Origin: Agromyces cavernae
GTDB taxonomy: Bacteria; Actinomycetota; Actinomycetes; Actinomycetales; Microbacteriaceae
Length of the DNA: 64,000 nucleotides
Assembly: GCF_021044935.1 (NCBI RefSeq)
Contig: NZ_JAJNMP010000003.1
Coordinates: 496,001-560,000, forward strand
Reading direction: 5' to 3'
Shown here: one piece after another, positions 1 to 64,000 of the stretch
How the letters are laid out: each line of letters opens with the position of its first letter
Numbering within the stretch: the stretch's first letter is position 1
Made by a program: the position numbers and the translations under genes
Notes under the pieces: generated by a model
What the model was told of the DNA's origin: nothing
The model's input: the letters and a program-made list of their open reading frames with translations, nothing else
Database searches by the model: none

Positions 1-100
1 CGGCAGGGTGCTCGCGAGCCACCGCGCGTGGCGCATCCTCGACGCGCTGATCGCCGTCGTGATGGTCACACTCGGCGTGCTGCTCGTGCTGCCGCACTGA
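1..100 (+). CDS. LysE/ArgO-type amino-acid exporter, C-terminal fragment (5' end outside window)
   Basis: The frame that closes at the TGA at 98-100 is open from the left edge and encodes 32 residues. It has a basic segment followed by one hydrophobic helix (ILDALIAVVMVTLGVLLVL) and ends at a short tail. The pattern R-A-W-R-I-L-D-x-x-I-A-x-V-M resembles the last membrane segment of LysE/ArgO exporters, which expel basic amino acids or other small metabolites through the inner membrane. Only the end of the gene is visible, so family assignment rests on this short stretch. Confidence 0.5.
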   Translation, partial: GRVLASHRAWRILDALIAVVMVTLGVLLVLPH

Positions 101-129
101 GTCGGTTTCGGGCGCGCCGCCCTCCGTGC

Positions 130-135
130 TAGCGT
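130..135 (+). promoter_or_regulatory. -10 box (TAGCGT) of a leaderless transcript starting at the cysteine leader ORF
   Basis: TAGCGT matches the actinobacterial TAnnnT -10 box and ends 9 nt before the GTG at 145, which is about where transcription should begin. The transcript would therefore start at or next to the GTG. I see no convincing -35 box (TTCGGG near 107-112 at best). Position is seen; function is inferred. Confidence 0.55.
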
Positions 136-144
136 TTCGGCATC

Positions 145-180
145 GTGAGTACTGACACCTGTCGCTGCTGTCGCCGCTAG
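145..180 (+). CDS. Cysteine-rich leader peptide (MSTDTCRCCRR), putative cysteine-responsive attenuator
   Basis: A GTG-initiated ORF of 11 codons plus TAG reads MSTDTCRCCRR, with three Cys codons in a row of five. It lies right behind a -10 box, so it is probably translated from a leaderless mRNA. A perfect 7-bp hairpin (183-201) follows the stop, and the oxygenase gene begins 215 nt further on. Short leaderless poly-cysteine ORFs are known in mycobacteria as attenuators: when charged Cys-tRNA is scarce, ribosomes stall on them and the downstream gene is expressed. The same mechanism is inferred here. The ORF is too short for statistical support, but a Cys cluster in such GC-rich DNA together with the promoter placement makes chance unlikely. 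Confidence 0.6.
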   Translation: MSTDTCRCCRR

Positions 181-182
181 GC

Positions 183-201
183 GATCGTCTCCCCGACGAT
201 C
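183..201 (+). repeat. Hairpin directly after the leader ORF
   Basis: GATCGTC (183-189) and GACGATC (195-201) form a perfect 7-bp stem with a TCCCC loop. It begins 2 nt after the leader stop codon, so a ribosome on the leader would cover it. No U-tract follows, so it is not a classical intrinsic terminator; it could help control Rho access or ribosome-site exposure. Confidence 0.45.
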
Positions 202-394
202 CCAGGGCGCGAATCCTCACGCGCCGCCGACCGCAGCCCCCGTGCTCACGCCGCATCCGACGCGTCCGCGTCAGCTCCGCGGCATCCGCTCCCGAGGCAC
301 TCGTCTCGAATCGGATGCCACGCAGCCGACGTCGAAGGATGCCGGGGCCGCCTCATCGTCGGCGCACCATCCGGCACCTCGAAAGGACCAGCAC

Positions 395-1399
395 ATGTCC
401 GGCATCCCCATCCTCGACCTCTCCCTGCTCAACGGCACGACCGAGCAGCAGGCGCAGTTCCGCGACGACCTCCGCCGTGCGACGCACGAGGTCGGCTTCT
501 TCTCGCTCATCGGCCACGGCGTGCCGACCGAGCTCATCGACCGCGCCTACGCCGCGGCGCGCGCGTTCTTCGCGCTCCCCGAGTCGCACAAGCTCGCGAT
601 CGAGAACGTCACCAGCCCGCACTTCCGCGGCTACACCCGCATGGGCGGCGAACGCACGCTCGGTCGCGTCGACCTCCGCGAGCAGATCGACCTCGGCGCC
701 GAGCGCCCGGCCGTCCCGATGACGGCCGACACCCCCGACTACTGGATCCTCGAGGGACCCAACCTGTGGCCCGAGGCGCTGCCCGAGCTCCGAGCCGTGT
801 CCGAGGAGTGGATCGCCCGGCTCGACGAGGTCGGCACGCGGCTCCTGCGCAGCTGGGCCGAGGCCCTCGGCGCGGCGCCCGACACCTTCGACGCCGCCTT
901 CGAACGCCCTTCGCCGTACCTGAAGATCGTGCGCTACCCCGGCGTCTCGGCCGAGCAGCCCGCGCAGGGCGTCGGCGCGCACAAGGACCTCGGCGTGCTC
1001 ACCCTGCTCTCGGTCGAGGACGGCAAGGCCGGCCTGCAGGTCGAGAAGGACGGCGAGTGGATCGACGTCACCCCGCCCGCGGGCGCCTTCGTCGTGAACA
1101 TCGGCGAGCTGCTCGAGATCGCCACGGGCGGCTACCTCAAGGCGACCCTGCATCGCGTGGTGTCGCCGGCACCGGGTACCGAGCGCATCTCGATCCCCTA
1201 CTTCCACGGCCCCGCGCTCGACGCCGTCGTCCCGACGATCGAGCTCGCCCCCGAACTCGCCGCCGAGGCGCCCGGCATCACCCGGGACCCGGCGAACCCC
1301 CTGCACGCCGTCTTCGGCGAGAACTGGCTGAAGAGCCGGCTCCGCGCCCACCCCAACGTCGTCGAGGCCCAGCACCCGAGGCTCCTCGTCGGCGCCTGA
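395..1399 (+). CDS. Isopenicillin N synthase-family 2-oxoglutarate/Fe(II)-dependent oxygenase
   Basis: A 334-residue cytoplasmic non-heme iron dioxygenase. The N-terminal DIOX_N region (about 3-120) starts IPILDLSLL and holds the usual GFFSLIGHGVP segment. The double-stranded beta-helix (about 170-275) carries the iron ligands H196-x-D198 and H253, and R264-x-S266 for the 2-oxoglutarate carboxylate. The ATG at 395 is preceded by GAAAGGA at 381-387; earlier in-frame starts would add a poorly conserved, low-complexity extension. The gene lies behind the cysteine-rich leader ORF, which suggests a role in sulfur acquisition, for example oxidative release of sulfur from an organosulfur compound. 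That role is inferred from context; the substrate cannot be read from the sequence. Confidence 0.85.
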   Translation: MSGIPILDLSLLNGTTEQQAQFRDDLRRATHEVGFFSLIGHGVPTELIDRAYAAARAFFALPESHKLAIENVTSPHFRGYTRMGGERTLGRVDLREQIDLGAERPAVPMTADTPDYWILEGPNLWPEALPELRAVSEEWIARLDEVGTRLLRSWAEALGAAPDTFDAAFERPSPYLKIVRYPGVSAEQPAQGVGAHKDLGVLTLLSVEDGKAGLQVEKDGEWIDVTPPAGAFVVNIGELLEIATGGYLKATLHRVVSPAPGTERISIPYFHGPALDAVVPTIELAPELAAEAPGITRDPANPLHAVFGENWLKSRLRAHPNVVEAQHPRLLVGA

Positions 1400-1441
1400 C
1401 CGAGTTGTGGGAGCGCCGCTCGCCCGCGAACTCACGTGAGG

Positions 1442-1468
1442 TGTCGAAAACGGCTACCGCCGTTCGTC
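1442..1468 (+). promoter_or_regulatory. ECF42-type promoter (TGTCGA-N17-CGTC) upstream of the DGPF gene
   Basis: TGTCGA (1442-1447) is separated by 17 nt from CGTC (1465-1468). As I recall, ECF42 sigma factors of Streptomyces venezuelae recognise TGTCGA at -35 and CGA/TC at -10, upstream of DGPF genes. The next two genes are a DGPF protein and an ECF42-like sigma factor, so this is the expected autoregulated promoter. A second candidate -10, TAGCGT (1478-1483), could serve the housekeeping sigma factor. Confidence 0.65.
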
Positions 1469-1505
1469 GTACCTGCGTAGCGTGATCGAGAGAGAGGAAT
1501 CCACC

Positions 1506-2348
1506 ATGGAATACGCGCTGTTGTATGCAGAGGGCACGGACGCCCTGCCCTACGTCGCCGCCGACGACAACGTCGGCGAGTGGGTCGACGAGGTCGTCGC
1601 GCGCGGCGTCTCCGAGTTCGGCGAACGGCTGCGCCCCGAGCAGGATGCCACGACCGTCCGCGTGCGGGGCGGCGAACTGCTGGTGAGCGACGGTCCGTTC
1701 ACCGAGTCGAAGGAATCGATCGGCGGGTTCGACGTCATCGACGCCCGCGACCTCGACGAGGCGATCGAGATCGCATCGCGGCACCCGGTCGCGTCGTTCG
1801 GTCGCGTCGAGGTACGCCCGTTCATGCGATGGCCCGACGCGGAGCCCGGCGCCCGCATCGTGCCGGCCGGTTTCGCCGAACGGGTGCCGGCGGGCCGGCG
1901 GTACCTCCTGCTCGTGATCGTCGACCCCACCGGTGAGCGTCCCGCGAGCGACGGCGCCGATGCCGACAACGATCCCGAGGCGTGGGTGACCGAGATGGAC
2001 GGCCGCGGCGTGCGTCTCTTCGGCGAGGTGCTGCGCGGCCCGGAGGACGCCACCTTCGTGCGCCGGAGGAACGGCGAAGTGCTCGTCGCCGACGGGCCCT
2101 TCACCGAGGCGAAGGAGTGGATCGCGGGCTTCGACCTGCTCGAGGTGGCCGACCTCGCCGAGGCGATCGAGGTCGCGTCGAAGCATCCGATGGCCCGTGG
2201 CGGCACGCTCGAGCTGCGCCCGCTGTGGCCGTTCGACCCGCACGAGGACCACACCGAACGGGTCGAGCGCGAGGCGGCCGAGGTCGCGGTGCGACTCGAG
2301 CCCCGCGCGGCCGACGCGGTCGGGGCCGTCGCGGGGGCGGGGTCCTGA
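1506..2348 (+). CDS. Tandem DGPF (YCII-related) domain protein
   Basis: A 280-residue soluble protein made of two YCII/DGPF domains (about 1-105 and 130-245), each with the signature DGPFTE(S/A)KE followed by I-x-GFD. Family members usually have one domain of about 110-130 residues, so this is a fused pair. DGPF proteins are small dimeric alpha-beta proteins of uncertain function, often encoded beside ECF42 sigma factors as targets or partners. The ATG at 1506 follows a purine-rich GAGAGAGAGGA. Its TGA (2346-2348) overlaps the likely start of the sigma-factor gene, so the two are probably translationally coupled. Everything past about residue 250 is Ala/Glu-rich and not conserved. Confidence 0.88.
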   Translation: MEYALLYAEGTDALPYVAADDNVGEWVDEVVARGVSEFGERLRPEQDATTVRVRGGELLVSDGPFTESKESIGGFDVIDARDLDEAIEIASRHPVASFGRVEVRPFMRWPDAEPGARIVPAGFAERVPAGRRYLLLVIVDPTGERPASDGADADNDPEAWVTEMDGRGVRLFGEVLRGPEDATFVRRRNGEVLVADGPFTEAKEWIAGFDLLEVADLAEAIEVASKHPMARGGTLELRPLWPFDPHEDHTERVEREAAEVAVRLEPRAADAVGAVAGAGS

Positions 2349-3685
2349 CGCAGGCCGGTCGCGCGCACGGCGCGCCGGATGCGGCTCCGCCCGAGCAGGG
2401 CGGGGCCGTTCCGGTCGACGTCGATCGGGCGCTCCGCGACGCGTTCGACGGCGAGTGGGCGCGCGTCGTCGCGACCCTCATCCGCATTACCGGCGACTGG
2501 GACGTCGCCGAGGAGGCTGCGGCAGGGGCGTTCGAGCGGGCGACCGCGACCTGGCCGCGCGACGGGATTCCGCGCAATCCGGGTGCCTGGCTCACGACGA
2601 GCGCTCGACGCATCGCGCTCGACAGGCTGCGGCGCCGCGGCGTCGAGGCGGCGAAGGTGAACGAATGGCTGTTGGACGCCCGGGCGGACGGGAGCCTCGA
2701 CGGCCCCGTCGATCCTGCCGACGTCATCGCGCGCGGCGGGGACCCGGCGTGGGACGACCGGCTCCGTCTCGTCTTCACGTGCGCCCACCCGGCGTTGCCG
2801 ATGGAGGCGCACGTCGCCCTCACGCTGCGCACGGTCGGCGGGCTGGAGACCCGCGAGATCGCGAGGGCGTTCCTCGTGCCGGAGTCGACGATGGGGCAGC
2901 GGATCGCTCGGGCGAAGCGCAAGATCCGGAACGCCGGGATCCCCTATCGCGTGCCGCCGGCCGACGCATTGGCCGAGCGGCTCGGCGGAGTGCTCGCGGT
3001 CGTGTACCTGATCGCGAACGAGGGCTACCTCGCGTCCTCGGGCGATCGGTTGCAGCGCCTCGATCTCGCGGCCGAGTCGATCCGGCTCAGCCGCCTCCTC
3101 ACCGACGTGATGCCCGAGGCGGACGAGGCCCGGGCGCTGCTCGCACTGCTGCTGCTGCAGCACTCGCGAGCGGCGACCCGCGTCGACGGGGCAGGCGACC
3201 TGGTGCCGCTCGCCGAGCAGGATCGCGCGCACTGGGACGCGCACGAGATCGCCGAAGGGCTCGCCCTGCTCGCCAGGGGGTCTCGGGCCACTCGTGCGAG
3301 CGACGGCCCGTACCGCCTGCAGGCCGAGATCCAGGCGGTGCACGCACGTGCGGCGACCGCCGCCGAGACCGACTGGGCCGAGATCGCCGCCCGCTACGAC
3401 GATCTCGCGCGGCACGCCGACTCGCCGTTCGTCCGGCTGAACCGCGCGATCGCGATCGGCGAGGCGAACGGTGCCGGCGCCGGGCTCACGGCCCTCGCCG
3501 AGGTCGAGGCGGAGGGCCGCCTTGCGGGGTACCATCTGCTGCCGGCGGCGCAGGCGGAGTTCCTGCGCCGTGCCGGCCGGCTCGATGAAGCGGCAGCCCG
3601 TTGCCGCGACGCGATCGCGCTCGCGCCGACCGAACCCGAACGGCGATTCCTCGAACGTCGGCTGGCCGAGATCTCGATCCGATAG
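2345..3685 (+). CDS. ECF42-type RNA polymerase sigma factor with C-terminal TPR-like extension
   Basis: This is a COG4941-type extracytoplasmic-function sigma factor (about 446 residues). Sigma-70 region 2 (about 30-105) contains the GDWDVAEEAAAGAFERA and NPGAWLTTSARRIALDRLRR segments. Region 4 (about 145-200) contains EIARAFLVPESTMGQRIARAKRKI. A long C-terminal helical domain with LNRAIAIGEANG is typical of ECF42 and needed for activity in that group. No ATG or GTG lies in frame near the expected start; the best choice is CTG at 2345, overlapping the upstream stop (CTGA). The exact start is therefore uncertain. It pairs with the DGPF gene and a matching promoter at 1442-1468. No anti-sigma gene is adjacent, as usual for this group. 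Confidence 0.85.
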   Translation: MTQAGRAHGAPDAAPPEQGGAVPVDVDRALRDAFDGEWARVVATLIRITGDWDVAEEAAAGAFERATATWPRDGIPRNPGAWLTTSARRIALDRLRRRGVEAAKVNEWLLDARADGSLDGPVDPADVIARGGDPAWDDRLRLVFTCAHPALPMEAHVALTLRTVGGLETREIARAFLVPESTMGQRIARAKRKIRNAGIPYRVPPADALAERLGGVLAVVYLIANEGYLASSGDRLQRLDLAAESIRLSRLLTDVMPEADEARALLALLLLQHSRAATRVDGAGDLVPLAEQDRAHWDAHEIAEGLALLARGSRATRASDGPYRLQAEIQAVHARAATAAETDWAEIAARYDDLARHADSPFVRLNRAIAIGEANGAGAGLTALAEVEAEGRLAGYHLLPAAQAEFLRRAGRLDEAAARCRDAIALAPTEPERRFLERRLAEISIR

Positions 3686-3715
3686 GCGGCGTCGGGGCAG
3701 CACCCGTCAGGCGAT

Positions 3716-3733
3716 ATCCACCGATCGGTGGAT
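3716..3733. promoter_or_regulatory. 18-bp perfect palindrome upstream of the ABC exporter operon
   Basis: ATCCACCGATCGGTGGAT at 3716-3733 reads the same on both strands. It sits in the 107-nt gap between the sigma-factor gene and the ABC ATPase, about 60 nt before the ATPase start. It could be an operator, for instance for the LuxR-type regulator encoded at 6671, or a terminator hairpin for the sigma operon; no T-tract follows. Confidence 0.45.
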
Positions 3734-3792
3734 GCCGGAATCCGACGGTCGACCGCTGCCGCTGCGGCCCGCGCGCTGCCACGCTGGTACCC

Positions 3793-4677
3793 ATGAAAAC
3801 CAACGACGCGGCCGTGCAGGTGCGGGAGCTCCGCAAGACCTATGGCCAGAAGAACGCGGTCGACGGGGTGAGCTTCGACATCAGCGCCGGCGAGACGTTC
3901 GCCCTGCTCGGGCCGAACGGGGCCGGCAAGTCGACGACGATCGAGATCCTCGAGGGCTACCGCAGCCGCACGGGCGGCGAGGTCAGGGTGCTCGGCACCG
4001 ACCCGGCGAAGGGCGGCCTCGACTGGAAGTCGCGGCTCGGCATCGTGCTGCAGTCGACCGGTGAGACCGGTCTCGTCACCGTGGCCGAGCAGCTGAAGCA
4101 CTTCGCCGGGTTCTACCCGAACCCGCGCGACGTCGACGAGGTGATCGCCGCAGTCGGCCTCGAACCGCAGGCGAAGACCCGCATCGCCAAGCTCTCGGGC
4201 GGCCAGCAGCGCCGCGTAGATGTGGCACTCGGCATCATCGGCCGGCCCGAGCTGCTCTTCCTCGACGAGCCCACGACGGGCTTCGACCCCGAGGCGCGCC
4301 GCCACTTCTGGCAGGTCATCCGCGGACTCAAGGCCGAGGGCACCACGATCCTGCTCACCACGCACTACCTCGACGAGGCGGCCCAGCTCGCCGACCGCGC
4401 GGGCGTGATCGCCGGCGGGCGACTCGTCGACATCGGCGGCATCGACGAGATCGGCGGGGCCGACGCCCGTGTGCCGCTCGTGCGGTGGCGCGACCGCGAC
4501 GGGGCACTCCGCGAGGAGCACACCGACGAACCGGGCCGTGTCGTGGCATCCGTCGTCGCCTCGCTCGGCGGCGAACCCGCCGATCTCGAGGTGATCCGTC
4601 CGAGCCTCGAGGACATCTACCTGCAACTGATCCGCAGCGTCGACAGCGCTGCCCAGCCCGAGGAGGTGCTCGCATGA
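3793..4677 (+). CDS. DrrA-type ABC exporter ATP-binding protein
   Basis: A 294-residue cytoplasmic ATPase of the daunorubicin/drug-export class. Walker A is GPNGAGKST, the signature is LSGGQQRR and Walker B is LLFLDEPTTG, followed by a switch histidine in LLTTHYLDEA. The C-terminal about 70 residues form the usual DrrA regulatory tail. The start ATG at 3793 has a -10-like CACGCT (3780-3785) 7 nt upstream, so it may be leaderless. Its TGA overlaps the ATG of the permease gene (ATGA), and a kinase/regulator pair follows. That order (ATPase, permease, kinase, regulator) is typical of exporters induced by membrane-active antibiotics. Confidence 0.92.
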   Translation: MKTNDAAVQVRELRKTYGQKNAVDGVSFDISAGETFALLGPNGAGKSTTIEILEGYRSRTGGEVRVLGTDPAKGGLDWKSRLGIVLQSTGETGLVTVAEQLKHFAGFYPNPRDVDEVIAAVGLEPQAKTRIAKLSGGQQRRVDVALGIIGRPELLFLDEPTTGFDPEARRHFWQVIRGLKAEGTTILLTTHYLDEAAQLADRAGVIAGGRLVDIGGIDEIGGADARVPLVRWRDRDGALREEHTDEPGRVVASVVASLGGEPADLEVIRPSLEDIYLQLIRSVDSAAQPEEVLA

Positions 4678-5477
4678 GCATGGTCACGCTCGGTGCCTCG
4701 CGCATCGGTTACGAGACGAAGACGTACTTCCGCTCGCCCGACACGCTGTTCTTCACGTTCTTCTTCCCGTTCGTGATGCTCGCCATCTTCACGGCCGCGT
4801 TCAGCGCGCAGGGCGAGGTCGGCCCTCCCGGGGCCGAGATCTCGATCGGCGCGTACTACCTGCCCGGCATGATCGCCGCCGGCATCCTGCTCTCGGGCGT
4901 GCAGAACCTCGCTGTCGACATCGCGATGGAGAAGAGCAACGGAACGCTCAAGCGACTGGGCGGCACGCCGCTGTCGCCGATCAGCTACTTCCTCGGCAAG
5001 ATCGGCCAGGTGTTCGTCACCGGAGTCCTGCAGGCGGCGCTGCTGATCCTGGCCGGATGGCTCGTGCTCGGCATCGAGCTGCCCACCGAGCCCGAGAAGT
5101 GGTTCACGTTCGCGTGGGTGTTCGTGCTCGGGCTCGTGACGTGCGCACTCGTGGGCATAGCGCTGTCGGCGGTGCCGCGCAGCGGCAAGAGCGCGACCGC
5201 CGTGGTGATCCCGATCGTGCTGCTGCTGCAGTTCATCTCGGGCGTGTACCTGCAGTGGAACATGCTGCCGGCGTGGCTGCAGGACATCGCGAGCCTGTTC
5301 CCCCTCAAGTGGATCGCGCAGGGGATGCGCTCGGTGTTCCTGCCCGATGGCTGGGAGGCGCTCGAGCAGAACGGGTCGTGGAACCTGACCGGCGTCGCGA
5401 TCGCGCTCGGCATCTGGCTCGTCGTCGGCCTCGTGCTCAGCCGGGTGACCTTCCGCTGGATCCGGCGCGACGCGTGA
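4674..5477 (+). CDS. ABC-2 family exporter permease
   Basis: A 267-residue integral membrane protein of the ABC2_membrane class with about six predicted helices. The first is TLFFTFFFPFVMLAIFTAAF. The cytoplasmic segment MEKSNGTLKRLGGTPLSP is the conserved coupling motif of ABC-2 permeases. Its start overlaps the ATPase stop by 4 nt, so the two are translated together and form the exporter. Likely substrates are lipid-like or membrane-active compounds, by analogy to DrrB and LnrMN; the substrate is not readable from sequence. Confidence 0.88.
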   Translation: MSMVTLGASRIGYETKTYFRSPDTLFFTFFFPFVMLAIFTAAFSAQGEVGPPGAEISIGAYYLPGMIAAGILLSGVQNLAVDIAMEKSNGTLKRLGGTPLSPISYFLGKIGQVFVTGVLQAALLILAGWLVLGIELPTEPEKWFTFAWVFVLGLVTCALVGIALSAVPRSGKSATAVVIPIVLLLQFISGVYLQWNMLPAWLQDIASLFPLKWIAQGMRSVFLPDGWEALEQNGSWNLTGVAIALGIWLVVGLVLSRVTFRWIRRDA

Positions 5478-5522
5478 CCCCCGTGCGGGATCAGCGGGTG
5501 CATCCGGTGCGAGAGTAGGGCC

Positions 5523-6674
5523 ATGCACAACATGCGCTGGTGGGATGCCGCCGTGATCGGGATGGCCCTGATCACCGGCGGCATTCTCGCCATCGACCCG
5601 CCGTACGGGATGGCGGAGTACGGCGCCTGGGCGGCGATCGGCGTGTTCGTCGTGCTGTACTTCGCCTTCGCCCGGCGTGTGATGCGACGGCCGCGCGCCC
5701 CGCACGATCTCATCCTCGCCGCGCTGCTCGCCGTGGTGCTCGGAGTCGGCTTGTCATTCGAGCCGTTCCTGTCATTCCTGCAGGCGATCGTCTATCCGAT
5801 GGTGTGGGTCGCCTCAGCGAACCTGCGCCGGGCGATCATCGGCAATGTGATGGTGGGGGCGGGGGTCTTCGCGGGGTATTTCGCCTGGACGAACTTCGAG
5901 AACCCCCTGCTGGCCGGCGGTGTCGCGACGCTCTCGGTCGCCTTCAGCCTGTCGCTCGGGCTCTGGATCACCCGTATCGAGCAGGCCGGAGAAGAGCGCG
6001 GGCGCCTGCTCGCCGAGCTCGAGTCGATGCAGGACGAACTCGCCGCGATGCACCGCGACGCCGGCGTCACGAGCGAACGCGAACGTCTCGCCCGTGAGAT
6101 CCACGACACGCTCGCGCAGAGCCTCACCGGACTCGTGCTGCTCGCCCAGCGGGCATCGCGAGAGATCGAACCGACGGATGCCGCGACGCAGACCATCGCG
6201 CTCATCGAGCAGACCGCCCGCGAGGCGCTCGGCGAGGCTCGCGCCCTCGTGGCCGCGAATGCGGCGGTGCCGGTGGAATCGGGCCTTGCGGTCGCGCTCG
6301 TGCGACTGGGCGAACGCTTCGCCCGCGAGACCGGCGTGCATGTCGAGACCCGGGTCGACTCCGTACGCCTCGACCGCGACCTCGAGGTCGTGCTGCTGCG
6401 GTGCACGCAGGAGGCCCTCGCGAACGTGCGCAAGCACGCGCACGCGACATCCGCCCGGGTCGATGTGATCGCGCGTGACGGCGAGGTGGAGCTCACCGTC
6501 GAAGACGACGGCGTCGGGCCGGCCGGCGCCGACGAGGAGTCGGGATTCGGCGTCAGCGGCATGCGCGAGCGCCTCGCGCTCGTCGGTGGCCGGCTGAGCC
6601 TCGAACCGGGCGCGGCGACGGGCACCGTGCTCCGGGCGACCGTGCCCGTCCGAGAACGAGAGGTGGATGCATGA
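5523..6674 (+). CDS. Sensor histidine kinase (HisKA_3 type)
   Basis: A 383-residue membrane sensor kinase. The first about 155 residues form five or six short hydrophobic segments with almost no extracellular loop, an intramembrane-sensing layout. A coiled linker (about 155-185) leads to the dimerisation/phosphoacceptor box REIHDTLAQS with H194. The ATPase domain (about 285-380) has the N box QEALANVRKHA, DDGVG and GFGVSGMRERL. The stop overlaps the regulator start (ATGA at 6671-6674). Together with the ABC genes upstream it probably detects and responds to the compound that the exporter removes. Confidence 0.9.
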   Translation: MHNMRWWDAAVIGMALITGGILAIDPPYGMAEYGAWAAIGVFVVLYFAFARRVMRRPRAPHDLILAALLAVVLGVGLSFEPFLSFLQAIVYPMVWVASANLRRAIIGNVMVGAGVFAGYFAWTNFENPLLAGGVATLSVAFSLSLGLWITRIEQAGEERGRLLAELESMQDELAAMHRDAGVTSERERLAREIHDTLAQSLTGLVLLAQRASREIEPTDAATQTIALIEQTAREALGEARALVAANAAVPVESGLAVALVRLGERFARETGVHVETRVDSVRLDRDLEVVLLRCTQEALANVRKHAHATSARVDVIARDGEVELTVEDDGVGPAGADEESGFGVSGMRERLALVGGRLSLEPGAATGTVLRATVPVREREVDA

Positions 6675-7297
6675 TCCGCGTGCTGGTCGCCGACGACCAC
6701 CCCATCGTGCGGGCCGGCGTCGTCGGCCTGCTGTCGGCGGCGGTCGACATCGACGTGGTCGGCGAGGCGGCCGACGGGATCGACGCCGTGCGACTCGCCG
6801 AAGAGCTCGAACCCGACCTCGTGCTCATGGACCTGCGCATGCCCGCACTCGACGGCGCCGAGGCCACCGCCCGCATCATCGCGGCACGCCCGAACGCGAA
6901 GGTGCTCGTGCTCACGACCTACGAGACCGACGAGCACATCCTCGGCGCGATCGAGGCCGGCGCATCGGGCTACCTGCTGAAGGCGGCGCCCGAGGCCGAG
7001 ATCCTCGCCGGCGTGCGGTCGGTCGTCGCGGGCGAGACGGTGCTCGCACCCTCGATCGCCGCGAAGCTCGTGTCACGGGTGCGGCAGGACGCGACATCCG
7101 CCGCCCCCTCGCTCTCACCGCGCGAGCTCGAGGTGCTGCAGCTTGTGGCCGACGGCCGCTCGAATCCCGAGATCGCGCGGGCGCTGTTCATCGGGGAGGC
7201 GACCGTGAAGACCCACCTGCTGCACGTGTTCGAGAAACTCGACGTGAACGACCGCACGCGTGCGGTCACCCGGGCGATGGAACTCGGGCTGCTGTGA
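6671..7297 (+). CDS. LuxR/NarL-type response regulator
   Basis: A 208-residue regulator with a receiver domain (about 1-120) and a LuxR-type helix-turn-helix (about 140-205). Acidic-pocket residues D8 and D9, the phosphorylation site D54 in VLMDLRMP and a conserved lysine in YLLKAAPE are present. The output domain contains LSPRELEVLQLVADG and a recognition region around EATVKTHLLHVFEKL. It is translationally coupled to the kinase gene and should be its partner. Probable targets are the ABC exporter genes upstream; the palindrome at 3716-3733 is one candidate site. Confidence 0.92.
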   Translation: MIRVLVADDHPIVRAGVVGLLSAAVDIDVVGEAADGIDAVRLAEELEPDLVLMDLRMPALDGAEATARIIAARPNAKVLVLTTYETDEHILGAIEAGASGYLLKAAPEAEILAGVRSVVAGETVLAPSIAAKLVSRVRQDATSAAPSLSPRELEVLQLVADGRSNPEIARALFIGEATVKTHLLHVFEKLDVNDRTRAVTRAMELGLL

Positions 7298-7372
7298 GCG
7301 CCGGTCGGTCGGAGAAGCACGCAGCATCGTATGGGGACTGCGCAACCCCCTGACGAAGCGCGACGCGGCGTC

Positions 7373-7378
7373 TACGCT
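7373..7378 (+). promoter_or_regulatory. -10 box TACGCT of a leaderless promoter
   Basis: TACGCT ends 6 nt before the GTG start at 7385. This spacing puts the transcription start on the start codon. No Shine-Dalgarno sequence is present, consistent with leaderless translation. Confidence 0.55.
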
Positions 7379-7384
7379 GGCGGC

Positions 7385-8979
7385 GTGGACCTCACGAGCC
7401 TCCGCGTCGCGGTGCGGCGCACGAGGATCCTTCCGAAGTGGGTGCGGCGAGCGGATGCCGCGACCACGCGGTTCGTGAACCGCCGGCACACCCATCCGAT
7501 GGTCGACCGGTTCTGGTCGCAGCTCACGAGCTTCGCTGACCGAGGGGTGCTGTGGTGGACCCTCGCCGGAGTGCTCCTCGTGACACGGCGCCGTCGAGCG
7601 GGCGCGCGCGGTCTCGCGTCGCTCCTTGTCGCGAGCGCACTCACGAACCTCATCGCGAAGCAGGTGTTCGGCGGCGACCGGCCGCTCCTCGCGGACGTGC
7701 CGATCGGGCGACGCCTTCCGAAGCCGCCGATCACCCCCTCGTTCCCGTCAGGTCACGCGGCGAGCGCCGCGGCCTTCGCAGCCGGCGTGGCGCTCGAACG
7801 CCCGAGGATCGGGGCGGCGATCGCACCGGTTGCGCTCGGGGTGGGCTACTCGCGCCTCCACGTCGGTGCGCATTGGCTTCCGACGTGGTCGGGGGACTCA
7901 CGCTCGGCGCAGGCGTCGCGGGAATCGGGGCGCTCGTGGTGCCGCCCCGACCTCACGAACCCGAGCTGCCGCCGACCATCGGCGATGATGTCTCGCTGCC
8001 GGCGTCCCCGGACGGCGACGGCGTGTTCATCGTCGTGAATCGCTCCTCGGGAACGAGCGTCGTGCGTGCCGATCCGGTCCGAGTCATCGCCGCCCGCCTG
8101 CCGCGTGCCGACGTGCGTGTGCTCGAAGAAGGAGAGGATCCGCGCGACGTCGCCCTCGAGGCCGTCAACCGCCCCGATGCGCCGCGCGTGCTCGGCGTCT
8201 GCGGCGGCGATGGCTCGGTCGCGACGGTCGCCCACGTGGCACGTGGGGCCGACCTCCCGCTGCTCGTCATCCCGGGCGGAACGTTCAATCACTTCGGACG
8301 ATCGGCTGGTGCGGCATCCGTCGATCTCGCGATCGACGCGCTGCAACGGGGCGAGGGAGTGCGGGCGGATGTCGCGGAGCTGGTGTTCGGCGACGAGGAA
8401 CCGATCACCGTGCTCAACGCCGCGTCCGTCGGCGTCTACGCCGACTTCGTCGCGACGCGCGAGCAACTCGAGGCCCGCTGGGGCAAGTGGGTGGGAGCGC
8501 TCCTCTCGGCGGCACGCGTGCTTCGTCGGAGCGAACCCGTCGACCTGGTGGTCGATGGCCGGCGCGCACGGGTATGGTCCTTGTTCGTCGGCGCCGGCCC
8601 GAACGATCCGGGCACGGCGGCGCCGCTCCAGCGCCAGCGCCTCGACGGGGGCGTCCTCGATGTGCGCGTGCTTCACGCGGGTTCCCGCCTGCGCGCGGCG
8701 GCCTCCCTCGCGTTCGGGCGTCGGACGAGCGCGATACTCCGTGGGCTTCGGCTGCTTCCGCGCCGGTACGAGGCGTTCACGGCCACCTCGCTCGACGTCG
8801 TCGTGCGTCCGCGGCGCGGGCAGCCACCGGGGTTCGGGCACGACGGCGAGGTGGCGCTCGAGTCGCCCGCCGAGGCATCCGCCGCCTCTCGCGGCGCGGG
8901 GTATCGCACGACGATCCGCATCGTGCCGCTCGCGCTCGACGTGTACCGGCCGTCGGCGGACCGTGGAGCAACCGGGTAG
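7385..8979 (+). pseudogene. PAP2 phosphatase / diacylglycerol kinase fusion with an apparent frameshift
   Basis: Two frames together encode one two-domain protein of about 530 residues. The first (from GTG 7385) is a PAP2 lipid phosphatase with KQVFGGDRP, the PSGH motif (SFPSGHAAS) and the start of the third motif, SRLHVGAHW. The second frame continues this motif as ASDVVGGLTLG and leads into a diacylglycerol-kinase catalytic domain (VCGGDGSVATV, PGGTFNHFGR) of the YegS/LCB5 type, ending at 8979. The switch is at 7871-7880: one extra G after CATTGG would restore H-W-A-S-D. Because the break is in a short G run and both halves are intact, a sequencing error is as likely as a real mutation. Such fusions are common in actinobacteria and are thought to interconvert phosphatidic acid and diacylglycerol. 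Confidence 0.8.
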
Positions 8980-9017
8980 CGGCAACGGTCGATCCGAGCG
9001 GCGGAGACCCAGACGAT

Positions 9018-11360
<2,343 letters not shown>

Positions 11361-11407
11361 GTGAACTGTCGCAGCATCGCACCCCCGTTGGGCCGGCCGA
11401 CCGACGG

Positions 11408-11845
11408 TCAGCTCTTCCGCAGCTCCTCAGCGAGCATCACGAGGATGCCACTGGGACCACGGAGATACGTGAGCTTGTAGACATCCTGATAGGTCGCCAC
11501 GCCGCGAAGCGGACGGCAGTCATGCCTCGCTGCGATCTCGAGGGCCTTGTCGAGGTCGTCGACCGAGAAGGCGACGCGGTGCATGCCGATCTCGTTGGGG
11601 CGAGTGGGCTCCGACTCGATCGCTTCGGGGTGGATGTACTCGAAGAGCTCGAGGCGACCCTGACCGTCGGGAGTCTGGAGCATCGCGATGTCGGCGTGGT
11701 TGCCATCGAGGCCGACGGCAGTGTCGGTCCACTCACCACTGACCGTGTCGCGGCCGACGACCGTGAGCCCGAGGTCGGTGAAGAAGGAGATCGCTGCCTC
11801 GAGATCGCGAACGGCGATGCCGACATTCTCAAGTCTGATGGCCAT
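11408..11845 (-). CDS. VOC (glyoxalase/bleomycin-resistance) superfamily protein
   Basis: A 145-residue protein consisting of one vicinal-oxygen-chelate fold with two beta-alpha-beta-beta-beta modules. It begins IRLENVGIAVRDLEAAISFFTDLGL, contains the central GMHRVAFSVDDLDKAL repeat and ends YLRGPSGILVMLAEEL. Family members are metal-dependent lyases, dioxygenases, isomerases or drug-binding proteins; the H and E ligands seem present (V-x-V-RDL region and the terminal Glu), but the reaction cannot be assigned. It is a single-gene unit, converging on the MFS gene. Confidence 0.85.
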   Translation of the reverse strand: MAIRLENVGIAVRDLEAAISFFTDLGLTVVGRDTVSGEWTDTAVGLDGNHADIAMLQTPDGQGRLELFEYIHPEAIESEPTRPNEIGMHRVAFSVDDLDKALEIAARHDCRPLRGVATYQDVYKLTYLRGPSGILVMLAEELRKS

Positions 11846-11852
11846 GCGTCAC

Positions 11853-11858
11853 ATGCTA
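11853..11858 (-). promoter_or_regulatory. -10 box TAGCAT of a leaderless promoter (VOC gene)
   Basis: On the minus strand TAGCAT ends 7 nt before the ATG at 11845. There is no Shine-Dalgarno match, which fits leaderless transcription. Confidence 0.5.
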
Positions 11859-11883
11859 ACGAGCCGTCGTTGATCCTGATTCG

Positions 11884-12645
11884 TCAGGCGATCCTGCGCC
11901 GGTACGCGGCCATGGCGAAGCCGTAGGCGACGAGCAGGATTCCGACGCACCAGGCCAGCGCGATCCAGATGTCTCTGCCGACCGGCTGCCCGGCGAACAG
12001 GTCCTGGATCGAGTTGACGATCGAGGTCACCGGCTGGTTCTCGGCGAAGACGCGGACCGGACCCGGCATCGTGGCTGTCGGGACGAAGGCCGAACTGATG
12101 AACGGCAGGAAGATCAGCACGTAGGAGAATCCGCCGGCACCGTCGACCGTTTTCGCCGTGAGGCCGGCGATGACAGCGAGCCACGTGAGCGCGAGGGTGA
12201 ACAACGCCAGGATTCCGGCGGCGGCGAGCCACGCCAGCAGGTTTGCCGAGGTGCGGAATCCCATGAGGAGGGCGACCCCCACGATGATCACGAGCGTGAG
12301 CCCGTTGGCGACCATCGAAGTCAGCACATGTGCCCACAGCACGGACGATCGCGCGATCGGCATGGAATGAAATCGCTCGAAGATGCCGCTCTGCAGGTCG
12401 GTGAACAATCGAAAGGCGGTGTACGCGATGCCCGACGCGATCGCGATCAACATGATTCCCGGCAGCAGGTAGTTGACGTAGTTGTCGGTGCCGGTTTCGA
12501 TGGCGCCGCCGAACACGAAGACGAACAGCAGCAGGAGGGCGATCGGCGTGATCGCGGTCGTGATGATCGTGTCCGCGCTGCGGGTGATGTGACGCATGGA
12601 GCGGCCGGTCAAGACGGCCGTGTCTGCGAAGAAGTGCGTGCTCAT
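11884..12645 (-). CDS. ABC-2 family exporter permease (DrrB-like)
   Basis: A 253-residue membrane protein with six predicted helices. It has the DrrB-type start region (DTAVLTGRSMRHITRSADTI), an ABC-2 coupling segment FRLFTDLQSGIFERFHSMPIA, and a late loop with NPVTS-like sequence NQPVTSIVNSIQDL. The ATG at 12645 overlaps the TGA of the ATPase gene upstream (ATGA), so the two are co-translated. It is the last gene of the ribbon-helix-helix/DUF4097/ABC operon. Confidence 0.9.
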   Translation of the reverse strand: MSTHFFADTAVLTGRSMRHITRSADTIITTAITPIALLLLFVFVFGGAIETGTDNYVNYLLPGIMLIAIASGIAYTAFRLFTDLQSGIFERFHSMPIARSSVLWAHVLTSMVANGLTLVIIVGVALLMGFRTSANLLAWLAAAGILALFTLALTWLAVIAGLTAKTVDGAGGFSYVLIFLPFISSAFVPTATMPGPVRVFAENQPVTSIVNSIQDLFAGQPVGRDIWIALAWCVGILLVAYGFAMAAYRRRIA

Positions 12646-13463
12646 GACTGTTCCTTTCTCGACTCGTTCGTGCCGTTGTTGCCGACGAGGACGAGGAAGA
12701 CCTCCTCGAGGGTCGGCTGCTTCTCGACGTACTCGGTCTTCGCCGGCGGGAGGAGTCGCTTCAGCTCGGCGAGCGTGCCGTTCGCGATGATGCGCCCCTG
12801 ATGAAGGATGGCGATCCGGTCGGCGAGCTGCTCGGCCTCGTCGAGGTACTGCGTGGTGAGCAGCACGGTGGTGCCCTGCTCGGCGAGCTCCTGAACGACC
12901 TTCCACACTTCGAGGCGCGCTTCGGGGTCGAGCCCCGTGGTCGGCTCATCGAGGAAGATGACCTCGGGCTCACCGATCAGGCTCATGGCGATGTCGAGGC
13001 GACGGCGCATGCCTCCGGAGTACGTCGACACCTTCCGCGAACCGGCATCGGTGAGGTCGAACTGCGCGAGCAGATCGTCGGCCACGTCGCCCGGGTTCTT
13101 CAGATGCCGCAGCTTGGCGACCAGCACCAGGTTCTCCCGCCCGGAGAGGATCTCGTCGACCGCCGCGAACTGCCCGGTCAGGCTGATGGACTCCCGAACC
13201 CGGCGCGCGTCGCTCGTGACCTCGACGCCCTGAACGGCGGCAATGCCCGCGTCCGGTCGCAGCAGCGTGGACAGGATCCTGACGATCGTGGTCTTGCCCG
13301 CCCCGTTCGAGCCGAGCAGGGCGAAGATGCTGCCCGCCGCCACGTCGAAGTCGACGCCGCGCAGGACGTGCAACTCCTTGTACGACTTCTCGAGACCCTG
13401 CACACGGATCGCGGGTTCGCGACGCAGCTCGGGCGTCGCCTCGATGGTGTTCATGCGTGTCAT
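12642..13463 (-). CDS. DrrA-type ABC exporter ATP-binding protein
   Basis: A 273-residue ATPase with Walker A GSNGAGKTT, signature STYSGGMRRRLDIA, Walker B VIFLDEPTTG and LLTTQYLDEAEQLAD. The QYLDEA wording and C-terminal tail are typical of daunorubicin-resistance ATPases. Serine replaces proline in the usual GPNGAGKT loop, a common variant. The ATG at 13463 is close behind AGGAG/AAGGGA; an in-frame ATG at 13454 is an alternative. It lies 39 nt downstream of the DUF4097 gene. Confidence 0.9.
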   Translation of the reverse strand: MTRMNTIEATPELRREPAIRVQGLEKSYKELHVLRGVDFDVAAGSIFALLGSNGAGKTTIVRILSTLLRPDAGIAAVQGVEVTSDARRVRESISLTGQFAAVDEILSGRENLVLVAKLRHLKNPGDVADDLLAQFDLTDAGSRKVSTYSGGMRRRLDIAMSLIGEPEVIFLDEPTTGLDPEARLEVWKVVQELAEQGTTVLLTTQYLDEAEQLADRIAILHQGRIIANGTLAELKRLLPPAKTEYVEKQPTLEEVFLVLVGNNGTNESRKEQS

Positions 13464-13502
13464 TCCCTTCTCCTCGGCTTGCCCGGCTGTCGGTTGGCAC
13501 CG

Positions 13503-14354
13503 TCATCGGGCGCGCTGGATGGTGATGTCCCCGTGCTGCGTGCGCGCACGTACCGCGACAGTCTGTTCGGACGCATCGGGAGCACGGTCGCCGTCGAGCT
13601 GGTTGCGCACATGCCCGTCCTTCGAGAACAGGTCGAGCCAGGCGGGGACGCCGGGGCGCACACCGATGGTGACCTGCCCGTAGCCGCTCTCGACCTCGAT
13701 GGAACCGCTCGAGACCTCTTCGAGCTCGATCGCGCCGTACGCGGTCTTCGCGGTGACGGAAGCGAGCGCGTTCCTGATCTCGAGGTCGCCGTACGAGAGC
13801 TTCGCCTCGAGGTCGCCACCGGACTCCCCGATCATGATGGTGCCGTGCGACGCCTTGAGGATCGCGTCACCGGCGACGGCGCCGACCCGGATCTGACCGT
13901 GGTCGGCGGTGATCTCGATCCCCCCGTCGGCGGTACCCACGGTCGCATTGCCGTGCCCGGCGCGCATCCACAGGTCGCCGGTGGCGTCGACATCCACGGG
14001 ACCGGTCATCGCCTTGATGCGGGTCGCGCCGAGGCGTCCGACGGTGCGCACCCCGCCCTGCGCGATCTCGGCGGTGAGCCGCGACCCCGTCGGCAGCTCG
14101 ACCGTCACGTCGACCGAGTCGAATGGGCCCGGGCCGATCCAGCTGAGGCGCGGCCGCGGTCCGATGACGGTGAGCCGCCGGCCGTCGAAGTCGACCCTGG
14201 TGTCGTCGACGCCGCGGCGGTCGACCGCTTGAGCGGGGCTGGACGGCGACACGGTCACGACCGTGTCGGCGCGGTCGCTTGCGAAGATCTCGATGTCGCC
14301 GACCTGCAGGTTGATGGCGAGGTCGATCGGGGTTGGGGTGCTGAAGGTGGGCAT
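13503..14354 (-). CDS. DUF4097-family beta-helix protein
   Basis: A 283-residue protein of repeated short beta strands, with turns such as GDLWMRAGHGNATVG, ADHGQIRVG, ASHGTIMIG, SYGDLEIR and AYGAIELEE. This is the parallel beta-helix pattern of DUF4097 proteins. No signal peptide or membrane segment is seen, so it is probably cytoplasmic. ATG 14354 follows GGGAGG (14362-14367). It sits between a ribbon-helix-helix regulator and an ABC exporter. This order recurs in actinobacteria, but the function of the protein is not established. Confidence 0.85.
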   Translation of the reverse strand: MPTFSTPTPIDLAINLQVGDIEIFASDRADTVVTVSPSSPAQAVDRRGVDDTRVDFDGRRLTVIGPRPRLSWIGPGPFDSVDVTVELPTGSRLTAEIAQGGVRTVGRLGATRIKAMTGPVDVDATGDLWMRAGHGNATVGTADGGIEITADHGQIRVGAVAGDAILKASHGTIMIGESGGDLEAKLSYGDLEIRNALASVTAKTAYGAIELEEVSSGSIEVESGYGQVTIGVRPGVPAWLDLFSKDGHVRNQLDGDRAPDASEQTVAVRARTQHGDITIQRAR

Positions 14355-14466
14355 GCTCGCGCCTCCCTTTCTGGGTATGCCTCTGGACAGGTACTGCCGT
14401 CCGGCCCTGCCCGTCGGCGTGGCTGGTGCGTGTTGCTCGGCTGAGCGCTCGAGTTGTGGACTGCGG

Positions 14467-14955
14467 CTAGCGCGCCCAGCCCGTGAAGTTGTCGCCGGTG
14501 CGCAGCGCGCGCTGCGCGGATCGTCGTTGCCTGGGTTGGAGGGCGGCCGCGATCGCGCGCACCAGCCAGGTGTTGACGGACAGGCCGTCGGCCGCCGCCG
14601 CCTCATCGACCCGTGCCTTGAGGGCGTCGGGCAGGCGAAGCGTCGTACGCGAGGTGCTCGCGTCGTCGAGGTCGACGGGTGCAGCGGGTCGCTCGTCGGC
14701 GTCGGACTCCGTGTTCGGCGCGGTGACGACGAACACGATCTCACGCCCGCGCAACCGCAGGTCGACCGAGCCGGGTGCGAGGTCGCGGGTGATCTCGCCG
14801 ACCGCAGCCGACAGGACGTCGAGCAGCACGAGCCGCGTCGCGGCATCGAGCGCGCCGGCGAGTCGCTCGGCGGCGGCCCGGGCCTCGTCGGTGCCGTGCT
14901 CGGCGGCATCCGCCAACTGGCGCTGCAGGTCGCTGACGTATCGCCCGAGTTCCAT
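14467..14955 (-). CDS. Ribbon-helix-helix (HicB-antitoxin-like) regulator
   Basis: A 162-residue protein. The C-terminal part (about 102-139) is a ribbon-helix-helix DNA-binding domain, SRTTLRLPDALKARVDEAAA followed by SVNTWLVRAI. The first about 80 residues form a separate alpha-beta region, and the protein ends with a short GDNFTGWAR tail. Such proteins are often labelled HicB-type antitoxins, but no HicA toxin is encoded nearby. The start ATG at 14953-14955 touches a perfect palindrome, indicating autoregulation of the whole downstream operon (DUF4097, ABC ATPase, permease). Confidence 0.8.
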   Translation of the reverse strand: MELGRYVSDLQRQLADAAEHGTDEARAAAERLAGALDAATRLVLLDVLSAAVGEITRDLAPGSVDLRLRGREIVFVVTAPNTESDADERPAAPVDLDDASTSRTTLRLPDALKARVDEAAAADGLSVNTWLVRAIAAALQPRQRRSAQRALRTGDNFTGWAR

Positions 14956-15027
14956 GTCACTATAGTGACACCACTATGGTGTCATGTCAACCCGTTCTGG
15001 TGTCGGATCGGTGCCGCCGTGGTGTCA
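14955..15027. promoter_or_regulatory. Array of RHH-type operators (TGTCAC/TGGTGTCA half-sites)
   Basis: A perfect 16-bp palindrome TGTCACTATAGTGACA (14955-14970) overlaps a second inverted repeat, TGACACCA-CTA-TGGTGTCA (14966-14984). Two more half-sites, TGGTGTC (14998-15004) and TGGTGTCA (15020-15027), follow at steps of 21-22 bp, two turns of the helix. Ribbon-helix-helix proteins bind such phased short sites cooperatively. The array lies on the promoter and start codon of the RHH gene. Confidence 0.75.
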
Positions 15028-15030
15028 GCG

Positions 15031-15119
15031 TGGTCGAGTAAGCGCGCAGCGCCATCTCGAGACCACGCAAGCAGGTCTCGATACGCGTCACGCTCCGAGT
15101 GGAGCTACTCGACCGACGG
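15031..15119. repeat. Dispersed palindromic element, copy 1
   Basis: Outer arms GGTCGAGTA (from 15032) and CTACTCGACC (to about 15113) flank inner arms ATCTCGAGACC and GGTCTCGATAC. The element can fold as a cruciform or long hairpin. It ends 2 nt before the stop codon of the response regulator at 15122 and may act as its transcription-termination or mRNA-end structure. Five related copies occur in the window. Confidence 0.75.
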
Positions 15120-15121
15120 GA

Positions 15122-15817
15122 TCAGAGCAACCGCCGCGCGTTCGCCCACGCCGTGAGCTCATGCCGGCTCGACAGCTGCAGCTTGCGCAGCACCGCCGAC
15201 ACGTGCGTCTCGACCGTCTTCGTCGAGATGAAGAGCTCGGCCGCAACCTCCTTGTAGGCGTACCCGCGGGCGATGAGCCGCATGACCTCCTGCTCGCGCG
15301 CCGAGAGCCGATCGAGCTCGTCGCTCGCCGACGCCGTCTCGCCGACCGCCGCGCCGAACGCGTCGAGCACGAACCCGGCGAGCTTCGGCGAGAACACGGC
15401 GTCACCGCCGGCGACGGCATGCACGGCTCGACTGACGTCGGCCCCCGAGGAGCCCTTCGTGATGTACCCGCGAGCCCCGGCGCGGATGACGCCGACGACG
15501 TCTTCGGCCTTGTCGGACACGCTCAGTGCGAGGAACCGGGTGCCCGGCACCAGCGGCGCCGCCCGGCGGATCACCTCGGCCCCGCCGGTCGTGCCGGCAG
15601 GAAGGGCGATCCCCGGCAGGTGCACGTCGAGCAGCACCACGTCGGGCGCGACATCCGTCACGACCTGCACCGCAGACTCGACGTCGTGCGCCTCGCCGAC
15701 GACCTCGATCGAATCCGCGAGGTCGGCCTTCAAGCCAGACCGGAAGATCGAGTGATCGTCGACCACGACGACGCGCACCGCGCGATCGTCGATCGAGCGA
15801 TCGGATGCCTCAACCAC
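15122..15817 (-). CDS. LuxR/NarL-type response regulator of the PspC-kinase system
   Basis: A 231-residue regulator. The receiver domain (about 14-135) has D20 and D21, phosphorylation site D64 in VVLLDVHLPG and the lysine of YITKGSSG. The LuxR-type helix-turn-helix (about 165-228) has LSAREQEVMRLIARG and STKTVETHVSAVLRKL. I choose the GTG at 15817, which overlaps the kinase stop by 8 nt; a later GTG at 15778 is possible. It should be phosphorylated by the kinase encoded immediately upstream and control envelope-stress genes such as the divergent pspC gene. Confidence 0.88.
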   Translation of the reverse strand: MVEASDRSIDDRAVRVVVVDDHSIFRSGLKADLADSIEVVGEAHDVESAVQVVTDVAPDVVLLDVHLPGIALPAGTTGGAEVIRRAAPLVPGTRFLALSVSDKAEDVVGVIRAGARGYITKGSSGADVSRAVHAVAGGDAVFSPKLAGFVLDAFGAAVGETASASDELDRLSAREQEVMRLIARGYAYKEVAAELFISTKTVETHVSAVLRKLQLSSRHELTAWANARRLL

Positions 15818-17021
15818 GACCGTTCTCCGATCCCGAGCGCTCGACGGGGTAGCGCAGCCGCACCTCGGTACCGACACCGCCCGCGCCGGGCCGCACCTCG
15901 CCCGACCCGCCGGCACGGCGCATGCGACCGATGATCGACTGGCGTACGCCGAGCCGGTCGCCCGGCACGTCGGCCAGCGCGAACCCCGGGCCGCGGTCGC
16001 GGACGAACACCTCGGCCGCCGCGGGGCTCGACTCCACGTACACCGACACCTCTCCCCCGGCGTGCCTCGCCGCGTTCAGCATCGCCTCGCGGGCCGCCGC
16101 CGCGAGCTCGCCGCTCGCCCGCTCGCGCGACTCCCCGACCACGACCACGTCGAACGTGACGGGGTAGTCGATCTCGAGCGCACCGCCGTAGTCGCGCAGG
16201 TCGGTCGCGAGGTCGCTGTCGAGCGGGGCGTCGCCCGCGAAGAGCCAGTCCCGCAACTCGCGTTCCTGTGCGCGGGCGATGCGGGCGACCTCGCTCGTGG
16301 CGCCCGCGCGGTTCTGGATGAGCGCGAGGGTCTGCAGCACCGAGTCGTGCAGGTGCGCGGCGATCTCGCTGCGCTCCTCTTCACGGATGCGCCGGGTGCG
16401 CTCGGCCGTGAGGTCGCGCCACTGCGCGATGAGCGTCGGCGCGAAGACGAGGGCGATGCCCACGAGCGCGGCGAGTGCGGTGAAGGCGGCGCCGAACGTC
16501 GAGGTCCTGCTCCCCGATTGACCGAGCACGGCCACGAAGACGAGCACCGTGACGGCGAGCAGCACCGTCGCGACGACCCGGACCGTGAGCTCGTGACGCG
16601 GCCCCCGGATGGACTCGCCCCGGTCGATGAACGTCGCCCAGGCACCCGCGGCTACGGCCGCACCGATGCCGGCCAGCGTTGGGCCGAACCAGGTGCCGAC
16701 CAGCTCGGCGACGACATCCGAAGAGACCGTGAACTGCGCCAACCACACCGGCACGAGGCAGAACGCCGACAGTGCGATCAGCATCCACGCGACCGGTGCG
16801 CTGCGACTGGGCCGCTCGTCACCCGGCGACCACGGCGTCAGCGCCCACAGCCAGAGGTAGAGCAGCAGCCCCGCGCCGGCGGCGAGGCTCGCGATGATGA
16901 ACGCGGTGCGCACGATCCACACGGGCCACCCGAGATGCGCGGCGAGACCCGCCGACACGCCGGTGGCGACGCACTCCCGCGGTCGGGTCATCCGGCGTTC
17001 GATGACACCGCTCGTCTCCAT
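15810..17021 (-). CDS. PspC-domain sensor histidine kinase
   Basis: A 403-residue membrane kinase. An N-terminal PspC domain (about 10-65: RECVATGVSAGLAAHLGWPVW and a following helix) is fused to further membrane helices, a HisKA_3 box HLHDSVLQTL with H225, and a divergent ATPase domain (AAAREAMLNAARHAGG, RDRGPGFAL, GVRQSIIGRMRRAGG). The ATG at 17021 is preferred; an in-frame ATG four codons earlier exists. It is transcribed divergently from another PspC gene, the standard actinobacterial pairing. The PspC part probably senses membrane state. Confidence 0.9.
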   Translation of the reverse strand: METSGVIERRMTRPRECVATGVSAGLAAHLGWPVWIVRTAFIIASLAAGAGLLLYLWLWALTPWSPGDERPSRSAPVAWMLIALSAFCLVPVWLAQFTVSSDVVAELVGTWFGPTLAGIGAAVAAGAWATFIDRGESIRGPRHELTVRVVATVLLAVTVLVFVAVLGQSGSRTSTFGAAFTALAALVGIALVFAPTLIAQWRDLTAERTRRIREEERSEIAAHLHDSVLQTLALIQNRAGATSEVARIARAQERELRDWLFAGDAPLDSDLATDLRDYGGALEIDYPVTFDVVVVGESRERASGELAAAAREAMLNAARHAGGEVSVYVESSPAAAEVFVRDRGPGFALADVPGDRLGVRQSIIGRMRRAGGSGEVRPGAGGVGTEVRLRYPVERSGSENGRG

Positions 17022-17135
17022 GCTGCAATCCAAGCAGACCCGGCCACGCCCGCCTCGGGTCGCGGACGACGCTCAGGGTCGAATCAGGGATTCACCCCAT
17101 GGCGGCCGCCCGGCCGCCGCTGCCACCATCGAGAC

Positions 17136-18818
17136 ATGGAGACGAACCAGACCGCCCCCGGGGCAGGCCCAGTGCCGGAAGATGCGCAGGGGGACTCCGC
17201 GTCCGCCGGCCCGCAGGCCGAAGGGGCGGTCGGTTCGTCTTCTGCGAGCTCCGCCGGTTCGGCCGGCGGCTCGACGGCGGGTGGCGCGACGGCGGATGCC
17301 TCGGGCCCCGGGTTCTACGCCTGGCTCCGCCGCCTCGGTGTGCCGCGCCGGGCCGGCTGGCTCGGCGGGGTGTGCGCCGGGGTGGGCGCCCGCCTCGGCA
17401 TCGATCCGATCATCGTGCGCGGCATCGTCGTCGTGATCGCAGTGCTCGGCGCCCCGTTCGTGCTGCTCTACGCGATCGCGTGGCTGCTGCTGCCCGACAC
17501 CGACGGCCAGATCCAGCTCGAGCGCCTCACCCGCGGCATCGTCGACCCCGCGATCGTCGGCATCGCCGTCATGGGCGTCATCGGGCTCATCCCGCTCGTG
17601 CAGGGCGGATGGCTCGGCTGGCGCTGGTGGCCCGACTGGTCGATCTCCGACCCGCTCTTCGGCTTCGACCTGACGTGGCCGCTGCGCATCCTGTGGGCAC
17701 TCATCGTCGTCGGCGCGATCATCGCGCTCGTCGTGTGGCTGGCGCGGCGCGCAGCGGCGGGCTCGCCAGGCACTGCGGGCGGACCGGGCGCCGCGGGATC
17801 GCCCGCCGCCGCGGGCACTCCCCCGTACGGTGCAACGGATGCCTCGACCGCGTCCTCGGCCACCACCCTCGCCTTCGCCGCCGGGGGCGCGGGCCCTGCG
17901 ACGGCGACGGCGCCGGCCGCGGCATCCGCCGGGCCCGTCCCGGCCACCGAGCCGCCGGTGCCCGCGCAGGGAGCCGACGCCGACGCCATCGCCGAATGGC
18001 GCGCACAGCACGAGGCCTGGCGCGTCTCGCATGCCGAGTGGAAGGCCGGCCAGGCCGAGGCCGACCGCGAGGCGCGCGCTCGCGCGGCCGAAGAGAACAA
18101 GGCTCGGGCGCAGGAGTTGGCGGCACAGGCCGAGGCCGCGCGCGCCGCACGCCGGGCGAGCCGGCCCCGCACGAGCGCCGCCTACGTCGTCACCGTGCTC
18201 GGCGTCGCACTCATCGGCGGGGCGATCGCCGCGCTGCGGGCGCTCGGGGTGCCTGAGACCGCGGGCTTCGCGATCCCGATCGCCCTCGCCGTCGCGACGC
18301 TCGCCATCGCGGTCGGCATGCTGCTCGCAGCCCTGCGCCGTCGCCGCGCCGGATTCCTCGCCTTCACCGCGATCGTCTCCACGGTCGCGATGGTGACCGC
18401 CACCGCGGGCGCCTCGATCATGCCGCAGGGCGCCCTCGTGCCGCCGGGGTACGGCATCTCGCTCGACCACTCGCAGCGGCTCGTGCAGCCGTTCGGCGAC
18501 GCGTACATGTTCGCCCTCCCCACCGGGGGCGTCGACACACCCGTCATCGAACTGACCCAGGGCACGGGCGACACCTGGCTCACGATCGACGAGAACGCGA
18601 GCGTCGTCCTCTACGCCGCCGACGCCGGGGACGTGCGCGTGTACACGGTCGGCCCCGACGGCATGGTCTCGCAGGTTCCGATCGACCCCGACGACGAGGT
18701 GCTCACGCTCGGCGGCGACCCGCTCGTCATCGACCGGGCCGAGAGCGACGCCGACGTGCACCTCGTGCTGAGTCAGGGCACCGGTGACGTGCACATCGAG
18801 ATCCACGAGGGAGAATGA
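17136..18818 (+). CDS. PspC-domain membrane protein with coiled-coil and beta-rich C-terminus
   Basis: A 560-residue protein. Residues 1-57 are Ala/Gly/Ser-rich and probably disordered. The PspC domain (about 65-125) includes RRAGWLGGVCAGVGARLGIDP and a membrane helix. Two more helices follow, then a long Ala/Pro linker and a charged helical stretch (about 285-345: EWRAQHEAWRVSHAEWKAG and onward) likely to be a coiled coil. Three further helices precede a beta-rich C-terminal domain (about 465-560), with the repeated strand pattern TQGTGDTWLTI and SQGTGDVHIEI. This layout is typical of actinobacterial PspC paralogs thought to work with the divergent PspC-kinase. Its stop overlaps the next start (ATGA). 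Confidence 0.85.
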   Translation: METNQTAPGAGPVPEDAQGDSASAGPQAEGAVGSSSASSAGSAGGSTAGGATADASGPGFYAWLRRLGVPRRAGWLGGVCAGVGARLGIDPIIVRGIVVVIAVLGAPFVLLYAIAWLLLPDTDGQIQLERLTRGIVDPAIVGIAVMGVIGLIPLVQGGWLGWRWWPDWSISDPLFGFDLTWPLRILWALIVVGAIIALVVWLARRAAAGSPGTAGGPGAAGSPAAAGTPPYGATDASTASSATTLAFAAGGAGPATATAPAAASAGPVPATEPPVPAQGADADAIAEWRAQHEAWRVSHAEWKAGQAEADREARARAAEENKARAQELAAQAEAARAARRASRPRTSAAYVVTVLGVALIGGAIAALRALGVPETAGFAIPIALAVATLAIAVGMLLAALRRRRAGFLAFTAIVSTVAMVTATAGASIMPQGALVPPGYGISLDHSQRLVQPFGDAYMFALPTGGVDTPVIELTQGTGDTWLTIDENASVVLYAADAGDVRVYTVGPDGMVSQVPIDPDDEVLTLGGDPLVIDRAESDADVHLVLSQGTGDVHIEIHEGE

Positions 18819-19360
18819 CCGTGACCGACACCACGCACCCGGGCGACGCGAGCGGCCGCGACGCGAGCGCAAGCGGCGCTCACGCCGCAGACGAGACAAC
18901 AGCCTTCGACACGACTGCCTCGGACACGATGGCCTCCGACACGACCGCCCTCGACTCGAGCGTCGCCGACGCCGACCGCACCACGACCGTGCTGCCCGAG
19001 TGGGTCACCACCGGGCAGGCGCCTGCCGATGCCGCGACGATCACCCCTCCCCCGGCTCCGGCCGCGACGCCGGCTTCGGGTTCGGGTTCGGGTTCGGGTT
19101 CGGGTTCGGGTTCGGCTGATGCCGTCGAGCGTCCCACCATCCGCTGGGGCGCCCTCGTCTGGAGCCTGCTGTTCGGCGCCACCGCCGGGTTCACCCTGTG
19201 GGTGCTCATCGACCCCGCGCGCCGGCTCGCCGTCGGCGAGTGGCTCACGACGCTGAACCCCCTCGCGGCCGCGCTCTACGGCCTCGTCGCCCTCGGCGTG
19301 ATCCTCGCCCTGTTCGGCATCGTCGGCCTCATCCGCCGCGGCGAGCGCGCCCGCGCCTGA
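18815..19360 (+). CDS. Small two-helix membrane protein with Ser/Gly linker
   Basis: A 181-residue protein coupled to the PspC gene by ATGA overlap. Residues 1-85 are Asp/Thr/Ala-rich and disordered. A Gly-Ser linker (about residues 88-101) is encoded by a 6-bp tandem repeat. Two membrane helices follow (WGALVWSLLFGATAGFTLWV and AAALYGLVALGVILALFGIV). I recognise no named family; similar small proteins follow PspC genes in Microbacteriaceae by my recollection. It is probably a partner or structural part of the PspC module. Confidence 0.8.
   Translation: MTVTDTTHPGDASGRDASASGAHAADETTAFDTTASDTMASDTTALDSSVADADRTTTVLPEWVTTGQAPADAATITPPPAPAATPASGSGSGSGSGSGSADAVERPTIRWGALVWSLLFGATAGFTLWVLIDPARRLAVGEWLTTLNPLAAALYGLVALGVILALFGIVGLIRRGERARA
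19075..19115 (+). repeat. 6-bp tandem repeat (GGTTCG) encoding a Gly-Ser linker
   Basis: About six or seven units of GGTTCG in a row encode (Gly-Ser)n inside the small membrane protein. Such repeats can change length by slippage without breaking the frame. Confidence 0.85.
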
Positions 19361-19361
19361 A

Positions 19362-19440
19362 CGCCCGCGCCCGCACCTGACCGCCCGCGCCCGTACCTGA
19401 CCCGCGCCCGTACCTGACCGCCCGCGCCCGTACCTCACCG
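19362..19440 (+). repeat. Tandem repeat after the pspC operon
   Basis: Four imperfect copies of CGCCCGCGCCCGTACCTGAC (one shortened by 4 nt) follow directly after the TGA at 19358-19360. The stop codon and its surroundings (CCGCGCCTGAACGCCCGCG) look like part of the array. No gene is seen here. Confidence 0.75.
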
Positions 19441-19481
19441 CGCGCGCCCGGCGGCCGTCGCGCCTCGCCCGCCCCGCATCC

Positions 19482-19549
19482 CGAATGTTTCCGTTTCCGC
19501 CCGCCTTTTCCGCCCCACGGGCAACACCGGGTCGAAACGGAAACGTTCG
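19482..19549. terminator. Long inverted repeat between converging pspC operon and murB
   Basis: Arms at 19482-19498 (CGAATGTTTCCGTTTCC) and 19533-19549 (CGAAACGGAAACGTTCG) pair over about 15 of 17 positions around a 34-nt loop. It lies between two converging genes and 15 nt beyond the murB stop. A bidirectional terminator is likely; an operator is an alternative because the loop is long. Confidence 0.5.
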
Positions 19550-19563
19550 GCGTGGACGAGGAC

Positions 19564-20829
19564 CTAGAGCTCGACGCCCACGAGCACGGGCTCGGGCCGC
19601 AGCACGATGCCGAACTCTGCCTGCACGCGCTGCTGCACGAGCCGCGCGAGCTGCACCACCTCGTCGGCGGTCGCGTCGCCCCGGTTGGTCAGGGCGAGCG
19701 TGTGCTTCGACGAGATCGCGGCCCGCGAACCGGGCAGCGCGAACCCACGACGGATTCCCGAGTGCTCGATGAGCCACGCGGCCGAGAGCTTCACGAGCGG
19801 CTCGGAGTCTGCGACATCCGATTCGATGACGGATGTCTCGAGCGACGCCTGCAGCTCGAGGAACGCGTCGAGCGGGGTGGTCGAGGCGATCGTCGAGAGC
19901 GGCGTGACCTCGTCGGGTGCCTCGGGCTCGACGTACCAGCGCGGTGCCGCGGCCGGCAGGGTGCGGGCGGTGTGCTCGCCGACGATGGGGTTCGTGAAGA
20001 ACGAGCCCGCGCTCACCGAGTCGGGATCGGCGGGGTCGAGCACCATGCCCTTCGAGGCGCGCAACTCGAGCACGCTCTCGCGCACGCGCGCGATCGGCAC
20101 CCGGTCGCCCTGCTGCACGCTCAGCGCGTCGGCGAGCTGTCCGTAGGCGATCGGCTGGCCGAGCGCCCCGCCGAGCACGGCACGCTCGGACGCCGTGTCG
20201 TGCAGGTCGAGCTCGACCGAGATGACGATGCCGCGCAGCCCCTGCTTCAGCACCGAGGTGCGGTAGCCGAGCTCGAGCTCGTCGGCGGTCATGCGGCGGG
20301 GAACGTCGGCGCCCTCGTCGAGGAACTCGATCGCCACGAGCGTCGCCTCGAGCTCTTGACCGTAGGCGCCGATGTTCTGCACGGGCGCCGCACCGACTGC
20401 GCCCGGAATGCCCGAGAGCGCCTCGATGCCCGAGTACCCGTGCTCGACGGTCCACGCGACGAGGTCGTCCCAGGTCTCGCCGGCCTGCACCCGCAGGCGA
20501 ACGGTGTCGGTGGTCGTCGATCGAGTAGCCGACGAAGGAGGCGTATCGAGATCACCCTGCGACGGGTCTCGATACGCTTCGCTACTCGACCGACGGGGAG
20601 TCAGCACCTCGATGCCCTTCGTCGCGATGCGGATGACGGTGCCGTCGAAGCCGTCGTCGCCCACGAGCAAGTTGGAGCCGCCGCCGAGGGCGAGCCACGG
20701 GACATCCGTCGACCAGGCCTCGCGCGCGAGGTCGACGAGGTCGCGCTGCGTCGTCGCCGTGACGAGGCGACCGATCGGGCCGCCGACGCGCAGCGTCGTG
20801 AGGTCGGCGAAACGGATGTCGCTGCCCAT
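19564..20829 (-). CDS. murB: UDP-N-acetylenolpyruvoylglucosamine reductase MurB, with an inserted palindromic element
   Basis: MurB reduces the enolpyruvyl ether of UDP-GlcNAc to UDP-MurNAc with NADPH and FAD, in the cytoplasm, early in peptidoglycan synthesis. The FAD-binding domain has TTLRVGGPI (11-19), LALGGGSNLLV (47-56) and GIPGAVGAAPVQNIGAYG (140-157). The catalytic serine lies in SAGSFFTNPIV (S276). At 421 residues it is longer than usual; residues about 78-107 have no counterpart in MurB and are encoded by copy 2 of the dispersed palindromic element (20512-20596). The frame is kept through it. ATG 20829 starts just after the dehydratase stop region at 20831. Confidence 0.93.
   Translation of the reverse strand: MGSDIRFADLTTLRVGGPIGRLVTATTQRDLVDLAREAWSTDVPWLALGGGSNLLVGDDGFDGTVIRIATKGIEVLTPRRSSSEAYRDPSQGDLDTPPSSATRSTTTDTVRLRVQAGETWDDLVAWTVEHGYSGIEALSGIPGAVGAAPVQNIGAYGQELEATLVAIEFLDEGADVPRRMTADELELGYRTSVLKQGLRGIVISVELDLHDTASERAVLGGALGQPIAYGQLADALSVQQGDRVPIARVRESVLELRASKGMVLDPADPDSVSAGSFFTNPIVGEHTARTLPAAAPRWYVEPEAPDEVTPLSTIASTTPLDAFLELQASLETSVIESDVADSEPLVKLSAAWLIEHSGIRRGFALPGSRAAISSKHTLALTNRGDATADEVVQLARLVQQRVQAEFGIVLRPEPVLVGVEL
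20512..20596. repeat. Dispersed palindromic element, copy 2, inside murB
   Basis: It has the same outer arms (TCGAGTAG / CTACTCGACC) and inner arms (GTATCGAGA / TCTCGATAC) as the intergenic copies. Here it lies within the murB reading frame and is translated as about 29 Ser/Thr/Asp/Arg-rich residues. They fall between two beta strands of the FAD domain, a position likely to be a surface loop. Confidence 0.8.
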
Positions 20830-20830
20830 G

Positions 20831-21277
20831 TCAGCCGAGCGCGACGCGCACTTGCGCCTTGCCGAGCACGGTATCGTCGCCGAGCTTCACGGTGAGGTCG
20901 ATGCGCGCGACCGTCGCGGACTCGTCGAGTTGGCCGATCTTCGCGACGACCGTCACGAGCGCGCCCTGCTCGGGGTCGACGACGACCGGACGGGTGAACC
21001 GCACCTGGTAGTCGGCGATGCGGCCGGGGTCGCCCGCCCAGTCGACGACCGGCTGCACCGCGAGGCCCATGGTGAGCATGCCGTGCGCGAGCACGCCGGG
21101 CAGGCCCACCGATGCGGCGACGTCGTCGCGGTAGTGGATGGGATTGAAGTCGCCCGAGGCTCCGGCATAGCGCACGAGCGAGTCGCGCGTGAGCGGGAAC
21201 TCGCGCTCGGCGACGACGTCGCCCACGGCGAGCGCGGCGAAGGCGGGAGCGGTGGGGGTGGCGGTCGCGGCGGCCAT
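20831..21277 (-). CDS. MaoC-like (R)-hydratase/dehydratase, HadB-like
   Basis: A 148-residue hot-dog-fold protein with the hydratase-2 motif Y-A-G-A-S-G-D-F-N-P-I-H-Y, which includes the catalytic Asp and His, and GVLAHGMLTMG. It resembles HadB, the catalytic half of the mycobacterial (3R)-hydroxyacyl-ACP dehydratase. ATG 21277 overlaps the stop of the HadA-like gene, indicating a heterodimer. The murB gene follows after 1 nt. In this lineage, which lacks mycolic acids, its role is probably a general acyl dehydration step. Confidence 0.88.
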   Translation of the reverse strand: MAAATATPTAPAFAALAVGDVVAEREFPLTRDSLVRYAGASGDFNPIHYRDDVAASVGLPGVLAHGMLTMGLAVQPVVDWAGDPGRIADYQVRFTRPVVVDPEQGALVTVVAKIGQLDESATVARIDLTVKLGDDTVLGKAQVRVALG

Positions 21278-21723
21278 CAGTCTTCTCCTCGGATCACGAG
21301 CGTCGAGATCGCGGTGACGACGTGGGCGCCCGTCTCGTCGACGATGGATGACTCGGCCGTGACCATCGAGTGCGCCCCGAGGCTCTTCACGCTCGACACG
21401 GTGAGGGTGGCCGTGAGCAGGTCGCCCGCGACGATCGGCCGCGTCGATGTGAACCGCTGGTCGCCGTGCACCACGCGCGAGAAGTCGATGCCGGCGTCGG
21501 GGTCGGCGAGCAGCTGGGCGAGCGTGTGCTCCTGCACGACGACCGCGAAGGTCGGCGGCGCGACGACGTCGTCGTACCCCGCGGCGCGCGCGGCCTCGGG
21601 GTCGAGGTTGATCGGGTTCCTCGCGAACACGGCGCGAGCGAACTCGCGCACCTTCTCGCGACCGACGAGGTAGGGCTCGGTGGGCGGGAAGACCCGCCCC
21701 TGCAGCTCGGGGTTCAGTGGCAC
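21277..21723 (-). CDS. FAS1-type dehydratase, N-terminal MaoC-like (HadA-like)
   Basis: A 148-residue hot-dog-fold protein beginning PLNPELQGRVFPPTEPYLVGREKVREFA, as in the HadA/HadC class. The motif NPINLDPEAARAAGYDDVVAPPTF replaces the catalytic Asp/His motif, so it is the non-catalytic substrate-binding partner. The start is GTG at 21723, 6 nt behind a TAGACT -10 box, so it appears leaderless. It heads a three-gene operon (HadA-like, HadB-like, murB). Confidence 0.87.
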   Translation of the reverse strand: MPLNPELQGRVFPPTEPYLVGREKVREFARAVFARNPINLDPEAARAAGYDDVVAPPTFAVVVQEHTLAQLLADPDAGIDFSRVVHGDQRFTSTRPIVAGDLLTATLTVSSVKSLGAHSMVTAESSIVDETGAHVVTAISTLVIRGED

Positions 21724-21729
21724 CCCGAC

Positions 21730-21735
21730 AGTCTA
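21730..21735 (-). promoter_or_regulatory. -10 box TAGACT of a leaderless promoter (dehydratase-murB operon)
   Basis: On the minus strand TAGACT is followed by 6 nt and then the GTG start at 21723. It is one of the clearest leaderless promoters in the window. Confidence 0.6.
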
Positions 21736-21751
21736 AGCGGGGGGATATGCC

Positions 21752-21863
21752 GTCGGTCGAGTAGCGAGCGACGAAGGAGCACGCGTATCGAGACCACACG
21801 CGAGGTCTCGATACGCTCGCTTCGCTCTTGATCTCGAGACGGCGCTGACGCGCCTCCTCAACC
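21752..21863. repeat. Dispersed palindromic element, copy 3 (rearranged)
   Basis: The left arm (GGTCGAGTAGCGAGCGACGAAGG) and the inner arms (GTATCGAGACC ... GGTCTCGATAC) match the other copies. The right outer arm has been replaced by a sequence beginning TTGATCTCGAGACGGCGCTGACG. It separates the dehydratase promoter from the end of the DUF937 gene. Confidence 0.65.
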
Positions 21864-21885
21864 CGCGACCCGGACCATCGGGACG

Positions 21886-22530
21886 TCAGCGCTTGCCGCC
21901 GCCGAGCAGCCCGCCGAGGATGTCGCCGAGACCGCCGCCCGATCCGCCCGAAGCGCCGCCGCCGCCATCGCCACCGCCGATGAGTCCACCGAGCAGGTCG
22001 CCGAGGCCGCCGCCGGCGCCACCGCTCGAGGCGCCACCACCGCCGCCACCGCCGAGCAGCCCGCCGAGGATGTCGCCGATGCCGCCGCCGTCACCGCTCG
22101 CGTCGGCCTGGGCTTCGGGTGCCTGCTGCTTCTTCTGGAACTGGCCCGCGAGGAAGCTCATCACGATCGGCGCGAGGATCGGCAGGAGCTTCACGACCAC
22201 GCCGCCGATGCCGCCGCCCGACTTCGTGTCGAGCGCGGTCACGACCTGGTCGGTGTTGCCGCCGAACACGTTCTTCACGATCTTCTCGCCATCGGCCTCG
22301 TCGACCTCGCCGAGGTTCACGCCGCCCTGCACGAGCCGCGGGTCGTGCTGCGCGACGGCCTTCTCGAGCGATGCCGCACCCGCCGGGTCGGTGGCGTTCG
22401 CACCCATTCCCGCGAGGAGCGTCGGAAGCGCCTCGTTGACGGCGCTCGTCGCCGTCGCCTCGTCGACCCCGAGCTTCGCCGCGATGTCGCCCATCGGCAG
22501 GTCGGCGATGATGTCTTCGATTCCAGCCAT
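21886..22530 (-). CDS. DUF937 protein with Gly-rich repeats
   Basis: A 214-residue protein. Residues 1-130 resemble DUF937 (YidB-like) and include DLPMGDIAAKLGVDEATATSAV and a conserved hydrophobic segment (VVKLLPILAPIVMSFLAGQF). The C-terminal about 80 residues contain three near-identical units of the type GGGxGDILGGLLGGG separated by Gly/Ser. Function is unknown for the family. The Gly-rich repeats suggest a flexible or self-associating tail. It is a single-gene unit; the ATG follows GGGGAA. Confidence 0.82.
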   Translation of the reverse strand: MAGIEDIIADLPMGDIAAKLGVDEATATSAVNEALPTLLAGMGANATDPAGAASLEKAVAQHDPRLVQGGVNLGEVDEADGEKIVKNVFGGNTDQVVTALDTKSGGGIGGVVVKLLPILAPIVMSFLAGQFQKKQQAPEAQADASGDGGGIGDILGGLLGGGGGGGASSGGAGGGLGDLLGGLIGGGDGGGGASGGSGGGLGDILGGLLGGGKR

Positions 22531-22631
22531 TGCGGTTCCCCAATCCTCACGCCCCGCCGTCGCGGCGCCCCGGGTTCACCGTATCGTCGCGAACCGGCCC
22601 GGCGGAAGGGACATCCGCTCGACGGGTTCTG

Positions 22632-23246
22632 TCAGTCGAGCTCGTAGCGCGCGAGCCGAAGGCGCAGGCCGTCGAGCAGCAATTCGACCCCCGACTCGAA
22701 CGCTCGGTCGCTGCGCGGCCGACCGCGGTCACCCGTCTCGACCAGGCGACCCAGCGTCTTCGTGGCGGTCTCGGGCCGCCAGACGTCATCGGGCGACGCG
22801 AGGTCGAGGCCGAAGCCGATCGAGAACGCGTCGATGATGGCGACGACCTCGAGCACGTCCTCATCGGGGAACCCTGCGTCGGCGAGCGTGGTTGCGAGCC
22901 GGTCGTAACTCGCGATGACCGTCGGGTCGGTGATGGTCGTGCCGACGATGAGGGGAATGAGGAAGGCATGGTCCGCATACATCCGCCGCTCGGCGCGCAG
23001 CGTCGCCTCGACGACCTCGTCCCACGTGCCGGTGATCGTCGCGGACATGTACCGCTCGCCCAGCCGGCCGCGCATGAGCTCGATTATCTCGTCGCGCCCG
23101 GCGACGTGGTTGTACAGCGATGACGCGGTGACGCCGAGCCGTCTCGCGATCGCGTTGACGCCGAACGGCGCTCCCTCGTCGACGAGTTCCATCGCGGCAT
23201 CCGCGATGCGCTCGGTCGACAGGATCGGGGTCCTCGGCCTGGGCAT
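22632..23246 (-). CDS. TetR-family repressor of the MFS/amidohydrolase operon
   Basis: A 204-residue regulator with an N-terminal helix-turn-helix (about 10-55: GVNAIARRLGVTASSLYNHVAGRDEI) and a TetR_C-like ligand domain. ATG 23246 fits the domain start; longer upstream frames are non-coding. It is divergent from the MFS/amidohydrolase pair, with a perfect TetR-type operator between them at 23323-23343. It probably responds to the substrate or product of the amidohydrolase. Confidence 0.9.
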   Translation of the reverse strand: MPRPRTPILSTERIADAAMELVDEGAPFGVNAIARRLGVTASSLYNHVAGRDEIIELMRGRLGERYMSATITGTWDEVVEATLRAERRMYADHAFLIPLIVGTTITDPTVIASYDRLATTLADAGFPDEDVLEVVAIIDAFSIGFGLDLASPDDVWRPETATKTLGRLVETGDRGRPRSDRAFESGVELLLDGLRLRLARYELD

Positions 23247-23322
23247 CAGCGCCTCCTTCGTCCACGTCAGCCTATGGGTTGCGAAAATTGCCTCTTCCCA
23301 TTGCGGCCACTCGCGTTCATAA

Positions 23323-23343
23323 TAAACGAATACCATTCGTTTA
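23323..23343. promoter_or_regulatory. TetR operator TAAACGAAT-ACC-ATTCGTTTA
   Basis: A perfect inverted repeat with 9-bp arms and a 3-nt spacer, in an AT-rich patch between the divergent tetR and MFS genes. It overlaps a possible -10 box CATAAT (23318-23323) for the MFS gene, paired with TTCCCA (23295-23300) at 17-nt spacing. This placement fits repression of the pump operon and possibly of tetR. Confidence 0.8.
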
Positions 23344-23381
23344 CCTCGCGCACATCGTCGTGCCAACCCCGGAGGTCCCCC

Positions 23382-24614
23382 GTGTCCCACTCCCTCCCAT
23401 CGGTCCGCATCCCCCTGCGACTCCCCAGTGCCGTCGCCACGTTCGGGATCGGCATCGCCGGCTACCTCGGCGTGAACCTCTCGCCCTACATGATCGCCGC
23501 GGCGCAGTCGGCGCTCGAGGTCGACGTGCTCACCGCCAGCTGGCTCGTGACGGGCACCCTGCTCCTCACCGCCGTGACCGGCCTCGCCACCGCCAAGCCC
23601 AGTGCCGGGCCGCACCGGCTGCTCGTCGCACGCGTCGGCCTGATCGTCGCCGCTGCGGGCTTCGGTGCCGCAGCGCTCGTGCCGACGCCGTGGATCGTCG
23701 TGGCGGGCCTGCTCGTCGGCGGTATCGGCGCCGGCGGCGCGGTGTCGTCGTCGGGCGCCGCGTTGGCCGCGTTCATCAATCCCGACCGGGTCGCCGGGTT
23801 CAACGGGTTGGCGAATCGTGCGATCGTCACGGTGATCCTGGCCCTGGTGCCGTTGCTTCCGCTCGTGCCGATCAGCGTGTTCGGCACCCTCGCGCTCTTC
23901 GCCCTCGTGGTGCTGTTCGCGTCGGCGTGGCTGCCCTCCGCCCCGGTCGTGGAGCACGCGGCCGCGCCTGCGGGCGCCGCGGCATCCGACGTCGTCACCC
24001 GTCGGCCGCACCGCGCCGAGACCATCGCCGGCTTCGTACTGCTCGGCACCTTCGCGCTGTGGGCCGTGAGCGAGGACTCGCTGTGGGCCATGGCGGGCGT
24101 CATGGGTGCCGACCAGGCCGCGCTCACGCCCGAGGGTCTCGGCATCGCACTGAGCGGCGCGACCGCGGGCGGCATCGTCGGCGCCATCCTGCTCATGATC
24201 GTCGGCGACCGCCTCGGGCGAGCGGTGCCGCTCGCGATCCTGCTCGCCGCCGGCGGTGTGCTGAAGATCGCCGAGGGCTTCGTGACCGACCCGACCGTGT
24301 TCATCGTGGTGTTCATCGCGTGGAACACCGTCTACGCGATCGCCTTCCTCTACTTCGTGTCGACCGCCGCGGCCCTCGACGCCGACGGCCGCTGGTCGGG
24401 CCCGCTCCTCGCCGTGTACCTCGTGGGCTCGGCCCTCACGCCGGTGATCGGCGCGGCGCTCGTCGAGTCGTTCGGCTACCAGGGCTTCACCGTGGTGCTC
24501 GGCGTCGCGAGCTTCGCGCTCGCGGTCCCCGCCTTCCTCGTCGCGCGCATCTCGACGCGACTGCAGCGCACCGAGGAGCCCGCCGCCGCGGTCGTCGAGG
24601 GGGTGAACGCATGA
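23382..24614 (+). CDS. MFS transporter (12-TM) coupled to an amidohydrolase
   Basis: A 410-residue major facilitator with about 12 helices, of the compact CynX/NimT-like or DHA1 type. The GTG at 23382 has an excellent GGAGGT Shine-Dalgarno at 23371-23376, so the longer upstream frame is rejected. The stop overlaps the amidohydrolase ATG (24611). Divergent TetR control and coupling to a hydrolase suggest uptake of the compound that the hydrolase degrades, although export cannot be excluded. Confidence 0.87.
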   Translation: MSHSLPSVRIPLRLPSAVATFGIGIAGYLGVNLSPYMIAAAQSALEVDVLTASWLVTGTLLLTAVTGLATAKPSAGPHRLLVARVGLIVAAAGFGAAALVPTPWIVVAGLLVGGIGAGGAVSSSGAALAAFINPDRVAGFNGLANRAIVTVILALVPLLPLVPISVFGTLALFALVVLFASAWLPSAPVVEHAAAPAGAAASDVVTRRPHRAETIAGFVLLGTFALWAVSEDSLWAMAGVMGADQAALTPEGLGIALSGATAGGIVGAILLMIVGDRLGRAVPLAILLAAGGVLKIAEGFVTDPTVFIVVFIAWNTVYAIAFLYFVSTAAALDADGRWSGPLLAVYLVGSALTPVIGAALVESFGYQGFTVVLGVASFALAVPAFLVARISTRLQRTEEPAAAVVEGVNA

Positions 24615-26254
24615 CCCGGGTGCTCCACTCCAGCGGCCGCGTGTTCACCGCCGACGAGCCCGCGTGGGCCGAGGCGATCGTCACCGAGGGCGGGCGCATC
24701 GCGTTCGTCGGCTCCGACGCCGACGCCGCAGCGTTCGCCGGGCCGGATGCCACGACGGTCGACCTGGGCGGCCGGGTCGTGGTGCCCGGCTTCATCGACG
24801 CGCACACGCACCTCGTCATGATGGGCGAGGCGCTCGGCAAGGTCGGCCTGACCGACGCGCGCACGCTCGCGGAGATCCACGAGCGGCTGCGCGCGGCGCG
24901 CGAGGCCGATCCCGATGCTCCGCGGCTGCTCGGCCGCGGATGGCTTTTCGACTCCGTTCCGGGCGGGGCGCCCACGGCGGCGATGCTCGACGAGGCCGTC
25001 GCCGACGTGCCGGTGTACCTCGACGCGAACGACTACCACTCCGTCTGGGTCAACTCGGCCGCACTGCGCGAGCTCGGCATCGACCGCGACACCCCCGATC
25101 CGATCGGAGGTCGCATCGGCCGAGGCGCCGACGGCGAGCCCGACGGCATGCTCTTCGAGACCGCGGCGCAGCAGCACGTATGGACCCTGCTGGCGGATGC
25201 CGCGACCGACGCCGACCGCGACGCCGCGGTTGAGCGCACGATCGCCGCGTACCTCGCCACGGGCGTCACGGGCGTGGTCGACATGGCGTTCGACGAACTC
25301 GGGCTCGCGGCATTCGACCGCGCGGCCGCGCGGCGCGGCGGCATGCTGCCCATCCGCGTGCTCGTGCACTGGTTCATCGCCAACACTGGCGACGATGCGC
25401 AGAACCTCGCCCAGGTTCGGCGGGCAGTCGAGCTCGCGGGCGAACACCGCCCGTGGCTCAAGGTCGCCGGCATCAAGCTCGTGCTCGACGGCGTGATCGA
25501 CGCGTGCACGGCCGCGATGCGGCATCCGTACGCCGACGGCTCGAACGCCGACCCAATCTGGCCGCTCGAGCGCCTGCGCCCCGTGGTGGCCGCCGCCGAC
25601 GCGGCCGGCCTGCAGGTGGCGCTGCACGCGATCGGCGACCTCGCGAGCGACGTGGCGCTCGACGCGCTCGAGCACGCCCACGCCGTGAACGGCGAGCGCC
25701 CGCGGCGTCACCGCATCGAGCACCTCGAGTACGCTGCTCCCGCGACGGCCGGCCGCATGGCCGCGCTCGGCGTCACCGCGTCGATGCAGCCCGTGCACGC
25801 CGACCCGGCCATCTGGGCGAACTGGGCCGCCATGCTCGGCGACGAGCGCGCCGACCGCGGCTTCGCCTGGACGGAGTTCACCGAGGCGGGCGCGCTGCTG
25901 GCGTTCTCGACCGATGCCCCGACCGCGCCGCACGAGGCGCTGCCGAATCTCTACATCGCGGCGACGCGCCGCTCGGCGCTCGACGGCTCATACCCCGCGA
26001 ACCACCCGGAGTACGCGGTGCCCCTCGCCGACGCGCTCGCCCACGCCACGCGCGATGCCGCCGCGAGCTGCCTCGAGGAGCACGAGCGGGGCCGCATCGC
26101 CGTGGGGCTCGCGGCCGACTTCGCGGTCCTCGACCGGGATCCGTTCAGCGAGGGCACCGATGTGCTGCTCGAGGCTCGCGTCGTGCGCACGGTCGTCGCG
26201 GGCGAGCCGGCGTACGAGGCCGAGCGAGCCCCCGTCGAGGCATCCTCGGCCTGA
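24611..26254 (+). CDS. YtcJ-like metal-dependent amidohydrolase
   Basis: A 547-residue enzyme of the amidohydrolase 3 group (COG1574). A beta-sandwich start (GRVFTADEPAWAEAIVTEGG) leads to the TIM barrel with the metal-ligand motif PGFIDAHTHL near residue 60. Further ligands lie in GIKLVLDG, LHAIGD, HRIEHLE and FSTDAPTAP. Members hydrolyse C-N bonds in amides or cyclic compounds; the substrate is unknown. It is translated with the MFS gene and controlled by the divergent TetR. Confidence 0.9.
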   Translation: MTRVLHSSGRVFTADEPAWAEAIVTEGGRIAFVGSDADAAAFAGPDATTVDLGGRVVVPGFIDAHTHLVMMGEALGKVGLTDARTLAEIHERLRAAREADPDAPRLLGRGWLFDSVPGGAPTAAMLDEAVADVPVYLDANDYHSVWVNSAALRELGIDRDTPDPIGGRIGRGADGEPDGMLFETAAQQHVWTLLADAATDADRDAAVERTIAAYLATGVTGVVDMAFDELGLAAFDRAAARRGGMLPIRVLVHWFIANTGDDAQNLAQVRRAVELAGEHRPWLKVAGIKLVLDGVIDACTAAMRHPYADGSNADPIWPLERLRPVVAAADAAGLQVALHAIGDLASDVALDALEHAHAVNGERPRRHRIEHLEYAAPATAGRMAALGVTASMQPVHADPAIWANWAAMLGDERADRGFAWTEFTEAGALLAFSTDAPTAPHEALPNLYIAATRRSALDGSYPANHPEYAVPLADALAHATRDAAASCLEEHERGRIAVGLAADFAVLDRDPFSEGTDVLLEARVVRTVVAGEPAYEAERAPVEASSA

Positions 26255-26325
26255 GAGGCAACCGGGCGGGACATCCGCCCGTCCAACGCCCCGACCACCC
26301 GACGACCCCGTCGACCCGACGCTAT

Positions 26326-26381
26326 TCAGGAGAATGGGCCCCATCCCCGCCTCACAGCGGGCATGGGGCCCATTCTCCTGA
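26326..26381. terminator. Strong bidirectional terminator hairpin
   Basis: TCAGGAGAATGGGCCCCAT (26326-26344) pairs perfectly with 26363-26381 over 19 bp. An inner CCCGC/GCGGG stem around a CTCACA loop extends it to about 24 bp. It lies between the converging amidohydrolase and permease genes. Stem length and position make it the clearest terminator in the window, although no long U-tract is present. Confidence 0.85.
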
Positions 26382-26423
26382 GCGGCGTGACCCGAGCCGC
26401 AGCCCGCGCTCAGCCGCCCGCCG

Positions 26424-27977
26424 TCAGTCCTCGGCGGACGCGCGCGTCAGCGTCTCGCCGCGGAAGAAGCCCGGCCGCTTCCACCACTGCCACACCATGA
26501 TCACGACACCCGACAGCAGCACGACCATGCCGAGCACGAACACGAGGCCGACTCCGAAGATGTCCGAGCCGCTGCCGTAGTCGGGGTTCATGCTGTCGAT
26601 GAGCGTGGTGAAGAACAGCACGCCGAGGATCACGCCGCCGAGCAGCGGGAACAGCAGGGTGAAGAAGAAGTTGCGCACTGACCGCCACCACACCTTGCGG
26701 AAGAACCACACGCACGCGAACGCGGTGATGCCGTAGTAGAAGCAGATCATCATGCCGAGCGCGGTGATCGTGTCCCAGAGCACGTCTTCGCTGAGGAACC
26801 GCATGACGGCGTAGAACACCGACGCCACGACGGCCGAGACGATCGTCGCGTAGCCCGGCGTGAAGAACCGCGGGCTCACCTTCGCGAACTTCTCGGGAAG
26901 GGCGCCGTAGTGGCCCATCGCGAGCAGGGTGCGCGCGGGCGACACGAACGTCGACTGCAACGACGACGCCGACGAGGTGAGCACGGCGAGCGACACGAGC
27001 ACCGCGAGCGGGCCGAGGATCGGGCCGGCGAGGTGGAAGAACACGTTGTCCTGGATGTCGGGGTTGCCGAGTCCGAACTCGCCCGTGCCGACACCCGCAT
27101 AGGCGATGAGCGCGACCGCGATGAGCAGGTACAGCACCACGATCGTGACGACCGTGATGGTCGCCGCACGGCCGGGTGTCTTCTCCGACCCCTTCGTCTC
27201 CTCGTTCATCGTGAGCGTGACGTCCCAGCCCCAGAAGATGAAGATCGACAGCGAGAGGCCGGCCGCGAACGCGGAGAACGACTCCACGGCGAACGGGTTG
27301 AACCAGCTCAGCTCGATCGCCGTCGCGTCGAACGCGTTGCCGTTGGCGACCTCCACGAGCGCCGCGCCCGCGAAGAGCAGGAGCACGAGCACCTGGAAGC
27401 CGACGAGCCAGTACTGCAGCTTCTGCGTGGTTTGCATATCGCGGTACGACACCCATGTCGCCGCGGCGACGAAGAGCAGGCAGACGGTGACGTTGATGAG
27501 CGGATTCGCCGCGAGGTCGGCGATCTCGGGGTTGCCCGCGATCTGCGAGATCAGCAGGAACAGGAAGTCGACCGCGATGCCCGCGAGGTTCGAGAGCACG
27601 AGGATGGTGGCGGCGATGAGCCCCCAGCCGGCCATCCAGCCGATCCACGGGCCGAAGGCGCGGGTCGCCCACGTGAACGACGTGCCCGAGTCGGGCATGC
27701 GCCGGTTGAGCTCGCGATAGCCGAACGCGACGAGCAGCATCGGGATGAACCCGACGAGGATGATCGCGGGCACCTGCACCCCGACCTCCGACACGGTCGG
27801 GCCGAGGGCGGCCGTGAGCGTGTACGCGGGGGCGATGCACGAGATGCCGATGACGATCGCGCCGATGAGGCCGACGGAACCGGCCGACAGCCCCTTCTTC
27901 GTGATGCCGTGCTCGGCGCCGTCGACCGCGCGGGTCGCTTCGGTCAACGGGGGCTGGTAGTCGGGTTGTTGCGTCAT
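26424..27977 (-). CDS. APC-superfamily amino-acid/polyamine permease
   Basis: A 517-residue transporter with about 12 helices. The first helix has GSVGLIGAIVIGISCIAPAY. The helix 6/8 region includes FIFWGWDVTLTMNEETKGSEKTPG, the EETK signature of APC permeases. It is downstream of the putrescine-oxidase-like and USP genes on the same strand and is probably the polyamine or amino-acid importer for this pathway. The start at 27977 fits the family; the first about 35 residues are a charged cytoplasmic tail. Confidence 0.9.
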   Translation of the reverse strand: MTQQPDYQPPLTEATRAVDGAEHGITKKGLSAGSVGLIGAIVIGISCIAPAYTLTAALGPTVSEVGVQVPAIILVGFIPMLLVAFGYRELNRRMPDSGTSFTWATRAFGPWIGWMAGWGLIAATILVLSNLAGIAVDFLFLLISQIAGNPEIADLAANPLINVTVCLLFVAAATWVSYRDMQTTQKLQYWLVGFQVLVLLLFAGAALVEVANGNAFDATAIELSWFNPFAVESFSAFAAGLSLSIFIFWGWDVTLTMNEETKGSEKTPGRAATITVVTIVVLYLLIAVALIAYAGVGTGEFGLGNPDIQDNVFFHLAGPILGPLAVLVSLAVLTSSASSLQSTFVSPARTLLAMGHYGALPEKFAKVSPRFFTPGYATIVSAVVASVFYAVMRFLSEDVLWDTITALGMMICFYYGITAFACVWFFRKVWWRSVRNFFFTLLFPLLGGVILGVLFFTTLIDSMNPDYGSGSDIFGVGLVFVLGMVVLLSGVVIMVWQWWKRPGFFRGETLTRASAED

Positions 27978-28019
27978 CGCAGTCTCTTTCAGGAGGTCGT
28001 GGTGCGCGGCATCACGACG

Positions 28020-28898
28020 TCAGGGGGTCGTGGTGCGCGGCACCACGACGACGGGCACCGGCAGTTCGCGAAGCATCTTCGCGGCGGTCGATCCCAGGAA
28101 CAGGTGATGCGGCGTCGCGAGCCGGCTCGAACCGACGAGCACGACTTCGCCGGCATGCCACTCGAGGTCGCGCACCGATTCCTCGATGCTCGCGCCCGTG
28201 GCGGTCACGACGGTCGCGTCGACGCCGGCCGGCAGCGCGCGCTGCGCCTCGACGAGCACTTCGTCGGCGTGCGCGCTGCTCGTGAGGTCGGCGAGCTCCT
28301 CGTCCATGCCCGAGGGCAGGTCGATGGGCACGAGCGACAGCAGGCGCAGCGGCGCGTGCGCCGAGCGGGCGAAGCGAACGGATGCCTCGAGCACGGCACT
28401 CGACCCCGCGCGCGTGCCGATCGCCGCCGTGATGCGGGTGACCCCCTGTGCCGGCGCGACCTCGCGAGCGCCCGCGGGCGCGAGGGCCACCGGGACATCC
28501 GACGAATGCAGCAGCGCGCTCGCGACCGAGCCGACGCGCATGCGTCCGAGCAGGCCGCCGCGGGCCGCCCCCACGACGATGAACGAGGCGCCGAACTCGT
28601 GCGCGGCCTCGATGAGCCCCTCGGCGAAAGACTCCGCGTAGCGGATGTGCAGCTGCTGCGCGATGTCGTCGTCGAGCGTGGCCGAGGCTTCGGCGAGCCA
28701 GGTGCGCGAGCGCTCCTTGAGGTGACGCTCGTAGCCGGTGTCGGGCGGCACGACGCCGCCCCGCGCCTCGATCGGCAGCACCATGACGACCTCGAGCAGC
28801 GCCTCCGTCGCGGCGGCGAGCCGCGCACCGAGGGCGAGGGCGTCGGCACCCGACTCGTCGGCCGTGTAGCCGACGACGATGCGATCGGGACCGGACAT
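28020..28898 (-). CDS. Tandem universal stress protein (UspA family)
   Basis: A 292-residue protein made of two Usp domains (about 5-145 and 155-290). The first has the ATP-binding loop VVGAARGGLLGRMRVGSVAS; the second has LVGSSRLATPHHLFLGSTA. Both follow the G-x2-G-x9-G(S/T) pattern, so ATP binding is likely. ATG 28898 overlaps the amine-oxidase stop (ATGA). Usp genes often accompany transporters; its role in polyamine use is unknown. Confidence 0.88.
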   Translation of the reverse strand: MSGPDRIVVGYTADESGADALALGARLAAATEALLEVVMVLPIEARGGVVPPDTGYERHLKERSRTWLAEASATLDDDIAQQLHIRYAESFAEGLIEAAHEFGASFIVVGAARGGLLGRMRVGSVASALLHSSDVPVALAPAGAREVAPAQGVTRITAAIGTRAGSSAVLEASVRFARSAHAPLRLLSLVPIDLPSGMDEELADLTSSAHADEVLVEAQRALPAGVDATVVTATGASIEESVRDLEWHAGEVVLVGSSRLATPHHLFLGSTAAKMLRELPVPVVVVPRTTTP

Positions 28899-30262
28899 CA
28901 GCGGCCTTCGAGGATCTTGGCGGCGACGAGCCGTCCCATGCGGATCGCCCCATCGACGTGCTGGTAGCCCTTGCCCGCCATGTCGCTGCACGCGAAATGG
29001 ATCGGGCCGACGGGCGTGCGCAGGTCGGCGCCGTACCGCGCGAGACCGCCCATGTCGAAGCTCGCCGCGTACGCGCCGCGGGTCCACTCCTCACTGCCCC
29101 AGTCGCTCTCGTAGTAGACGACCGGGGTGAGCGCCTGCTCGCCGTAGTAGTGCGAGAGCGACTCGAGGATGCGCGCCTTGCGCTCCTCGGTGCTCAGCGT
29201 GAACACCCCGTCGGCCTCTTCGTCGGAGACGAAGCCGACGAGCGTGCCGCGCGGGTCGTCGTGGTTCGTGTTGTCGTAGGACTCGTGGCAGAGCTCGTAC
29301 GGGCTGAACGCGGTGCCGCTGAGGCCGGCGTCGCGCCAGAACGGCGTCTCGTAGACGGCGTGCACCTTGATGACGAACCCCATCGACAGGTGCTGGTGCA
29401 GCTGGTGCTGGCGGCGCGGCAGCGGCGGGTCGTACGAGATGCGGCTGAAGAGGATCGGCGGGACGGCCAGGATGACCCGTGCCGCGTGCACCTCGAGCGT
29501 GTCGGTCACGGCGACGACGCCGGCGCCAGGGACATCCGTCCCCCAGCGGATCGTGCGCACCGCCTGGCCGAGCCGCACGCGCTCGCCGAGCCGCTCGGCG
29601 AGCCCGAGCGGCACCTGCTGCAGGCCGCCGACGACGCGCTTGTCGAGGATGAAGTCGGCGTCGACGAGATTCGAGAACGAGCCGGCCGACGCGGCCATGA
29701 GCAGCGCCTGCAGCGCCGAGAACGCGTGGTCGGGCTTCGTGAGCATCGCACCGGCGATGAACATGCCGATGTTCAGGCGCGCCTCTTCGTCGTCGGTCTG
29801 CGTCTCGAGCCAGTGCGCGAACGAGATCTCGTCGAGCTCCTTGGCCTTCGGGTGCGCCCACGGCTCGTCGGGGTCGATCTGCGCGACGAGCTCGTCGAGC
29901 TTCTCGATGAGGCCGACGATCTCGCCCTCGGTCTTCGCCGGCACGGGGAAGATCTCGCCCTCGAAGAGGCGCCGCTCGCCCTTCTTGTCGATGTAGACGT
30001 TCTCGCCCTCGCGGTAGCGCGAGTAGGTCTCGAGGCCGAGCTCGTCCAGCGTCTCGATGAGGGCGTCCTGATCGGGCGAGACCCACTGGCCGCCGATCTC
30101 GAGCATGGCGCCCTCGATCGTGTCGGTCCAGAGGCGGCCGCCGACGCGGTCGCGGGCCTCGAGCACGACGACGCTCCTGCCCGCGGCGACCAGCTTGGTG
30201 GCGGCGGTGAGCCCGGCGGCGCCGGCGCCGACGATGACGACATCCGTGTCGATGCGTTCCAT
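28898..30262 (-). CDS. puo: Flavin amine oxidase, putrescine-oxidase-like
   Basis: A 454-residue FAD enzyme. The dinucleotide motif is VVIVGAGAAGLTAATKL with EARDRVGGRLWTDTI and IGGQWVSPDQDAL. The substrate region resembles actinobacterial putrescine oxidases (LGLETYSRYREGENVYI), as I recall them from Rhodococcus and Kocuria. The C-terminal FAD segment contains DMAGKGYQHVDGAI. It would convert putrescine to 4-aminobutanal, NH3 and H2O2. A GABA aminotransferase and a semialdehyde dehydrogenase lie upstream in the same cluster. Assignment to putrescine rather than another amine is inferred. Confidence 0.85.
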   Translation of the reverse strand: MERIDTDVVIVGAGAAGLTAATKLVAAGRSVVVLEARDRVGGRLWTDTIEGAMLEIGGQWVSPDQDALIETLDELGLETYSRYREGENVYIDKKGERRLFEGEIFPVPAKTEGEIVGLIEKLDELVAQIDPDEPWAHPKAKELDEISFAHWLETQTDDEEARLNIGMFIAGAMLTKPDHAFSALQALLMAASAGSFSNLVDADFILDKRVVGGLQQVPLGLAERLGERVRLGQAVRTIRWGTDVPGAGVVAVTDTLEVHAARVILAVPPILFSRISYDPPLPRRQHQLHQHLSMGFVIKVHAVYETPFWRDAGLSGTAFSPYELCHESYDNTNHDDPRGTLVGFVSDEEADGVFTLSTEERKARILESLSHYYGEQALTPVVYYESDWGSEEWTRGAYAASFDMGGLARYGADLRTPVGPIHFACSDMAGKGYQHVDGAIRMGRLVAAKILEGR

Positions 30263-30297
30263 GATTCCTGTCTCTTCGTTCTTCGTGCGTGCATGCG

Positions 30298-30380
30298 TCG
30301 GTCGAGTAGGGCCGAAGGCCCGTATCGAGACCAGTCGAGTGGGTCTCGATACGCCGCTGCGCGGCTACTCGACCGACGGA
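30298..30380. repeat. Dispersed palindromic element, copy 4
   Basis: A well-preserved copy: GGTCGAGTAGGGCCGAAGGCC...GTATCGAGACC-AGTCGAGT-GGTCTCGATAC...GGCTACTCGACC. It fills most of the gap between gabD and the amine oxidase gene and may reduce read-through between them. Confidence 0.8.
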
Positions 30381-30385
30381 AACGC

Positions 30386-31855
30386 TCAGCTCACCGGGAT
30401 GAGCGTGTACTTGGTGTCGAGGTACTCGTGGATGCCTTCGAACCCGCCCTCGCGGCCGATGCCCGACTGCTTGATTCCGCCGAAGGGAGCGGCGGCGTTC
30501 GAGACGAGGCCGGTGTTCAGGCCCATCATGCCGGTGGCGAGGCGCTCGATCATGCGGTGGCCCCGCGCCAGGTCTTGCGTGTACACGTACGAGACGAGCC
30601 CGTACTCGGTGTTGTTCGCGAGGCGCACGGCCTCGTCTTCGTCGGCGAAGGTCGTGATGCCGAGCACCGGGCCGAAGATCTCCTCGCGCAGCAGGCGCGC
30701 GTCGGCCGGGACCGAACCGAGCACCGTGGGCGAGTAGAACGAGCCCGCACCGGAGATCACCGCGCCGCCGGTGAGCAGCGTCGCACCCTTGTCGACGGCG
30801 TCCTTGACGAGCTCGTCGGTCGTGGCGACCGCCTTGTCGTCGATCAGCGGGCCGATGGCGATGCCGTCTTCGGTGCCGCGACCCACGCGCATCGCCGAGA
30901 CCCGCTCGGTGACGCGGCGGGCGAACTCGGCGGCGACGTCCTCGTGCACGATGAAGCGGTTGGCCGCGGTGCAGGCCTGGCCGATGTTGCGGAACTTCGC
31001 GAGCATCGCCCCGTCGACCGCCTTGTCGAGGTCGGCGTCGTCGAACACGACGAACGGCGCGTTGCCGCCGAGCTCCATGCTCGTGCGCAGGATGCCCTGC
31101 GCCGACTGCGCCATGAGGGCACGGCCGACCTCGGTCGAGCCCGTGAAGCTCAGCTTGCGCAGCCGCGGGTCGGCGATGATCGGCGCCGACACCTTCGACG
31201 ACGTCGACGTCGCGATGACGTTGACGACGCCGGCGGGCAGGCCGACCTCTTCGAGCAGCTGCACGAAGGCGATGGTCGTCAGCGGCGTGAGCGCCGGGGG
31301 CTTGATCACCACGGTGCATCCGGCAGCGAGCGCCGGCGCGATCTTGCGCGTCGCCATCGCGAGCGGGAAGTTCCACGGCGTGATGAAGAACGACGGACCG
31401 ACCGGGCGCTGCGACACGACCATGTGGCCGGTGCCCTCGGGGTTCAGGCCGTAGCGGCCCGAGATGCGCACCGCCTCTTCACTGAACCAGCGCAGGAACT
31501 CGCCGCCGTAGGCGACCTCGCCGCGCGCCTCGGCGATCGGCTTGCCCATCTCGAGCGTCATGAGCAGCGCGAACTCCTCTTTGCGCTCCTGCAGCAGGTC
31601 GAAGGCACGACGAAGAAGCTCACCGCGCTGGCGCGGCGGGGTGGCGGCCCATGCCTCCTGTGCGGCCACGGCCGCGTCGAGCGCGCGGATGCCGTCGGCC
31701 GGCGAGGCATCCGCGATCTCCTTGATCGTCTCGCCCGTCGACGGGTCGATGACGGCGAGGGTCTTGCCGCCCTCGGCGTCGACCCACTCGCCGGCGATGA
31801 ACAGTCCGCCGTTGACCTTGTCGAGCACGGTGGCTTCGAGTGTTGCGTTCGTCAT
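30386..31855 (-). CDS. gabD: NAD(P)-dependent succinate-semialdehyde dehydrogenase
   Basis: A 489-residue aldehyde dehydrogenase. It has ITPWNFPLAMATRKIAPALA, FTGSTEVGRALM, the catalytic glutamate in MELGGNAPFVVFDDAD and the catalytic cysteine in NIGQACTAANRF. It is closest in wording to GabD. It oxidises succinic semialdehyde to succinate at the end of the GABA shunt, and may also oxidise 4-aminobutanal, since the cluster has only one aldehyde dehydrogenase. It lies 77 nt downstream of the glutamate dehydrogenase gene, with the same orientation. Confidence 0.9.
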   Translation of the reverse strand: MTNATLEATVLDKVNGGLFIAGEWVDAEGGKTLAVIDPSTGETIKEIADASPADGIRALDAAVAAQEAWAATPPRQRGELLRRAFDLLQERKEEFALLMTLEMGKPIAEARGEVAYGGEFLRWFSEEAVRISGRYGLNPEGTGHMVVSQRPVGPSFFITPWNFPLAMATRKIAPALAAGCTVVIKPPALTPLTTIAFVQLLEEVGLPAGVVNVIATSTSSKVSAPIIADPRLRKLSFTGSTEVGRALMAQSAQGILRTSMELGGNAPFVVFDDADLDKAVDGAMLAKFRNIGQACTAANRFIVHEDVAAEFARRVTERVSAMRVGRGTEDGIAIGPLIDDKAVATTDELVKDAVDKGATLLTGGAVISGAGSFYSPTVLGSVPADARLLREEIFGPVLGITTFADEDEAVRLANNTEYGLVSYVYTQDLARGHRMIERLATGMMGLNTGLVSNAAAPFGGIKQSGIGREGGFEGIHEYLDTKYTLIPVS

Positions 31856-31932
31856 GCGTGTCGTTTCCGTTTCGTGATTCTCGGTGGCGGTTTCGGTGGC
31901 GATCGGATGTCCCGGCGGGAGTTCCCCGTCGA

Positions 31933-33279
31933 TCAGGGGTAGAGGCCGCGGAGCTTGTGCGCTTCGGCGACGCGTTCGACCGCCAGCGCGGTCGCCGCAG
32001 TGCGCAGCGACAGTCCTCGCGCCACGGCGTAGCCGAGCACGCACTGCCAGGCGCTCAGCATCCGCTCTTCCAGTCTGCTCTCGACCTCGTCGGCGCGCCA
32101 CCAATACGCCTGGTTCGCCTGCACCCACTCGAAGTACGAGACGATCACGCCGCCGGCGTTCGCGAGGATGTCGGGCACGACGAGGATGCCGCGCTCGCGC
32201 ATGATGCGGTCGGCGGCCGGGGTCGTGGGGCCGTTGGCGCCCTCGACGACGACCTTCGCGCCGACGCGGCCGGCGTTGCCGTCGTGCAGCACGCCCTCGA
32301 CGGCGGCCGGCACGAGCAGGTCGACCTCGAGCGTGAGCAGGTCGGCGCCCTCGATGGGCTCGGCGCCCGCGAAGCCGACGACCGAGCCGGTCGCACGCAC
32401 GTGGTCGCCCAGCGCCTCGATGTCGAGGCCTGCGGCGTTGAACACGGCGCCGTACTGGTCGCTCACGCCCGTGACGGTGACGCTCGCCTCGACGAGGAAG
32501 CGCGCCGCGTCGGCACCGACCTTGCCGAAGCCCTGCACGGCGGCGGTCGAGCGGGAGGGCTCGAGGCCGACATGACGCAGCGCGGCGAGCGCGATGTGGG
32601 TGACGCCGCGGCTCGTCGCGCTCGCGCGGCCCTGCGACCCGCCGAGCGAGATCGGCTTGCCGGTGACGATGCCGGGCACCGTGTATCCGCTGTTGACGGA
32701 GTACGTGTCCATCATCCACGCCATGGTCTGCTCGTCCGTGCCGATGTCGGGCGCGGGGATGTCGCGCTCGGGCCCGATGATCGGCAGGATCTCGCTCGTG
32801 TAGCGACGCGTGACGCGCTCGAGCTCGGCCATCGAGTGCTCGCGCGGGTCGATCGCGAGACCGCCCTTCGCACCGCCATAGGGCACGTCCAGCAGCGCAC
32901 ACTTCCAGGTCATCCACATCGCGAGCGCGCGCACCTCGTCGAGGTTCACGTTGGGCGCGTAGCGCAGGCCGCCCTTGGCGGGGCCGCGCGAGAAGTTGTG
33001 CTGCACGCGGTAGCCGAGGTACAGCCGGCTCTCGCCCGAGTCCATGCGCAGGGGCACCGCCACACTCAGCTCGCGGCGCGGGGTCGCGAGCATCTGGTGC
33101 AGGCCGTCGGTGAGGCCCAGCAGCCCCACCGCCTCGGCGAGCTGCGACCGCGCGTCGCTCAGCGGTGTCGCGACGTGGGCGTCGGCGGGTTGAGGAGCCG
33201 ACGAAGTCGCCGTCTCGAAACCTGCCTGCGAGGCATCCGTTGCGGTCGACATCGTCGTCGCCGCGAGCACGTCGGTCAT
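31933..33279 (-). CDS. gdhA: Glutamate (Glu/Leu/Phe/Val family) dehydrogenase
   Basis: A 448-residue enzyme. The N-terminal domain has GPAKGGLRYAPNVNLDEV, the catalytic lysine in VPYGGAKGGLAIDP and DIPAPDIGTDEQTMAW. The Rossmann domain has AVQGFGKVGADAARFL and EGANGPTTPAAD. Length and motifs match hexameric glutamate dehydrogenases of the RocG/GudB type. Its position between gabT and gabD suggests that it regenerates 2-oxoglutarate from the glutamate made by transamination. The start at 33279 overlaps the gabT stop (ATGA). The first about 45 residues are Ala/Thr-rich and not conserved. Confidence 0.9.
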   Translation of the reverse strand: MTDVLAATTMSTATDASQAGFETATSSAPQPADAHVATPLSDARSQLAEAVGLLGLTDGLHQMLATPRRELSVAVPLRMDSGESRLYLGYRVQHNFSRGPAKGGLRYAPNVNLDEVRALAMWMTWKCALLDVPYGGAKGGLAIDPREHSMAELERVTRRYTSEILPIIGPERDIPAPDIGTDEQTMAWMMDTYSVNSGYTVPGIVTGKPISLGGSQGRASATSRGVTHIALAALRHVGLEPSRSTAAVQGFGKVGADAARFLVEASVTVTGVSDQYGAVFNAAGLDIEALGDHVRATGSVVGFAGAEPIEGADLLTLEVDLLVPAAVEGVLHDGNAGRVGAKVVVEGANGPTTPAADRIMRERGILVVPDILANAGGVIVSYFEWVQANQAYWWRADEVESRLEERMLSAWQCVLGYAVARGLSLRTAATALAVERVAEAHKLRGLYP

Positions 33280-34661
33280 GCCGCCTTGAGCCCTTCTGCG
33301 ATACGGAGCCCTTCGGCAACGATGGCGAGACCCTCGATGAGGAGCTCGTCCGAAATCGTGAGCGGGGGAAGGAAGCGGATCACGTTGCCGTACGTGCCGC
33401 ACGTGAGCACGACGACGCCGTTCTGGTGGGCGTGCTTCGCGATGGCGTTCGTGAGGGCCGCGTCGGGTGCGCCGGTCTCGGGGTCGACGAGTTCGATCGC
33501 GACCATCGCGCCGCGGCCCCGCACGTCGCCGATGCGCGCGTCTGCGGTGCGCAGCGCGTTGAGGCGGCCGATGAGCACGGCGCCGATCTCGCGGGCACGC
33601 TCGATGAGGCCGTCGGCCTCGTACGACTCGATCGCGGCGAGCGCCGCGGTGCACGCGAGCGGGTTGCCGCCGTAGGTGCCGCCGAGACCGCCGGCCATGG
33701 CGGAGTCCATGATCTCGGCGCGACCGGTGACCGCCGAAAGCGGCAGGCCGCCCGCGATGCCCTTCGCCGTGACGACGAGGTCGGGGACGATGCCGTCGTG
33801 CTCACTCGCGAACCAGGCGCCCGTGCGGCCGAAGCCGGTCTGCACCTCATCGGCGATGAACACGACGTCGTTCGCGCGGGCCCACTCGACGAGCGCCGGA
33901 AGGAAGCCCTGCGCCGGGACGATGAAGCCGCCTTCGCCCTGGATGGGCTCGATGATGATCGCGGCGAGGTTCTCGGCGCCGACCTGCTTCTCGATCTGGG
34001 TGATCGCGCGGGCCGCGGCCTCGGCGCCCGACAGGCCGCCGTCGCGGAACGGGTACGAGAGCGGCGCGCGGTACACCTCGGACGCGAACGGGCCGAAGCC
34101 GCTCTTGTACGGGATGTTCTTCGCGGTGAGGCCCATGGTGAGGTTCGTGCGGCCGTGGTACGCGTGGTCGAACGCGACGACGGCCTGCTTCTTCGTGAAG
34201 TGACGGGCGATCTTCACGGCGTTCTCGACGGCCTCGGCGCCCGAGTTGAACAGCGCCGAGCGCTTGACATGGTCGCCGGGCGTGAGCTCGTTGAGCTTCT
34301 CGGCGACGGCCACGTAGCTCTCGTAGGGTGCGACGGTGAAGCACGTGTGGGTGAACGCGTCGAGCTGGGCCTTCACGGCCTCGACCACGCGCGGGTTGGC
34401 GTTGCCGACACCGGTGACGGCGATGCCCGAGCCGAGGTCGATGAGCGAGTTGTCGTCGGCGTCGACGAGAACCCCGCCGCCCGCGGCGACGACCGAGACG
34501 GGAATGGTGGTGCCGACACCCGAGGCGACGGCCTCGGCCTTGCGCGCCATGAGCTCCTGCGAGCGCGGGCCCGGGATGGCGGTGACGAGGCGGCGCTCCT
34601 GCGCGAGCGCGGGGCCTCCGGTGGCGGTGGCCGGCGTGGCCGGGGTGTCGACGAGAGTCAT
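33276..34661 (-). CDS. gabT: 4-aminobutyrate aminotransferase
   Basis: A 461-residue class III PLP aminotransferase. Visible features are the FNSGAEAVENAVKIAR cofactor loop, AFDHAYHGRTN, EPIQGEGGFIVP, ADEVQTGFGRTG and the PLP lysine in VVTAKGIAGGLPLSAV. It transfers the amino group of GABA to 2-oxoglutarate, giving succinic semialdehyde and glutamate. It is the first gene of a minus-strand cluster with glutamate dehydrogenase and gabD, divergent from a PucR-type regulator. Confidence 0.93.
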   Translation of the reverse strand: MTLVDTPATPATATGGPALAQERRLVTAIPGPRSQELMARKAEAVASGVGTTIPVSVVAAGGGVLVDADDNSLIDLGSGIAVTGVGNANPRVVEAVKAQLDAFTHTCFTVAPYESYVAVAEKLNELTPGDHVKRSALFNSGAEAVENAVKIARHFTKKQAVVAFDHAYHGRTNLTMGLTAKNIPYKSGFGPFASEVYRAPLSYPFRDGGLSGAEAAARAITQIEKQVGAENLAAIIIEPIQGEGGFIVPAQGFLPALVEWARANDVVFIADEVQTGFGRTGAWFASEHDGIVPDLVVTAKGIAGGLPLSAVTGRAEIMDSAMAGGLGGTYGGNPLACTAALAAIESYEADGLIERAREIGAVLIGRLNALRTADARIGDVRGRGAMVAIELVDPETGAPDAALTNAIAKHAHQNGVVVLTCGTYGNVIRFLPPLTISDELLIEGLAIVAEGLRIAEGLKAA

Positions 34662-34740
34662 GGCTGCTCCGATGCAAGGTGGCGGCGGTGGCTGATGCGT
34701 CGATGGTAGGTCGCGGCGATCGGATGGCTCAGCGCCCGCG

Positions 34741-34756
34741 TGTACACTCGGGTACA
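34741..34756. promoter_or_regulatory. Candidate operator TGTAC-N6-GTACA in the gabT/pucR intergenic region
   Basis: An inverted repeat TGTAC (34741-34745) / GTACA (34752-34756) lies midway between the divergent gabT and pucR-like genes. It stands out as AT-richer than its surroundings. It is a reasonable binding site for the PucR-family activator that would switch on the GABA genes in both directions. Confidence 0.5.
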
Positions 34757-34786
34757 GGTTGTTGGACGCCGCGTATAAGCTCGCTC

Positions 34787-34866
34787 GTCGATCGAGTAGG
34801 CCCGCCAGGGCCGTATCCAGATCACGCACGGGTCTCGATACGCTCCTTCGTCGCACTCGACCGACG
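34787..34866. repeat. Dispersed palindromic element, copy 5 (degenerate)
   Basis: Outer arms ATCGAGTAGG and GCACTCGACC and inner arms GTATCCAGA and TCTCGATAC show several mismatches relative to the other copies. It lies 8 nt upstream of the Shine-Dalgarno of the PucR gene, within its leader. Confidence 0.7.
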
Positions 34867-34884
34867 ACATGCCGAGGAGGCGCA

Positions 34885-36540
34885 ATGAAGCCCACCGTGC
34901 AGACCCTGCTCGACCGTACCGAACTCGGTCTCGGGTTGCTCACCCCAACCGCCACGCTCGCCCCGGGCGCGCTCGAGACGCCGGTCGCCTGGGCGCACAG
35001 CTCCGACCTGCCCGACCCGACCCCGTTCCTCGACGCGGGGCACGTGCTGCTCACGACCGGCACGCAGTTCGGCGACGCGGCGTCCGACGACGCCGGCACC
35101 TCAGGCGGGGCATCCGATGGCGGGGCATCCGAGAACGGCGCCTTCGCCGACGCCTACGTGCGCCGCCTCCGCGAGGCGGGCGTCGCGGCGCTCGGGTTCG
35201 GCACCGAGGTCATCCGCGCGGGCACTCCCGACGCGCTCATCGCAGCATGCACCGCGCAGGGACTCCCGCTGTTCGAGGTGCCGTACCGGGTGCCGTTCAT
35301 CGCGATCGCCCGGCTCGTCGCCGACCTGCTCGCCGAAGACGCCTACGCCCGCCAGGCGTGGGCGCTCGCGGCGCAACGCGCGATCTCGCTCGCGGCCCTG
35401 CGACCCGACGGGCTCTCGGCGACCCTCGCCGAGCTCTCGAGGCGGCTGGGCACGTGGGTCGGGCTCATCGATGCGACCGGGTCGGTCGACCGCGAGGCGC
35501 CACCCGGCGGACTCGGCCAGCCCGCACTCGGCGAGGTCGTCGGCGAGGCGCGATCGATGCTGCGGCGGGGCCAGCGCGCGAGTCGCACGCTGCTCGCCGC
35601 CGAGTCGACGGATGCCCCGCAGCGCCTGACCCTGCAGACCCTCGGCGGCGGCGGGGCGCTTCGCGGAGTGCTCGCGATCGGCGACTCCCCCGAGCTCGAC
35701 CAGGCCGGCCGCGAGGTGGTCACCTCGGTCATCGCCCTCGCCGGGCTCGCACTCGAGCAGAACCGCGACCTCGACCGGGCGCGTGGGCACCTGAGGTCGG
35801 GACTGCTGCGCAGCATCCTCGCCGGCGACACGGCGCTCGCCGAGCGGGTCGCCGCCGAGATGTGGGGCGAATTGCCGCATGCGCCGGTGCGGGTCATGGT
35901 GACGGATGCCCCGCTGGCCCACGTCGATCAACTCACCGAGTTGCTCGAGCTGCGCGTCGAGGAACGCGAGGGGCGCCTGTTCTTCGGGCGTGACGACGAG
36001 CAGTTCGTGCTCGTCGTCGAGCAGCACGATGCGGGGCTCGCCGACGAGCTCGCGTCGGAGTTCGGGCTGCCGGTGGGGGTGTCCGACCCGGTCGGCGGGA
36101 GCGACGGCGGCGCGGCGGGCGGCATCGCCGCGGCCGGCGGCATCGCCGCGGGCGCGACCGGCGGCATGGCGCTCGCGCACGAGCAGGCGATGCGCGCGCT
36201 CGAGCGCGCCCGCGAGACCGGCGCCGGCGTCTCGTACTTCGAGGAGATCAGCCGCCAGGGCGTGCTCGCGTTCCTCGCCCGCACCGACGCGCGCGCCGTC
36301 GCGCTCGCGACCCTCGCGCCGCTCACCGAGCACGATGCCGCACACGGCACCTCGCTCGTCACGACCACGCGAACCTGGCTCGAGCACGGCGGGCAGTTCG
36401 ACGCCACGGCGCAGGCGCTCGGCGTGCATCGGCACACCGTGCGCAGCCGCATCGCCCTCGCCGAGCGGCTACTCGGCCGCGACCTCTCGGGCTTCCACGC
36501 CCGCGCCGACCTCTGGGCGGCCCTGCTCGCCGTGGGCTGA
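34885..36540 (+). CDS. PucR-family transcriptional regulator
   Basis: A 551-residue regulator. The N-terminal PucR domain (about 1-130) includes LGLGLLTPTATLAPGAL and GHVLLTTGTQFG. A middle GGDEF-like/GAF-like region follows. The C-terminal HTH_30 domain (about 485-550) contains FDATAQALGVHRHTVRSRIALAERLLGRDL. PucR proteins activate nitrogen-source genes such as those for purines, GABA and polyamines in actinobacteria. ATG 34885 follows GAGGAGG (34874-34880). It is divergent from gabT and probably controls the putrescine/GABA cluster. Short Gly/Ala-rich inserts (about 75-90 and 410-430) look like local repeat expansion. Confidence 0.88.
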   Translation: MKPTVQTLLDRTELGLGLLTPTATLAPGALETPVAWAHSSDLPDPTPFLDAGHVLLTTGTQFGDAASDDAGTSGGASDGGASENGAFADAYVRRLREAGVAALGFGTEVIRAGTPDALIAACTAQGLPLFEVPYRVPFIAIARLVADLLAEDAYARQAWALAAQRAISLAALRPDGLSATLAELSRRLGTWVGLIDATGSVDREAPPGGLGQPALGEVVGEARSMLRRGQRASRTLLAAESTDAPQRLTLQTLGGGGALRGVLAIGDSPELDQAGREVVTSVIALAGLALEQNRDLDRARGHLRSGLLRSILAGDTALAERVAAEMWGELPHAPVRVMVTDAPLAHVDQLTELLELRVEEREGRLFFGRDDEQFVLVVEQHDAGLADELASEFGLPVGVSDPVGGSDGGAAGGIAAAGGIAAGATGGMALAHEQAMRALERARETGAGVSYFEEISRQGVLAFLARTDARAVALATLAPLTEHDAAHGTSLVTTTRTWLEHGGQFDATAQALGVHRHTVRSRIALAERLLGRDLSGFHARADLWAALLAVG

Positions 36541-36541
36541 C

Positions 36542-36570
36542 GCCGTCGGCGACGGCCCGGCGAGCGCCGG
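36542..36570. terminator. Two adjacent small hairpins between converging genes
   Basis: GCCGTC-GGC-GACGGC (36542-36556) and CCGGCG-AG-CGCCGG (36557-36570) are perfect 6-bp stems placed back to back between the pucR-like and beta-glucosidase genes. They may serve as a transcript end in both directions; there is no U-tract. Confidence 0.45.
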
Positions 36571-36582
36571 CGCGCGCCCGCG

Positions 36583-37962
36583 TCAGCGCGACTGGGCGGC
36601 GATGACCCCGCGGTACCAGTCGAACGAGTCCTTGCGGGTCCGTTCGCCCGAGTCGAAGTCGATGTGCACGAGGCCGAAGCGCTGCGTGTACCCCTCGGCC
36701 CATTCGAAGTTGTCGATGAGCGACCAGACGAAGTAGCCCCGCACGTCGACGCCGAGCTCAACGGCGTGCCTGACGGCGCTCAGGTGCGCGTCGAGGTACG
36801 CGATGCGCTCGACGTCGTGCACGGCTCCGTCGACCACGACGTCGGGGAACGATGCCCCGTTCTCGGTGATCACGATCGGGGGCAGCCGGTCGCCGTAGTC
36901 GTCCTGCAGCCCGACGAGCACGTCGGCGAACGCCGAGGGAACGATCGGCCAGCCGAAGCCCGTGACCGGCACGTCCACGAAGTCGGCGGGTTCGAACGGC
37001 AGGCCGGCCGCGGCGAATTCCGAGCCGGCGGATGCCGCTGCCACGCGCGTGGGGTTGTAGAAGTTGACCCCGTAGAAGTCCAGCGGGGCGGCGATCAGCT
37101 CGAGGTCGCCCGGCTGCACGCCCGGGAACCCGTCGATGCCGAATGCCGACAGGTCGGGGTATGCGCCTGCGAGCACGGGATCGGCGAAGATGCGGTTGTA
37201 GACGAGGTCGAACGCCGCCGCCGCGAGTTGATCGCCGGGGGCATCGGAGGCCGGCACGACGAGCGTGTGGTTGTTGGTGATGCCGACCTCGGCGGTGCTG
37301 TTCGCGCGGATCGCCGAGACCGCGAGGCCATGGGCGAGCAACTGGTGATGCGCCGTGGGCAGGGCGCCCATCATGAGCGCACGACCGGGTGCCTGGGTGC
37401 CGAGGGCGTAGCCCTGCAGCGTCATCATCGCCGGCTCGTTCAGCGTGATCCACCGGTGCACGCGGTCACCGAGCCGGTCGAGCACGAGCGCGACGTAGTC
37501 GGCGAATCGCGTCGCGGTGTCTCGAGCGAGCCAGCCGCCGGCATCTTCGAGCGCCTGGGGAAGGTCCCAGTGGAACAAGGTCGGCAGCGGAGCGATGCCG
37601 GCGCCGAGCAGCCCGTCGACGACCCGCTCGTAGTAATCGAGGCCGGGGCCGTTCGCCGGCCCGGTGCCGTCGGGCTGCACTCGTGTCCACGAGATGGAGA
37701 AGCGGTAGTCGGTGACACCGAGTTCGGAGAGGAGCGCGATGTCGTCGGCGTATCGCCGATAGCTGTCGGCGGCGATCCCGGCGGTCGCGCCCTCGAGAAT
37801 GCGCCCTGGCGTCTGCGAGAACGTGTCCCAGATCGAGGAGCCCCGCCCGTCGGCGCCGGTCGATCCCTCGATCTGGAATGCGGCGGTGGCGGCACCCCAG
37901 CGGAACCCCGGGGCGAACGGCGGGAGTGCTGCCAGCGGCGGTTCGTGCCGGTGTTCGGTCAT
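36583..37962 (-). CDS. Glycoside hydrolase family 1 beta-glucosidase
   Basis: A 459-residue TIM-barrel enzyme. It begins PGFRWGAATAAFQIEGS, has the acid/base glutamate in ITLNEPAMMT, the nucleophile in IVITENGASFPD and the C-terminal GYFVWSLIDNFEWAEGY. It is cytoplasmic (no signal peptide) and cleaves terminal beta-linked glucose or related sugars from short oligosaccharides. No sugar transporter is next to it. A 22-bp inverted repeat (38019-38040) upstream suggests repressor control. Confidence 0.94.
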   Translation of the reverse strand: MTEHRHEPPLAALPPFAPGFRWGAATAAFQIEGSTGADGRGSSIWDTFSQTPGRILEGATAGIAADSYRRYADDIALLSELGVTDYRFSISWTRVQPDGTGPANGPGLDYYERVVDGLLGAGIAPLPTLFHWDLPQALEDAGGWLARDTATRFADYVALVLDRLGDRVHRWITLNEPAMMTLQGYALGTQAPGRALMMGALPTAHHQLLAHGLAVSAIRANSTAEVGITNNHTLVVPASDAPGDQLAAAAFDLVYNRIFADPVLAGAYPDLSAFGIDGFPGVQPGDLELIAAPLDFYGVNFYNPTRVAAASAGSEFAAAGLPFEPADFVDVPVTGFGWPIVPSAFADVLVGLQDDYGDRLPPIVITENGASFPDVVVDGAVHDVERIAYLDAHLSAVRHAVELGVDVRGYFVWSLIDNFEWAEGYTQRFGLVHIDFDSGERTRKDSFDWYRGVIAAQSR

Positions 37963-38018
37963 CGAGTTCCCGCCGTCTCTGGTCGTGGCGGGGATCAGAT
38001 GTCCCCGCGCGGCCGCGC

Positions 38019-38040
38019 ATGTGGGTCAGTTGACCCACAT
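38019..38040. promoter_or_regulatory. Operator ATGTGGGTCA-GT-TGACCCACAT upstream of the GH1 gene
   Basis: A perfect inverted repeat with 10-bp arms in the 194-nt gap between the GH1 gene and DUF1918. Its core TGGGTC-AGTT-GACCCA has the same layout as the TGAGTC-N4-GACTCA operators at 39841-39914. A TetR-like repressor is therefore likely. It is 57 nt from the GH1 start and 117 nt from the DUF1918 start. Confidence 0.65.
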
Positions 38041-38156
38041 CGATCACCCTAGCCGGTGCGCCCGATGAGGGGAAGGCGCCGTTTCGCCGCCGGAACGCGC
38101 GACCTTCCGCCTCGCCGACCCCGGGCGTACTCTGGGATGAGTCGAGAGGGGACGCC

Positions 38157-38351
38157 ATGCAGGCAGCGGTCGGCGATCGATTGGTCATCCACGGCAAGCA
38201 GGTCGGCCAGGCCGACCGACACGGCGAGATCCTCGAGGTGCGCGGAGAGAACGGCGGGCCGCCCTTCCTCGTGAAGTTCGACGACGGCCACGAGACCCTG
38301 CTCTACCCGGGAGCGGATTGCGAGCTCGAGCGCGAGCGCCAGGCGCGCTGA
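38157..38351 (+). CDS. DUF1918-domain protein
   Basis: A 64-residue single-domain protein. The start AVGDRLVIHGKQVGQADRHGEILEVRG and the end GHETLLYPGADCEL are the DUF1918 pattern, a small SH3-like beta barrel common in actinobacteria. Function is unknown. ATG 38157 follows GAGAGGGGA. It stands alone, with a palindromic element right after it. Confidence 0.88.
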   Translation: MQAAVGDRLVIHGKQVGQADRHGEILEVRGENGGPPFLVKFDDGHETLLYPGADCELERERQAR

Positions 38352-38355
38352 GTCC

Positions 38356-38450
38356 GTCGCTGATCGGGTAGCGAGCGCAGCGAGCGTTCCGAGATCCCGC
38401 ACGAGGTGGTCTCGATACGCGTGCCTTCGGGGGCGCTACTCGACCGGCGA
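38356..38450. repeat. Dispersed palindromic element, copy 6
   Basis: The outer arms (ATCGGGTAGCG and GCTACTCGACC) and inner arms (TCCGAGATC and GGTCTCGATAC) are recognisable but diverged. It occupies most of the gap between DUF1918 and the SGNH hydrolase and ends about 10 nt before the promoter of the latter. Confidence 0.7.
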
Positions 38451-38460
38451 GTCCGGCCGC

Positions 38461-38466
38461 TAGCGT
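38461..38466 (+). promoter_or_regulatory. -10 box TAGCGT of a leaderless promoter (SGNH hydrolase)
   Basis: TAGCGT ends 7 nt before the ATG at 38474. It is the same hexamer as at 130-135 and 1478-1483. Confidence 0.6.
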
Positions 38467-38473
38467 GGAGGGC

Positions 38474-39235
38474 ATGTTCACCTCCTACGCGGCGATCGGC
38501 GACAGCTTCACCGAGGGCGTGGGCGACGAGATGCCCGACGGCAGCGTGCGGGGCTGGGCCGACTTCGTCGCCCTCGGTCTGGCGCAGGCCGCTCGCCAGC
38601 CGATCGGCTACGCGAACCTCGCGATCCGCGGCCGCAAGCTCGGCCCGATCATCGACGAGCAACTCGATGTCGCGATCGCGCTGAAGCCCGACCTGCTGAG
38701 CTTCAACGGCGGCGGCAACGACATGCTGCGGCCCCGCATGGACGAGCAGGCGACCGCTACGCGGTTCCGCGGGGCGATCGAGCGCATCCGCGCGGCCGAC
38801 ATCCACGTGCTCATGCTCAGCGGCGCCAACCCCACCGAGCACATTCCGATGGGCAAGGTGTTCGACGCCCGCGGCGCGCGCCTCACCGCGGCCCTCGTCG
38901 ACCTGGCCGAGGTGCCGGGAGTGACCTTCGTCGACAACTTCAACGACCGAGGGCTCCGGGACATCCGCTACTGGTCGCCCGACAAGCTGCACCTGAACGC
39001 GCTCGGGCACGCACGGGTGGCGAGCAACGTGCTCACTGCGCTCGGTGTCGCGGTGCCCGACGAGTGGGGTGTCGCCGAGGTCGCGGCCGCTCCTCCCGGG
39101 GCGCGCAGCCGCAACACGGCCGCGTACTATCGCGAGTTCGTGCTGCCGTGGATCGGACGGCGGCTCACCGGCCGTTCGTCGGGCGACGGCCGCACCGCCA
39201 AGCGCCCCACGCTCGAACCGACGCCGTCGGCGTGA
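38474..39235 (+). CDS. SGNH/GDSL-family lipase or esterase
   Basis: A 253-residue hydrolase without a signal peptide. Block I is AIGDSFTEG with the catalytic serine, block III is FNGGGNDML, and block V is DKLHLNALGH with the catalytic Asp and His. Members cleave esters of lipids, sugars or acylated small molecules. The ATG at 38474 is chosen because it matches the leaderless promoter; a GTG at 38465 lies inside the -10 box. The C-terminal about 40 residues are basic and variable. It converges on the RibD-like gene. Confidence 0.88.
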   Translation: MFTSYAAIGDSFTEGVGDEMPDGSVRGWADFVALGLAQAARQPIGYANLAIRGRKLGPIIDEQLDVAIALKPDLLSFNGGGNDMLRPRMDEQATATRFRGAIERIRAADIHVLMLSGANPTEHIPMGKVFDARGARLTAALVDLAEVPGVTFVDNFNDRGLRDIRYWSPDKLHLNALGHARVASNVLTALGVAVPDEWGVAEVAAAPPGARSRNTAAYYREFVLPWIGRRLTGRSSGDGRTAKRPTLEPTPSA

Positions 39236-39263
39236 TCGATGTGCACGCGCGCGTGGTGAGCTG

Positions 39264-39827
39264 CTACCCGAGGTCGCGAACCGGGTGGTATCGGAAATTC
39301 ACCTCGGCCATGGGCTCGCCGTTGATGAGCCGGAGCGGTACGGGCGATCCACCCGGGTTGTCGTACAGCCGGATGCCGTCGCCGAGGAGCACCGGAAGGA
39401 TGTGGAGGTCGATCTCGTCGATGAGGCCGCGCTCGAGCAGCTGACGGCCGACGGTCGGCGAGAGCACCTCGACATTCTTCCCACCTGCCGCGCGCTGGGC
39501 CGCCTCCAAGGCCTCGGCCACGTCGCAGTCGAGGAACGTCACGCCCTCAGCGGGCTCGGCATCCTCGGGGTGATGGGTGAGCACGAAGATCGGCCCGCTC
39601 CAGGCGCCGCCGTACACCGCGTTCGGATCGGGGAAGGCGTCCCATCCAGCGCGTCCGCCGAGGATGGCTCCGGTCGTGCTGGTGTATTCCTCTATCAGCC
39701 CCGCCCGGTTGGTCGCATCCGGCATCCAGTCCATGCTGTGGCCGGGCCCGGCGACGAACCCGTCGAGTGACATCGAGAAGTGCCAGAGGACCTTCCCGGC
39801 GGCGGTCTGGGGAGTGGTGTCGTGCAT
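39264..39827 (-). CDS. RibD C-terminal/dihydrofolate reductase-like protein
   Basis: A 187-residue protein of the RibD_C (YyaP/YwjB-like) family. It begins LWHFSMSLDGFVAGPGHSMDW and contains AILGGRAGWDAF, PIFVLTHHP and LIDEIDLHILPVLLGDG. These proteins resemble dihydrofolate reductase but their substrates are mostly unknown; NADPH binding is likely. ATG 39827 follows AAGGAG. The upstream palindromes and a divergent TetR gene indicate that it is the regulated target. Confidence 0.87.
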   Translation of the reverse strand: MHDTTPQTAAGKVLWHFSMSLDGFVAGPGHSMDWMPDATNRAGLIEEYTSTTGAILGGRAGWDAFPDPNAVYGGAWSGPIFVLTHHPEDAEPAEGVTFLDCDVAEALEAAQRAAGGKNVEVLSPTVGRQLLERGLIDEIDLHILPVLLGDGIRLYDNPGGSPVPLRLINGEPMAEVNFRYHPVRDLG

Positions 39828-39840
39828 GTTCGGCTCCTTC

Positions 39841-39874
39841 GGCTTGAGGTGAGTCAGCTGACTCACCTCAAGCC
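39841..39874. promoter_or_regulatory. 34-bp perfect palindrome, TetR operator 1
   Basis: Every position from 39841 to 39874 pairs with its mirror image around the centre AGCT, with the core AGGTGAGTC-AGCT-GACTCACCT. It lies 14 nt before the RibD-like start, over its Shine-Dalgarno region. This is unusually long for a TetR site and could also fold in the mRNA. Confidence 0.8.
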
Positions 39875-39892
39875 ACGGTACCGATGCTTCGA

Positions 39893-39914
39893 AGGTGAGT
39901 CAAGCGACTCACCT
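39893..39914. promoter_or_regulatory. TetR operator 2 (AGGTGAGTC-AAGC-GACTCACCT)
   Basis: It has the same 9-bp arms as operator 1, with spacer AAGC. It covers the -35 region of the tetR promoter (the -10 box AATACT is at 39921-39926). The two centres are about 46 bp apart. Confidence 0.78.
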
Positions 39915-39920
39915 CTGTGG

Positions 39921-39926
39921 AATACT
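39921..39926 (+). promoter_or_regulatory. -10 box AATACT of a leaderless promoter (tetR)
   Basis: AATACT ends 6 nt before the ATG at 39933 and follows operator 2 directly, so repressor binding would block RNA polymerase. Confidence 0.6.
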
Positions 39927-39932
39927 GGATTC

Positions 39933-40565
39933 ATGTCACGCGAACTCTCTGCGTACCATCGACAGGTCGCCGCAACCAACCGTGCGGCGATCCTCGACGC
40001 GGCCACAGATCTGTTCCTCGAGTTCGGATACGACCGCACCTCGCTGGCGCGCGTCGCCGAGCGCGCCGGGGTCTCCAAGGCGACACTGTTCAAGCAGTTC
40101 CCGACGAAGGCGGAACTCTTCGAAGCGACGGTGCTCGCCGCGGGTGACGCGCCCGACGGAGTGCCTGTAGACCCGCCGTCCGGAGACTTCCGCGCGGGTC
40201 TGGTGACCTTGGGCCTCGCGTACGTGGAGCTGCTGTGCCGCCCTCGGATGGCGGACCTGATCCGGGCCGTGATCGCCGAGTCACCGAGGTTTCCGGAGCT
40301 GCGGGAGCGAACGTTCGATTTCGGCACGCTGCCCGTGCTCGCTTCACTCAGGCGCTACTTCCGAGCGGAAACCGCTGCGGGAACCGCCGACGTCGACGAT
40401 CTGGACCTGGCGGCAACGCAGTTCCTCGGCATGATCGCCACCGTCGTCTTCTGGCCCCGCCTCGTCCACGGCAACTGGTCGCTCAGTGACGAAGAGACGC
40501 GCACGGTTGTCGACGAAGCAGCTCAGACGATCGTCGCACGCTACGCCGCGCCCGTGAGTCGCTGA
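39933..40565 (+). CDS. TetR-family repressor divergent from the RibD-like gene
   Basis: A 210-residue protein. The helix-turn-helix (about 20-65) includes TSLARVAERAGVSKATLFKQFPTKAELF. The C-terminal region resembles the AefR-like TetR_C class. The start at 39933 is set by the leaderless promoter. It probably represses itself and the RibD-like gene through the two operators between them; the effector is unknown. Confidence 0.9.
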   Translation: MSRELSAYHRQVAATNRAAILDAATDLFLEFGYDRTSLARVAERAGVSKATLFKQFPTKAELFEATVLAAGDAPDGVPVDPPSGDFRAGLVTLGLAYVELLCRPRMADLIRAVIAESPRFPELRERTFDFGTLPVLASLRRYFRAETAAGTADVDDLDLAATQFLGMIATVVFWPRLVHGNWSLSDEETRTVVDEAAQTIVARYAAPVSR

Positions 40566-40573
40566 TTCGCGAC

Positions 40574-41074
40574 TCAGCCCGCGCCGTTGAGCACCTCGGC
40601 GACGAACGCCCGCGTGCGGCGGGCCAAACCCTCGATGCGCTCGAGTTCGTGCGTGCTCGGTTGCACCTCGGAGGGCGCCGGCGGACGGCCCAGCCGCACC
40701 GTCTCCTGGCAGGCGAGGTCGCTGCAGATGTAGGTGCCGACACTGTCGCCCCGCTCACCCGGCGCACCACCACGCCGCGCCGAGAAGAGCACGACCTGGT
40801 CGCCCGGCTGCTGCGTGTGGCAGAGGCTGCAGATCGCGGCCCGATGGTGGGAGCCGGTGCGCTCGGCAGCACGCAGGACGACACCCGCGGCCGATCCGTC
40901 GAGTTCGGTGATGAGGTAGCCGCGCGCCGGGATGCGCGGGTCGCGCCACGCGAACGCATCGAGGGGCGCCCACTCGGTGACGAAGAACCGCACGGGCAGC
41001 GAGACCTGGGCGAGCTCGGCCTCGGTGGCGTTGCCGAGCGTCGAGCGGATGTCGCTCTCGACGAGTGCCTGCAT
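40574..41074 (-). CDS. FBP-domain treble-clef zinc-finger protein (FusB-like C-terminal domain)
   Basis: A 166-residue protein with the C-terminal zinc-binding fold of elongation-factor-G-binding proteins. Four cysteines lie in ICSLCHT and YICSDLACQE, and the motif RGYLITELDG precedes them. FusB-type proteins bind EF-G and free it from fusidic-acid-stalled ribosomes. Only the zinc domain is recognisable here, so a role at the ribosome is plausible but not shown. It is a single-gene unit converging on tetR. Confidence 0.8.
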   Translation of the reverse strand: MQALVESDIRSTLGNATEAELAQVSLPVRFFVTEWAPLDAFAWRDPRIPARGYLITELDGSAAGVVLRAAERTGSHHRAAICSLCHTQQPGDQVVLFSARRGGAPGERGDSVGTYICSDLACQETVRLGRPPAPSEVQPSTHELERIEGLARRTRAFVAEVLNGAG

Positions 41075-41162
41075 GCGTCCCCTCCCGTGCGCGACCCATC
41101 CAGTCTACGAACCGCGCCGCCGGGCGGCGAGGCGACCGGCATTCGGGAAGCGAGGGCCGCGG

Positions 41163-42089
41163 TTACGACGTCGCCGAGGGCGCGTCGACGTCGGCCCCGG
41201 CAGCGCCGTCCGCCGTCGATGCGTCGGCCCCGCGCGCGCCCCCGCGCCCGCGGATCAGGAATCCGAACGCGAGCGCGACGAAGAACATCAGCACACCGTA
41301 GACCGCTGCGGGCAGGCTCATCTCGACGCTGCCGATGACGGTCTGGGCGATGACGATCGCGAGGGTCGCGTTGTGGATGCCGATCTCGAACGAGCTCGCG
41401 ATCGACTGACGGCGGTCGACGCGCAGCAGTCGCGGCACCAGGTATCCGACCCCGAGCGAGAGCACGCAGAACAGCACGGTGATGCCGGCGAGGCGCCCCG
41501 CGTTCTCCATGAGCAGCGCGAGGTTCGATACGATCGCGCCCGCAATGACGACGACGAGGATGACGACCGAGGCGATGCGCACCGGCTTGTCCATGCGGTC
41601 GGCGAAGGCGGGCTTCCACCACCGCACGAGCATGCCGACCACGACCGGCAGCAGGACGATCGCAAACACCTCGATGGTCTTCGCGAGCTGCAGGCCGAGC
41701 TCGCCGCTCTCGGGCAGGAAGTACGCGATCGCGAGGTTCGTGATGAGCGGCAGCGTGACCACGGCCAGCACCGAGTTGATCGCGGTGAGCGAGATGTTGA
41801 GGGCGACATCGCCGCGGAACAGGTGGCTGTAGAGGTTGGCCGTCGTGCCGCCCGGCGATGCCGCGAGGAGCATCATGCCGACCGCGAGCACGGGCGGCAG
41901 CCGGAACAGCAGCACGAGCCCGAAGCAGATCGCGGGCAGCAGCACGAGTTGGCAGACGAGGGCGACGATCACCGCCTTGGGATGCTTCGCCACGCGCGAG
42001 AAGTCGCGCGGCGTGAGGCTGAGGCCGAGCCCGAACATGATGATGCCGAGCGCAACGGGCAATCCGATGGTGGTCAACGCTGATCCCAT
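41163..42089 (-). CDS. Bile acid:sodium symporter (BASS) family transporter
   Basis: A 308-residue membrane protein with about nine or ten helices. It has MFGLGLSLTPRDFSRV, the sodium-site region AASPGGTTANLYSHLFRGD, and FEIGIHNATLAI, the crossover motifs of the family. It could import organic acids such as pantoate or sterol-like acids, or transport other anions; the substrate is unclear. ATG 42089 is chosen because upstream residues are poorly conserved. The last about 35 residues are Ala/Asp-rich. Confidence 0.9.
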   Translation of the reverse strand: MGSALTTIGLPVALGIIMFGLGLSLTPRDFSRVAKHPKAVIVALVCQLVLLPAICFGLVLLFRLPPVLAVGMMLLAASPGGTTANLYSHLFRGDVALNISLTAINSVLAVVTLPLITNLAIAYFLPESGELGLQLAKTIEVFAIVLLPVVVGMLVRWWKPAFADRMDKPVRIASVVILVVVIAGAIVSNLALLMENAGRLAGITVLFCVLSLGVGYLVPRLLRVDRRQSIASSFEIGIHNATLAIVIAQTVIGSVEMSLPAAVYGVLMFFVALAFGFLIRGRGGARGADASTADGAAGADVDAPSATS

Positions 42090-42211
42090 CCGCTCAGTGT
42101 GGCGGATCCGCGGCGTTCTGGGAATGGGCATTTCGCGGCGAAGACGTGACGAATCCTCTGTTGCGACCCGGGCGCGCCGCCCTACGATGTCTGCAACAGA
42201 CAGGGGGCGCG

Positions 42212-42505
42212 ATGGCTGATCGTCGGTTCACGGTCATCGCCGTGGCGGGTGCCGCGGTCATCGCTGCGGGTCTCATCGTGGGCGGCGTCGCGCTCGGCAC
42301 GTCGGGCGTGTTCGAGCCCCGCGGCGCGCCCGAGACCGAGACGGTCCGCGAGGAGCCGCGCTGGGACGAGCCGGCTCCCGACGTCGGGCCCGGTGTCGCG
42401 CCCGATTCCGACAGCGGCCAGCCGACCACCGGCGCCGGCATCTGCTGGGTGTATTCGGGCGGGGGCTGGCTCGGGGCTCCCTGCCCGCCCGCCGCCGACG
42501 AGTGA
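42212..42505 (+). CDS. Small single-helix membrane/exported protein
   Basis: A 97-residue protein with an N-terminal helix (FTVIAVAGAAVIAAGLIVGGVALG) followed by an acidic, Pro-rich exposed region and a C-terminal ICWVYSGGGWLGAPCPP with two cysteines. No family recognised. It could be a signal anchor with a small disulfide loop outside. ATG 42212 follows AGGGGGC, and a TACGAT -10-like box is at 42183-42188. It converges on the aminotransferase gene with a 9-nt gap. Confidence 0.65.
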   Translation: MADRRFTVIAVAGAAVIAAGLIVGGVALGTSGVFEPRGAPETETVREEPRWDEPAPDVGPGVAPDSDSGQPTTGAGICWVYSGGGWLGAPCPPAADE

Positions 42506-42514
42506 GGGCAGAGG

Positions 42515-43822
42515 TCAGCCGAGGTCGAACGCGGGCGCCGGCCGATCGTCGACGCGCGGACACCACCCGGCCGGAGCGCGGTCGTAGGCGTGCGCCGGCC
42601 CGTCGGCGATGAGGGCGCCGAGCGCGAAGAGGAAGCGGTCGATGTCGTCGACGGATGTCCCGGCGCCGAGACTCGCCCGCAGCCCGTTCGACCTCGTGGC
42701 GAGGCGGTCGAAGAGCGGGTGGGCGCAGAACCGCCCGGCGCGCACCGAGATGCCGTGCTCGGCGCCGAGGGCGGCGGCGAGGAGCCCGATGGATCCGCGT
42801 TCGAGTTCGATCGTGGCGATGCCGAGCCGGTCGTCGATGTCGTCGAAGCCCCGGATGACACGTACCCCATGCTGCGCCACGAGCCCGGCGTGCAGGTGTT
42901 CGGTGAGTGCATGCTCGTGGGCCGCGCGCGCGTCGTCGCCGAGCCGCTCGAGCTCGACGAGCGCCCGCGCGAGCGCGACGATGCCGATGACGTTCGGCGT
43001 GCCGGCCTCGTGCCGATCGGGGCCGGTCTTCCACGAGACGTCGTCGATGCCGACCGATTCGACCGCACCTCCTCCGAAGAGGTGCGGCGGAGCCGCGTCG
43101 AGCCAGTCGCCGCGGCCGACGAGTGCGCCCGCCCCGTATGGCGCGTAGGCCTTGTGACCCGAGAACGCCAGGTAGTCGACGCCGAGCGCGGTGACGTCGA
43201 TCCTTCGGTGCGGCAGCAGTTGGGCACCGTCGACGGCGAGCCGCGCGCCGTGCGAATGGGCGAGGTCGGCGAGGTCGGCGATCGGCAGCACCTCGCCGGT
43301 GACGTTCGACGCTCCGGTGACCGTCAGCATTGCGGCCGGACATCGGCCGAGTTCGGCATCGAGCGCGTCGAGGGTCTCGGCGATCGTGCGCCGTCCGGCG
43401 ACCACACGGCGGGCGCCCTGGCGCCACGGCAGCAGGTTCGCGTGGTGCTCGATGTCGAGCACCACCGTGTCGCCGGGCACCGCCCGGGCGAGCAGGTTGA
43501 GCGCGTCGGTCGTGTTGCGCGTGAAGACGACGAGGTCGTCGTCGCGCGCTCCGACATGGCGTGCGACCACGGCCCGCGCCTGGTCGACGAGCGCGGTGGT
43601 CTGCTGCGACGGATACCCCGTGCCCCGGTGCACGCTCGCGTAGTACGGCAGCACGCGCGTCACCTGTTCTGCGACGACGGCGAGCGCGGGGGCCGACGCG
43701 GCGACGTCGAGGTTGACGTGCCGCACGCGGCCGCCTCCGAGCACCGGCACCTCGAGGCCCGCATCGGCGAGCAGCGCGAGTGGCGGCTGCGAGACCGTCA
43801 CCGCCGCTCCCCCACCGCTCAC
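42515..43822 (-). CDS. Cysteine-desulfurase-like class V aminotransferase
   Basis: A 435-residue PLP enzyme of the SufS/CsdA class. The PLP lysine is in YLAFSGHKAYAPYG. VFTRNTTDALNLLA, VDGAQLLPHR and RAGRFCAHPLFDRL are also conserved. The cysteine of the last motif aligns with the persulfide cysteine of SufS, so desulfurase activity is possible. The GTG start at 43822 overlaps the stop of the flavin monooxygenase gene (GTGA), so the two are translationally coupled. No SufBCD or SufU gene is adjacent. I infer a dedicated sulfur-handling role rather than general Fe-S assembly. Confidence 0.85.
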   Translation of the reverse strand: MSGGGAAVTVSQPPLALLADAGLEVPVLGGGRVRHVNLDVAASAPALAVVAEQVTRVLPYYASVHRGTGYPSQQTTALVDQARAVVARHVGARDDDLVVFTRNTTDALNLLARAVPGDTVVLDIEHHANLLPWRQGARRVVAGRRTIAETLDALDAELGRCPAAMLTVTGASNVTGEVLPIADLADLAHSHGARLAVDGAQLLPHRRIDVTALGVDYLAFSGHKAYAPYGAGALVGRGDWLDAAPPHLFGGGAVESVGIDDVSWKTGPDRHEAGTPNVIGIVALARALVELERLGDDARAAHEHALTEHLHAGLVAQHGVRVIRGFDDIDDRLGIATIELERGSIGLLAAALGAEHGISVRAGRFCAHPLFDRLATRSNGLRASLGAGTSVDDIDRFLFALGALIADGPAHAYDRAPAGWCPRVDDRPAPAFDLG

Positions 43823-45228
43823 GAGTGCACTCCCGCCGTCTCGAACTCGCCGCGCGCGACGTGCACGTTGTCGGGCCGCTCGAGTCCGAGCGAGTCGCGC
43901 AGGGTCTCGCCCTCGTACTCGAGCGGGAACACGCCCCGGCGCTGGAGCTCGGGCACGACCCCGAGCGCGAACGCGTCGAACTGCGCCGGCTGGATCGCGG
44001 AGAGCACGTTGAACCCGTCGACCGCTCCGGCATCGCCCCACGCCTCGAACTCGGTTGCGATGTCGTTCGCGGTGCCCACGATGACCGAGGCGCTCACGGA
44101 TGCCGCGACCACGAGATGCCGCAGGGTCGGCGGCCGCTCGCCGTGCGGGCTCCGGCCGGTGCGCTCGGCGACGATCTCGACGAGTTCCTGCCCGACCGCA
44201 CTGAACGCTGCGACCAGCGCCGGCGTGACGGCCCGATCGGGCGAGAGCCCCGAGAGGTCGACGCCGACGAGGGTCGCGAGCTGTGCGAGCGACCGGTTCG
44301 CGGGGAACGCCTGAGGCGGGCCGTCGGGCCAGTCCTCCGCGATCTGAACGAGTTCCGACAGTTCGTCGGCGATGGATTGGGCGTGCTCACGGGTCTCGCC
44401 GACGATCGGCAGCACCGGCGCGATCACCTTGAGGGTGCGGTCGTCGCGGCCGGACTCGAACGCGAGCGAGCGCAGCTCCTCGCGGATCGCGACGGCGTGC
44501 TCGAGGTCGCTCACGGCGACGAGGGCGAGGTCGGCGTGCTGCGCCGCGAAGAGTCGCGATCGCGGCGAGGTGCCGGCGTGCACGATCGGCAGGTGCCCCT
44601 GCACGGGACGCGCCACATTCAAGGGGCCGTCGACGCTGAGGAACTGGCCGCGGAAGTCGGTGGGGTGCAGCTTCGACGGGTCGAGGAAGACGCCGGATGC
44701 GACATCCGCCACGATCGCGTCGTCTTCGAACGAGTCCCACAGACGCCGCAGCACCTGGTCGAACTCTGCCGCGCGCTCGTAGCGCGACGGGTTGACGACG
44801 TGGAAGTCCTGTCCGTGGTTGCCGGCCGCGCGGGGCTCGGAACCGGTGGCGAGGTTGAGTCCGGCGCGGCCGCCCGAGAGCAGGTCGATCGAGGCGGTGG
44901 CCCGGGCGAGCGTGTAGGGGTCGGCGTAGCCCGTGTTCGCGGTCGCGATGAGCCCGATGTGCTCGGTGACCCCGGCGAGATACGTGATCGCCGACAGCGG
45001 GTCGATTCGCGCCACGAGATAGGGGTCGCGGAACTCGAGGTCGTGGCCGGTCGCGAGCCAGTCGCCGAAGAAGAGGTAGTCGAGTCGCGCCGCCTCGGCG
45101 ACCTGGGCCGCGTGCCGCAGCACGCCGGCGTCGCCGCGCGGATCGCGGTGAGCTCCGGGGTACCGCCACCCCGACGGGTAGGCCCCGATGGCCCTGACCA
45201 TCGCGCCGATGATGAGTCGCGTCGACAT
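43819..45228 (-). CDS. NtaA/SnaA/DszA-type FMN-dependent monooxygenase (LLM class)
   Basis: A 469-residue flavin enzyme. It has GAMVRAIGAYPSGWRYP, LFFGDWLATG, IGLIATANTGYADPYTLAR, GRAGLNLATGSEPRAAGNHG and an HAGTSPRSRLFAA motif of the group. Relatives oxidise dibenzothiophene sulfone (DszA), dimethyl sulfone or nitrilotriacetate, using reduced FMN from a separate reductase. The gene lies in one unit with a cysteine-desulfurase-like gene, which suggests organosulfur use. It is leaderless, with TAACGT 6 nt before the ATG. Confidence 0.9.
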   Translation of the reverse strand: MSTRLIIGAMVRAIGAYPSGWRYPGAHRDPRGDAGVLRHAAQVAEAARLDYLFFGDWLATGHDLEFRDPYLVARIDPLSAITYLAGVTEHIGLIATANTGYADPYTLARATASIDLLSGGRAGLNLATGSEPRAAGNHGQDFHVVNPSRYERAAEFDQVLRRLWDSFEDDAIVADVASGVFLDPSKLHPTDFRGQFLSVDGPLNVARPVQGHLPIVHAGTSPRSRLFAAQHADLALVAVSDLEHAVAIREELRSLAFESGRDDRTLKVIAPVLPIVGETREHAQSIADELSELVQIAEDWPDGPPQAFPANRSLAQLATLVGVDLSGLSPDRAVTPALVAAFSAVGQELVEIVAERTGRSPHGERPPTLRHLVVAASVSASVIVGTANDIATEFEAWGDAGAVDGFNVLSAIQPAQFDAFALGVVPELQRRGVFPLEYEGETLRDSLGLERPDNVHVARGEFETAGVHS

Positions 45229-45234
45229 GTGCTC

Positions 45235-45240
45235 ACGTTA
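45235..45240 (-). promoter_or_regulatory. -10 box TAACGT of a leaderless promoter (flavin monooxygenase)
   Basis: On the minus strand TAACGT is followed by 6 nt and the ATG at 45228. It should drive the two-gene sulfur operon. Confidence 0.6.
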
Positions 45241-45357
45241 GGCACGCCCTGCGGGGCACCGCACCGGGCGGCGTCGCAAACGGTCACGGCGTGACACATT
45301 TCGTCGTCGGGCGACACACGGGCACGCAGACACGCCGTCGCGCCGGCTCCGAGCTCG

Positions 45358-47175
45358 TCAGTCGCGCGGCCTCGATGACTTGTGGCGGGGCTTGCGGGCC
45401 GGGCGGTCATCGTCGTCGTACCTGCGGCGAGGCGGTGCGCCCCGGTCGGGTCGCAGCTCGATCAGGCGGCCCGAGATGCGGGTGTTCTCGAGGCGCGCGA
45501 GCGTGTCGTCCGAGAGATCGGCCGGAAGTTCGACGAGCGAGAATTCGGGGCGGATCTGGATCGCACCGAAGTCGTCCCGGCGCAGCCCGCCCTCGTTCGC
45601 GAGGGCTCCCACGATCTGGCGGGGCTCGACGCGGTGGCGCCGGCCGACGGCGATGCGATACGTCGCCATGCCCGGCCCGGCCTGACGCTGACGCCGGTCG
45701 CGGCGCTCCGAGTCGCCGTCGCGGTCGTCGCGGTCGCGCCACCGGCGTTCGCCGCGGTCGCCCCGATCGCGGTCGTCGCGGTCGCGCGTACCGCGCTCGC
45801 GTCGCGGCCGCTCGGGCTCGGGCTCGAGCAGCAGCGGCGTCTCACCCTGGGCGACGACGGCGAGCGCGGCGGCGACATCGACCTCGGGCACGTCGTGGTG
45901 TCGCACGTAATGGGCGACGATGTCGCGGAACCCCTCGATGCGCTCGGCGGCCGAGAGTGCCTCGGTGATACGGTCGTCGAACCGGGCGAGCCGGGTGACA
46001 TTGACCTCGTCGACGCTCGGCAGCTGCATCTGGTTGAGCGGCTGACGTGTGGCCTTCTCGATGCGCGAAAGCAGGCCGCGCTCGCGCGGGGTCACGAAGC
46101 TGATCGCGTCGCCCGTGCGGCCCGCGCGCCCGGTGCGCCCGATGCGGTGCACATAGGGTTCGCTGTCGGTGGGGATGTCGAAGTTCACCACGTGGCTGAT
46201 GCGTTCGACGTCGAGGCCGCGGGCTGCGACATCCGTTGCCACCAGGATGTCGAGCTTGCCCGACTTCAGCTGGTTGACGGTGCGTTCGCGCTGCGCCTGT
46301 GCGATGTCGCCGTTGATCGCGGCGGCCGAGTATCCGCGAGCGCGCAGCTTCTCGGCGAGCTCCTCGGTGACGTTCTTCGTGCGAACGAAGACGATCATGC
46401 CCTCGAAGTTCTCGACCTCGAGGATGCGCGTGAGCGCGTCGATCTTCTGCTGGTACGACACGACGAGGTAGCGCTGCGTGATGTTCGCCGACGTCTGCGT
46501 CTTGGTCTTGACCGTGATCTCTTCGGGGTCGTGCAGGTACTGCTTCGACATACGGCGGATCGCGGCCGGCATGGTGGCCGAGAACAGCGCGACCTGCTTG
46601 TCGTCGGGGGTGTCGGCGAGGATCGTCTCGACGTCCTCGGCGAAGCCCATCTTGAGCATCTCGTCGGCCTCGTCGAGCACGAGGTACTTCAGCTCACTGA
46701 GATCGAGCGTGCCCTTGTCGAGGTGGTCCATGATGCGGCCCGGAGTGCCGACGACGATGTGCACGCCGCGCCGCAGGGCCGAGAGCTGCACCCCGTAGCC
46801 CTGCCCGCCGTAGACCGGCAGGATGTGCACGCCGCGCAGGTGCGCCGCGTAGCGTTCGAACGCCTCGCAGACCTGCAGCGCCAGCTCGCGGGTGGGCGCG
46901 AGCACGAGCGCCTGCGGCGTCTTCTGCGACAGATCGAGGCGCGCGAGGATGGGCAGCGCGAACGCCGCGGTCTTGCCGGTGCCGGTCTGCGCGAGACCCA
47001 CGACATCGCGGCCGCCGAGGAGCGTCGGGATCGTCGCGGCCTGGATCGCCGACGGGGTCTCGTAGCCGACGTCGTCGAGCGCCTTGAGCACCGGGCCGTC
47101 GAGTCCGAGGTCGGAGAACGTCGTGGCGGGCTGCTCGGCAGCCGCTGCCTCGACCGGTGCGTCGTCTGAAGTCAC
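45358..47175 (-). CDS. deaD: DEAD-box ATP-dependent RNA helicase, DeaD/CsdA type
   Basis: A 605-residue RNA helicase. Motifs are Q-motif (TFSDLGLDGPVLKAL), I AQTGTGKT, II LDEADEML, III SAT, V ATDVAARGLDV and VI HRIGRTGRAG. A DbpA-type RNA-binding domain (about 495-570: YRIAVGRRHRVEPRQIVGAL onward) is preceded by an Arg/Asp-rich linker and followed by a basic tail. It unwinds structured RNA, assists ribosome assembly and mRNA turnover, and is often cold-induced. The start is GTG at 47175, 5 nt behind TACCCT, so it appears leaderless. Confidence 0.93.
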   Translation of the reverse strand: MTSDDAPVEAAAAEQPATTFSDLGLDGPVLKALDDVGYETPSAIQAATIPTLLGGRDVVGLAQTGTGKTAAFALPILARLDLSQKTPQALVLAPTRELALQVCEAFERYAAHLRGVHILPVYGGQGYGVQLSALRRGVHIVVGTPGRIMDHLDKGTLDLSELKYLVLDEADEMLKMGFAEDVETILADTPDDKQVALFSATMPAAIRRMSKQYLHDPEEITVKTKTQTSANITQRYLVVSYQQKIDALTRILEVENFEGMIVFVRTKNVTEELAEKLRARGYSAAAINGDIAQAQRERTVNQLKSGKLDILVATDVAARGLDVERISHVVNFDIPTDSEPYVHRIGRTGRAGRTGDAISFVTPRERGLLSRIEKATRQPLNQMQLPSVDEVNVTRLARFDDRITEALSAAERIEGFRDIVAHYVRHHDVPEVDVAAALAVVAQGETPLLLEPEPERPRRERGTRDRDDRDRGDRGERRWRDRDDRDGDSERRDRRQRQAGPGMATYRIAVGRRHRVEPRQIVGALANEGGLRRDDFGAIQIRPEFSLVELPADLSDDTLARLENTRISGRLIELRPDRGAPPRRRYDDDDRPARKPRHKSSRPRD

Positions 47176-47180
47176 GCTTC

Positions 47181-47186
47181 AGGGTA
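47181..47186 (-). promoter_or_regulatory. -10 box TACCCT of a leaderless promoter (deaD)
   Basis: On the minus strand TACCCT is followed by 5 nt and the GTG start at 47175, with no Shine-Dalgarno in between. Confidence 0.5.
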
Positions 47187-47268
47187 GTCCGCGCAGGCTG
47201 TGAGCGGGCGGATGTCGCGAACGTCGTGTGCGGGACATCCGCGGTCGGTCACCATCGGTGCAGGTCGC

Positions 47269-47274
47269 TACGCT
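47269..47274 (+). promoter_or_regulatory. -10 box TACGCT of a leaderless promoter (glycosyltransferase)
   Basis: TACGCT ends 7 nt before ATG 47282. A second in-frame ATG at 47276 lies only 1 nt from the box and would probably not be transcribed, so the promoter decides the start. Confidence 0.6.
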
Positions 47275-47281
47275 CATGACA

Positions 47282-48907
47282 ATGGATCGAGTACGGATGC
47301 CGCAGGGACGCCAGTTCGCGGTGACCTGGTCGATCCCCGACGACTACGGCGGCATGACCGCCGCCATGCTGCAGCGGTCATCGGCGTTCAGCCGGCTCGG
47401 CGGTACGCCCGTCGATGTACTCACGTTCGACGCGCGGCCCGATACCGCCGACCTCGAGCAGCGACTGCGCGAGCGCGGCGTGCTCGACCCCGGGGTGCGC
47501 CTGGTGAACCTGTACGACTGGCTCCGCAGACGTCCGCTGCCCGGCGGCGCGTTGAAAGCCGAACGCGACGTGTTCACGCCCCTCGCCGAAGCCGACGCGA
47601 CGGCGACGCGACGACGCGGCGACACTGTGACGAGCAGGGTCCGCAGCGACGACCACGGACGCACCCTGCAGGTCGATCACTACCGCGACGACGGCACGCT
47701 CGTGCTCAGCGACCGGCGCGACACGCGCCGCCGCGGCGTCATCGGCGGCCGCTCGATCGTGCTGTGCGACCCCCACGGCCGGCCGGTGCGATCGTGGGCG
47801 CGCATCTGGCCGCTCTACACGGCGTGGCTCGACGCGCTCACCGATCGCCGACAGAGCTTCATGATCGTCGACAGCAAGACCATCGCGCGGTTCATGGTCG
47901 GCTACCGACGGTCGCACGTCATCACGGCCCACGTGGTGCACGCCTCGCATCGGTCGGGTGCGGGCGACGCCCACCCCGTGCGGGCGTCGCGGCGAGACGT
48001 GTTCGAGCACCTCGACGGGTTCGACCTCGTCGCAGTGCTCACCCGCGGGCAGGCGGCCGACATCGAACAGGATGTCGGGGCCACGCCGAACCTCGTCGTG
48101 ATCCCGAACTCGCGACCCGCCGCGGGCGTGTCGGCCGGCCGGGTGCGAAATCGCGGCGGATCCCCGCATCCCGGCGATCCGCGCGATCCCGACCGCGGTG
48201 TCGTGCTCGCCACGTTGACGCCGCGCAAGCGCGTCTCGCACGCGATCGACGCGGTGCAGCGGGCTCGCGGTATCGGGTCCGAAGCCGGCGCCGGCGGCGC
48301 CGCTGCCGGCCTCCGGCTCGACGTGTACGGCGACGGTGAGAGCCACGCTGCGCTGGAACGGCGGATCCGGGACGACCCGGCGGTGCGGCTGCACGGATTC
48401 GATCCCGACGCCCGCCGCGAGTTCGCGACAGCGTCGTTCCTGCTGCTGACATCGCGATCCGAGGGCTCGCCGCTCGTGCTCGTCGAGGCGATGGCCGCCG
48501 GATGCCTCCCCATCGCCTACGACATCCGGTACGGGCCATCCGACCTGATCAGGAACGGGCGGAACGGCTACCTGGTGCCCGCCGGCGATGTCGACGCGCT
48601 CGCGGCGGCGATGGGACGCCTGCGGGAGCTGCCCTCCCGTCGCGTCGAGGCGATGCGATGCGCGGCGATGCGCTCGGCACGCCGATTCGACGAGGCGCGG
48701 GTCACGCAGATCTGGGCGCGCGAGCTTCATCGGTCGGCCGTTCGCCGCCGGCTGCGACGATCGCCGAAGCTGAGGCACGTGCGCGAACTCACGGCGCGCT
48801 CGCGAGTCGCCGCGTCGGTTCGCACCGTCGTGGTGAACGTCGTGACCGCGTTCGGATCGGGCCGCGGTTCGCGAGGGCGCGAGAAGACCGGGACGTCGCG
48901 CGGCTGA
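47282..48907 (+). CDS. GT4-family glycosyltransferase (poly-glycerolphosphate glucosyltransferase-like)
   Basis: A 541-residue cytoplasmic enzyme. The N-terminal half starts with an acceptor-binding region (FAVTWSIPDDYGGMTAAMLQRS) and contains a beta-rich insert (about 105-165), as in TarM-type teichoic-acid glycosyltransferases. The C-terminal GT-B domain has LATLTPRKRVSHAIDAVQRA, LDVYGDGESHAAL, and the E-x7-E motif in SEGSPLVLVEAMAAGCLPIAYD. It may add sugars to wall teichoic acid or a related glycopolymer. The last about 50 residues are Arg-rich. It is transcribed divergently from deaD. Confidence 0.86.
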   Translation: MDRVRMPQGRQFAVTWSIPDDYGGMTAAMLQRSSAFSRLGGTPVDVLTFDARPDTADLEQRLRERGVLDPGVRLVNLYDWLRRRPLPGGALKAERDVFTPLAEADATATRRRGDTVTSRVRSDDHGRTLQVDHYRDDGTLVLSDRRDTRRRGVIGGRSIVLCDPHGRPVRSWARIWPLYTAWLDALTDRRQSFMIVDSKTIARFMVGYRRSHVITAHVVHASHRSGAGDAHPVRASRRDVFEHLDGFDLVAVLTRGQAADIEQDVGATPNLVVIPNSRPAAGVSAGRVRNRGGSPHPGDPRDPDRGVVLATLTPRKRVSHAIDAVQRARGIGSEAGAGGAAAGLRLDVYGDGESHAALERRIRDDPAVRLHGFDPDARREFATASFLLLTSRSEGSPLVLVEAMAAGCLPIAYDIRYGPSDLIRNGRNGYLVPAGDVDALAAAMGRLRELPSRRVEAMRCAAMRSARRFDEARVTQIWARELHRSAVRRRLRRSPKLRHVRELTARSRVAASVRTVVVNVVTAFGSGRGSRGREKTGTSRG

Positions 48908-48911
48908 GCGG

Positions 48912-49460
48912 CTATTCGGGCTTGTTGGGTCCGCCGGGCTTACCCTTGCCGTTGCCCTTGCCGGGGTGATCGTCACTCGGGACGGGCGTCTCACTCGCTT
49001 CGGGCTGAACGGTCGGCTCGGGCTCGGGAGGCGGCGCCGGTGCCGGTTCGTCGGACGGAGCGTCCGTCGATTCGGGGAGGCGGAACGGCGGGGCCGGCGT
49101 CGATGTCGGCAGGATCGGTCCGAACGGGCCGAGACCCTCGGAATCGGTCGAGTCGGGGGTGGGTCGACCGTCGCGGGTCGATGTCGAGGCGTCCTCGCCG
49201 AACGCCGTCTCGGTCACCGTGCGGATGAACGCGGCGCCGCTGCCGATCGCCGTGATCGCCACGAGTACGGCGACGGTCAGCAGCGCTCCGAGGCGATGCA
49301 CCGACAACCATTCCGCGACGCGCGCCACCAGCGGCGCGATCGGGTCGATCAGCGACGCGAAGACCGTGGCGAATCGAGACTTCGGCGCAGCCCGACGACC
49401 TCGCGTCGGCAACGTGTCGACCTCGATCTCGTTGTCGTCGTCGATCTCGGGCACGCTCAC
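48912..49460 (-). CDS. Pro-rich single-pass membrane protein
   Basis: A 182-residue protein. Residues 1-55 are acidic then basic and probably cytoplasmic. One helix follows (LGALLTVAVLVAITAIGSGAAFI), then about 95 outer residues rich in Pro, Glu, Ser and Thr, ending with a basic, Gly/Lys-rich GKGNGKGKPGGPNK. No family recognised. The Pro-rich tail could span the peptidoglycan. Start GTG at 49460 lacks a strong Shine-Dalgarno. It converges on the glycosyltransferase gene with only 4 nt between stops. Confidence 0.65.
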   Translation of the reverse strand: MSVPEIDDDNEIEVDTLPTRGRRAAPKSRFATVFASLIDPIAPLVARVAEWLSVHRLGALLTVAVLVAITAIGSGAAFIRTVTETAFGEDASTSTRDGRPTPDSTDSEGLGPFGPILPTSTPAPPFRLPESTDAPSDEPAPAPPPEPEPTVQPEASETPVPSDDHPGKGNGKGKPGGPNKPE

Positions 49461-49621
49461 CTCGTTTCAGTCTTCGGCACAGGACCCGCCAATGGGGGTC
49501 ATCGGGCACCCGACATCGAGGATACGTCAGTGCTTCGAATCGACGACGACCGTCGGCCCTCACGAACTCACCCGCGCGTTGCCCCCGATCCCTCCGACCG
49601 CCGCGCGATCATCGGTTCCGC

Positions 49622-51295
49622 CTAGCGACCGACCTTGCCGAAGAGTCCCGCGATCGGCGCGAGCACCATCGGGCGGGCGGCGACCCACGCCGCCGCGATC
49701 ACGACGAGCGAGGCCACGAAGATCCAGAAGCCGAGCCAGCTGACGACGTCTTGCGCCGCATACATGTGATTGAGGTTGCGCAGCGCCCCGGTGAGGAAGA
49801 CCAGCGCGACGTGCACCACGATGAAGGCGACGAAGTAGAGCATCACCGGGAAGTGCACGGCGCGCGCCCACTCCACGGGATAGATGCGGTTCAGTGTCTT
49901 CGCGTTCTTCGGCCACAGCCCCGACATGCGCACACCGGTCACCGCGGCGAGCGGCGCCGCGATGAAGATCGTCACGAAGTACGCGAGCACCTGGAGGCTG
50001 TTGTAGTTCACCCAGCCGTTCTCGAGCGGCCAGTCCAGCGACACGTACTGCAGGGTCGCTGAGATCGCGTTCGGGATGTACTCCCAACTCGTCGGCACGA
50101 CCCGCATCCACTGCCCGGTCGCGAAGAGGAGCACGACGAAGACGATGCCGTTGACGAGCCAGAGGATGTCGAGCGACTGGTGGAACCACAGGTTCAGGCT
50201 GATCTTGCCCTGTCCGCCCTTCGACCACCGCGGCGTCCAGTAGGCGGCCGGTCGCTTCTCGGTGCGCACCTGCAACCCCGATCGGATGATGAGCACGATG
50301 AGGAACACGTTGAAGAAGTGCTGCCACCCGAGCCATGCCGGCAGCCCGACCGGCGCGCCCTCGGGCAGGTGCGTCTCGCCGGGATAGGTCGCGAGGAAGT
50401 CCTGCATAAAGCCGAGCGTGAGGAACCAGTTCGTCACGACCACCACGAACGTCGCCGCGAGCAGCAACCCGAACCCACCGATCACGGCCGAACCGAGCAG
50501 CTGGCCGAAGGTGTAGGCGCCGAATCGTCCGGGTTTGGGCGCGGGCGCCGGCGCCGGCCGAGGCCGCGGGGCCGGGCCCGCGGTGGCCGGGCGGGTCGCC
50601 GCCGGGCGGGCCGCCGCCGGGCGGGCGAGCGGGACGCGCTGGGGCGGCGCGGCAGGGACGGGGGCCACGGATGCCGCGACCGCGGCCTCCTCGACGAGCG
50701 GAGGCGTCACGGGCGCGGGCGGCACGGGCGCGGGCGCGACCCCTGTGACCGGCGCGGCTTCTGCGACGACCGCGCGGACCGGGGCGAAACCGGCCGCCGG
50801 CCATGCCTCGCCGCCCTTCACACGGGGAAGGCCTCGTCGGAGCGGACGTTCGGAGGTCGCGGCTCCGAGCGCCGTCGCGGCGGGGGCGACCGCCGGAACT
50901 GCGGCGGCAGCCACGCCCGCAGCCGAGGCTGCGGCGGCAACGGGCGCCTGTGGCGCGGGCGCAGCCGGGCTCGCGGCCGCAGGCGCGGGTGCCGCCGCGA
51001 CGGCGGGCGCGGCGGCCGGCCACGGCTCACCTCCGGGAACCCGGGGCAGTCCCCGCCGAACCGAACGCCCGGGCCCCATCGCCGCAGCGACGACGGACGG
51101 ACGCTCCGGGGCGGGCGCGGCAGCGACATCCGCAATATCGACGATCGGTTCCGGAACGGCAGCCACCGAACCACTCGCCGGGCTCTCGGCACGAGCCGCC
51201 ACGATCTCGATGGGCGCGTCACCCAGCGGCGGCCAGGCGTCGCCGCCGCGTTCGCGAGGCAGTCCCCTACGGAGGGTCGGCGGGTAGGTGGCCAC
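49622..51295 (-). CDS. Cytochrome b-like membrane protein with a triple RRGLPR..GGE.WP N-terminal repeat
   Basis: A 557-residue protein. Residues 1-255 are Ala/Pro-rich and disordered apart from three copies of RRGLPR(x)2GG(D/E)xWP at 8-22, 79-93 and 152-166, spaced by about 72 residues. The C-terminal half has five or six membrane helices resembling di-heme cytochrome b561/formate-dehydrogenase-gamma subunits. Candidate heme-ligand histidines are H326 (LGWQHFFNV), H372 (LWFHQSLD), H481 (ARAVHFPVM) and H495 (IVVHVALV). ATG 51295 is 3 nt after the etfA stop, so it is in one operon with etfBA. It may pass electrons between ETF and the quinone pool. This function is inferred from context only. 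Confidence 0.8.
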
Positions 51296-51298
51296 GGG

Positions 51299-52291
51299 TC
51301 AGCGCTTCCGTTCGGCGAGCGCGCTGATCAGCTGCGGCACGACGGTGAAGACGTCGCCGACGACACCGAAGTCGGCGACCTCGAAGATCGGCGCATCGGG
51401 GTCCTTGTTGACGGCGACGATGTTCTTGGCGGTCTGCATGCCCGCCTTGTGCTGGATCGCGCCAGAGATGCCGAGGGCGATGTAGAGCTGCGGCGACACC
51501 GAGACGCCGGTCTGGCCGACCTGGTGGTTCGCCGGGATGTAGCCGGCGTCGACCGCGGCGCGCGATGCACCGACGGCGGCGCCGAGGGCGTCGGCCAGCT
51601 CTTCGACGAGCGCGAACTTCTCAGCCGAGCCGAGACCGCGGCCGCCCGACACGACCCTCGTCGCCCCACGCAGCTCGGGCCGGCTGGAGGCCTCTTCGAT
51701 GGCTTCGACCGACTCGATGGTCGTAGCCTCCGCTCCCGAGGCCTGCAACTCGAGCGTCTCGAGAGCGATCGGCCGCGCCTCGGCACGCGATTCGATCGCG
51801 CCCTGGCGAACGGTGACGACCAAGGGGCCGAACGTCGCGGCGGATTCGAGGTTGTACGCCCCGCCGTACACGGAGTGCCGGGCGACGACGCCCTCGTCGT
51901 CGCGGGAGACGCCGATCGCGTCGACGGCGATCGGCGCGCTCGTGCGTGCGGCGAAGCGACCGGCGATGTCGCGGCCCTCGATCGAGTTCGAGATGAGCAC
52001 CGCGTCGGGCGCGACGGCGCCGGCTGCCGCGGCGAGCGCGTCGACCTGCGGCACGGTGAGCTGCGTCTGCACCGCATCGGTCTCGACGACGAGTGTGCGC
52101 TCGGCCCCGGCTGCCGCGGCCTGCTCGGCGAGCGCCTGCGCGTCACCTCGCCCTGGCGCCGTGACGGCGAGCGCCACCGGGGTTCCGATGAGCGCCGCGG
52201 CACCGAGAAGGCCTGTGGCGCTCTTCGCGAGCTCACCGGTCGGCGATGTCTCGAGCAGGACGAGGATCGCGTCTGCGGGGTAGTCGGTCAT
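51299..52291 (-). CDS. etfA: Electron transfer flavoprotein subunit alpha
   Basis: A 330-residue subunit. The C-terminal FAD domain has [42 protein letters not shown] and [23 protein letters not shown], the FAD-binding signature of EtfA. With EtfB it accepts electrons from acyl-CoA dehydrogenases and hands them to a membrane quinone reductase. It is 10 nt downstream of etfB and 3 nt upstream of the cytochrome b-like gene. A short internal stretch (about 175-210) is Glu/Ala-rich. Confidence 0.95.
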
Positions 52292-52301
52292 GTTCGTCCT
52301 C

Positions 52302-53078
52302 TCAGGCCAGCCGGTTCTCGATCAGGAACTCGGCGATCTTCGTGCCGCCGTCGCCCTCATCCGTGATCTTGACGCCCGCGGTACGCGGCGGCTTCTCGGC
52401 GATCGCCGTCATGATCGACGAGGCGACCGAGAGATCTTGCGGCTCGATGCCGAGATCGGCCGCGGTCAGCGTCTCGAACGGCTTCTTCTTCGCCGCCATG
52501 ATGCCCTTGAAATTGGGGAGGCGAGCGTCGGGCAGCGCCTCGGTGATCGAGATCACGGCCGGCAGCGGAGCGCTCACGCGCATGGCGCGGTCGTCGGTGC
52601 TGCGGGTGCCCGACACCGAGTCGGCGGTGATCTCGACCGACGAGAGTGCCGTTGCGTTGGGAACTTCGAGCAGTTCGGCGAGCATGGCGGCGAGGACGCC
52701 GCCGCTGCCATCGGTCGAGAGGTTGCCGGTGATGACGAGATCGAACCCCGTGCGCCGGATCGCGGCGGCGAGCGTGCGGGCCGTCAACCCGAGGTCGGCT
52801 CCGGCGAGTGCGGGGTCGGCGATGTGCACGGCGGATGCCGCTCCCATCGCCAGTCCCTTGCGGATCGTCGCCGCGGCGCTCTCGGGCGCCATCGACAGGA
52901 GGACGACCTCGACGCCGTCGGCAGAACCGGCGTGAGCGAGCGCCACTTCGAGGGCACGCTCGCTGATCTCGTCGAGCACGGACTCGCTCGCGGCGCGATC
53001 GGCGAGCCCCGTCTCGAGGTCGAGCTTGCGCTCCCCGTAGGTGTCGGGAACCTCTTTCACGAGGACGATGATCTTCAT
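52302..53078 (-). CDS. etfB: Electron transfer flavoprotein subunit beta
   Basis: A 258-residue subunit beginning [24 protein letters not shown]. It has the AMP-binding region [20 protein letters not shown], which includes the EtfB pattern D-G-x-G-x-V, and the C-terminal [16 protein letters not shown] recognition loop. It forms the ETF heterodimer with EtfA. The ATG at 53078 follows AAAGGA. It is the first gene of a three-gene unit (etfB, etfA, cytochrome b-like). Confidence 0.95.
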
Positions 53079-53127
53079 CGGGCCCGGGTCCTTTCCTCAT
53101 CGGCGAGCAGCAGTGCTCGCCCGAACC

Positions 53128-53145
53128 AGTTAATCATGCCTAACT
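53128..53145. promoter_or_regulatory. Inverted repeat AGTTA-N8-TAACT upstream of etfB
   Basis: AGTTA (53128-53132) and TAACT (53141-53145) form a short inverted repeat in an AT-rich patch 50 nt upstream of etfB. It may be a regulator site, for example for a TetR-type repressor of fatty-acid oxidation, and overlaps possible -10 sequences. Confidence 0.4.
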
Positions 53146-53173
53146 CAGTTTCGGGGCGCGGATTGTGCCGACC

Positions 53174-54304
53174 CTACAACCGGTTCACGAGATCGCGGCC
53201 GACGATGAGCCGCATGATCTCGTTCGTGCCCTCGAGGATCTGGTGCACCCGCAGGTCGCGCACGACGCGCTCGATGCCGTACTCGTGCAGGTAGCCGTAG
53301 CCGCCGTGGAGTTGCAGCGCCGTGTTCGCGACGTTGAACGCGGCATCGGTCGCGAACCGCTTGGCCATGGCGCACGCCGGGACGACGTCGGATGCTCCTT
53401 CATCGAGCTTCGCCGCGGCGCGCTCCAGCAACGCCCGGGCCGCCTGGAGCTCGGTCTCCATGTCGGCCAGGGTGAACATGATCGACTGGTTGGTCGCAAG
53501 CGGCGCCCCGAAGGTCTCACGCTCGCGCACGTAGCCCAACGCGCGCTCGAGCGCCCACTGGGCGCCGCCGAGCGAGCATGCCGCGATGTTCAGGCGCCCG
53601 CCGTTGAGGCCCCGCATCGCGATGCCGAACCCATCTCCCTCGGCGCCGAGGCGGTTCGTCGTCGGCACCCGCACGTCTTCGAAGACCACCTGTCGCGTCG
53701 GCTGGGCGTTCCAGCCCATCTTCTGCTCGTTCCGCCCGAAGCTGAGGCCCGGGGTTCCGTCGGGGACGACGATCGCGCTGATGCCCTTGGCACCCGGTTC
53801 CCCCGTGCGCGCCATGACCACGTAGACCGCTGACGACCCCGCCCCCGAGACGAACTGCTTGACGCCGTTGATGACGTAGTCGTCGCCGTCGCGGCTGGCC
53901 GAGGTCGTGATCGCCGCGGCATCCGACCCGGCCCCCGGCTCGGTGAGGCAATAACTGCCGAGGTCGGTCATCTCGGTGAGGCCCGGGACCCAGCGCTCAC
54001 GCTGGACGTCGTCGCCGAACGTGTCGATCATCCACGCGACCATGTTGTGGATCGAGATGTACGCCGCAATCGCGGTGTCGCCCTTGGCGAGCTCCTCGAA
54101 CATCGCGACCGCATCGGACCTCGTCAGGCCCGACCCGCCGAAGTCCTCGCGCACGTACACCCCGCCGAGGCCCAGCGCCCCGGCGCGGCGCAGGGTGTCG
54201 GTCGGGAAGTGCTTCTCGGCATCCCAGCGCGCCGCGTTCGGCGCGAGCTCCGCATCGGCGAACTCGCGCACGGCTGCGATGAGGGCCTCGCGCTCTTCGG
54301 TCAT
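53174..54304 (-). CDS. Acyl-CoA dehydrogenase
   Basis: A 376-residue FAD enzyme. It has YCLTEPGAGSDAAAI, FGRNEQKMGWNAQPTRQVVFEDV, LGGAQWALERALGYVRERETFG and the active-site segment RDLRVHQILEGTNEIMRLIVGR with the catalytic glutamate. It removes two hydrogens from an acyl-CoA and passes electrons to ETF, whose genes are directly downstream (95 nt). The combination suggests breakdown of a fatty or branched acyl-CoA; chain preference is not readable. Confidence 0.93.
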   Translation of the reverse strand: MTEEREALIAAVREFADAELAPNAARWDAEKHFPTDTLRRAGALGLGGVYVREDFGGSGLTRSDAVAMFEELAKGDTAIAAYISIHNMVAWMIDTFGDDVQRERWVPGLTEMTDLGSYCLTEPGAGSDAAAITTSASRDGDDYVINGVKQFVSGAGSSAVYVVMARTGEPGAKGISAIVVPDGTPGLSFGRNEQKMGWNAQPTRQVVFEDVRVPTTNRLGAEGDGFGIAMRGLNGGRLNIAACSLGGAQWALERALGYVRERETFGAPLATNQSIMFTLADMETELQAARALLERAAAKLDEGASDVVPACAMAKRFATDAAFNVANTALQLHGGYGYLHEYGIERVVRDLRVHQILEGTNEIMRLIVGRDLVNRL

Positions 54305-54451
54305 GATCCCGTTCCGGCCGAGCGCCTCGCCGGAATGGCGAAGCTGCCTGTTCTCTTCTTACCGGATGACCGCGCGAGTCGACACCGCGGCCCGGAGATT
54401 CAGCAGAACTCGGTGCCGCGGCATCCGCCGTTCTCGTGCAGCGGTCCGCCC

Positions 54452-54928
54452 TCAGGCGCCGGTCAGAACCTCGCAGGCCCTTGCGAGCTGCCTTTCGCCC
54501 GTGAAGTGGGGCTCCTTGATGACCTCGCCGGTATCAGCATCCAGGACCAGGATCCCTGTGAAGCCGAACGGTACCTGGCCGATGATGCTGAGGGTCACCG
54601 TGCCGTCGGGTGCCACCTTCAGTTGGTCTGCGCCGACGTCCTTGAACCGGAACGAACCGAACTCAGACGACGCAACCCCCGTGACGCTGATCGTGGCGAG
54701 ACTCAGCACGTTGCCACCGCCGTCGAGCCAGCCCCGCTCGATGCGGAACCCGCTCAGCGTCGTCGTGACGTCGACGCCGCACTCCGCGGTCAGGAAGTCG
54801 TCTGCGAAGGTGTCCTCGATCGGGATCTTCTCGATCGAGGGCGGGGCGGCCAGCGCGGGAGACGCGGTGGCGGTGAGAAGGAGAGCGGCCGCGGAGATCG
54901 CGGTCACTGCTCGGGCAGTCATGTGCAT
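54452..54928 (-). CDS. Secreted protein of unknown function
   Basis: A 158-residue protein with a clear signal peptide (MHMTARAVTAISAAALLLTA, cleavage likely after SPALA-A near residue 26). The mature part is about 130 residues and beta-rich, containing one cysteine in LTAECGVDV and one in RACEVL that may form a disulfide. No family recognised. The ATG at 54928 follows GAGGGGGGA; a second ATG two codons on is possible. The gap 54305-54451 to the acyl-CoA dehydrogenase gene holds no recognisable feature. Confidence 0.75.
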   Translation of the reverse strand: MHMTARAVTAISAAALLLTATASPALAAPPSIEKIPIEDTFADDFLTAECGVDVTTTLSGFRIERGWLDGGGNVLSLATISVTGVASSEFGSFRFKDVGADQLKVAPDGTVTLSIIGQVPFGFTGILVLDADTGEVIKEPHFTGERQLARACEVLTGA

Positions 54929-55113
54929 TGATATTCCCCCCTCGTGAGGCGAACAGCAACCGGATCGCGTGTGTCGAGCGGCACTGCTCGGTGTCAGTAA
55001 ACTGCTGTGCCGGCTCGACCACAAGTGCATCGTCTCCCTCCTTCGCGCTCTCGACGCCGGACGCACCCGGTTGCTAGCCTGATCAGCGGGAATGACAGCG
55101 GCATGGGGGTGCC

Positions 55114-56366
55114 ATGAGTGTCAGCATCACGTTTCCTCGCTACGACGACCGCGGCCGTGCCCACCTCACCTGGCGGCCGGTCGAGGTCGAGTTCGCCGTG
55201 TCGCCGCCGCAGGCGGGCGGTCCCGTCGCGGTCACCGTCTCGTCGCGAAGCCTCGCCGGCGGCGGCGGACTGCTCTTCGCCGATCCGCTCACGCACGCGA
55301 GCACCGCGACGCTCGATCTCGACCTCCCGGCCGACGGCACGGTTCGCACGGTGTGGATCGGGGGGGGCATTCCCCGCCGCCAGCACGCGCTTCGGGGACG
55401 TCGTCGTCGAAGTGCGCAGCCGTCCAGGCGGGGCGCTGCTCGGCTCGCACCCCACGATGGTGAGGATCCGCAAGAACGCGAACGCGCTCACGACGGCCGA
55501 GCGGAACCGGTTCCTCCGGGCGTTGGCGACACTCAACGGCTCGGCGAGCGGGCGGTTCCGCGACTTCCGCGACATGCACGTCGCGGGGGCGCCCGACCGC
55601 GAGGCGCACGGCGGTGCCGGCTTCCTGCCGTGGCACCGTATCTACCTCCTCGACCTGGAACGAGAGCTCCAGAGGATCGACAGCGACGTGGCGCTGCCGT
55701 ACTGGCGCTTCGACGAAGCGGCGCCGAACCTCTTCACGCGCCGGTTCATGGGCGTCCCGGGACCGCAGGATCGGGTGCAGTTCACCTCGACGAATCCGCT
55801 CCGAGGCTGGGTCGCGGGCAACCTCCCCGGCGTCGAGCGCGGACCGGGCGTCGGACCGCAGACGCTCCCCCTGGTCCGCACCGAGCAGCAGACGCTCGCG
55901 CTCGGCGGCGCGCCTGCCGCGGACTTCACCGGCTTCGCCGTCATGCAGGGGAATCCTCACGGTCGCGCGCACATGTCGCACATCAGCGGGGTCATCACCG
56001 ACCCCGGCACAGCACCCCAGGATCCCCTCTTCTTCCTCCTGCACTGCAATGTCGACCGGCTCTGGGCGAAATGGCAGTGGGCCTTCCGCCGTCATGATCC
56101 CGCGGCGGCCCGCTCGTTCGCGACGGGGTCGACCCGCGCCGGTCATCGCATCGGCGACCGCCTGTGGCCATGGAGCGGTCCCCTCGCGGCGCCGCGCCCG
56201 ACGACCGCGCCGGGAGGGGGGGCTCACGGCATCGCCCATGACGGATGCCCCGGGCGTGAGTCCGCGCGTGCGCGACACGATCGACTACCTCGGCACGAAC
56301 TCATCCGCTCATCTCGGGTTCGCGTACGACGACGTCCCGTTCCAGATGGAAGGTGCGACGCCATGA
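55114..56366 (+). pseudogene. Tyrosinase-family copper protein with two apparent frameshifts
   Basis: Three successive frames encode one protein of about 416 residues. The first gives an N-terminal beta-rich region of about 85 residues. The second holds the tyrosinase core: CuA histidines in FRDMHVAGAP, REAHGGAG and LPWHRIYLLD, and CuB histidines in NPHGRAHMSHISG and FFLLHCNVDRLWAKWQ. The third frame gives the C-terminus, ending RDTIDYLGTNSSAHLGFAYDDVPF. Breaks fall at an 8-G run (55360-55367) and a 7-G run (56216-56222), each cured by removing one G. All copper ligands are intact, so sequencing error is a strong possibility. The enzyme would oxidise phenols. No signal peptide is seen. Its stop overlaps the next gene. 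Confidence 0.78.
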
Positions 56367-57268
56367 CCGACGAGACCGACATCGAAGAACTCCGCAAGGC
56401 GTACGTCGCAGAGCTGGCCGAGGTACGGCGCGCGCGGCCGCGCCCCCTCACGGCACGACGTGCCGCCGAAGCGCTCACGCCCGAACTGACGGAGGCGAAG
56501 CTCGAGGCGATGCTCCTCGATGCCGACACGTTCGACACCGCAGTCCGCCTGCTGCTCGACCTCCTCGCCGACGAGACGGCCGCCGTCGAGCACCGGTTGA
56601 CCGCTCTCGAGCGGCTCGGCGGCGCGGCCTTCCAGCCGATGCGGTTCGCGCCGTTCCGCGCCGAGTTCGTCGAGCGGCTCCGCGAGCTCGCGGTGTCGCA
56701 CGACAAGCAGCTGCGCTACCTCGCGCTCGACCGACTCACGCTCGACGACGACGAGGTCGGCAAGCGCCTCCTGCGCGAGAGTCTCGAAGGCACGCGCGCG
56801 CAACTCGTGCCGCCCGCGACGGCGACGCGCTTCCTCGCACGCGATGAGCACGGGGACGCCGCGCCGCTCTTCCGCGAGCTCGCACGCACGGGATCCGCGC
56901 GAGTGCGGGAAGAGGCACTCCGCGCCCTCGCGGCCGACCCCGAGTCGGTCGAGCTGCTCGCAACGATCTCGACCGACAAGGCCGAGCGTCCCAAGGTGCG
57001 CGAGCTCGCCGCGATGAGCCTCAAGGCGAACTCGCCCGAGCGCTTCGCACACGTCGCGCACGACCTCGTGCTCGACGAGGAGGAGGACGACAAGCTCCGC
57101 TCCGCCGCCCTCTCGGCGCTCGCCTTCACGTCCGAGGCGGCTGACGCCCTCGACAACGAAGCGTTCCAGGCCGACCTCGACCACATGAAGGACGGCACCA
57201 CGTCGCGCACCCTGCTCACCTCGATCGATCGCTTCGCCAAGACGCGCGGGCAGAAGCCGCCGGAGTGA
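56363..57268 (+). CDS. HEAT-repeat-like helical protein of the tyrosinase operon
   Basis: A 301-residue all-helical protein with a heptad-like run of Leu/Ala/Glu and repeated pairs of helices, such as VEHRLTALERLGGAAFQ, VREEALRALAADPESVELLA and KLRSAALSALAFTSEAADAL, as in HEAT/armadillo folds. It lacks signal peptide and membrane helices. ATG 56363 overlaps the tyrosinase stop and 4 nt separate it from the SCO-like gene, so it probably acts with both, perhaps as an assembly scaffold. That role is inference. Confidence 0.75.
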   Translation: MTDETDIEELRKAYVAELAEVRRARPRPLTARRAAEALTPELTEAKLEAMLLDADTFDTAVRLLLDLLADETAAVEHRLTALERLGGAAFQPMRFAPFRAEFVERLRELAVSHDKQLRYLALDRLTLDDDEVGKRLLRESLEGTRAQLVPPATATRFLARDEHGDAAPLFRELARTGSARVREEALRALAADPESVELLATISTDKAERPKVRELAAMSLKANSPERFAHVAHDLVLDEEEDDKLRSAALSALAFTSEAADALDNEAFQADLDHMKDGTTSRTLLTSIDRFAKTRGQKPPE

Positions 57269-57272
57269 CGCG

Positions 57273-58247
57273 ATGCCGAGCGACGTCGACGCGCTCATCT
57301 CCGAGCTGCTCGCACAGCCCGTGACGGGCGAGCAGCTCCGGCAGGACGCGCCGCACGCGGCGGGCCTGTCAACGGCCGACGCCGAACGCATGCGCGCCCA
57401 CCTGCTCGCCTCGTTCGAGACGCGAGGCATCCCCGATGACGCGCTTCACGTGGTCGCGGAGGAACTGCGCACGAGCGTGAGCCCCGCCGTCCTCGCGGGC
57501 GCTGCGCGAGCGGTCCGCAGCCTCGGCCCCGACGTCGGCGCCGAATGGGACGGCCTCCTGCGCGACGCGGCCGACCGCATCTCGACGGCCGACGTGTTCG
57601 TGCGCTGGCATCCGGGTGCCGTCTCGCCGGGATGGATGCGCACCGCGCGCGGCGAGCTGCTCGCGACGCTGCAGGAGCTCCGTCCGGCGGCCTCGGCTGC
57701 AGCGACGACCGCGTGCGAGGCATCCGTTCTCTCCCTCGCTCCCGACGCCCTCGATCGGGTGCGGCTCGAGGATCAGGACGGTGCGGTGACGACCCTCGCC
57801 GATGTGCTCACGGGCCGCGAGACGGTGCTCGCCTTCTTCTACACGCGATGCATGAACCCCGCGAGGTGCTCCCTCACGATCACGCGACTCGCGGCCGCGG
57901 CTCGCGCCGCCGAAGACGGAGGTCGCGCGCATCTCGCGATGACGTACGACCCGGCGTACGACTCCCCTGCGCGGCTGCGCCGGTACGGCGCCGAGCGCGG
58001 GTTCCCCTTCGGTGAGCGCGCGCGATTGGTGCGGACGACGGATGCCTGGGCCGACGTGCGCGCGATGTTCGGCCTGCGCGTCGGCTACGGACCCACCACA
58101 ATCAACGAGCACGCGCGCGAGCTCTTCCTCGTCGGGCCCGGTCTCGTCGGGCCCGGTCTCGTCGGGCCCGGTCTCGTCGCGCCCTGCCTCGTCGCGCGCG
58201 GACTCGACCCGGACTGGCTCGCCGATCCCGTCGCCGCTGCTCGGTGA
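57273..58247 (+). CDS. SCO1/SenC-like thioredoxin-fold protein, putative copper chaperone
   Basis: A 324-residue protein. The first about 150 residues are helical and contain WMRTARGELLATLQELRP. The C-terminal thioredoxin-like fold has FFYTRCMNPARCSLTITRL, with C193 and C199 (CX5C rather than the usual CX3C), and NEHARELFLVGPG with H280, at the place of the copper-binding histidine of SCO proteins. SCO proteins deliver copper to cytochrome oxidase. Here the neighbour is a copper enzyme of the tyrosinase family, so it may load that enzyme. No signal peptide is seen, which is unusual for SCO. The C-terminus (about 287-312) is a repeat of LVGPG encoded by a 15-bp tandem repeat. Confidence 0.72.
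   Translation: MPSDVDALISELLAQPVTGEQLRQDAPHAAGLSTADAERMRAHLLASFETRGIPDDALHVVAEELRTSVSPAVLAGAARAVRSLGPDVGAEWDGLLRDAADRISTADVFVRWHPGAVSPGWMRTARGELLATLQELRPAASAAATTACEASVLSLAPDALDRVRLEDQDGAVTTLADVLTGRETVLAFFYTRCMNPARCSLTITRLAAAARAAEDGGRAHLAMTYDPAYDSPARLRRYGAERGFPFGERARLVRTTDAWADVRAMFGLRVGYGPTTINEHARELFLVGPGLVGPGLVGPGLVAPCLVARGLDPDWLADPVAAAR
58128..58202 (+). repeat. 15-bp tandem repeat in the SCO-like gene
   Basis: Three exact copies of CTCGTCGGGCCCGGT (58128-58172) are followed by two degenerate ones to 58202. They encode LVGPG units at the C-terminus. The frame is kept, so copy number can vary without truncation. Confidence 0.85.
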
Positions 58248-58251
58248 CCGG

Positions 58252-58707
58252 TCAGGCGTCCCCCCTCTGCCGGCGCCGCCCCTCCTCGCTCGCCGCCGTG
58301 AATCGGCGGGTGAGGTTCTTGATGAACTCGATCCTGCGGAAGCGGAGCGCAGACCAGTCCTCATCGATGGCGACCTGTCGGACCGGCTCGAATCCGGCCG
58401 CCCCCATGCTGAACCATCCGGTGTCGCGATTGAACTCGCACCGGTATCGTTTGGAGGACGCCTTCGGGTACGCGATCCACACGATGGCGTCGCCCGCCGT
58501 CAGTGATGCGACCGACTCCGCGAAGGCATCGACCTGCTCCTGGGTCTGCGCGAACCCGAGCACCCAGCCGGCGGACTCAATCCCCGCCCGCGTCTCGTCG
58601 AGCACGACGCCGTCGACCGCCATGACGTGATCGCGGAACGAATTCGGCGCGTCGAACACCCGGACCACCGGATCGGTCACGTTGAGCTTCTTCAGCAACG
58701 GATCCAT
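58252..58707 (-). CDS. Conserved hypothetical protein (family with AYPK..SKRY.C.FNRDTGW motif)
   Basis: A 151-residue soluble protein that I recognise only as a widespread uncharacterised family. It begins DPLLKKLNVTDPVVRVFDAP and contains DAIVWIAYPKASSKRYRCEF, NRDTGWFSMG and VAIDEDWSALRFRRIEFIK, which are highly conserved. The function is unknown; the DUF number (perhaps DUF3052-like) is uncertain. It converges on the SCO-like gene, with 4 nt between stops. Confidence 0.78.
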   Translation of the reverse strand: MDPLLKKLNVTDPVVRVFDAPNSFRDHVMAVDGVVLDETRAGIESAGWVLGFAQTQEQVDAFAESVASLTAGDAIVWIAYPKASSKRYRCEFNRDTGWFSMGAAGFEPVRQVAIDEDWSALRFRRIEFIKNLTRRFTAASEEGRRRQRGDA

Positions 58708-58786
58708 TCATTCACTGTCGCACAGACCACGCGCTGCCGCAGCCGACCGAATCCACCCGATGGAATCCGGAGAATCCCGGCGTGGT

Positions 58787-60844
58787 TCACCCCTGACGCA
58801 ACCGGAACGTCCGTGCGCTCGGCTCAGCGAGTCGTGAGGTGATGCGCAGCGCGCCACCATTCCAGCTGTGCTCCCAGCCGTCTCTCGCAATCGGGAAGAC
58901 CTCCTCGACGACGACGTCGTGGTCCTCTGCAGGCGGCCACGGCAGCTCGATTCCTCCGCCGCTGTCGCCGCGGTGCCACACCGTCAGGAGCTCGCCGACG
59001 GCGAGCGCGATCCACTCGTCGGTCCAGCCAGGAAGGCCGAGCGGCCACCGAGGGATGGCGTCCGCGACCTCGGAACGCACGGCCCGATGCGCCGCGACCG
59101 CCTCGGCGACGAGCCTGCGCTGCGCCGAGGTCATCCGGTCGAGCCAGCCCGAGAGGTACAGCCTGGTCAGGATGCCGTTACTGAGCGCCAGGACGATCCG
59201 CTCGTCGCTCATTTCGGGCTGCGGGTAGCCCCAGTTCGCCGCCTGCTCCGGCACGATCGCGCTCGGGCTCGCGGCGGCGATCGGCACCGAGTGCAGCTCG
59301 CTCTGCTGGTCGGACGTGGACTGCAGCTGTGAGAGCCGGAGCATGCCGTAGTCGGCGCGCATCGCGCCCGAGCTGCAGCTTTCGACGATGAACTCGGGAT
59401 GCCGGTCGAGGATGCCGCCGAGCCACTCGTGCAGCGCGCGCTGGTGCCCGAGCGCCCCCTCGCCGAGCGAGGTCGCCGCGACATCCGTGCCACTGCCGAA
59501 GTCGACGTTGTAGTCGAGCTTCGCGTACCCGATGCCGAACCGGGCGATGAGGTCGTCTACCGTCGCATCGAGCGATGCCCGAACAGACGAATGCCGCAGG
59601 TCGAGGTGGTAGCGGCCCCAGTCCCGGAGGCGGAATCCCCCGCGTGCGAAGAACGCGTCGTCGGGCAGGTCCCGCGCAGGCAGCGTGTCGACCCCTGTGA
59701 CCTCAGGCTCGAGCCAGAGGCCCGGAATCATGCCGTTGGCGCGTATCTGCGCGATCACCGAGCCGAGGCCGTTCGGGAACCGGTCGCGGGACTCGTGCCA
59801 CTCGCCGAGGTTGTCGTGGCGGTCGCCCTGATTGTCATACCAGCCCGCGTCGATGCAGAACACGTCGGCGCCGACCTCGGCCGCCGCGTCGATGAGCGGG
59901 AGAAGGGTCTCCTCGGTCACGTGCGGGCCGACGGTGTTCATCCAGGTGTTGTAGACGATGGGCAGCATGGTATTCGCGGGGTGGGGTCGTCGCAGCGCTC
60001 GTCGGTACTCGGTGAGCGCGCCGAGCGCGCCGTCGAGCCCGTCGTCGCTCACGACGACCGCTGCCGGCACGGTCTCGAACGACTCTCCGGGCCGCAGCAC
60101 CGTGCTCCACGACGAGTCGTGGTCGGTCGGGCCGGTGAGCGTCACACCCACTGACCCGAGCCGCTCGGTGAGCTCCCACGACCATGCGCCCGAGCTCTCG
60201 ACCTGCCAAGCGAAGCTGCGCCCCCGGTCACGGTGCCGCAGCACGCCCTGCGGCAGGAGCTCCCCGGTCGACCAGGTGCCGCGGCCGACGAACGCAATGC
60301 GCCCGCGGGGGTCCTGCCCGTGCAGCGGCACGTCGATGTCCATGAGCAGCCGCTGGGCGATCGGCTCGCCGGTCCACCGGTACTCGGCGAGCCACTCGTT
60401 GCGCGCCCAGTGCAGCTCGAGATCGTCGCGATCGGCGGCTGCGAAGAGCGAGACCGCGAGGCTCGTCACGACCTCGAGACGCACCGGCCCGCTGCCGCCG
60501 TTGCGCACGATCGAGTGAGCGCGGAACCCAGGAACCCCCGGCCAGGTCGTGGCGACCCAGTCGGCCTCCAAGCCGGACTTCGGGTCGCGGATCGTCAGCC
60601 GGAGGCGGTCAGCGGATTGCTCGTGCGAGACGATTCGCATTCGCTCGCCGACCGCGGACGTCTGCCAGGCGAGGTTGGTGCGCCCGTGTCCGTCGGCCGC
60701 GTGGAACACCTCGACGAGCCCGACGGAGCCGGCCAGCTCGGCAGTCCCGCCGGGCGGCCCGAAGGCTGCGATCCGGGGCGGCGCGTCGTCGTCGACCTCG
60801 ATCGCAAGGGCGAACCGGTCGTTGCCCCATTCGATCGAGGTCAT
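58787..60844 (-). CDS. Glycoside hydrolase family 36 alpha-galactosidase
   Basis: A 685-residue cytoplasmic enzyme. The N-terminal beta-sandwich (about 1-285) is followed by a TIM barrel with VFCIDAGWYDNQGD, the nucleophile D444 in GYAKLDYNVDFG, the ESCSSGAMRADYG loop and the probable acid/base D512 in QSTSDQQSE. The 68-residue distance between these aspartates matches GH36. It would release terminal alpha-galactose from melibiose/raffinose-like sugars or related glycosides. It is the last gene of a four-gene operon, 16 nt after the Gfo/Idh/MocA gene. Confidence 0.9.
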   Translation of the reverse strand: MTSIEWGNDRFALAIEVDDDAPPRIAAFGPPGGTAELAGSVGLVEVFHAADGHGRTNLAWQTSAVGERMRIVSHEQSADRLRLTIRDPKSGLEADWVATTWPGVPGFRAHSIVRNGGSGPVRLEVVTSLAVSLFAAADRDDLELHWARNEWLAEYRWTGEPIAQRLLMDIDVPLHGQDPRGRIAFVGRGTWSTGELLPQGVLRHRDRGRSFAWQVESSGAWSWELTERLGSVGVTLTGPTDHDSSWSTVLRPGESFETVPAAVVVSDDGLDGALGALTEYRRALRRPHPANTMLPIVYNTWMNTVGPHVTEETLLPLIDAAAEVGADVFCIDAGWYDNQGDRHDNLGEWHESRDRFPNGLGSVIAQIRANGMIPGLWLEPEVTGVDTLPARDLPDDAFFARGGFRLRDWGRYHLDLRHSSVRASLDATVDDLIARFGIGYAKLDYNVDFGSGTDVAATSLGEGALGHQRALHEWLGGILDRHPEFIVESCSSGAMRADYGMLRLSQLQSTSDQQSELHSVPIAAASPSAIVPEQAANWGYPQPEMSDERIVLALSNGILTRLYLSGWLDRMTSAQRRLVAEAVAAHRAVRSEVADAIPRWPLGLPGWTDEWIALAVGELLTVWHRGDSGGGIELPWPPAEDHDVVVEEVFPIARDGWEHSWNGGALRITSRLAEPSARTFRLRQG

Positions 60845-60860
60845 CGGGTGGTCCCGCCGC

Positions 60861-61967
60861 TCACACTGTCCTCGCCTTCGGATCCCAGCCCACGGGAAGC
60901 GCCGACGGTCGCTGCGCGGTCGACGGCACCAGCGCCGGGACGCCCGATCGTGCGGACTCATCGATCGACACGATGACATCGAGCACGTGGAACGCGAGCT
61001 GTCCATGCGCGCGCTCGGGCACGCCCGTGCGGATCGCGCGTGCCAGTTCGAGCACGCCGATGCCACGGCCGTCGCTCACCCCGGTCGACTCGATCTCGCG
61101 CGGGTGCGCCGGATCGTCGGTCCATACGGAGATCATGCCCTCGAAAGCATTCGGGTCAGGCAGCGCCAGCGCTCCGGTCGTGCCGGCCACCTCCAGCACA
61201 GCGGGGCACTCCCACCGCGACTCGAAGCTGAACACGACCTGCGCGGATGCCCCGGACTCGAAGTCCACCAGCGCCGCGTGGTGTGTGGGCACCTCCACCG
61301 GGAACTCCGTGCCCGCGCGCGGACCGGAACCGATCACACGCGTCGCGCGCGAGGTGGAGGCCGCCGCGGTGACCCGGGCGACAGGCCCGAAGAGCTGGAC
61401 GAGCGCGGTCAGGTAGTACGGACCCATGTCGTAGAGGGGGCCGCCGCCCTTCGCGAACAGGAACTCGGGATTCGGATGCCACGACTCCGGGCCGACGGCA
61501 CGGAACAGCGCGAGAGCCGTGGTGGCCGCCCCGATCTCGCCCGCGTCGACGAGCCGCTGCGCGGTCTGCAGACCCGCGCCGAGGAACGTGTCGGGGGCGC
61601 TCGCAACGCGCAGCCCCCGCTCGACCGCACGGTCGAGCAGCAGCCGTCCTCCCTCCCGGTCCAAGGCGAACGGTTTCTCCGCCCACACATGCTTGCCGGC
61701 ATCGAGGATCTGCAGCCCCACGTCGACATGCGCCGCGGGGATCGTCAGATTGACGACGATCTCGATGGCGTCGATCGCGAGGAGGTCAGCGACCGTGCCG
61801 CTGCCCGGGATGCCGTACTTCCTGGCCTGTGCCGCCGCGCGATCGCGGTCCAGGTCCGCGACGAACGACACCTCCAGATCGGGGAACCGGGTCAGATTCT
61901 CCAGGTATTGGGAACTGATCACCCCCGCGCCGATCACACCGACACCCACCGTCCCGGTGTTGCTCAT
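60861..61967 (-). CDS. Gfo/Idh/MocA-family oxidoreductase
   Basis: A 368-residue NAD(P)-dependent sugar dehydrogenase. The Rossmann motif is VGVGVIGAGVISSQYLENL. The EKPFA motif (HVWAEKPFALDREGG) and YDMGPYYLTALVQLFGPV are typical of the family. Substrates are usually sugars or inositols. Its start overlaps the stop of the isomerase gene (ATGA at 61964-61967). With two GH36-like enzymes it suggests oxidation of a galactoside or its released sugar, possibly by way of a 3-keto intermediate. Confidence 0.92.
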   Translation of the reverse strand: MSNTGTVGVGVIGAGVISSQYLENLTRFPDLEVSFVADLDRDRAAAQARKYGIPGSGTVADLLAIDAIEIVVNLTIPAAHVDVGLQILDAGKHVWAEKPFALDREGGRLLLDRAVERGLRVASAPDTFLGAGLQTAQRLVDAGEIGAATTALALFRAVGPESWHPNPEFLFAKGGGPLYDMGPYYLTALVQLFGPVARVTAAASTSRATRVIGSGPRAGTEFPVEVPTHHAALVDFESGASAQVVFSFESRWECPAVLEVAGTTGALALPDPNAFEGMISVWTDDPAHPREIESTGVSDGRGIGVLELARAIRTGVPERAHGQLAFHVLDVIVSIDESARSGVPALVPSTAQRPSALPVGWDPKARTV

Positions 61968-62701
61968 ACGGTCGCCGCCGTCTCGGTGACGAAGGCGTGG
62001 CTGGTGGCGACGCCCTCGAAGATGTCCCCGCTGTAGGTGTCGAACTCGAGCACCCGGATCGCGTCCGGGGCGGCGGTGAGAACGGCGCGGACGTTCACCG
62101 CTCCCGCGCCGGCGGGTTGCTGGGTGGCGGCGTCCCGCTCGACCGCACCGTCCTTGATGTGCAGAAACCGCACCCGCTCACCGAGCCGACGCAGCAACGC
62201 GGGGGTGTCGACACCGGCGACGGTCGCCCAGAAGGTGTCGACTTCGAGGACGACGCGTGGGTCCAGCTCGGCGGCAAGGATCTCCAAGCCGGTGCGGCCT
62301 CCGATGCTCTGGAACTCCCACCAGTGATTGTGATAGCCGACGGTGACACCACGGTCGGCTGCGGCGGGGACGAGCTCGTTCAGCCGGGACGCGATCGATG
62401 CGATGCCCGCGGCGCTGTGCCACCCGGCGCGCACGTCCGGGTCGATGACCGTGGTCACTCCGAGCCTTGCGGCCGCGTCGAACGCAACGGTCGGGTCGGG
62501 GGCGGTCAGCAGCGGGCTGTGCCCGGAAGGCGCGCGCAGGCCGGTGATGGCGAGGGCTTCCGCGTAGCGATCCTCCCAGGCGACGAAGTCGAACAGCTCC
62601 ACATGGCGCAGCCCGATCCCGTGGAGGCGGTGGAGCGTGCCCACCATATCGTCGGCGAGTGCGTCGCGCACGGAGTACAGCTGGACGGAGAGGGTGCTCA
62701 T
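61964..62701 (-). CDS. Sugar phosphate isomerase/epimerase-family TIM-barrel protein
   Basis: A 245-residue AP-endonuclease-2-like barrel. It begins STLSVQLYSVRDALADDMVGTL and has HVELFDF, GVTVGYHNHWWEFQ, VVLEVDTFWATVAG, FLHIKDG and VLEFDTYSG, supplying the metal ligands Glu, Asp, His and Glu. Relatives include IolE and the beta-elimination enzymes of 3-keto-glycoside pathways. It is coupled to the Gfo/Idh/MocA gene by stop/start overlap. Confidence 0.9.
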   Translation of the reverse strand: MSTLSVQLYSVRDALADDMVGTLHRLHGIGLRHVELFDFVAWEDRYAEALAITGLRAPSGHSPLLTAPDPTVAFDAAARLGVTTVIDPDVRAGWHSAAGIASIASRLNELVPAAADRGVTVGYHNHWWEFQSIGGRTGLEILAAELDPRVVLEVDTFWATVAGVDTPALLRRLGERVRFLHIKDGAVERDAATQQPAGAGAVNVRAVLTAAPDAIRVLEFDTYSGDIFEGVATSHAFVTETAATV

Positions 62702-62763
62702 CGAGTGGGGCCTTTCGGGTTTATGCGGGGTCGGTGGCGAGGGGTCGACAAGAATGATCGCGG

Positions 62764-64000
62764 CTAGCCGAAGATCACCGATCCGGACCGGGTCGCATCG
62801 ATCACCGCTCGGCCGTCGGGTAGGAAGGAAACGTGAATGCCCTCGGCCGCCCAGTGCCTCGTGTCGACCGGGACGGCGGTGACGTGCCGGATCGCCTGAC
62901 CCTGCGGGGGGAACAGCGACACGACACCGCGGCCCGTTTCGGGCAGGATCTTCTCCCGCGCCTCGGCCGCGCCGGCGCCCAGTCCGGTCGTGATCATGCT
63001 GGCCCGGGTCGCGTCGTCGGCGACCTGCCGGTACCGGTCCAGAGTGGCGCGGATGACGTCGACGCCCTCGTCGGAGATGGCGAGCAGGTCTCCCCAGATG
63101 CCGTGATGGCCCAGGATCACTGCCGCGAGGCTCTCCTGCTGGTGCGCGCAAGGGTCATCGGGGTAGTAGTGGACCAGCGTGAGGACGGAGGGGATCCACC
63201 TGTCGAACGCGTACGTCTCTCGGCAGATCCACCCTCGAGCACGCCCGGGGTGGAAGAACATGTTGGTGTTCACGCCGTTGAGGCCTTCGGGCAGCTCGTA
63301 GTCCGAGTAGTACGGGCCGTTGTTGACGAGGAAGTACTTTCCGGCGGACAGGAAGCTCAACCCGAACGACCGGTGGTTCTCCGTGACATCGAAGTCGACG
63401 ATCGACCCGGGCACGGCGACCGCCAGGCGCTCCGCGATCTCGGTCATCCGCTCGCTCATCATGAACGCGAACCGGTCTGCTCGTTCGCCGGCGCTGTTGC
63501 TCTGGTCCCCGTGATGATGATCGGCGCTGTCGCACCCGTACTGGCCGACGGCGTCCAGCTTGAAGTACGTGACGCCGAGTTCACGGTTGACGCGGATCAG
63601 GTGCCCCAGGAGGGTCTCGAACCAGTCGCTGACCAGACACATCGGCCTGCTCGTCTCGGATTCCCAGATCTCGCGTGTCTCAACGGGGTCCCCTCGCCAC
63701 GTCTTGATGTCGCCGGCGTGCGCGGCCAACGCGCGACTCGACAGCGACGCCATCGTCGGGTCGAACCAGATCCCGAGACGCAGCCCGAGTTCGTCGGCGC
63801 GATCCGTGATGTTGCGCAACCCGGCAGGGAACCGGACCGGGTTCACCACCCAGTCACCCGTCGAGACGTACCAGCCGGTGTCGATCACATACGTGTCGAT
63901 GCCCATGCGGGCGGCGACCTCGAGCTCGGCGAGAACGCGCTGCTCCGTCAATCCGGCGAGGTAGGGTCGGCCGTGCCAGTACCGTTCCCGCTCCTGGAAG
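62764..64000 (-). CDS. GH36/melibiase-like alpha-galactosidase, partial (5' end outside window)
   Basis: The frame is open to the right edge (412 residues visible) and continues upstream as RYWHGRPYLAGLTEQRVL. The barrel has TYVIDTGWYVSTGDW, LGIWFDPTMASLSSRALAAH and the likely nucleophile in VTYFKLDAVGQYGC. The C-terminal beta-sandwich ends GRAVIDATRSGSVIFG. The late barrel motif VDFDVTENHRSFGLSFL differs from the neighbouring GH36 enzyme, so the two probably act on different linkages. It lies 62 nt upstream of the isomerase gene in the same operon. Confidence 0.8.
   Translation of the reverse strand, partial: FQERERYWHGRPYLAGLTEQRVLAELEVAARMGIDTYVIDTGWYVSTGDWVVNPVRFPAGLRNITDRADELGLRLGIWFDPTMASLSSRALAAHAGDIKTWRGDPVETREIWESETSRPMCLVSDWFETLLGHLIRVNRELGVTYFKLDAVGQYGCDSADHHHGDQSNSAGERADRFAFMMSERMTEIAERLAVAVPGSIVDFDVTENHRSFGLSFLSAGKYFLVNNGPYYSDYELPEGLNGVNTNMFFHPGRARGWICRETYAFDRWIPSVLTLVHYYPDDPCAHQQESLAAVILGHHGIWGDLLAISDEGVDVIRATLDRYRQVADDATRASMITTGLGAGAAEAREKILPETGRGVVSLFPPQGQAIRHVTAVPVDTRHWAAEGIHVSFLPDGRAVIDATRSGSVIFG

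Follow-up and report, generated by a model that had tools for sequence, protein, structure and literature searches.

Within the window, the 64,000 nt stretch of the Agromyces cavernae genome that was analysed, an acyl-CoA dehydrogenase gene, the two genes for electron transfer flavoprotein (ETF) and a gene for a predicted membrane cytochrome follow each other on the same strand:

53174..54304, minus strand: acyl-CoA dehydrogenase gene, upstream of etfB (Pfam Acyl-CoA_dh_1, 8.1e-48)
52302..53078, minus strand: etfB, ETF beta subunit, 258 aa (Pfam ETF, 7.4e-30)
51299..52291, minus strand: etfA, ETF alpha subunit, 330 aa (Pfam ETF_alpha, 1.5e-34)
49622..51295, minus strand: predicted 6-TM cytochrome b with an N-terminal arm, 557 aa, GTG start at 51295 (Pfam Ni_hydr_CYTB)

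The spacer between etfA and the cytochrome gene is 3 bases long in this window. Gene coordinates and Pfam matches agree with a previous sequence-only reading, which had described a membrane protein with four candidate histidines 3 nt past etfA and an acyl-CoA dehydrogenase upstream. The acyl-CoA dehydrogenase is likely the electron donor to ETF. Together with both ETF subunits it also matches acryloyl-CoA reductase models, far under the cut-offs of those models.

The histidines lie in the membrane domain of the cytochrome:

49676..50488, minus strand: membrane domain, residues about 270-540, six predicted helices, with H326, H372, H481, H495 and the outer-loop H510

The match to Ni_hydr_CYTB (PF01292; 6.2e-8, 33.1 bits) is above the curated cut-off of 30.1 and places the protein in this family, and 32 of 35 aligned members of the cytochrome group also matched PF01292 (E ≤ 0.001). 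The only other Pfam match of the window cytochrome was a sub-threshold one to DUF4405. Pfam revealed no flavin or Fe-S domain in it, no C-terminal Oxidored_molyb domain (PF00174), no Fer4_ETF_QO domain (PF05187), and none of the CCG and 4Fe-4S domains that served as the criterion for EtfD (related names are EMO and DUF224 protein). As flavin and Fe-S domains are lacking, ETF would have to reduce a heme directly, a point that counts against the role proposed below. H326 and H372 are invariant in 105/105 aligned sequences, and H481 and H495 are present in 104 of these, the remaining row ending at a contig end. The four conserved histidines could ligate two b hemes, a heme content that is predicted from the alignment. 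Positive-inside loop charges predict that the N-terminal arm is on the cytosolic side, the compartment of ETF. A search of the PDB yielded no sequence relatives of the membrane domain at E ≤ 1. The Agromyces cavernae genome contains a second copy of the cytochrome, which is armless and not linked to etf.

Linkage to ETF was analysed in 199 genomes of Microbacteriaceae. For 63 of the 67 EtfA genes, a cytochrome gene in the same orientation followed downstream within 1.4 kb; two of these 63 pairs are about 1 kb apart and have an intervening open frame of about 315-320 codons. The four unlinked EtfA genes comprise one with a cytochrome on the opposite strand, one at a contig end and two with a copy elsewhere in the genome. 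When the first in-frame start at most 60 nt before the etfA stop was taken as start codon, 58 of 65 junctions fell in the range from −4 to +25 nt, with 23 of the 65 being −4 overlaps. The 67 fetched loci, most of which extend just 1-3 kb past the three genes, contained the cytochrome cluster 67 times, EtfA 66 times, EtfB 65 times and the next genuine neighbour family 16 times. The cytochrome is next to etfBA in 71 of 80 named loci, and the linkage is found in a large number of genera, among which the few observed neighbours vary; it extends to Arthrobacter, Georgenia and others. A lack of co-conservation with etfBA, which the sequence-only reading had named as one of two results that would speak against it, was thus not what we observed.

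A cytochrome homologue was present in 55/55 ETF-positive genomes versus 41/144 ETF-negative genomes (Fisher p 4e-23, phylogeny not corrected). EtfA above cut-off was missing in 41 of the 96 cytochrome-positive family genomes, and considering also the unlinked armless copy in the window genome, the cytochrome family is not exclusive to ETF. The 28 ETF-free short cytochromes had no conserved neighbours besides translation genes in one group (at most 6 loci). Such stand-alone copies in genomes without ETF, and the Oxidored_molyb domain fused to long relatives, would also fit the view that an unrelated redox protein, e.g., a molybdenum-enzyme anchor, was passively caught in the etf operon. We regard this as improbable, since the linkage lasts over many genera with varying neighbours, also outside the family, and since it would leave the ETF-positive family genomes without either of the known ETF dehydrogenases ETF-QO and EtfD.

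The ETF-QO domain PF05187 gave 0 matches in the whole Agromyces cavernae genome and was found in 0/199 family genomes, while 3 of 14 control genomes were matched as positive control. By use of the CCG profile and the EtfD signature, EtfD was not found in the 55 ETF-positive family genomes. A CCG match was absent from 40 of them, and the 15 CCG-bearing ones hold 17 such proteins, 15 FAD-oxidase fusions and 2 without membrane helix. The EtfD signature was seen at 0/17 CCG loci of the family, 16 of which are from ETF-positive genomes. In the window genome CCG matches (E ≤ 0.001) are confined to one 541-aa protein, for which a simple hydropathy scan indicated no hydrophobic helix and which has no EtfD signature. 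A link to this soluble protein was rejected, because it adjoins an FAD-linked oxidase and because 40/55 ETF-positive genomes are without CCG. Within the class, a CCG match (E ≤ 1e-6) was obtained for 225 of 234 genomes outside Microbacteriaceae versus 1 of 12 inside, the latter being the soluble protein of the window genome, and 45 of 46 outside-family genomes examined had the EtfD signature at the CCG locus. EtfD appears to have been lost in Microbacteriaceae. The earlier statement that the usual ETF:quinone oxidoreductase is not encoded at the locus is in agreement with these data, which extend it to the 199 genomes for PF05187 and to the ETF-positive genomes for EtfD-type proteins. The second result named in advance as contrary, a conventional ETF-QO that is present and sufficient, was likewise not obtained in the PF05187 search. 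The reaction might instead be catalysed by a FixC-type ETF dehydrogenase without PF05187 encoded elsewhere in the genome, with the cytochrome as an accessory; this has a low probability in our view, as it does not explain why the cytochrome accompanies ETF in 55/55 genomes, nearly always beside EtfA.

The arm of the window cytochrome has the following features:

50534..51295, minus strand: N-terminal arm, residues 1-254, low-complexity, Ala/Pro-rich, predicted as cytosolic (composition, loop charges)
51230..51271, minus strand: motif copy 1, residues 9-22
51017..51058, minus strand: motif copy 2, residues 80-93
50798..50839, minus strand: motif copy 3, residues 153-166

RRGLPRxxGG(E/D)xWP is present in three copies, with the exact pattern RRGLPRxxGGxxWP at residues 9, 80 and 153. 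The measured steps of 71 and 73 residues correspond to the spacing of about 72 noted before. From the composition of the arm itself only about 1e-9 copies are expected by chance, and the synonymous codons differ among the three copies, which together argues that the copies are kept at the protein level and are not fresh duplications. In an alignment of 12 arms chosen from the motif-bearing ones, 38 columns were identical in 11 or all 12 sequences, one of them being the start Met set by the script. The three 14-residue copies account for 32 of the 38 columns, or for 33 if the Pro after copy 1 is counted.

The motif is nearly exclusive to ETF-linked cytochromes: the 76 best matches to its profile (E ≤ 2.7e-4) are all located between EtfA and the membrane domain of an ETF-adjacent cytochrome, so that the check proposed earlier, whether the motif occurs on redox membrane proteins near etf genes, gave strong matches at the etf-adjacent cytochrome only. 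Outside Microbacteriaceae the class draw gave 18 weak rows (E 0.002-0.009) versus two or three expected. In the PDB, relatives of the motif were limited to short weak matches, e.g., to angiogenin and to a cadinene synthase. At the DNA level, a short degenerate pattern covering part of the motif gave 77 and 76 matches per strand versus 65 and 53 for the reversed control; this pattern was dropped.

In the tree, 33 of the 66 ETF-linked cytochromes were scored as armless, and many have a 4-nt overlap with etfA. Since half of the sampled ETF-linked cytochromes are without it, the arm is, as judged from these sequences, an addition that is not needed for the pairing of cytochrome and ETF. ETF positions specific to armed operons were considered as a hint to a docking site, and four columns per subunit were found. 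This hint was discarded, as phylogeny confounds it and four armless relatives within the armed clade retain these columns in almost every case.

The motif may represent a binding site for ETF, or for an acyl-CoA dehydrogenase or another partner. We consider a partner other than ETF, be it an acyl-CoA dehydrogenase, a further cytochrome molecule or a lipid surface, as rather unlikely but worth attention. About half of the sampled ETF-linked cytochromes manage without an arm, the armed-specific columns of both ETF subunits are nearly always kept in armless relatives, and the basic residues of the motif suit phospholipid as well. On the other hand, strong motif matches are found only where the cytochrome adjoins etf, and simple charge attraction would not call for a stretch as specific as Gly-Gly-x-x-Trp-Pro. 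In addition, tails of EtfD have analogous repeats, and a link between EtfD and EtfB by co-immunoprecipitation was reported for Mycobacterium tuberculosis (PMC8593149).

Based on linkage, co-occurrence and the absence of the searched alternatives, we propose the cytochrome as a candidate ETF:menaquinone oxidoreductase. Cytosolic ETF would be reduced by acyl-CoA dehydrogenases and would then dock on the cytosolic face of the cytochrome, from where electrons would run via the b hemes to menaquinone, the cytochrome thereby replacing EtfD. In a large sub-clade the repeated motif on the flexible cytosolic arm would act as a low-affinity tether that raises the local concentration of its partner, most likely ETF and possibly an acyl-CoA dehydrogenase, at the membrane. 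To the view that the cytochrome is the membrane ETF acceptor of this clade, passing electrons to menaquinone in EtfD's place, with the arm of the sub-clade tethering its partner, we assign a probability of roughly 0.68. The idea of an ETF-to-membrane conduit, first put forward from the sequence of the window, is supported by the linkage, the co-occurrence and the missing ETF-QO and EtfD.

Cytochrome b proteins can work in both directions, and electrons might flow from menaquinol via the cytochrome to ETF, which would supply them to a reductive reaction of acyl-CoA or enoyl-CoA compounds. The sub-cut-off matches of the acyl-CoA dehydrogenase, EtfA and EtfB to acryloyl-CoA reductase models would fit such a reverse flow. 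We find it very unlikely, since the operon neighbours indicate degradation (enoyl-CoA-hydratase-like proteins at 14/67 and 3-hydroxyisobutyrate-dehydrogenase-like proteins at 16/67 loci, both named by us from the sequences) and the host organisms are generally aerobes.

A more far-reaching and clearly more tentative version of the proposed ETF to menaquinone route, which we think possible but doubtful, regards the cytochrome as a third, Fe-S-free ETF dehydrogenase with two stacked hemes. Two hemes stacked across the membrane would allow the proton motive force to drive a slightly uphill step in which ETF reduced by acyl-CoA passes electrons to menaquinone on the outer side, with H510 of the outer loop as a putative proton or quinone ligand. 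The repeat peptides on flexible arms would be fishing lines for ETF that arose separately in several lineages of actinobacteria, both on the cytochrome and on EtfD. If so, bacterial membrane proteins that accept electrons from ETF would generally have tethers with repeated motifs.

If the proposed role is correct, the cytochrome would, in Agromyces, Microbacterium and the rest of their family, wire the oxidation of fatty acids and branched-chain amino acids to respiration, and would be a non-homologous solution to a reaction needed by mycobacteria for beta-oxidation. The same gene pair exists in Arthrobacter and Georgenia; the absence of EtfD is a result for the ETF-positive Microbacteriaceae sampled. 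A 14-residue peptide would offer a possible means of holding a soluble electron carrier at the membrane, and the motif would be connected with the repeats, so far unexplained, that the disordered EtfD tail contains. Among the matches listed in open-licence literature (titles and abstract openings) we found no description of the cytochrome as an ETF partner or of its motif, in line with the earlier reading; this is a weak sign of novelty.

The cytochrome resembles prokaryotic cytochrome b561 and Ni-hydrogenase cytochrome b proteins (PF01292) in its family match and its four conserved histidines, but its partner by linkage is ETF, and part of the family has the N-terminal arm in addition. The same membrane domain is found in actinobacterial cytochrome b-molybdopterin fusions (PF00174): in a profile comparison fusion L057 was 46% identical over 282 columns. 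Fusions L057, L060 and L034 end with the Oxidored_molyb domain and do not contain the motif, and no EtfA or EtfB matches were present within the fetched 15-16 kb at L057-L060. The presence of a molybdopterin domain in these fusions, the closest fused relatives of the cytochrome, means that its original partner may have been something other than a flavoprotein. ETF-QO (ETFDH), a flavin and 4Fe-4S protein, catalyses the reaction proposed for the cytochrome, but its domain PF05187 was found neither in the cytochrome nor in any of the 199 family genomes. For diheme succinate:menaquinone oxidoreductase, transmembrane electron transfer to menaquinone with the help of the proton potential is quoted as a proposal (PMC7447783). 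The two hemes across the membrane, predicted in the case of the cytochrome, and the transfer to menaquinone would be common to both, whereas the membrane proteins are unlike and the donor is succinate there and would be ETF here.

EtfD (Rv0338c/MSMEG_0690) is reported as a heme b membrane protein that passes electrons from ETF to menaquinone, with five TM helices and, as domains, two [4Fe-4S] and two CCG (PMC13083937). The cytochrome differs by the lack of CCG/[4Fe-4S] domains, by six predicted helices instead of five and by an arm at the opposite end. Other repeated short peptides, beyond those in shuffled sequences, occur in 7/10 long tails of several actinobacterial EtfDs, and a contact of ETF via the tail is predicted in the Discussion of PMC13083937. 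Thus, the proposed membrane role between ETF and menaquinone and a long, repeat-bearing tail or arm in some members would be shared by the cytochrome and EtfD.

On the minus strand of the window, the genes for an acyl-CoA dehydrogenase, etfB, etfA and a membrane protein form one compact set. The last of these, from here on the cytochrome, is our candidate ETF:menaquinone oxidoreductase:

49622-51295, minus strand, cytochrome of 557 residues, beginning 3 bases after etfA, the spacing also given in the sequence-only reading.

To assess linkage, 199 genomes were sampled evenly from the family (Microbacteriaceae). EtfA scored above the Pfam cut-off in 55 of them (67 genes; two matches below the cut-off were left out). 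Co-conservation with etfBA, on which the earlier proposal depended, was confirmed: the cytochrome lies downstream on the same strand for 63 of the 67 EtfA genes, and in these the EtfA and membrane domains are no more than 1.4 kb apart. Among the other four, one has the cytochrome in opposite orientation 312 nt away, one is at a contig end, and two are in genomes with a cytochrome on another contig. A homologue was present in all 55 ETF-positive and in 41 of 144 ETF-negative genomes (Fisher p 4e-23, which overstates independence because the genomes are related). With the cytochrome start placed at the first in-frame start codon from 60 nt upstream of the etfA stop onwards, 58 of 65 junctions fell within −4 to +25 nt, and in 23 of the 65 the genes overlap by 4 nt, as coupled genes typically do. 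The seven outliers include three with a doubtful start call or frame and two with a gap of about 1 kb; at L177 and L180 a spacer of this size contains an open frame of 315–320 codons. The next genuine neighbour family occurs at 16 of 67 loci, most of which extend just 1–3 kb past the three genes.

A named collection returned at least 552 relatives, of which we considered the best 80, a choice biased towards kin of the window. The nearest are from Agromyces, and Arthrobacter, Pseudarthrobacter, Glutamicibacter and Georgenia are included. EtfA is directly upstream on the same strand in 71 of these 80 loci. Seven of the other nine begin at a contig end; in the remaining two, from a Salinibacterium MAG and a second copy in Georgenia, EtfA is genuinely missing.

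Two known kinds of ETF dehydrogenase were searched for by domain: PF05187 for ETF:quinone oxidoreductase and CCG for EtfD. The first had been reported missing from the window, and its domain was found neither in the window's genome, of about 4.07 Mb, nor in any of the 199 family genomes (3 of 14 controls were positive). CCG matches at E up to 0.001 occurred in 15 of the 55 ETF-positive genomes. All 17 proteins were scanned; 15 are FAD-linked oxidase fusions, one being a fragment. The other two, one in the window's genome and one in G251, carry a pair of CCG domains but lack a hydrophobic helix. The former (L061, C2:184090-184698) is located beside an FAD-linked oxidase, the similar G251 protein at L218. 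An EtfD signature derived from the sequences compared here was present in 49 of 50 class loci (45 of 46 genomes; 30 best-scoring and 20 hand-picked loci, the latter mostly by length), and absent from 17 CCG loci of the family, of which 16 come from ETF-positive genomes, as well as from the window genome's own. The search for a separate EtfD homologue suggested earlier gave none in ETF-positive family genomes by CCG scan and signature. At class level, 225 of the 234 genomes from other families have a CCG match at E up to 1e-6, as does one of the 12 family genomes, where the match is the window genome's soluble protein. G002, from another family of the same order, also lacks CCG matches at this cut-off; its cytochrome is armless and lies about 7 kb from etfBA.

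In its C-terminal half the protein is a cytochrome b belonging to the Ni_hydr_CYTB superfamily, matched at E up to 0.001 by 32 of 35 aligned members. From hydropathy and the loop charges in 66 ETF-linked rows, six helices are predicted, both termini being cytosolic: mean Lys+Arg was 7.1 for loop 2 and 4.8 for loop 4, and about 1.1 to 1.2 for each of loops 1, 3 and 5. The four histidines put forward as heme ligands are invariant across 105 aligned sequences, except in one row ending at a contig end. In the predicted topology H372 and H481 are close to the cytosol and H326 and H495 close to the outside, an arrangement that would suit a stack of two b hemes. There is also a fifth histidine in the outer loop, H510, which is present in 66 of 67 ETF-linked rows (a gap in the remaining one), 16 of 28 short ETF-free relatives and 8 of 10 long relatives.

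In the proposed mechanism, ETF reduced by acyl-CoA dehydrogenase would dock at the cytosolic face of the cytochrome, assisted by its N-terminal arm, and electrons would pass from the inner to the outer heme and on to menaquinone. We infer this direction because the neighbouring genes look catabolic. Acyl-CoA oxidation by menaquinone is about break-even or uphill. For diheme succinate dehydrogenases, it has been proposed that the proton potential drives a similar step (PMC7447783). Two hemes might permit the cytochrome to use it too, the boldest and least tested part of our proposal.

Members of the cytochrome family also occur apart from ETF: 41 of 96 cytochrome-positive family genomes lack EtfA and the window's genome has a second, unlinked copy. 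This armless copy (L055, C3:740028-740891) is of the ETF-free kind that forms a 19-row clade; in one group (L185, L186, L191, L193, L194 and L221) an ETF-free cytochrome is surrounded by translation genes, with frames that we named from sequence as elongation-factor-like and ribosomal-protein-like. A quickly built tree covers 103 membrane domains (37 of 100 inner branches weak) and places molybdopterin-fused forms outside. These carry an Oxidored_molyb domain, so a molybdenum enzyme may be where the cytochrome was recruited from. The 66 ETF-linked rows were scored as 33 armless, 31 motif-bearing and two armed forms that lack an in-frame motif. Early branches are armless, and armless forms also recur throughout the tree. 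One supported 40-row group, which has some armless and ETF-free members as well, takes in 30 of the 31 motif-bearing forms, and 19 of 28 short ETF-free forms make up one clade. The simplest reading would be that linkage to ETF preceded the arm, and that some copies were released from ETF.

The arm (residues 1–254) is rich in Ala and Pro. The three copies of RRGLPRxxGGxxWP noticed earlier, at steps of about 72 residues, are at residues 9, 80 and 153. In 12 aligned motif-bearing arms of differing lengths, 32 of 38 near-invariant columns fall inside these copies. The consensus of 138 distinct instances is (L/V/I)RRGLPRxxGG(E/D)(P/A)WPP, with most positions already fixed or restricted by the search expression; matches to a profile are therefore the fairer test. 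A profile built from 19 instances gave 89 rows at E up to 0.01 in the 199 family genomes. As for where the motif lies, the best 76 (E up to 2.7e-4) all fall in the stretch that separates EtfA from the membrane domain of a cytochrome adjacent to ETF, while three rows at E 3.9e-4 to 1.4e-3 are elsewhere. Ten rows at E 0.002 to 0.01 were excluded from this count; the one in G337 is on an arm, and none of the remaining nine coincides with a listed cytochrome. For G273, G294 and one G423 copy, the open frame given with the motif differs in length from that of the cytochrome. In the arms of L129, L133 and L150 the motif is out of frame or 5′ of the called start, which may reflect start calls, sequencing or real frame changes. 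In a class draw (246 genomes) all 20 strong rows fall within the family. The weak rows (E 0.002 to 0.009) number 19, of which one is beside etfA and cut by a contig end; the other 18 are outside the family, versus two or three expected. Weak matches outside the family are L307–L323.

Some EtfD proteins of the class have long C-terminal tails with lineage-dependent repeats (GSLFD, APSWE, ADPWDE, KGLGIAxGAKRPG). GGSLFD occurs in many copies in the tails of L330, L331, L333, L335, L338, L344, L353 and L357, from several genomes of one actinobacterial family (L377 is from the same genome as L330); APSWE is found at L360, DPWDE at L343 and L376 of one genome, and KGLGIAxGAKRPG at L363–L366. We compared repeats of five-letter peptides containing an aromatic residue, Leu or Ile with 500 shuffles. 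Twenty EtfD loci, picked mostly by length, included ten with tails of more than 150 residues; seven of these beat all shuffles, four of them from one genus, and three did not. For the cytochrome arms, eight of nine were above all 500 (L155 through a non-motif peptide), and L157 was not clearly so (23 of 500 as high). In the published EtfD structure the tail is disordered; its conserved interspersed repeats are noted there, and the tail is reported to make a predicted contact with ETF (PMC13083937). That two unrelated membrane ETF acceptors both bear repeat tails favours a putative tether role. The peptides of EtfD and the cytochrome are not demonstrably homologous.
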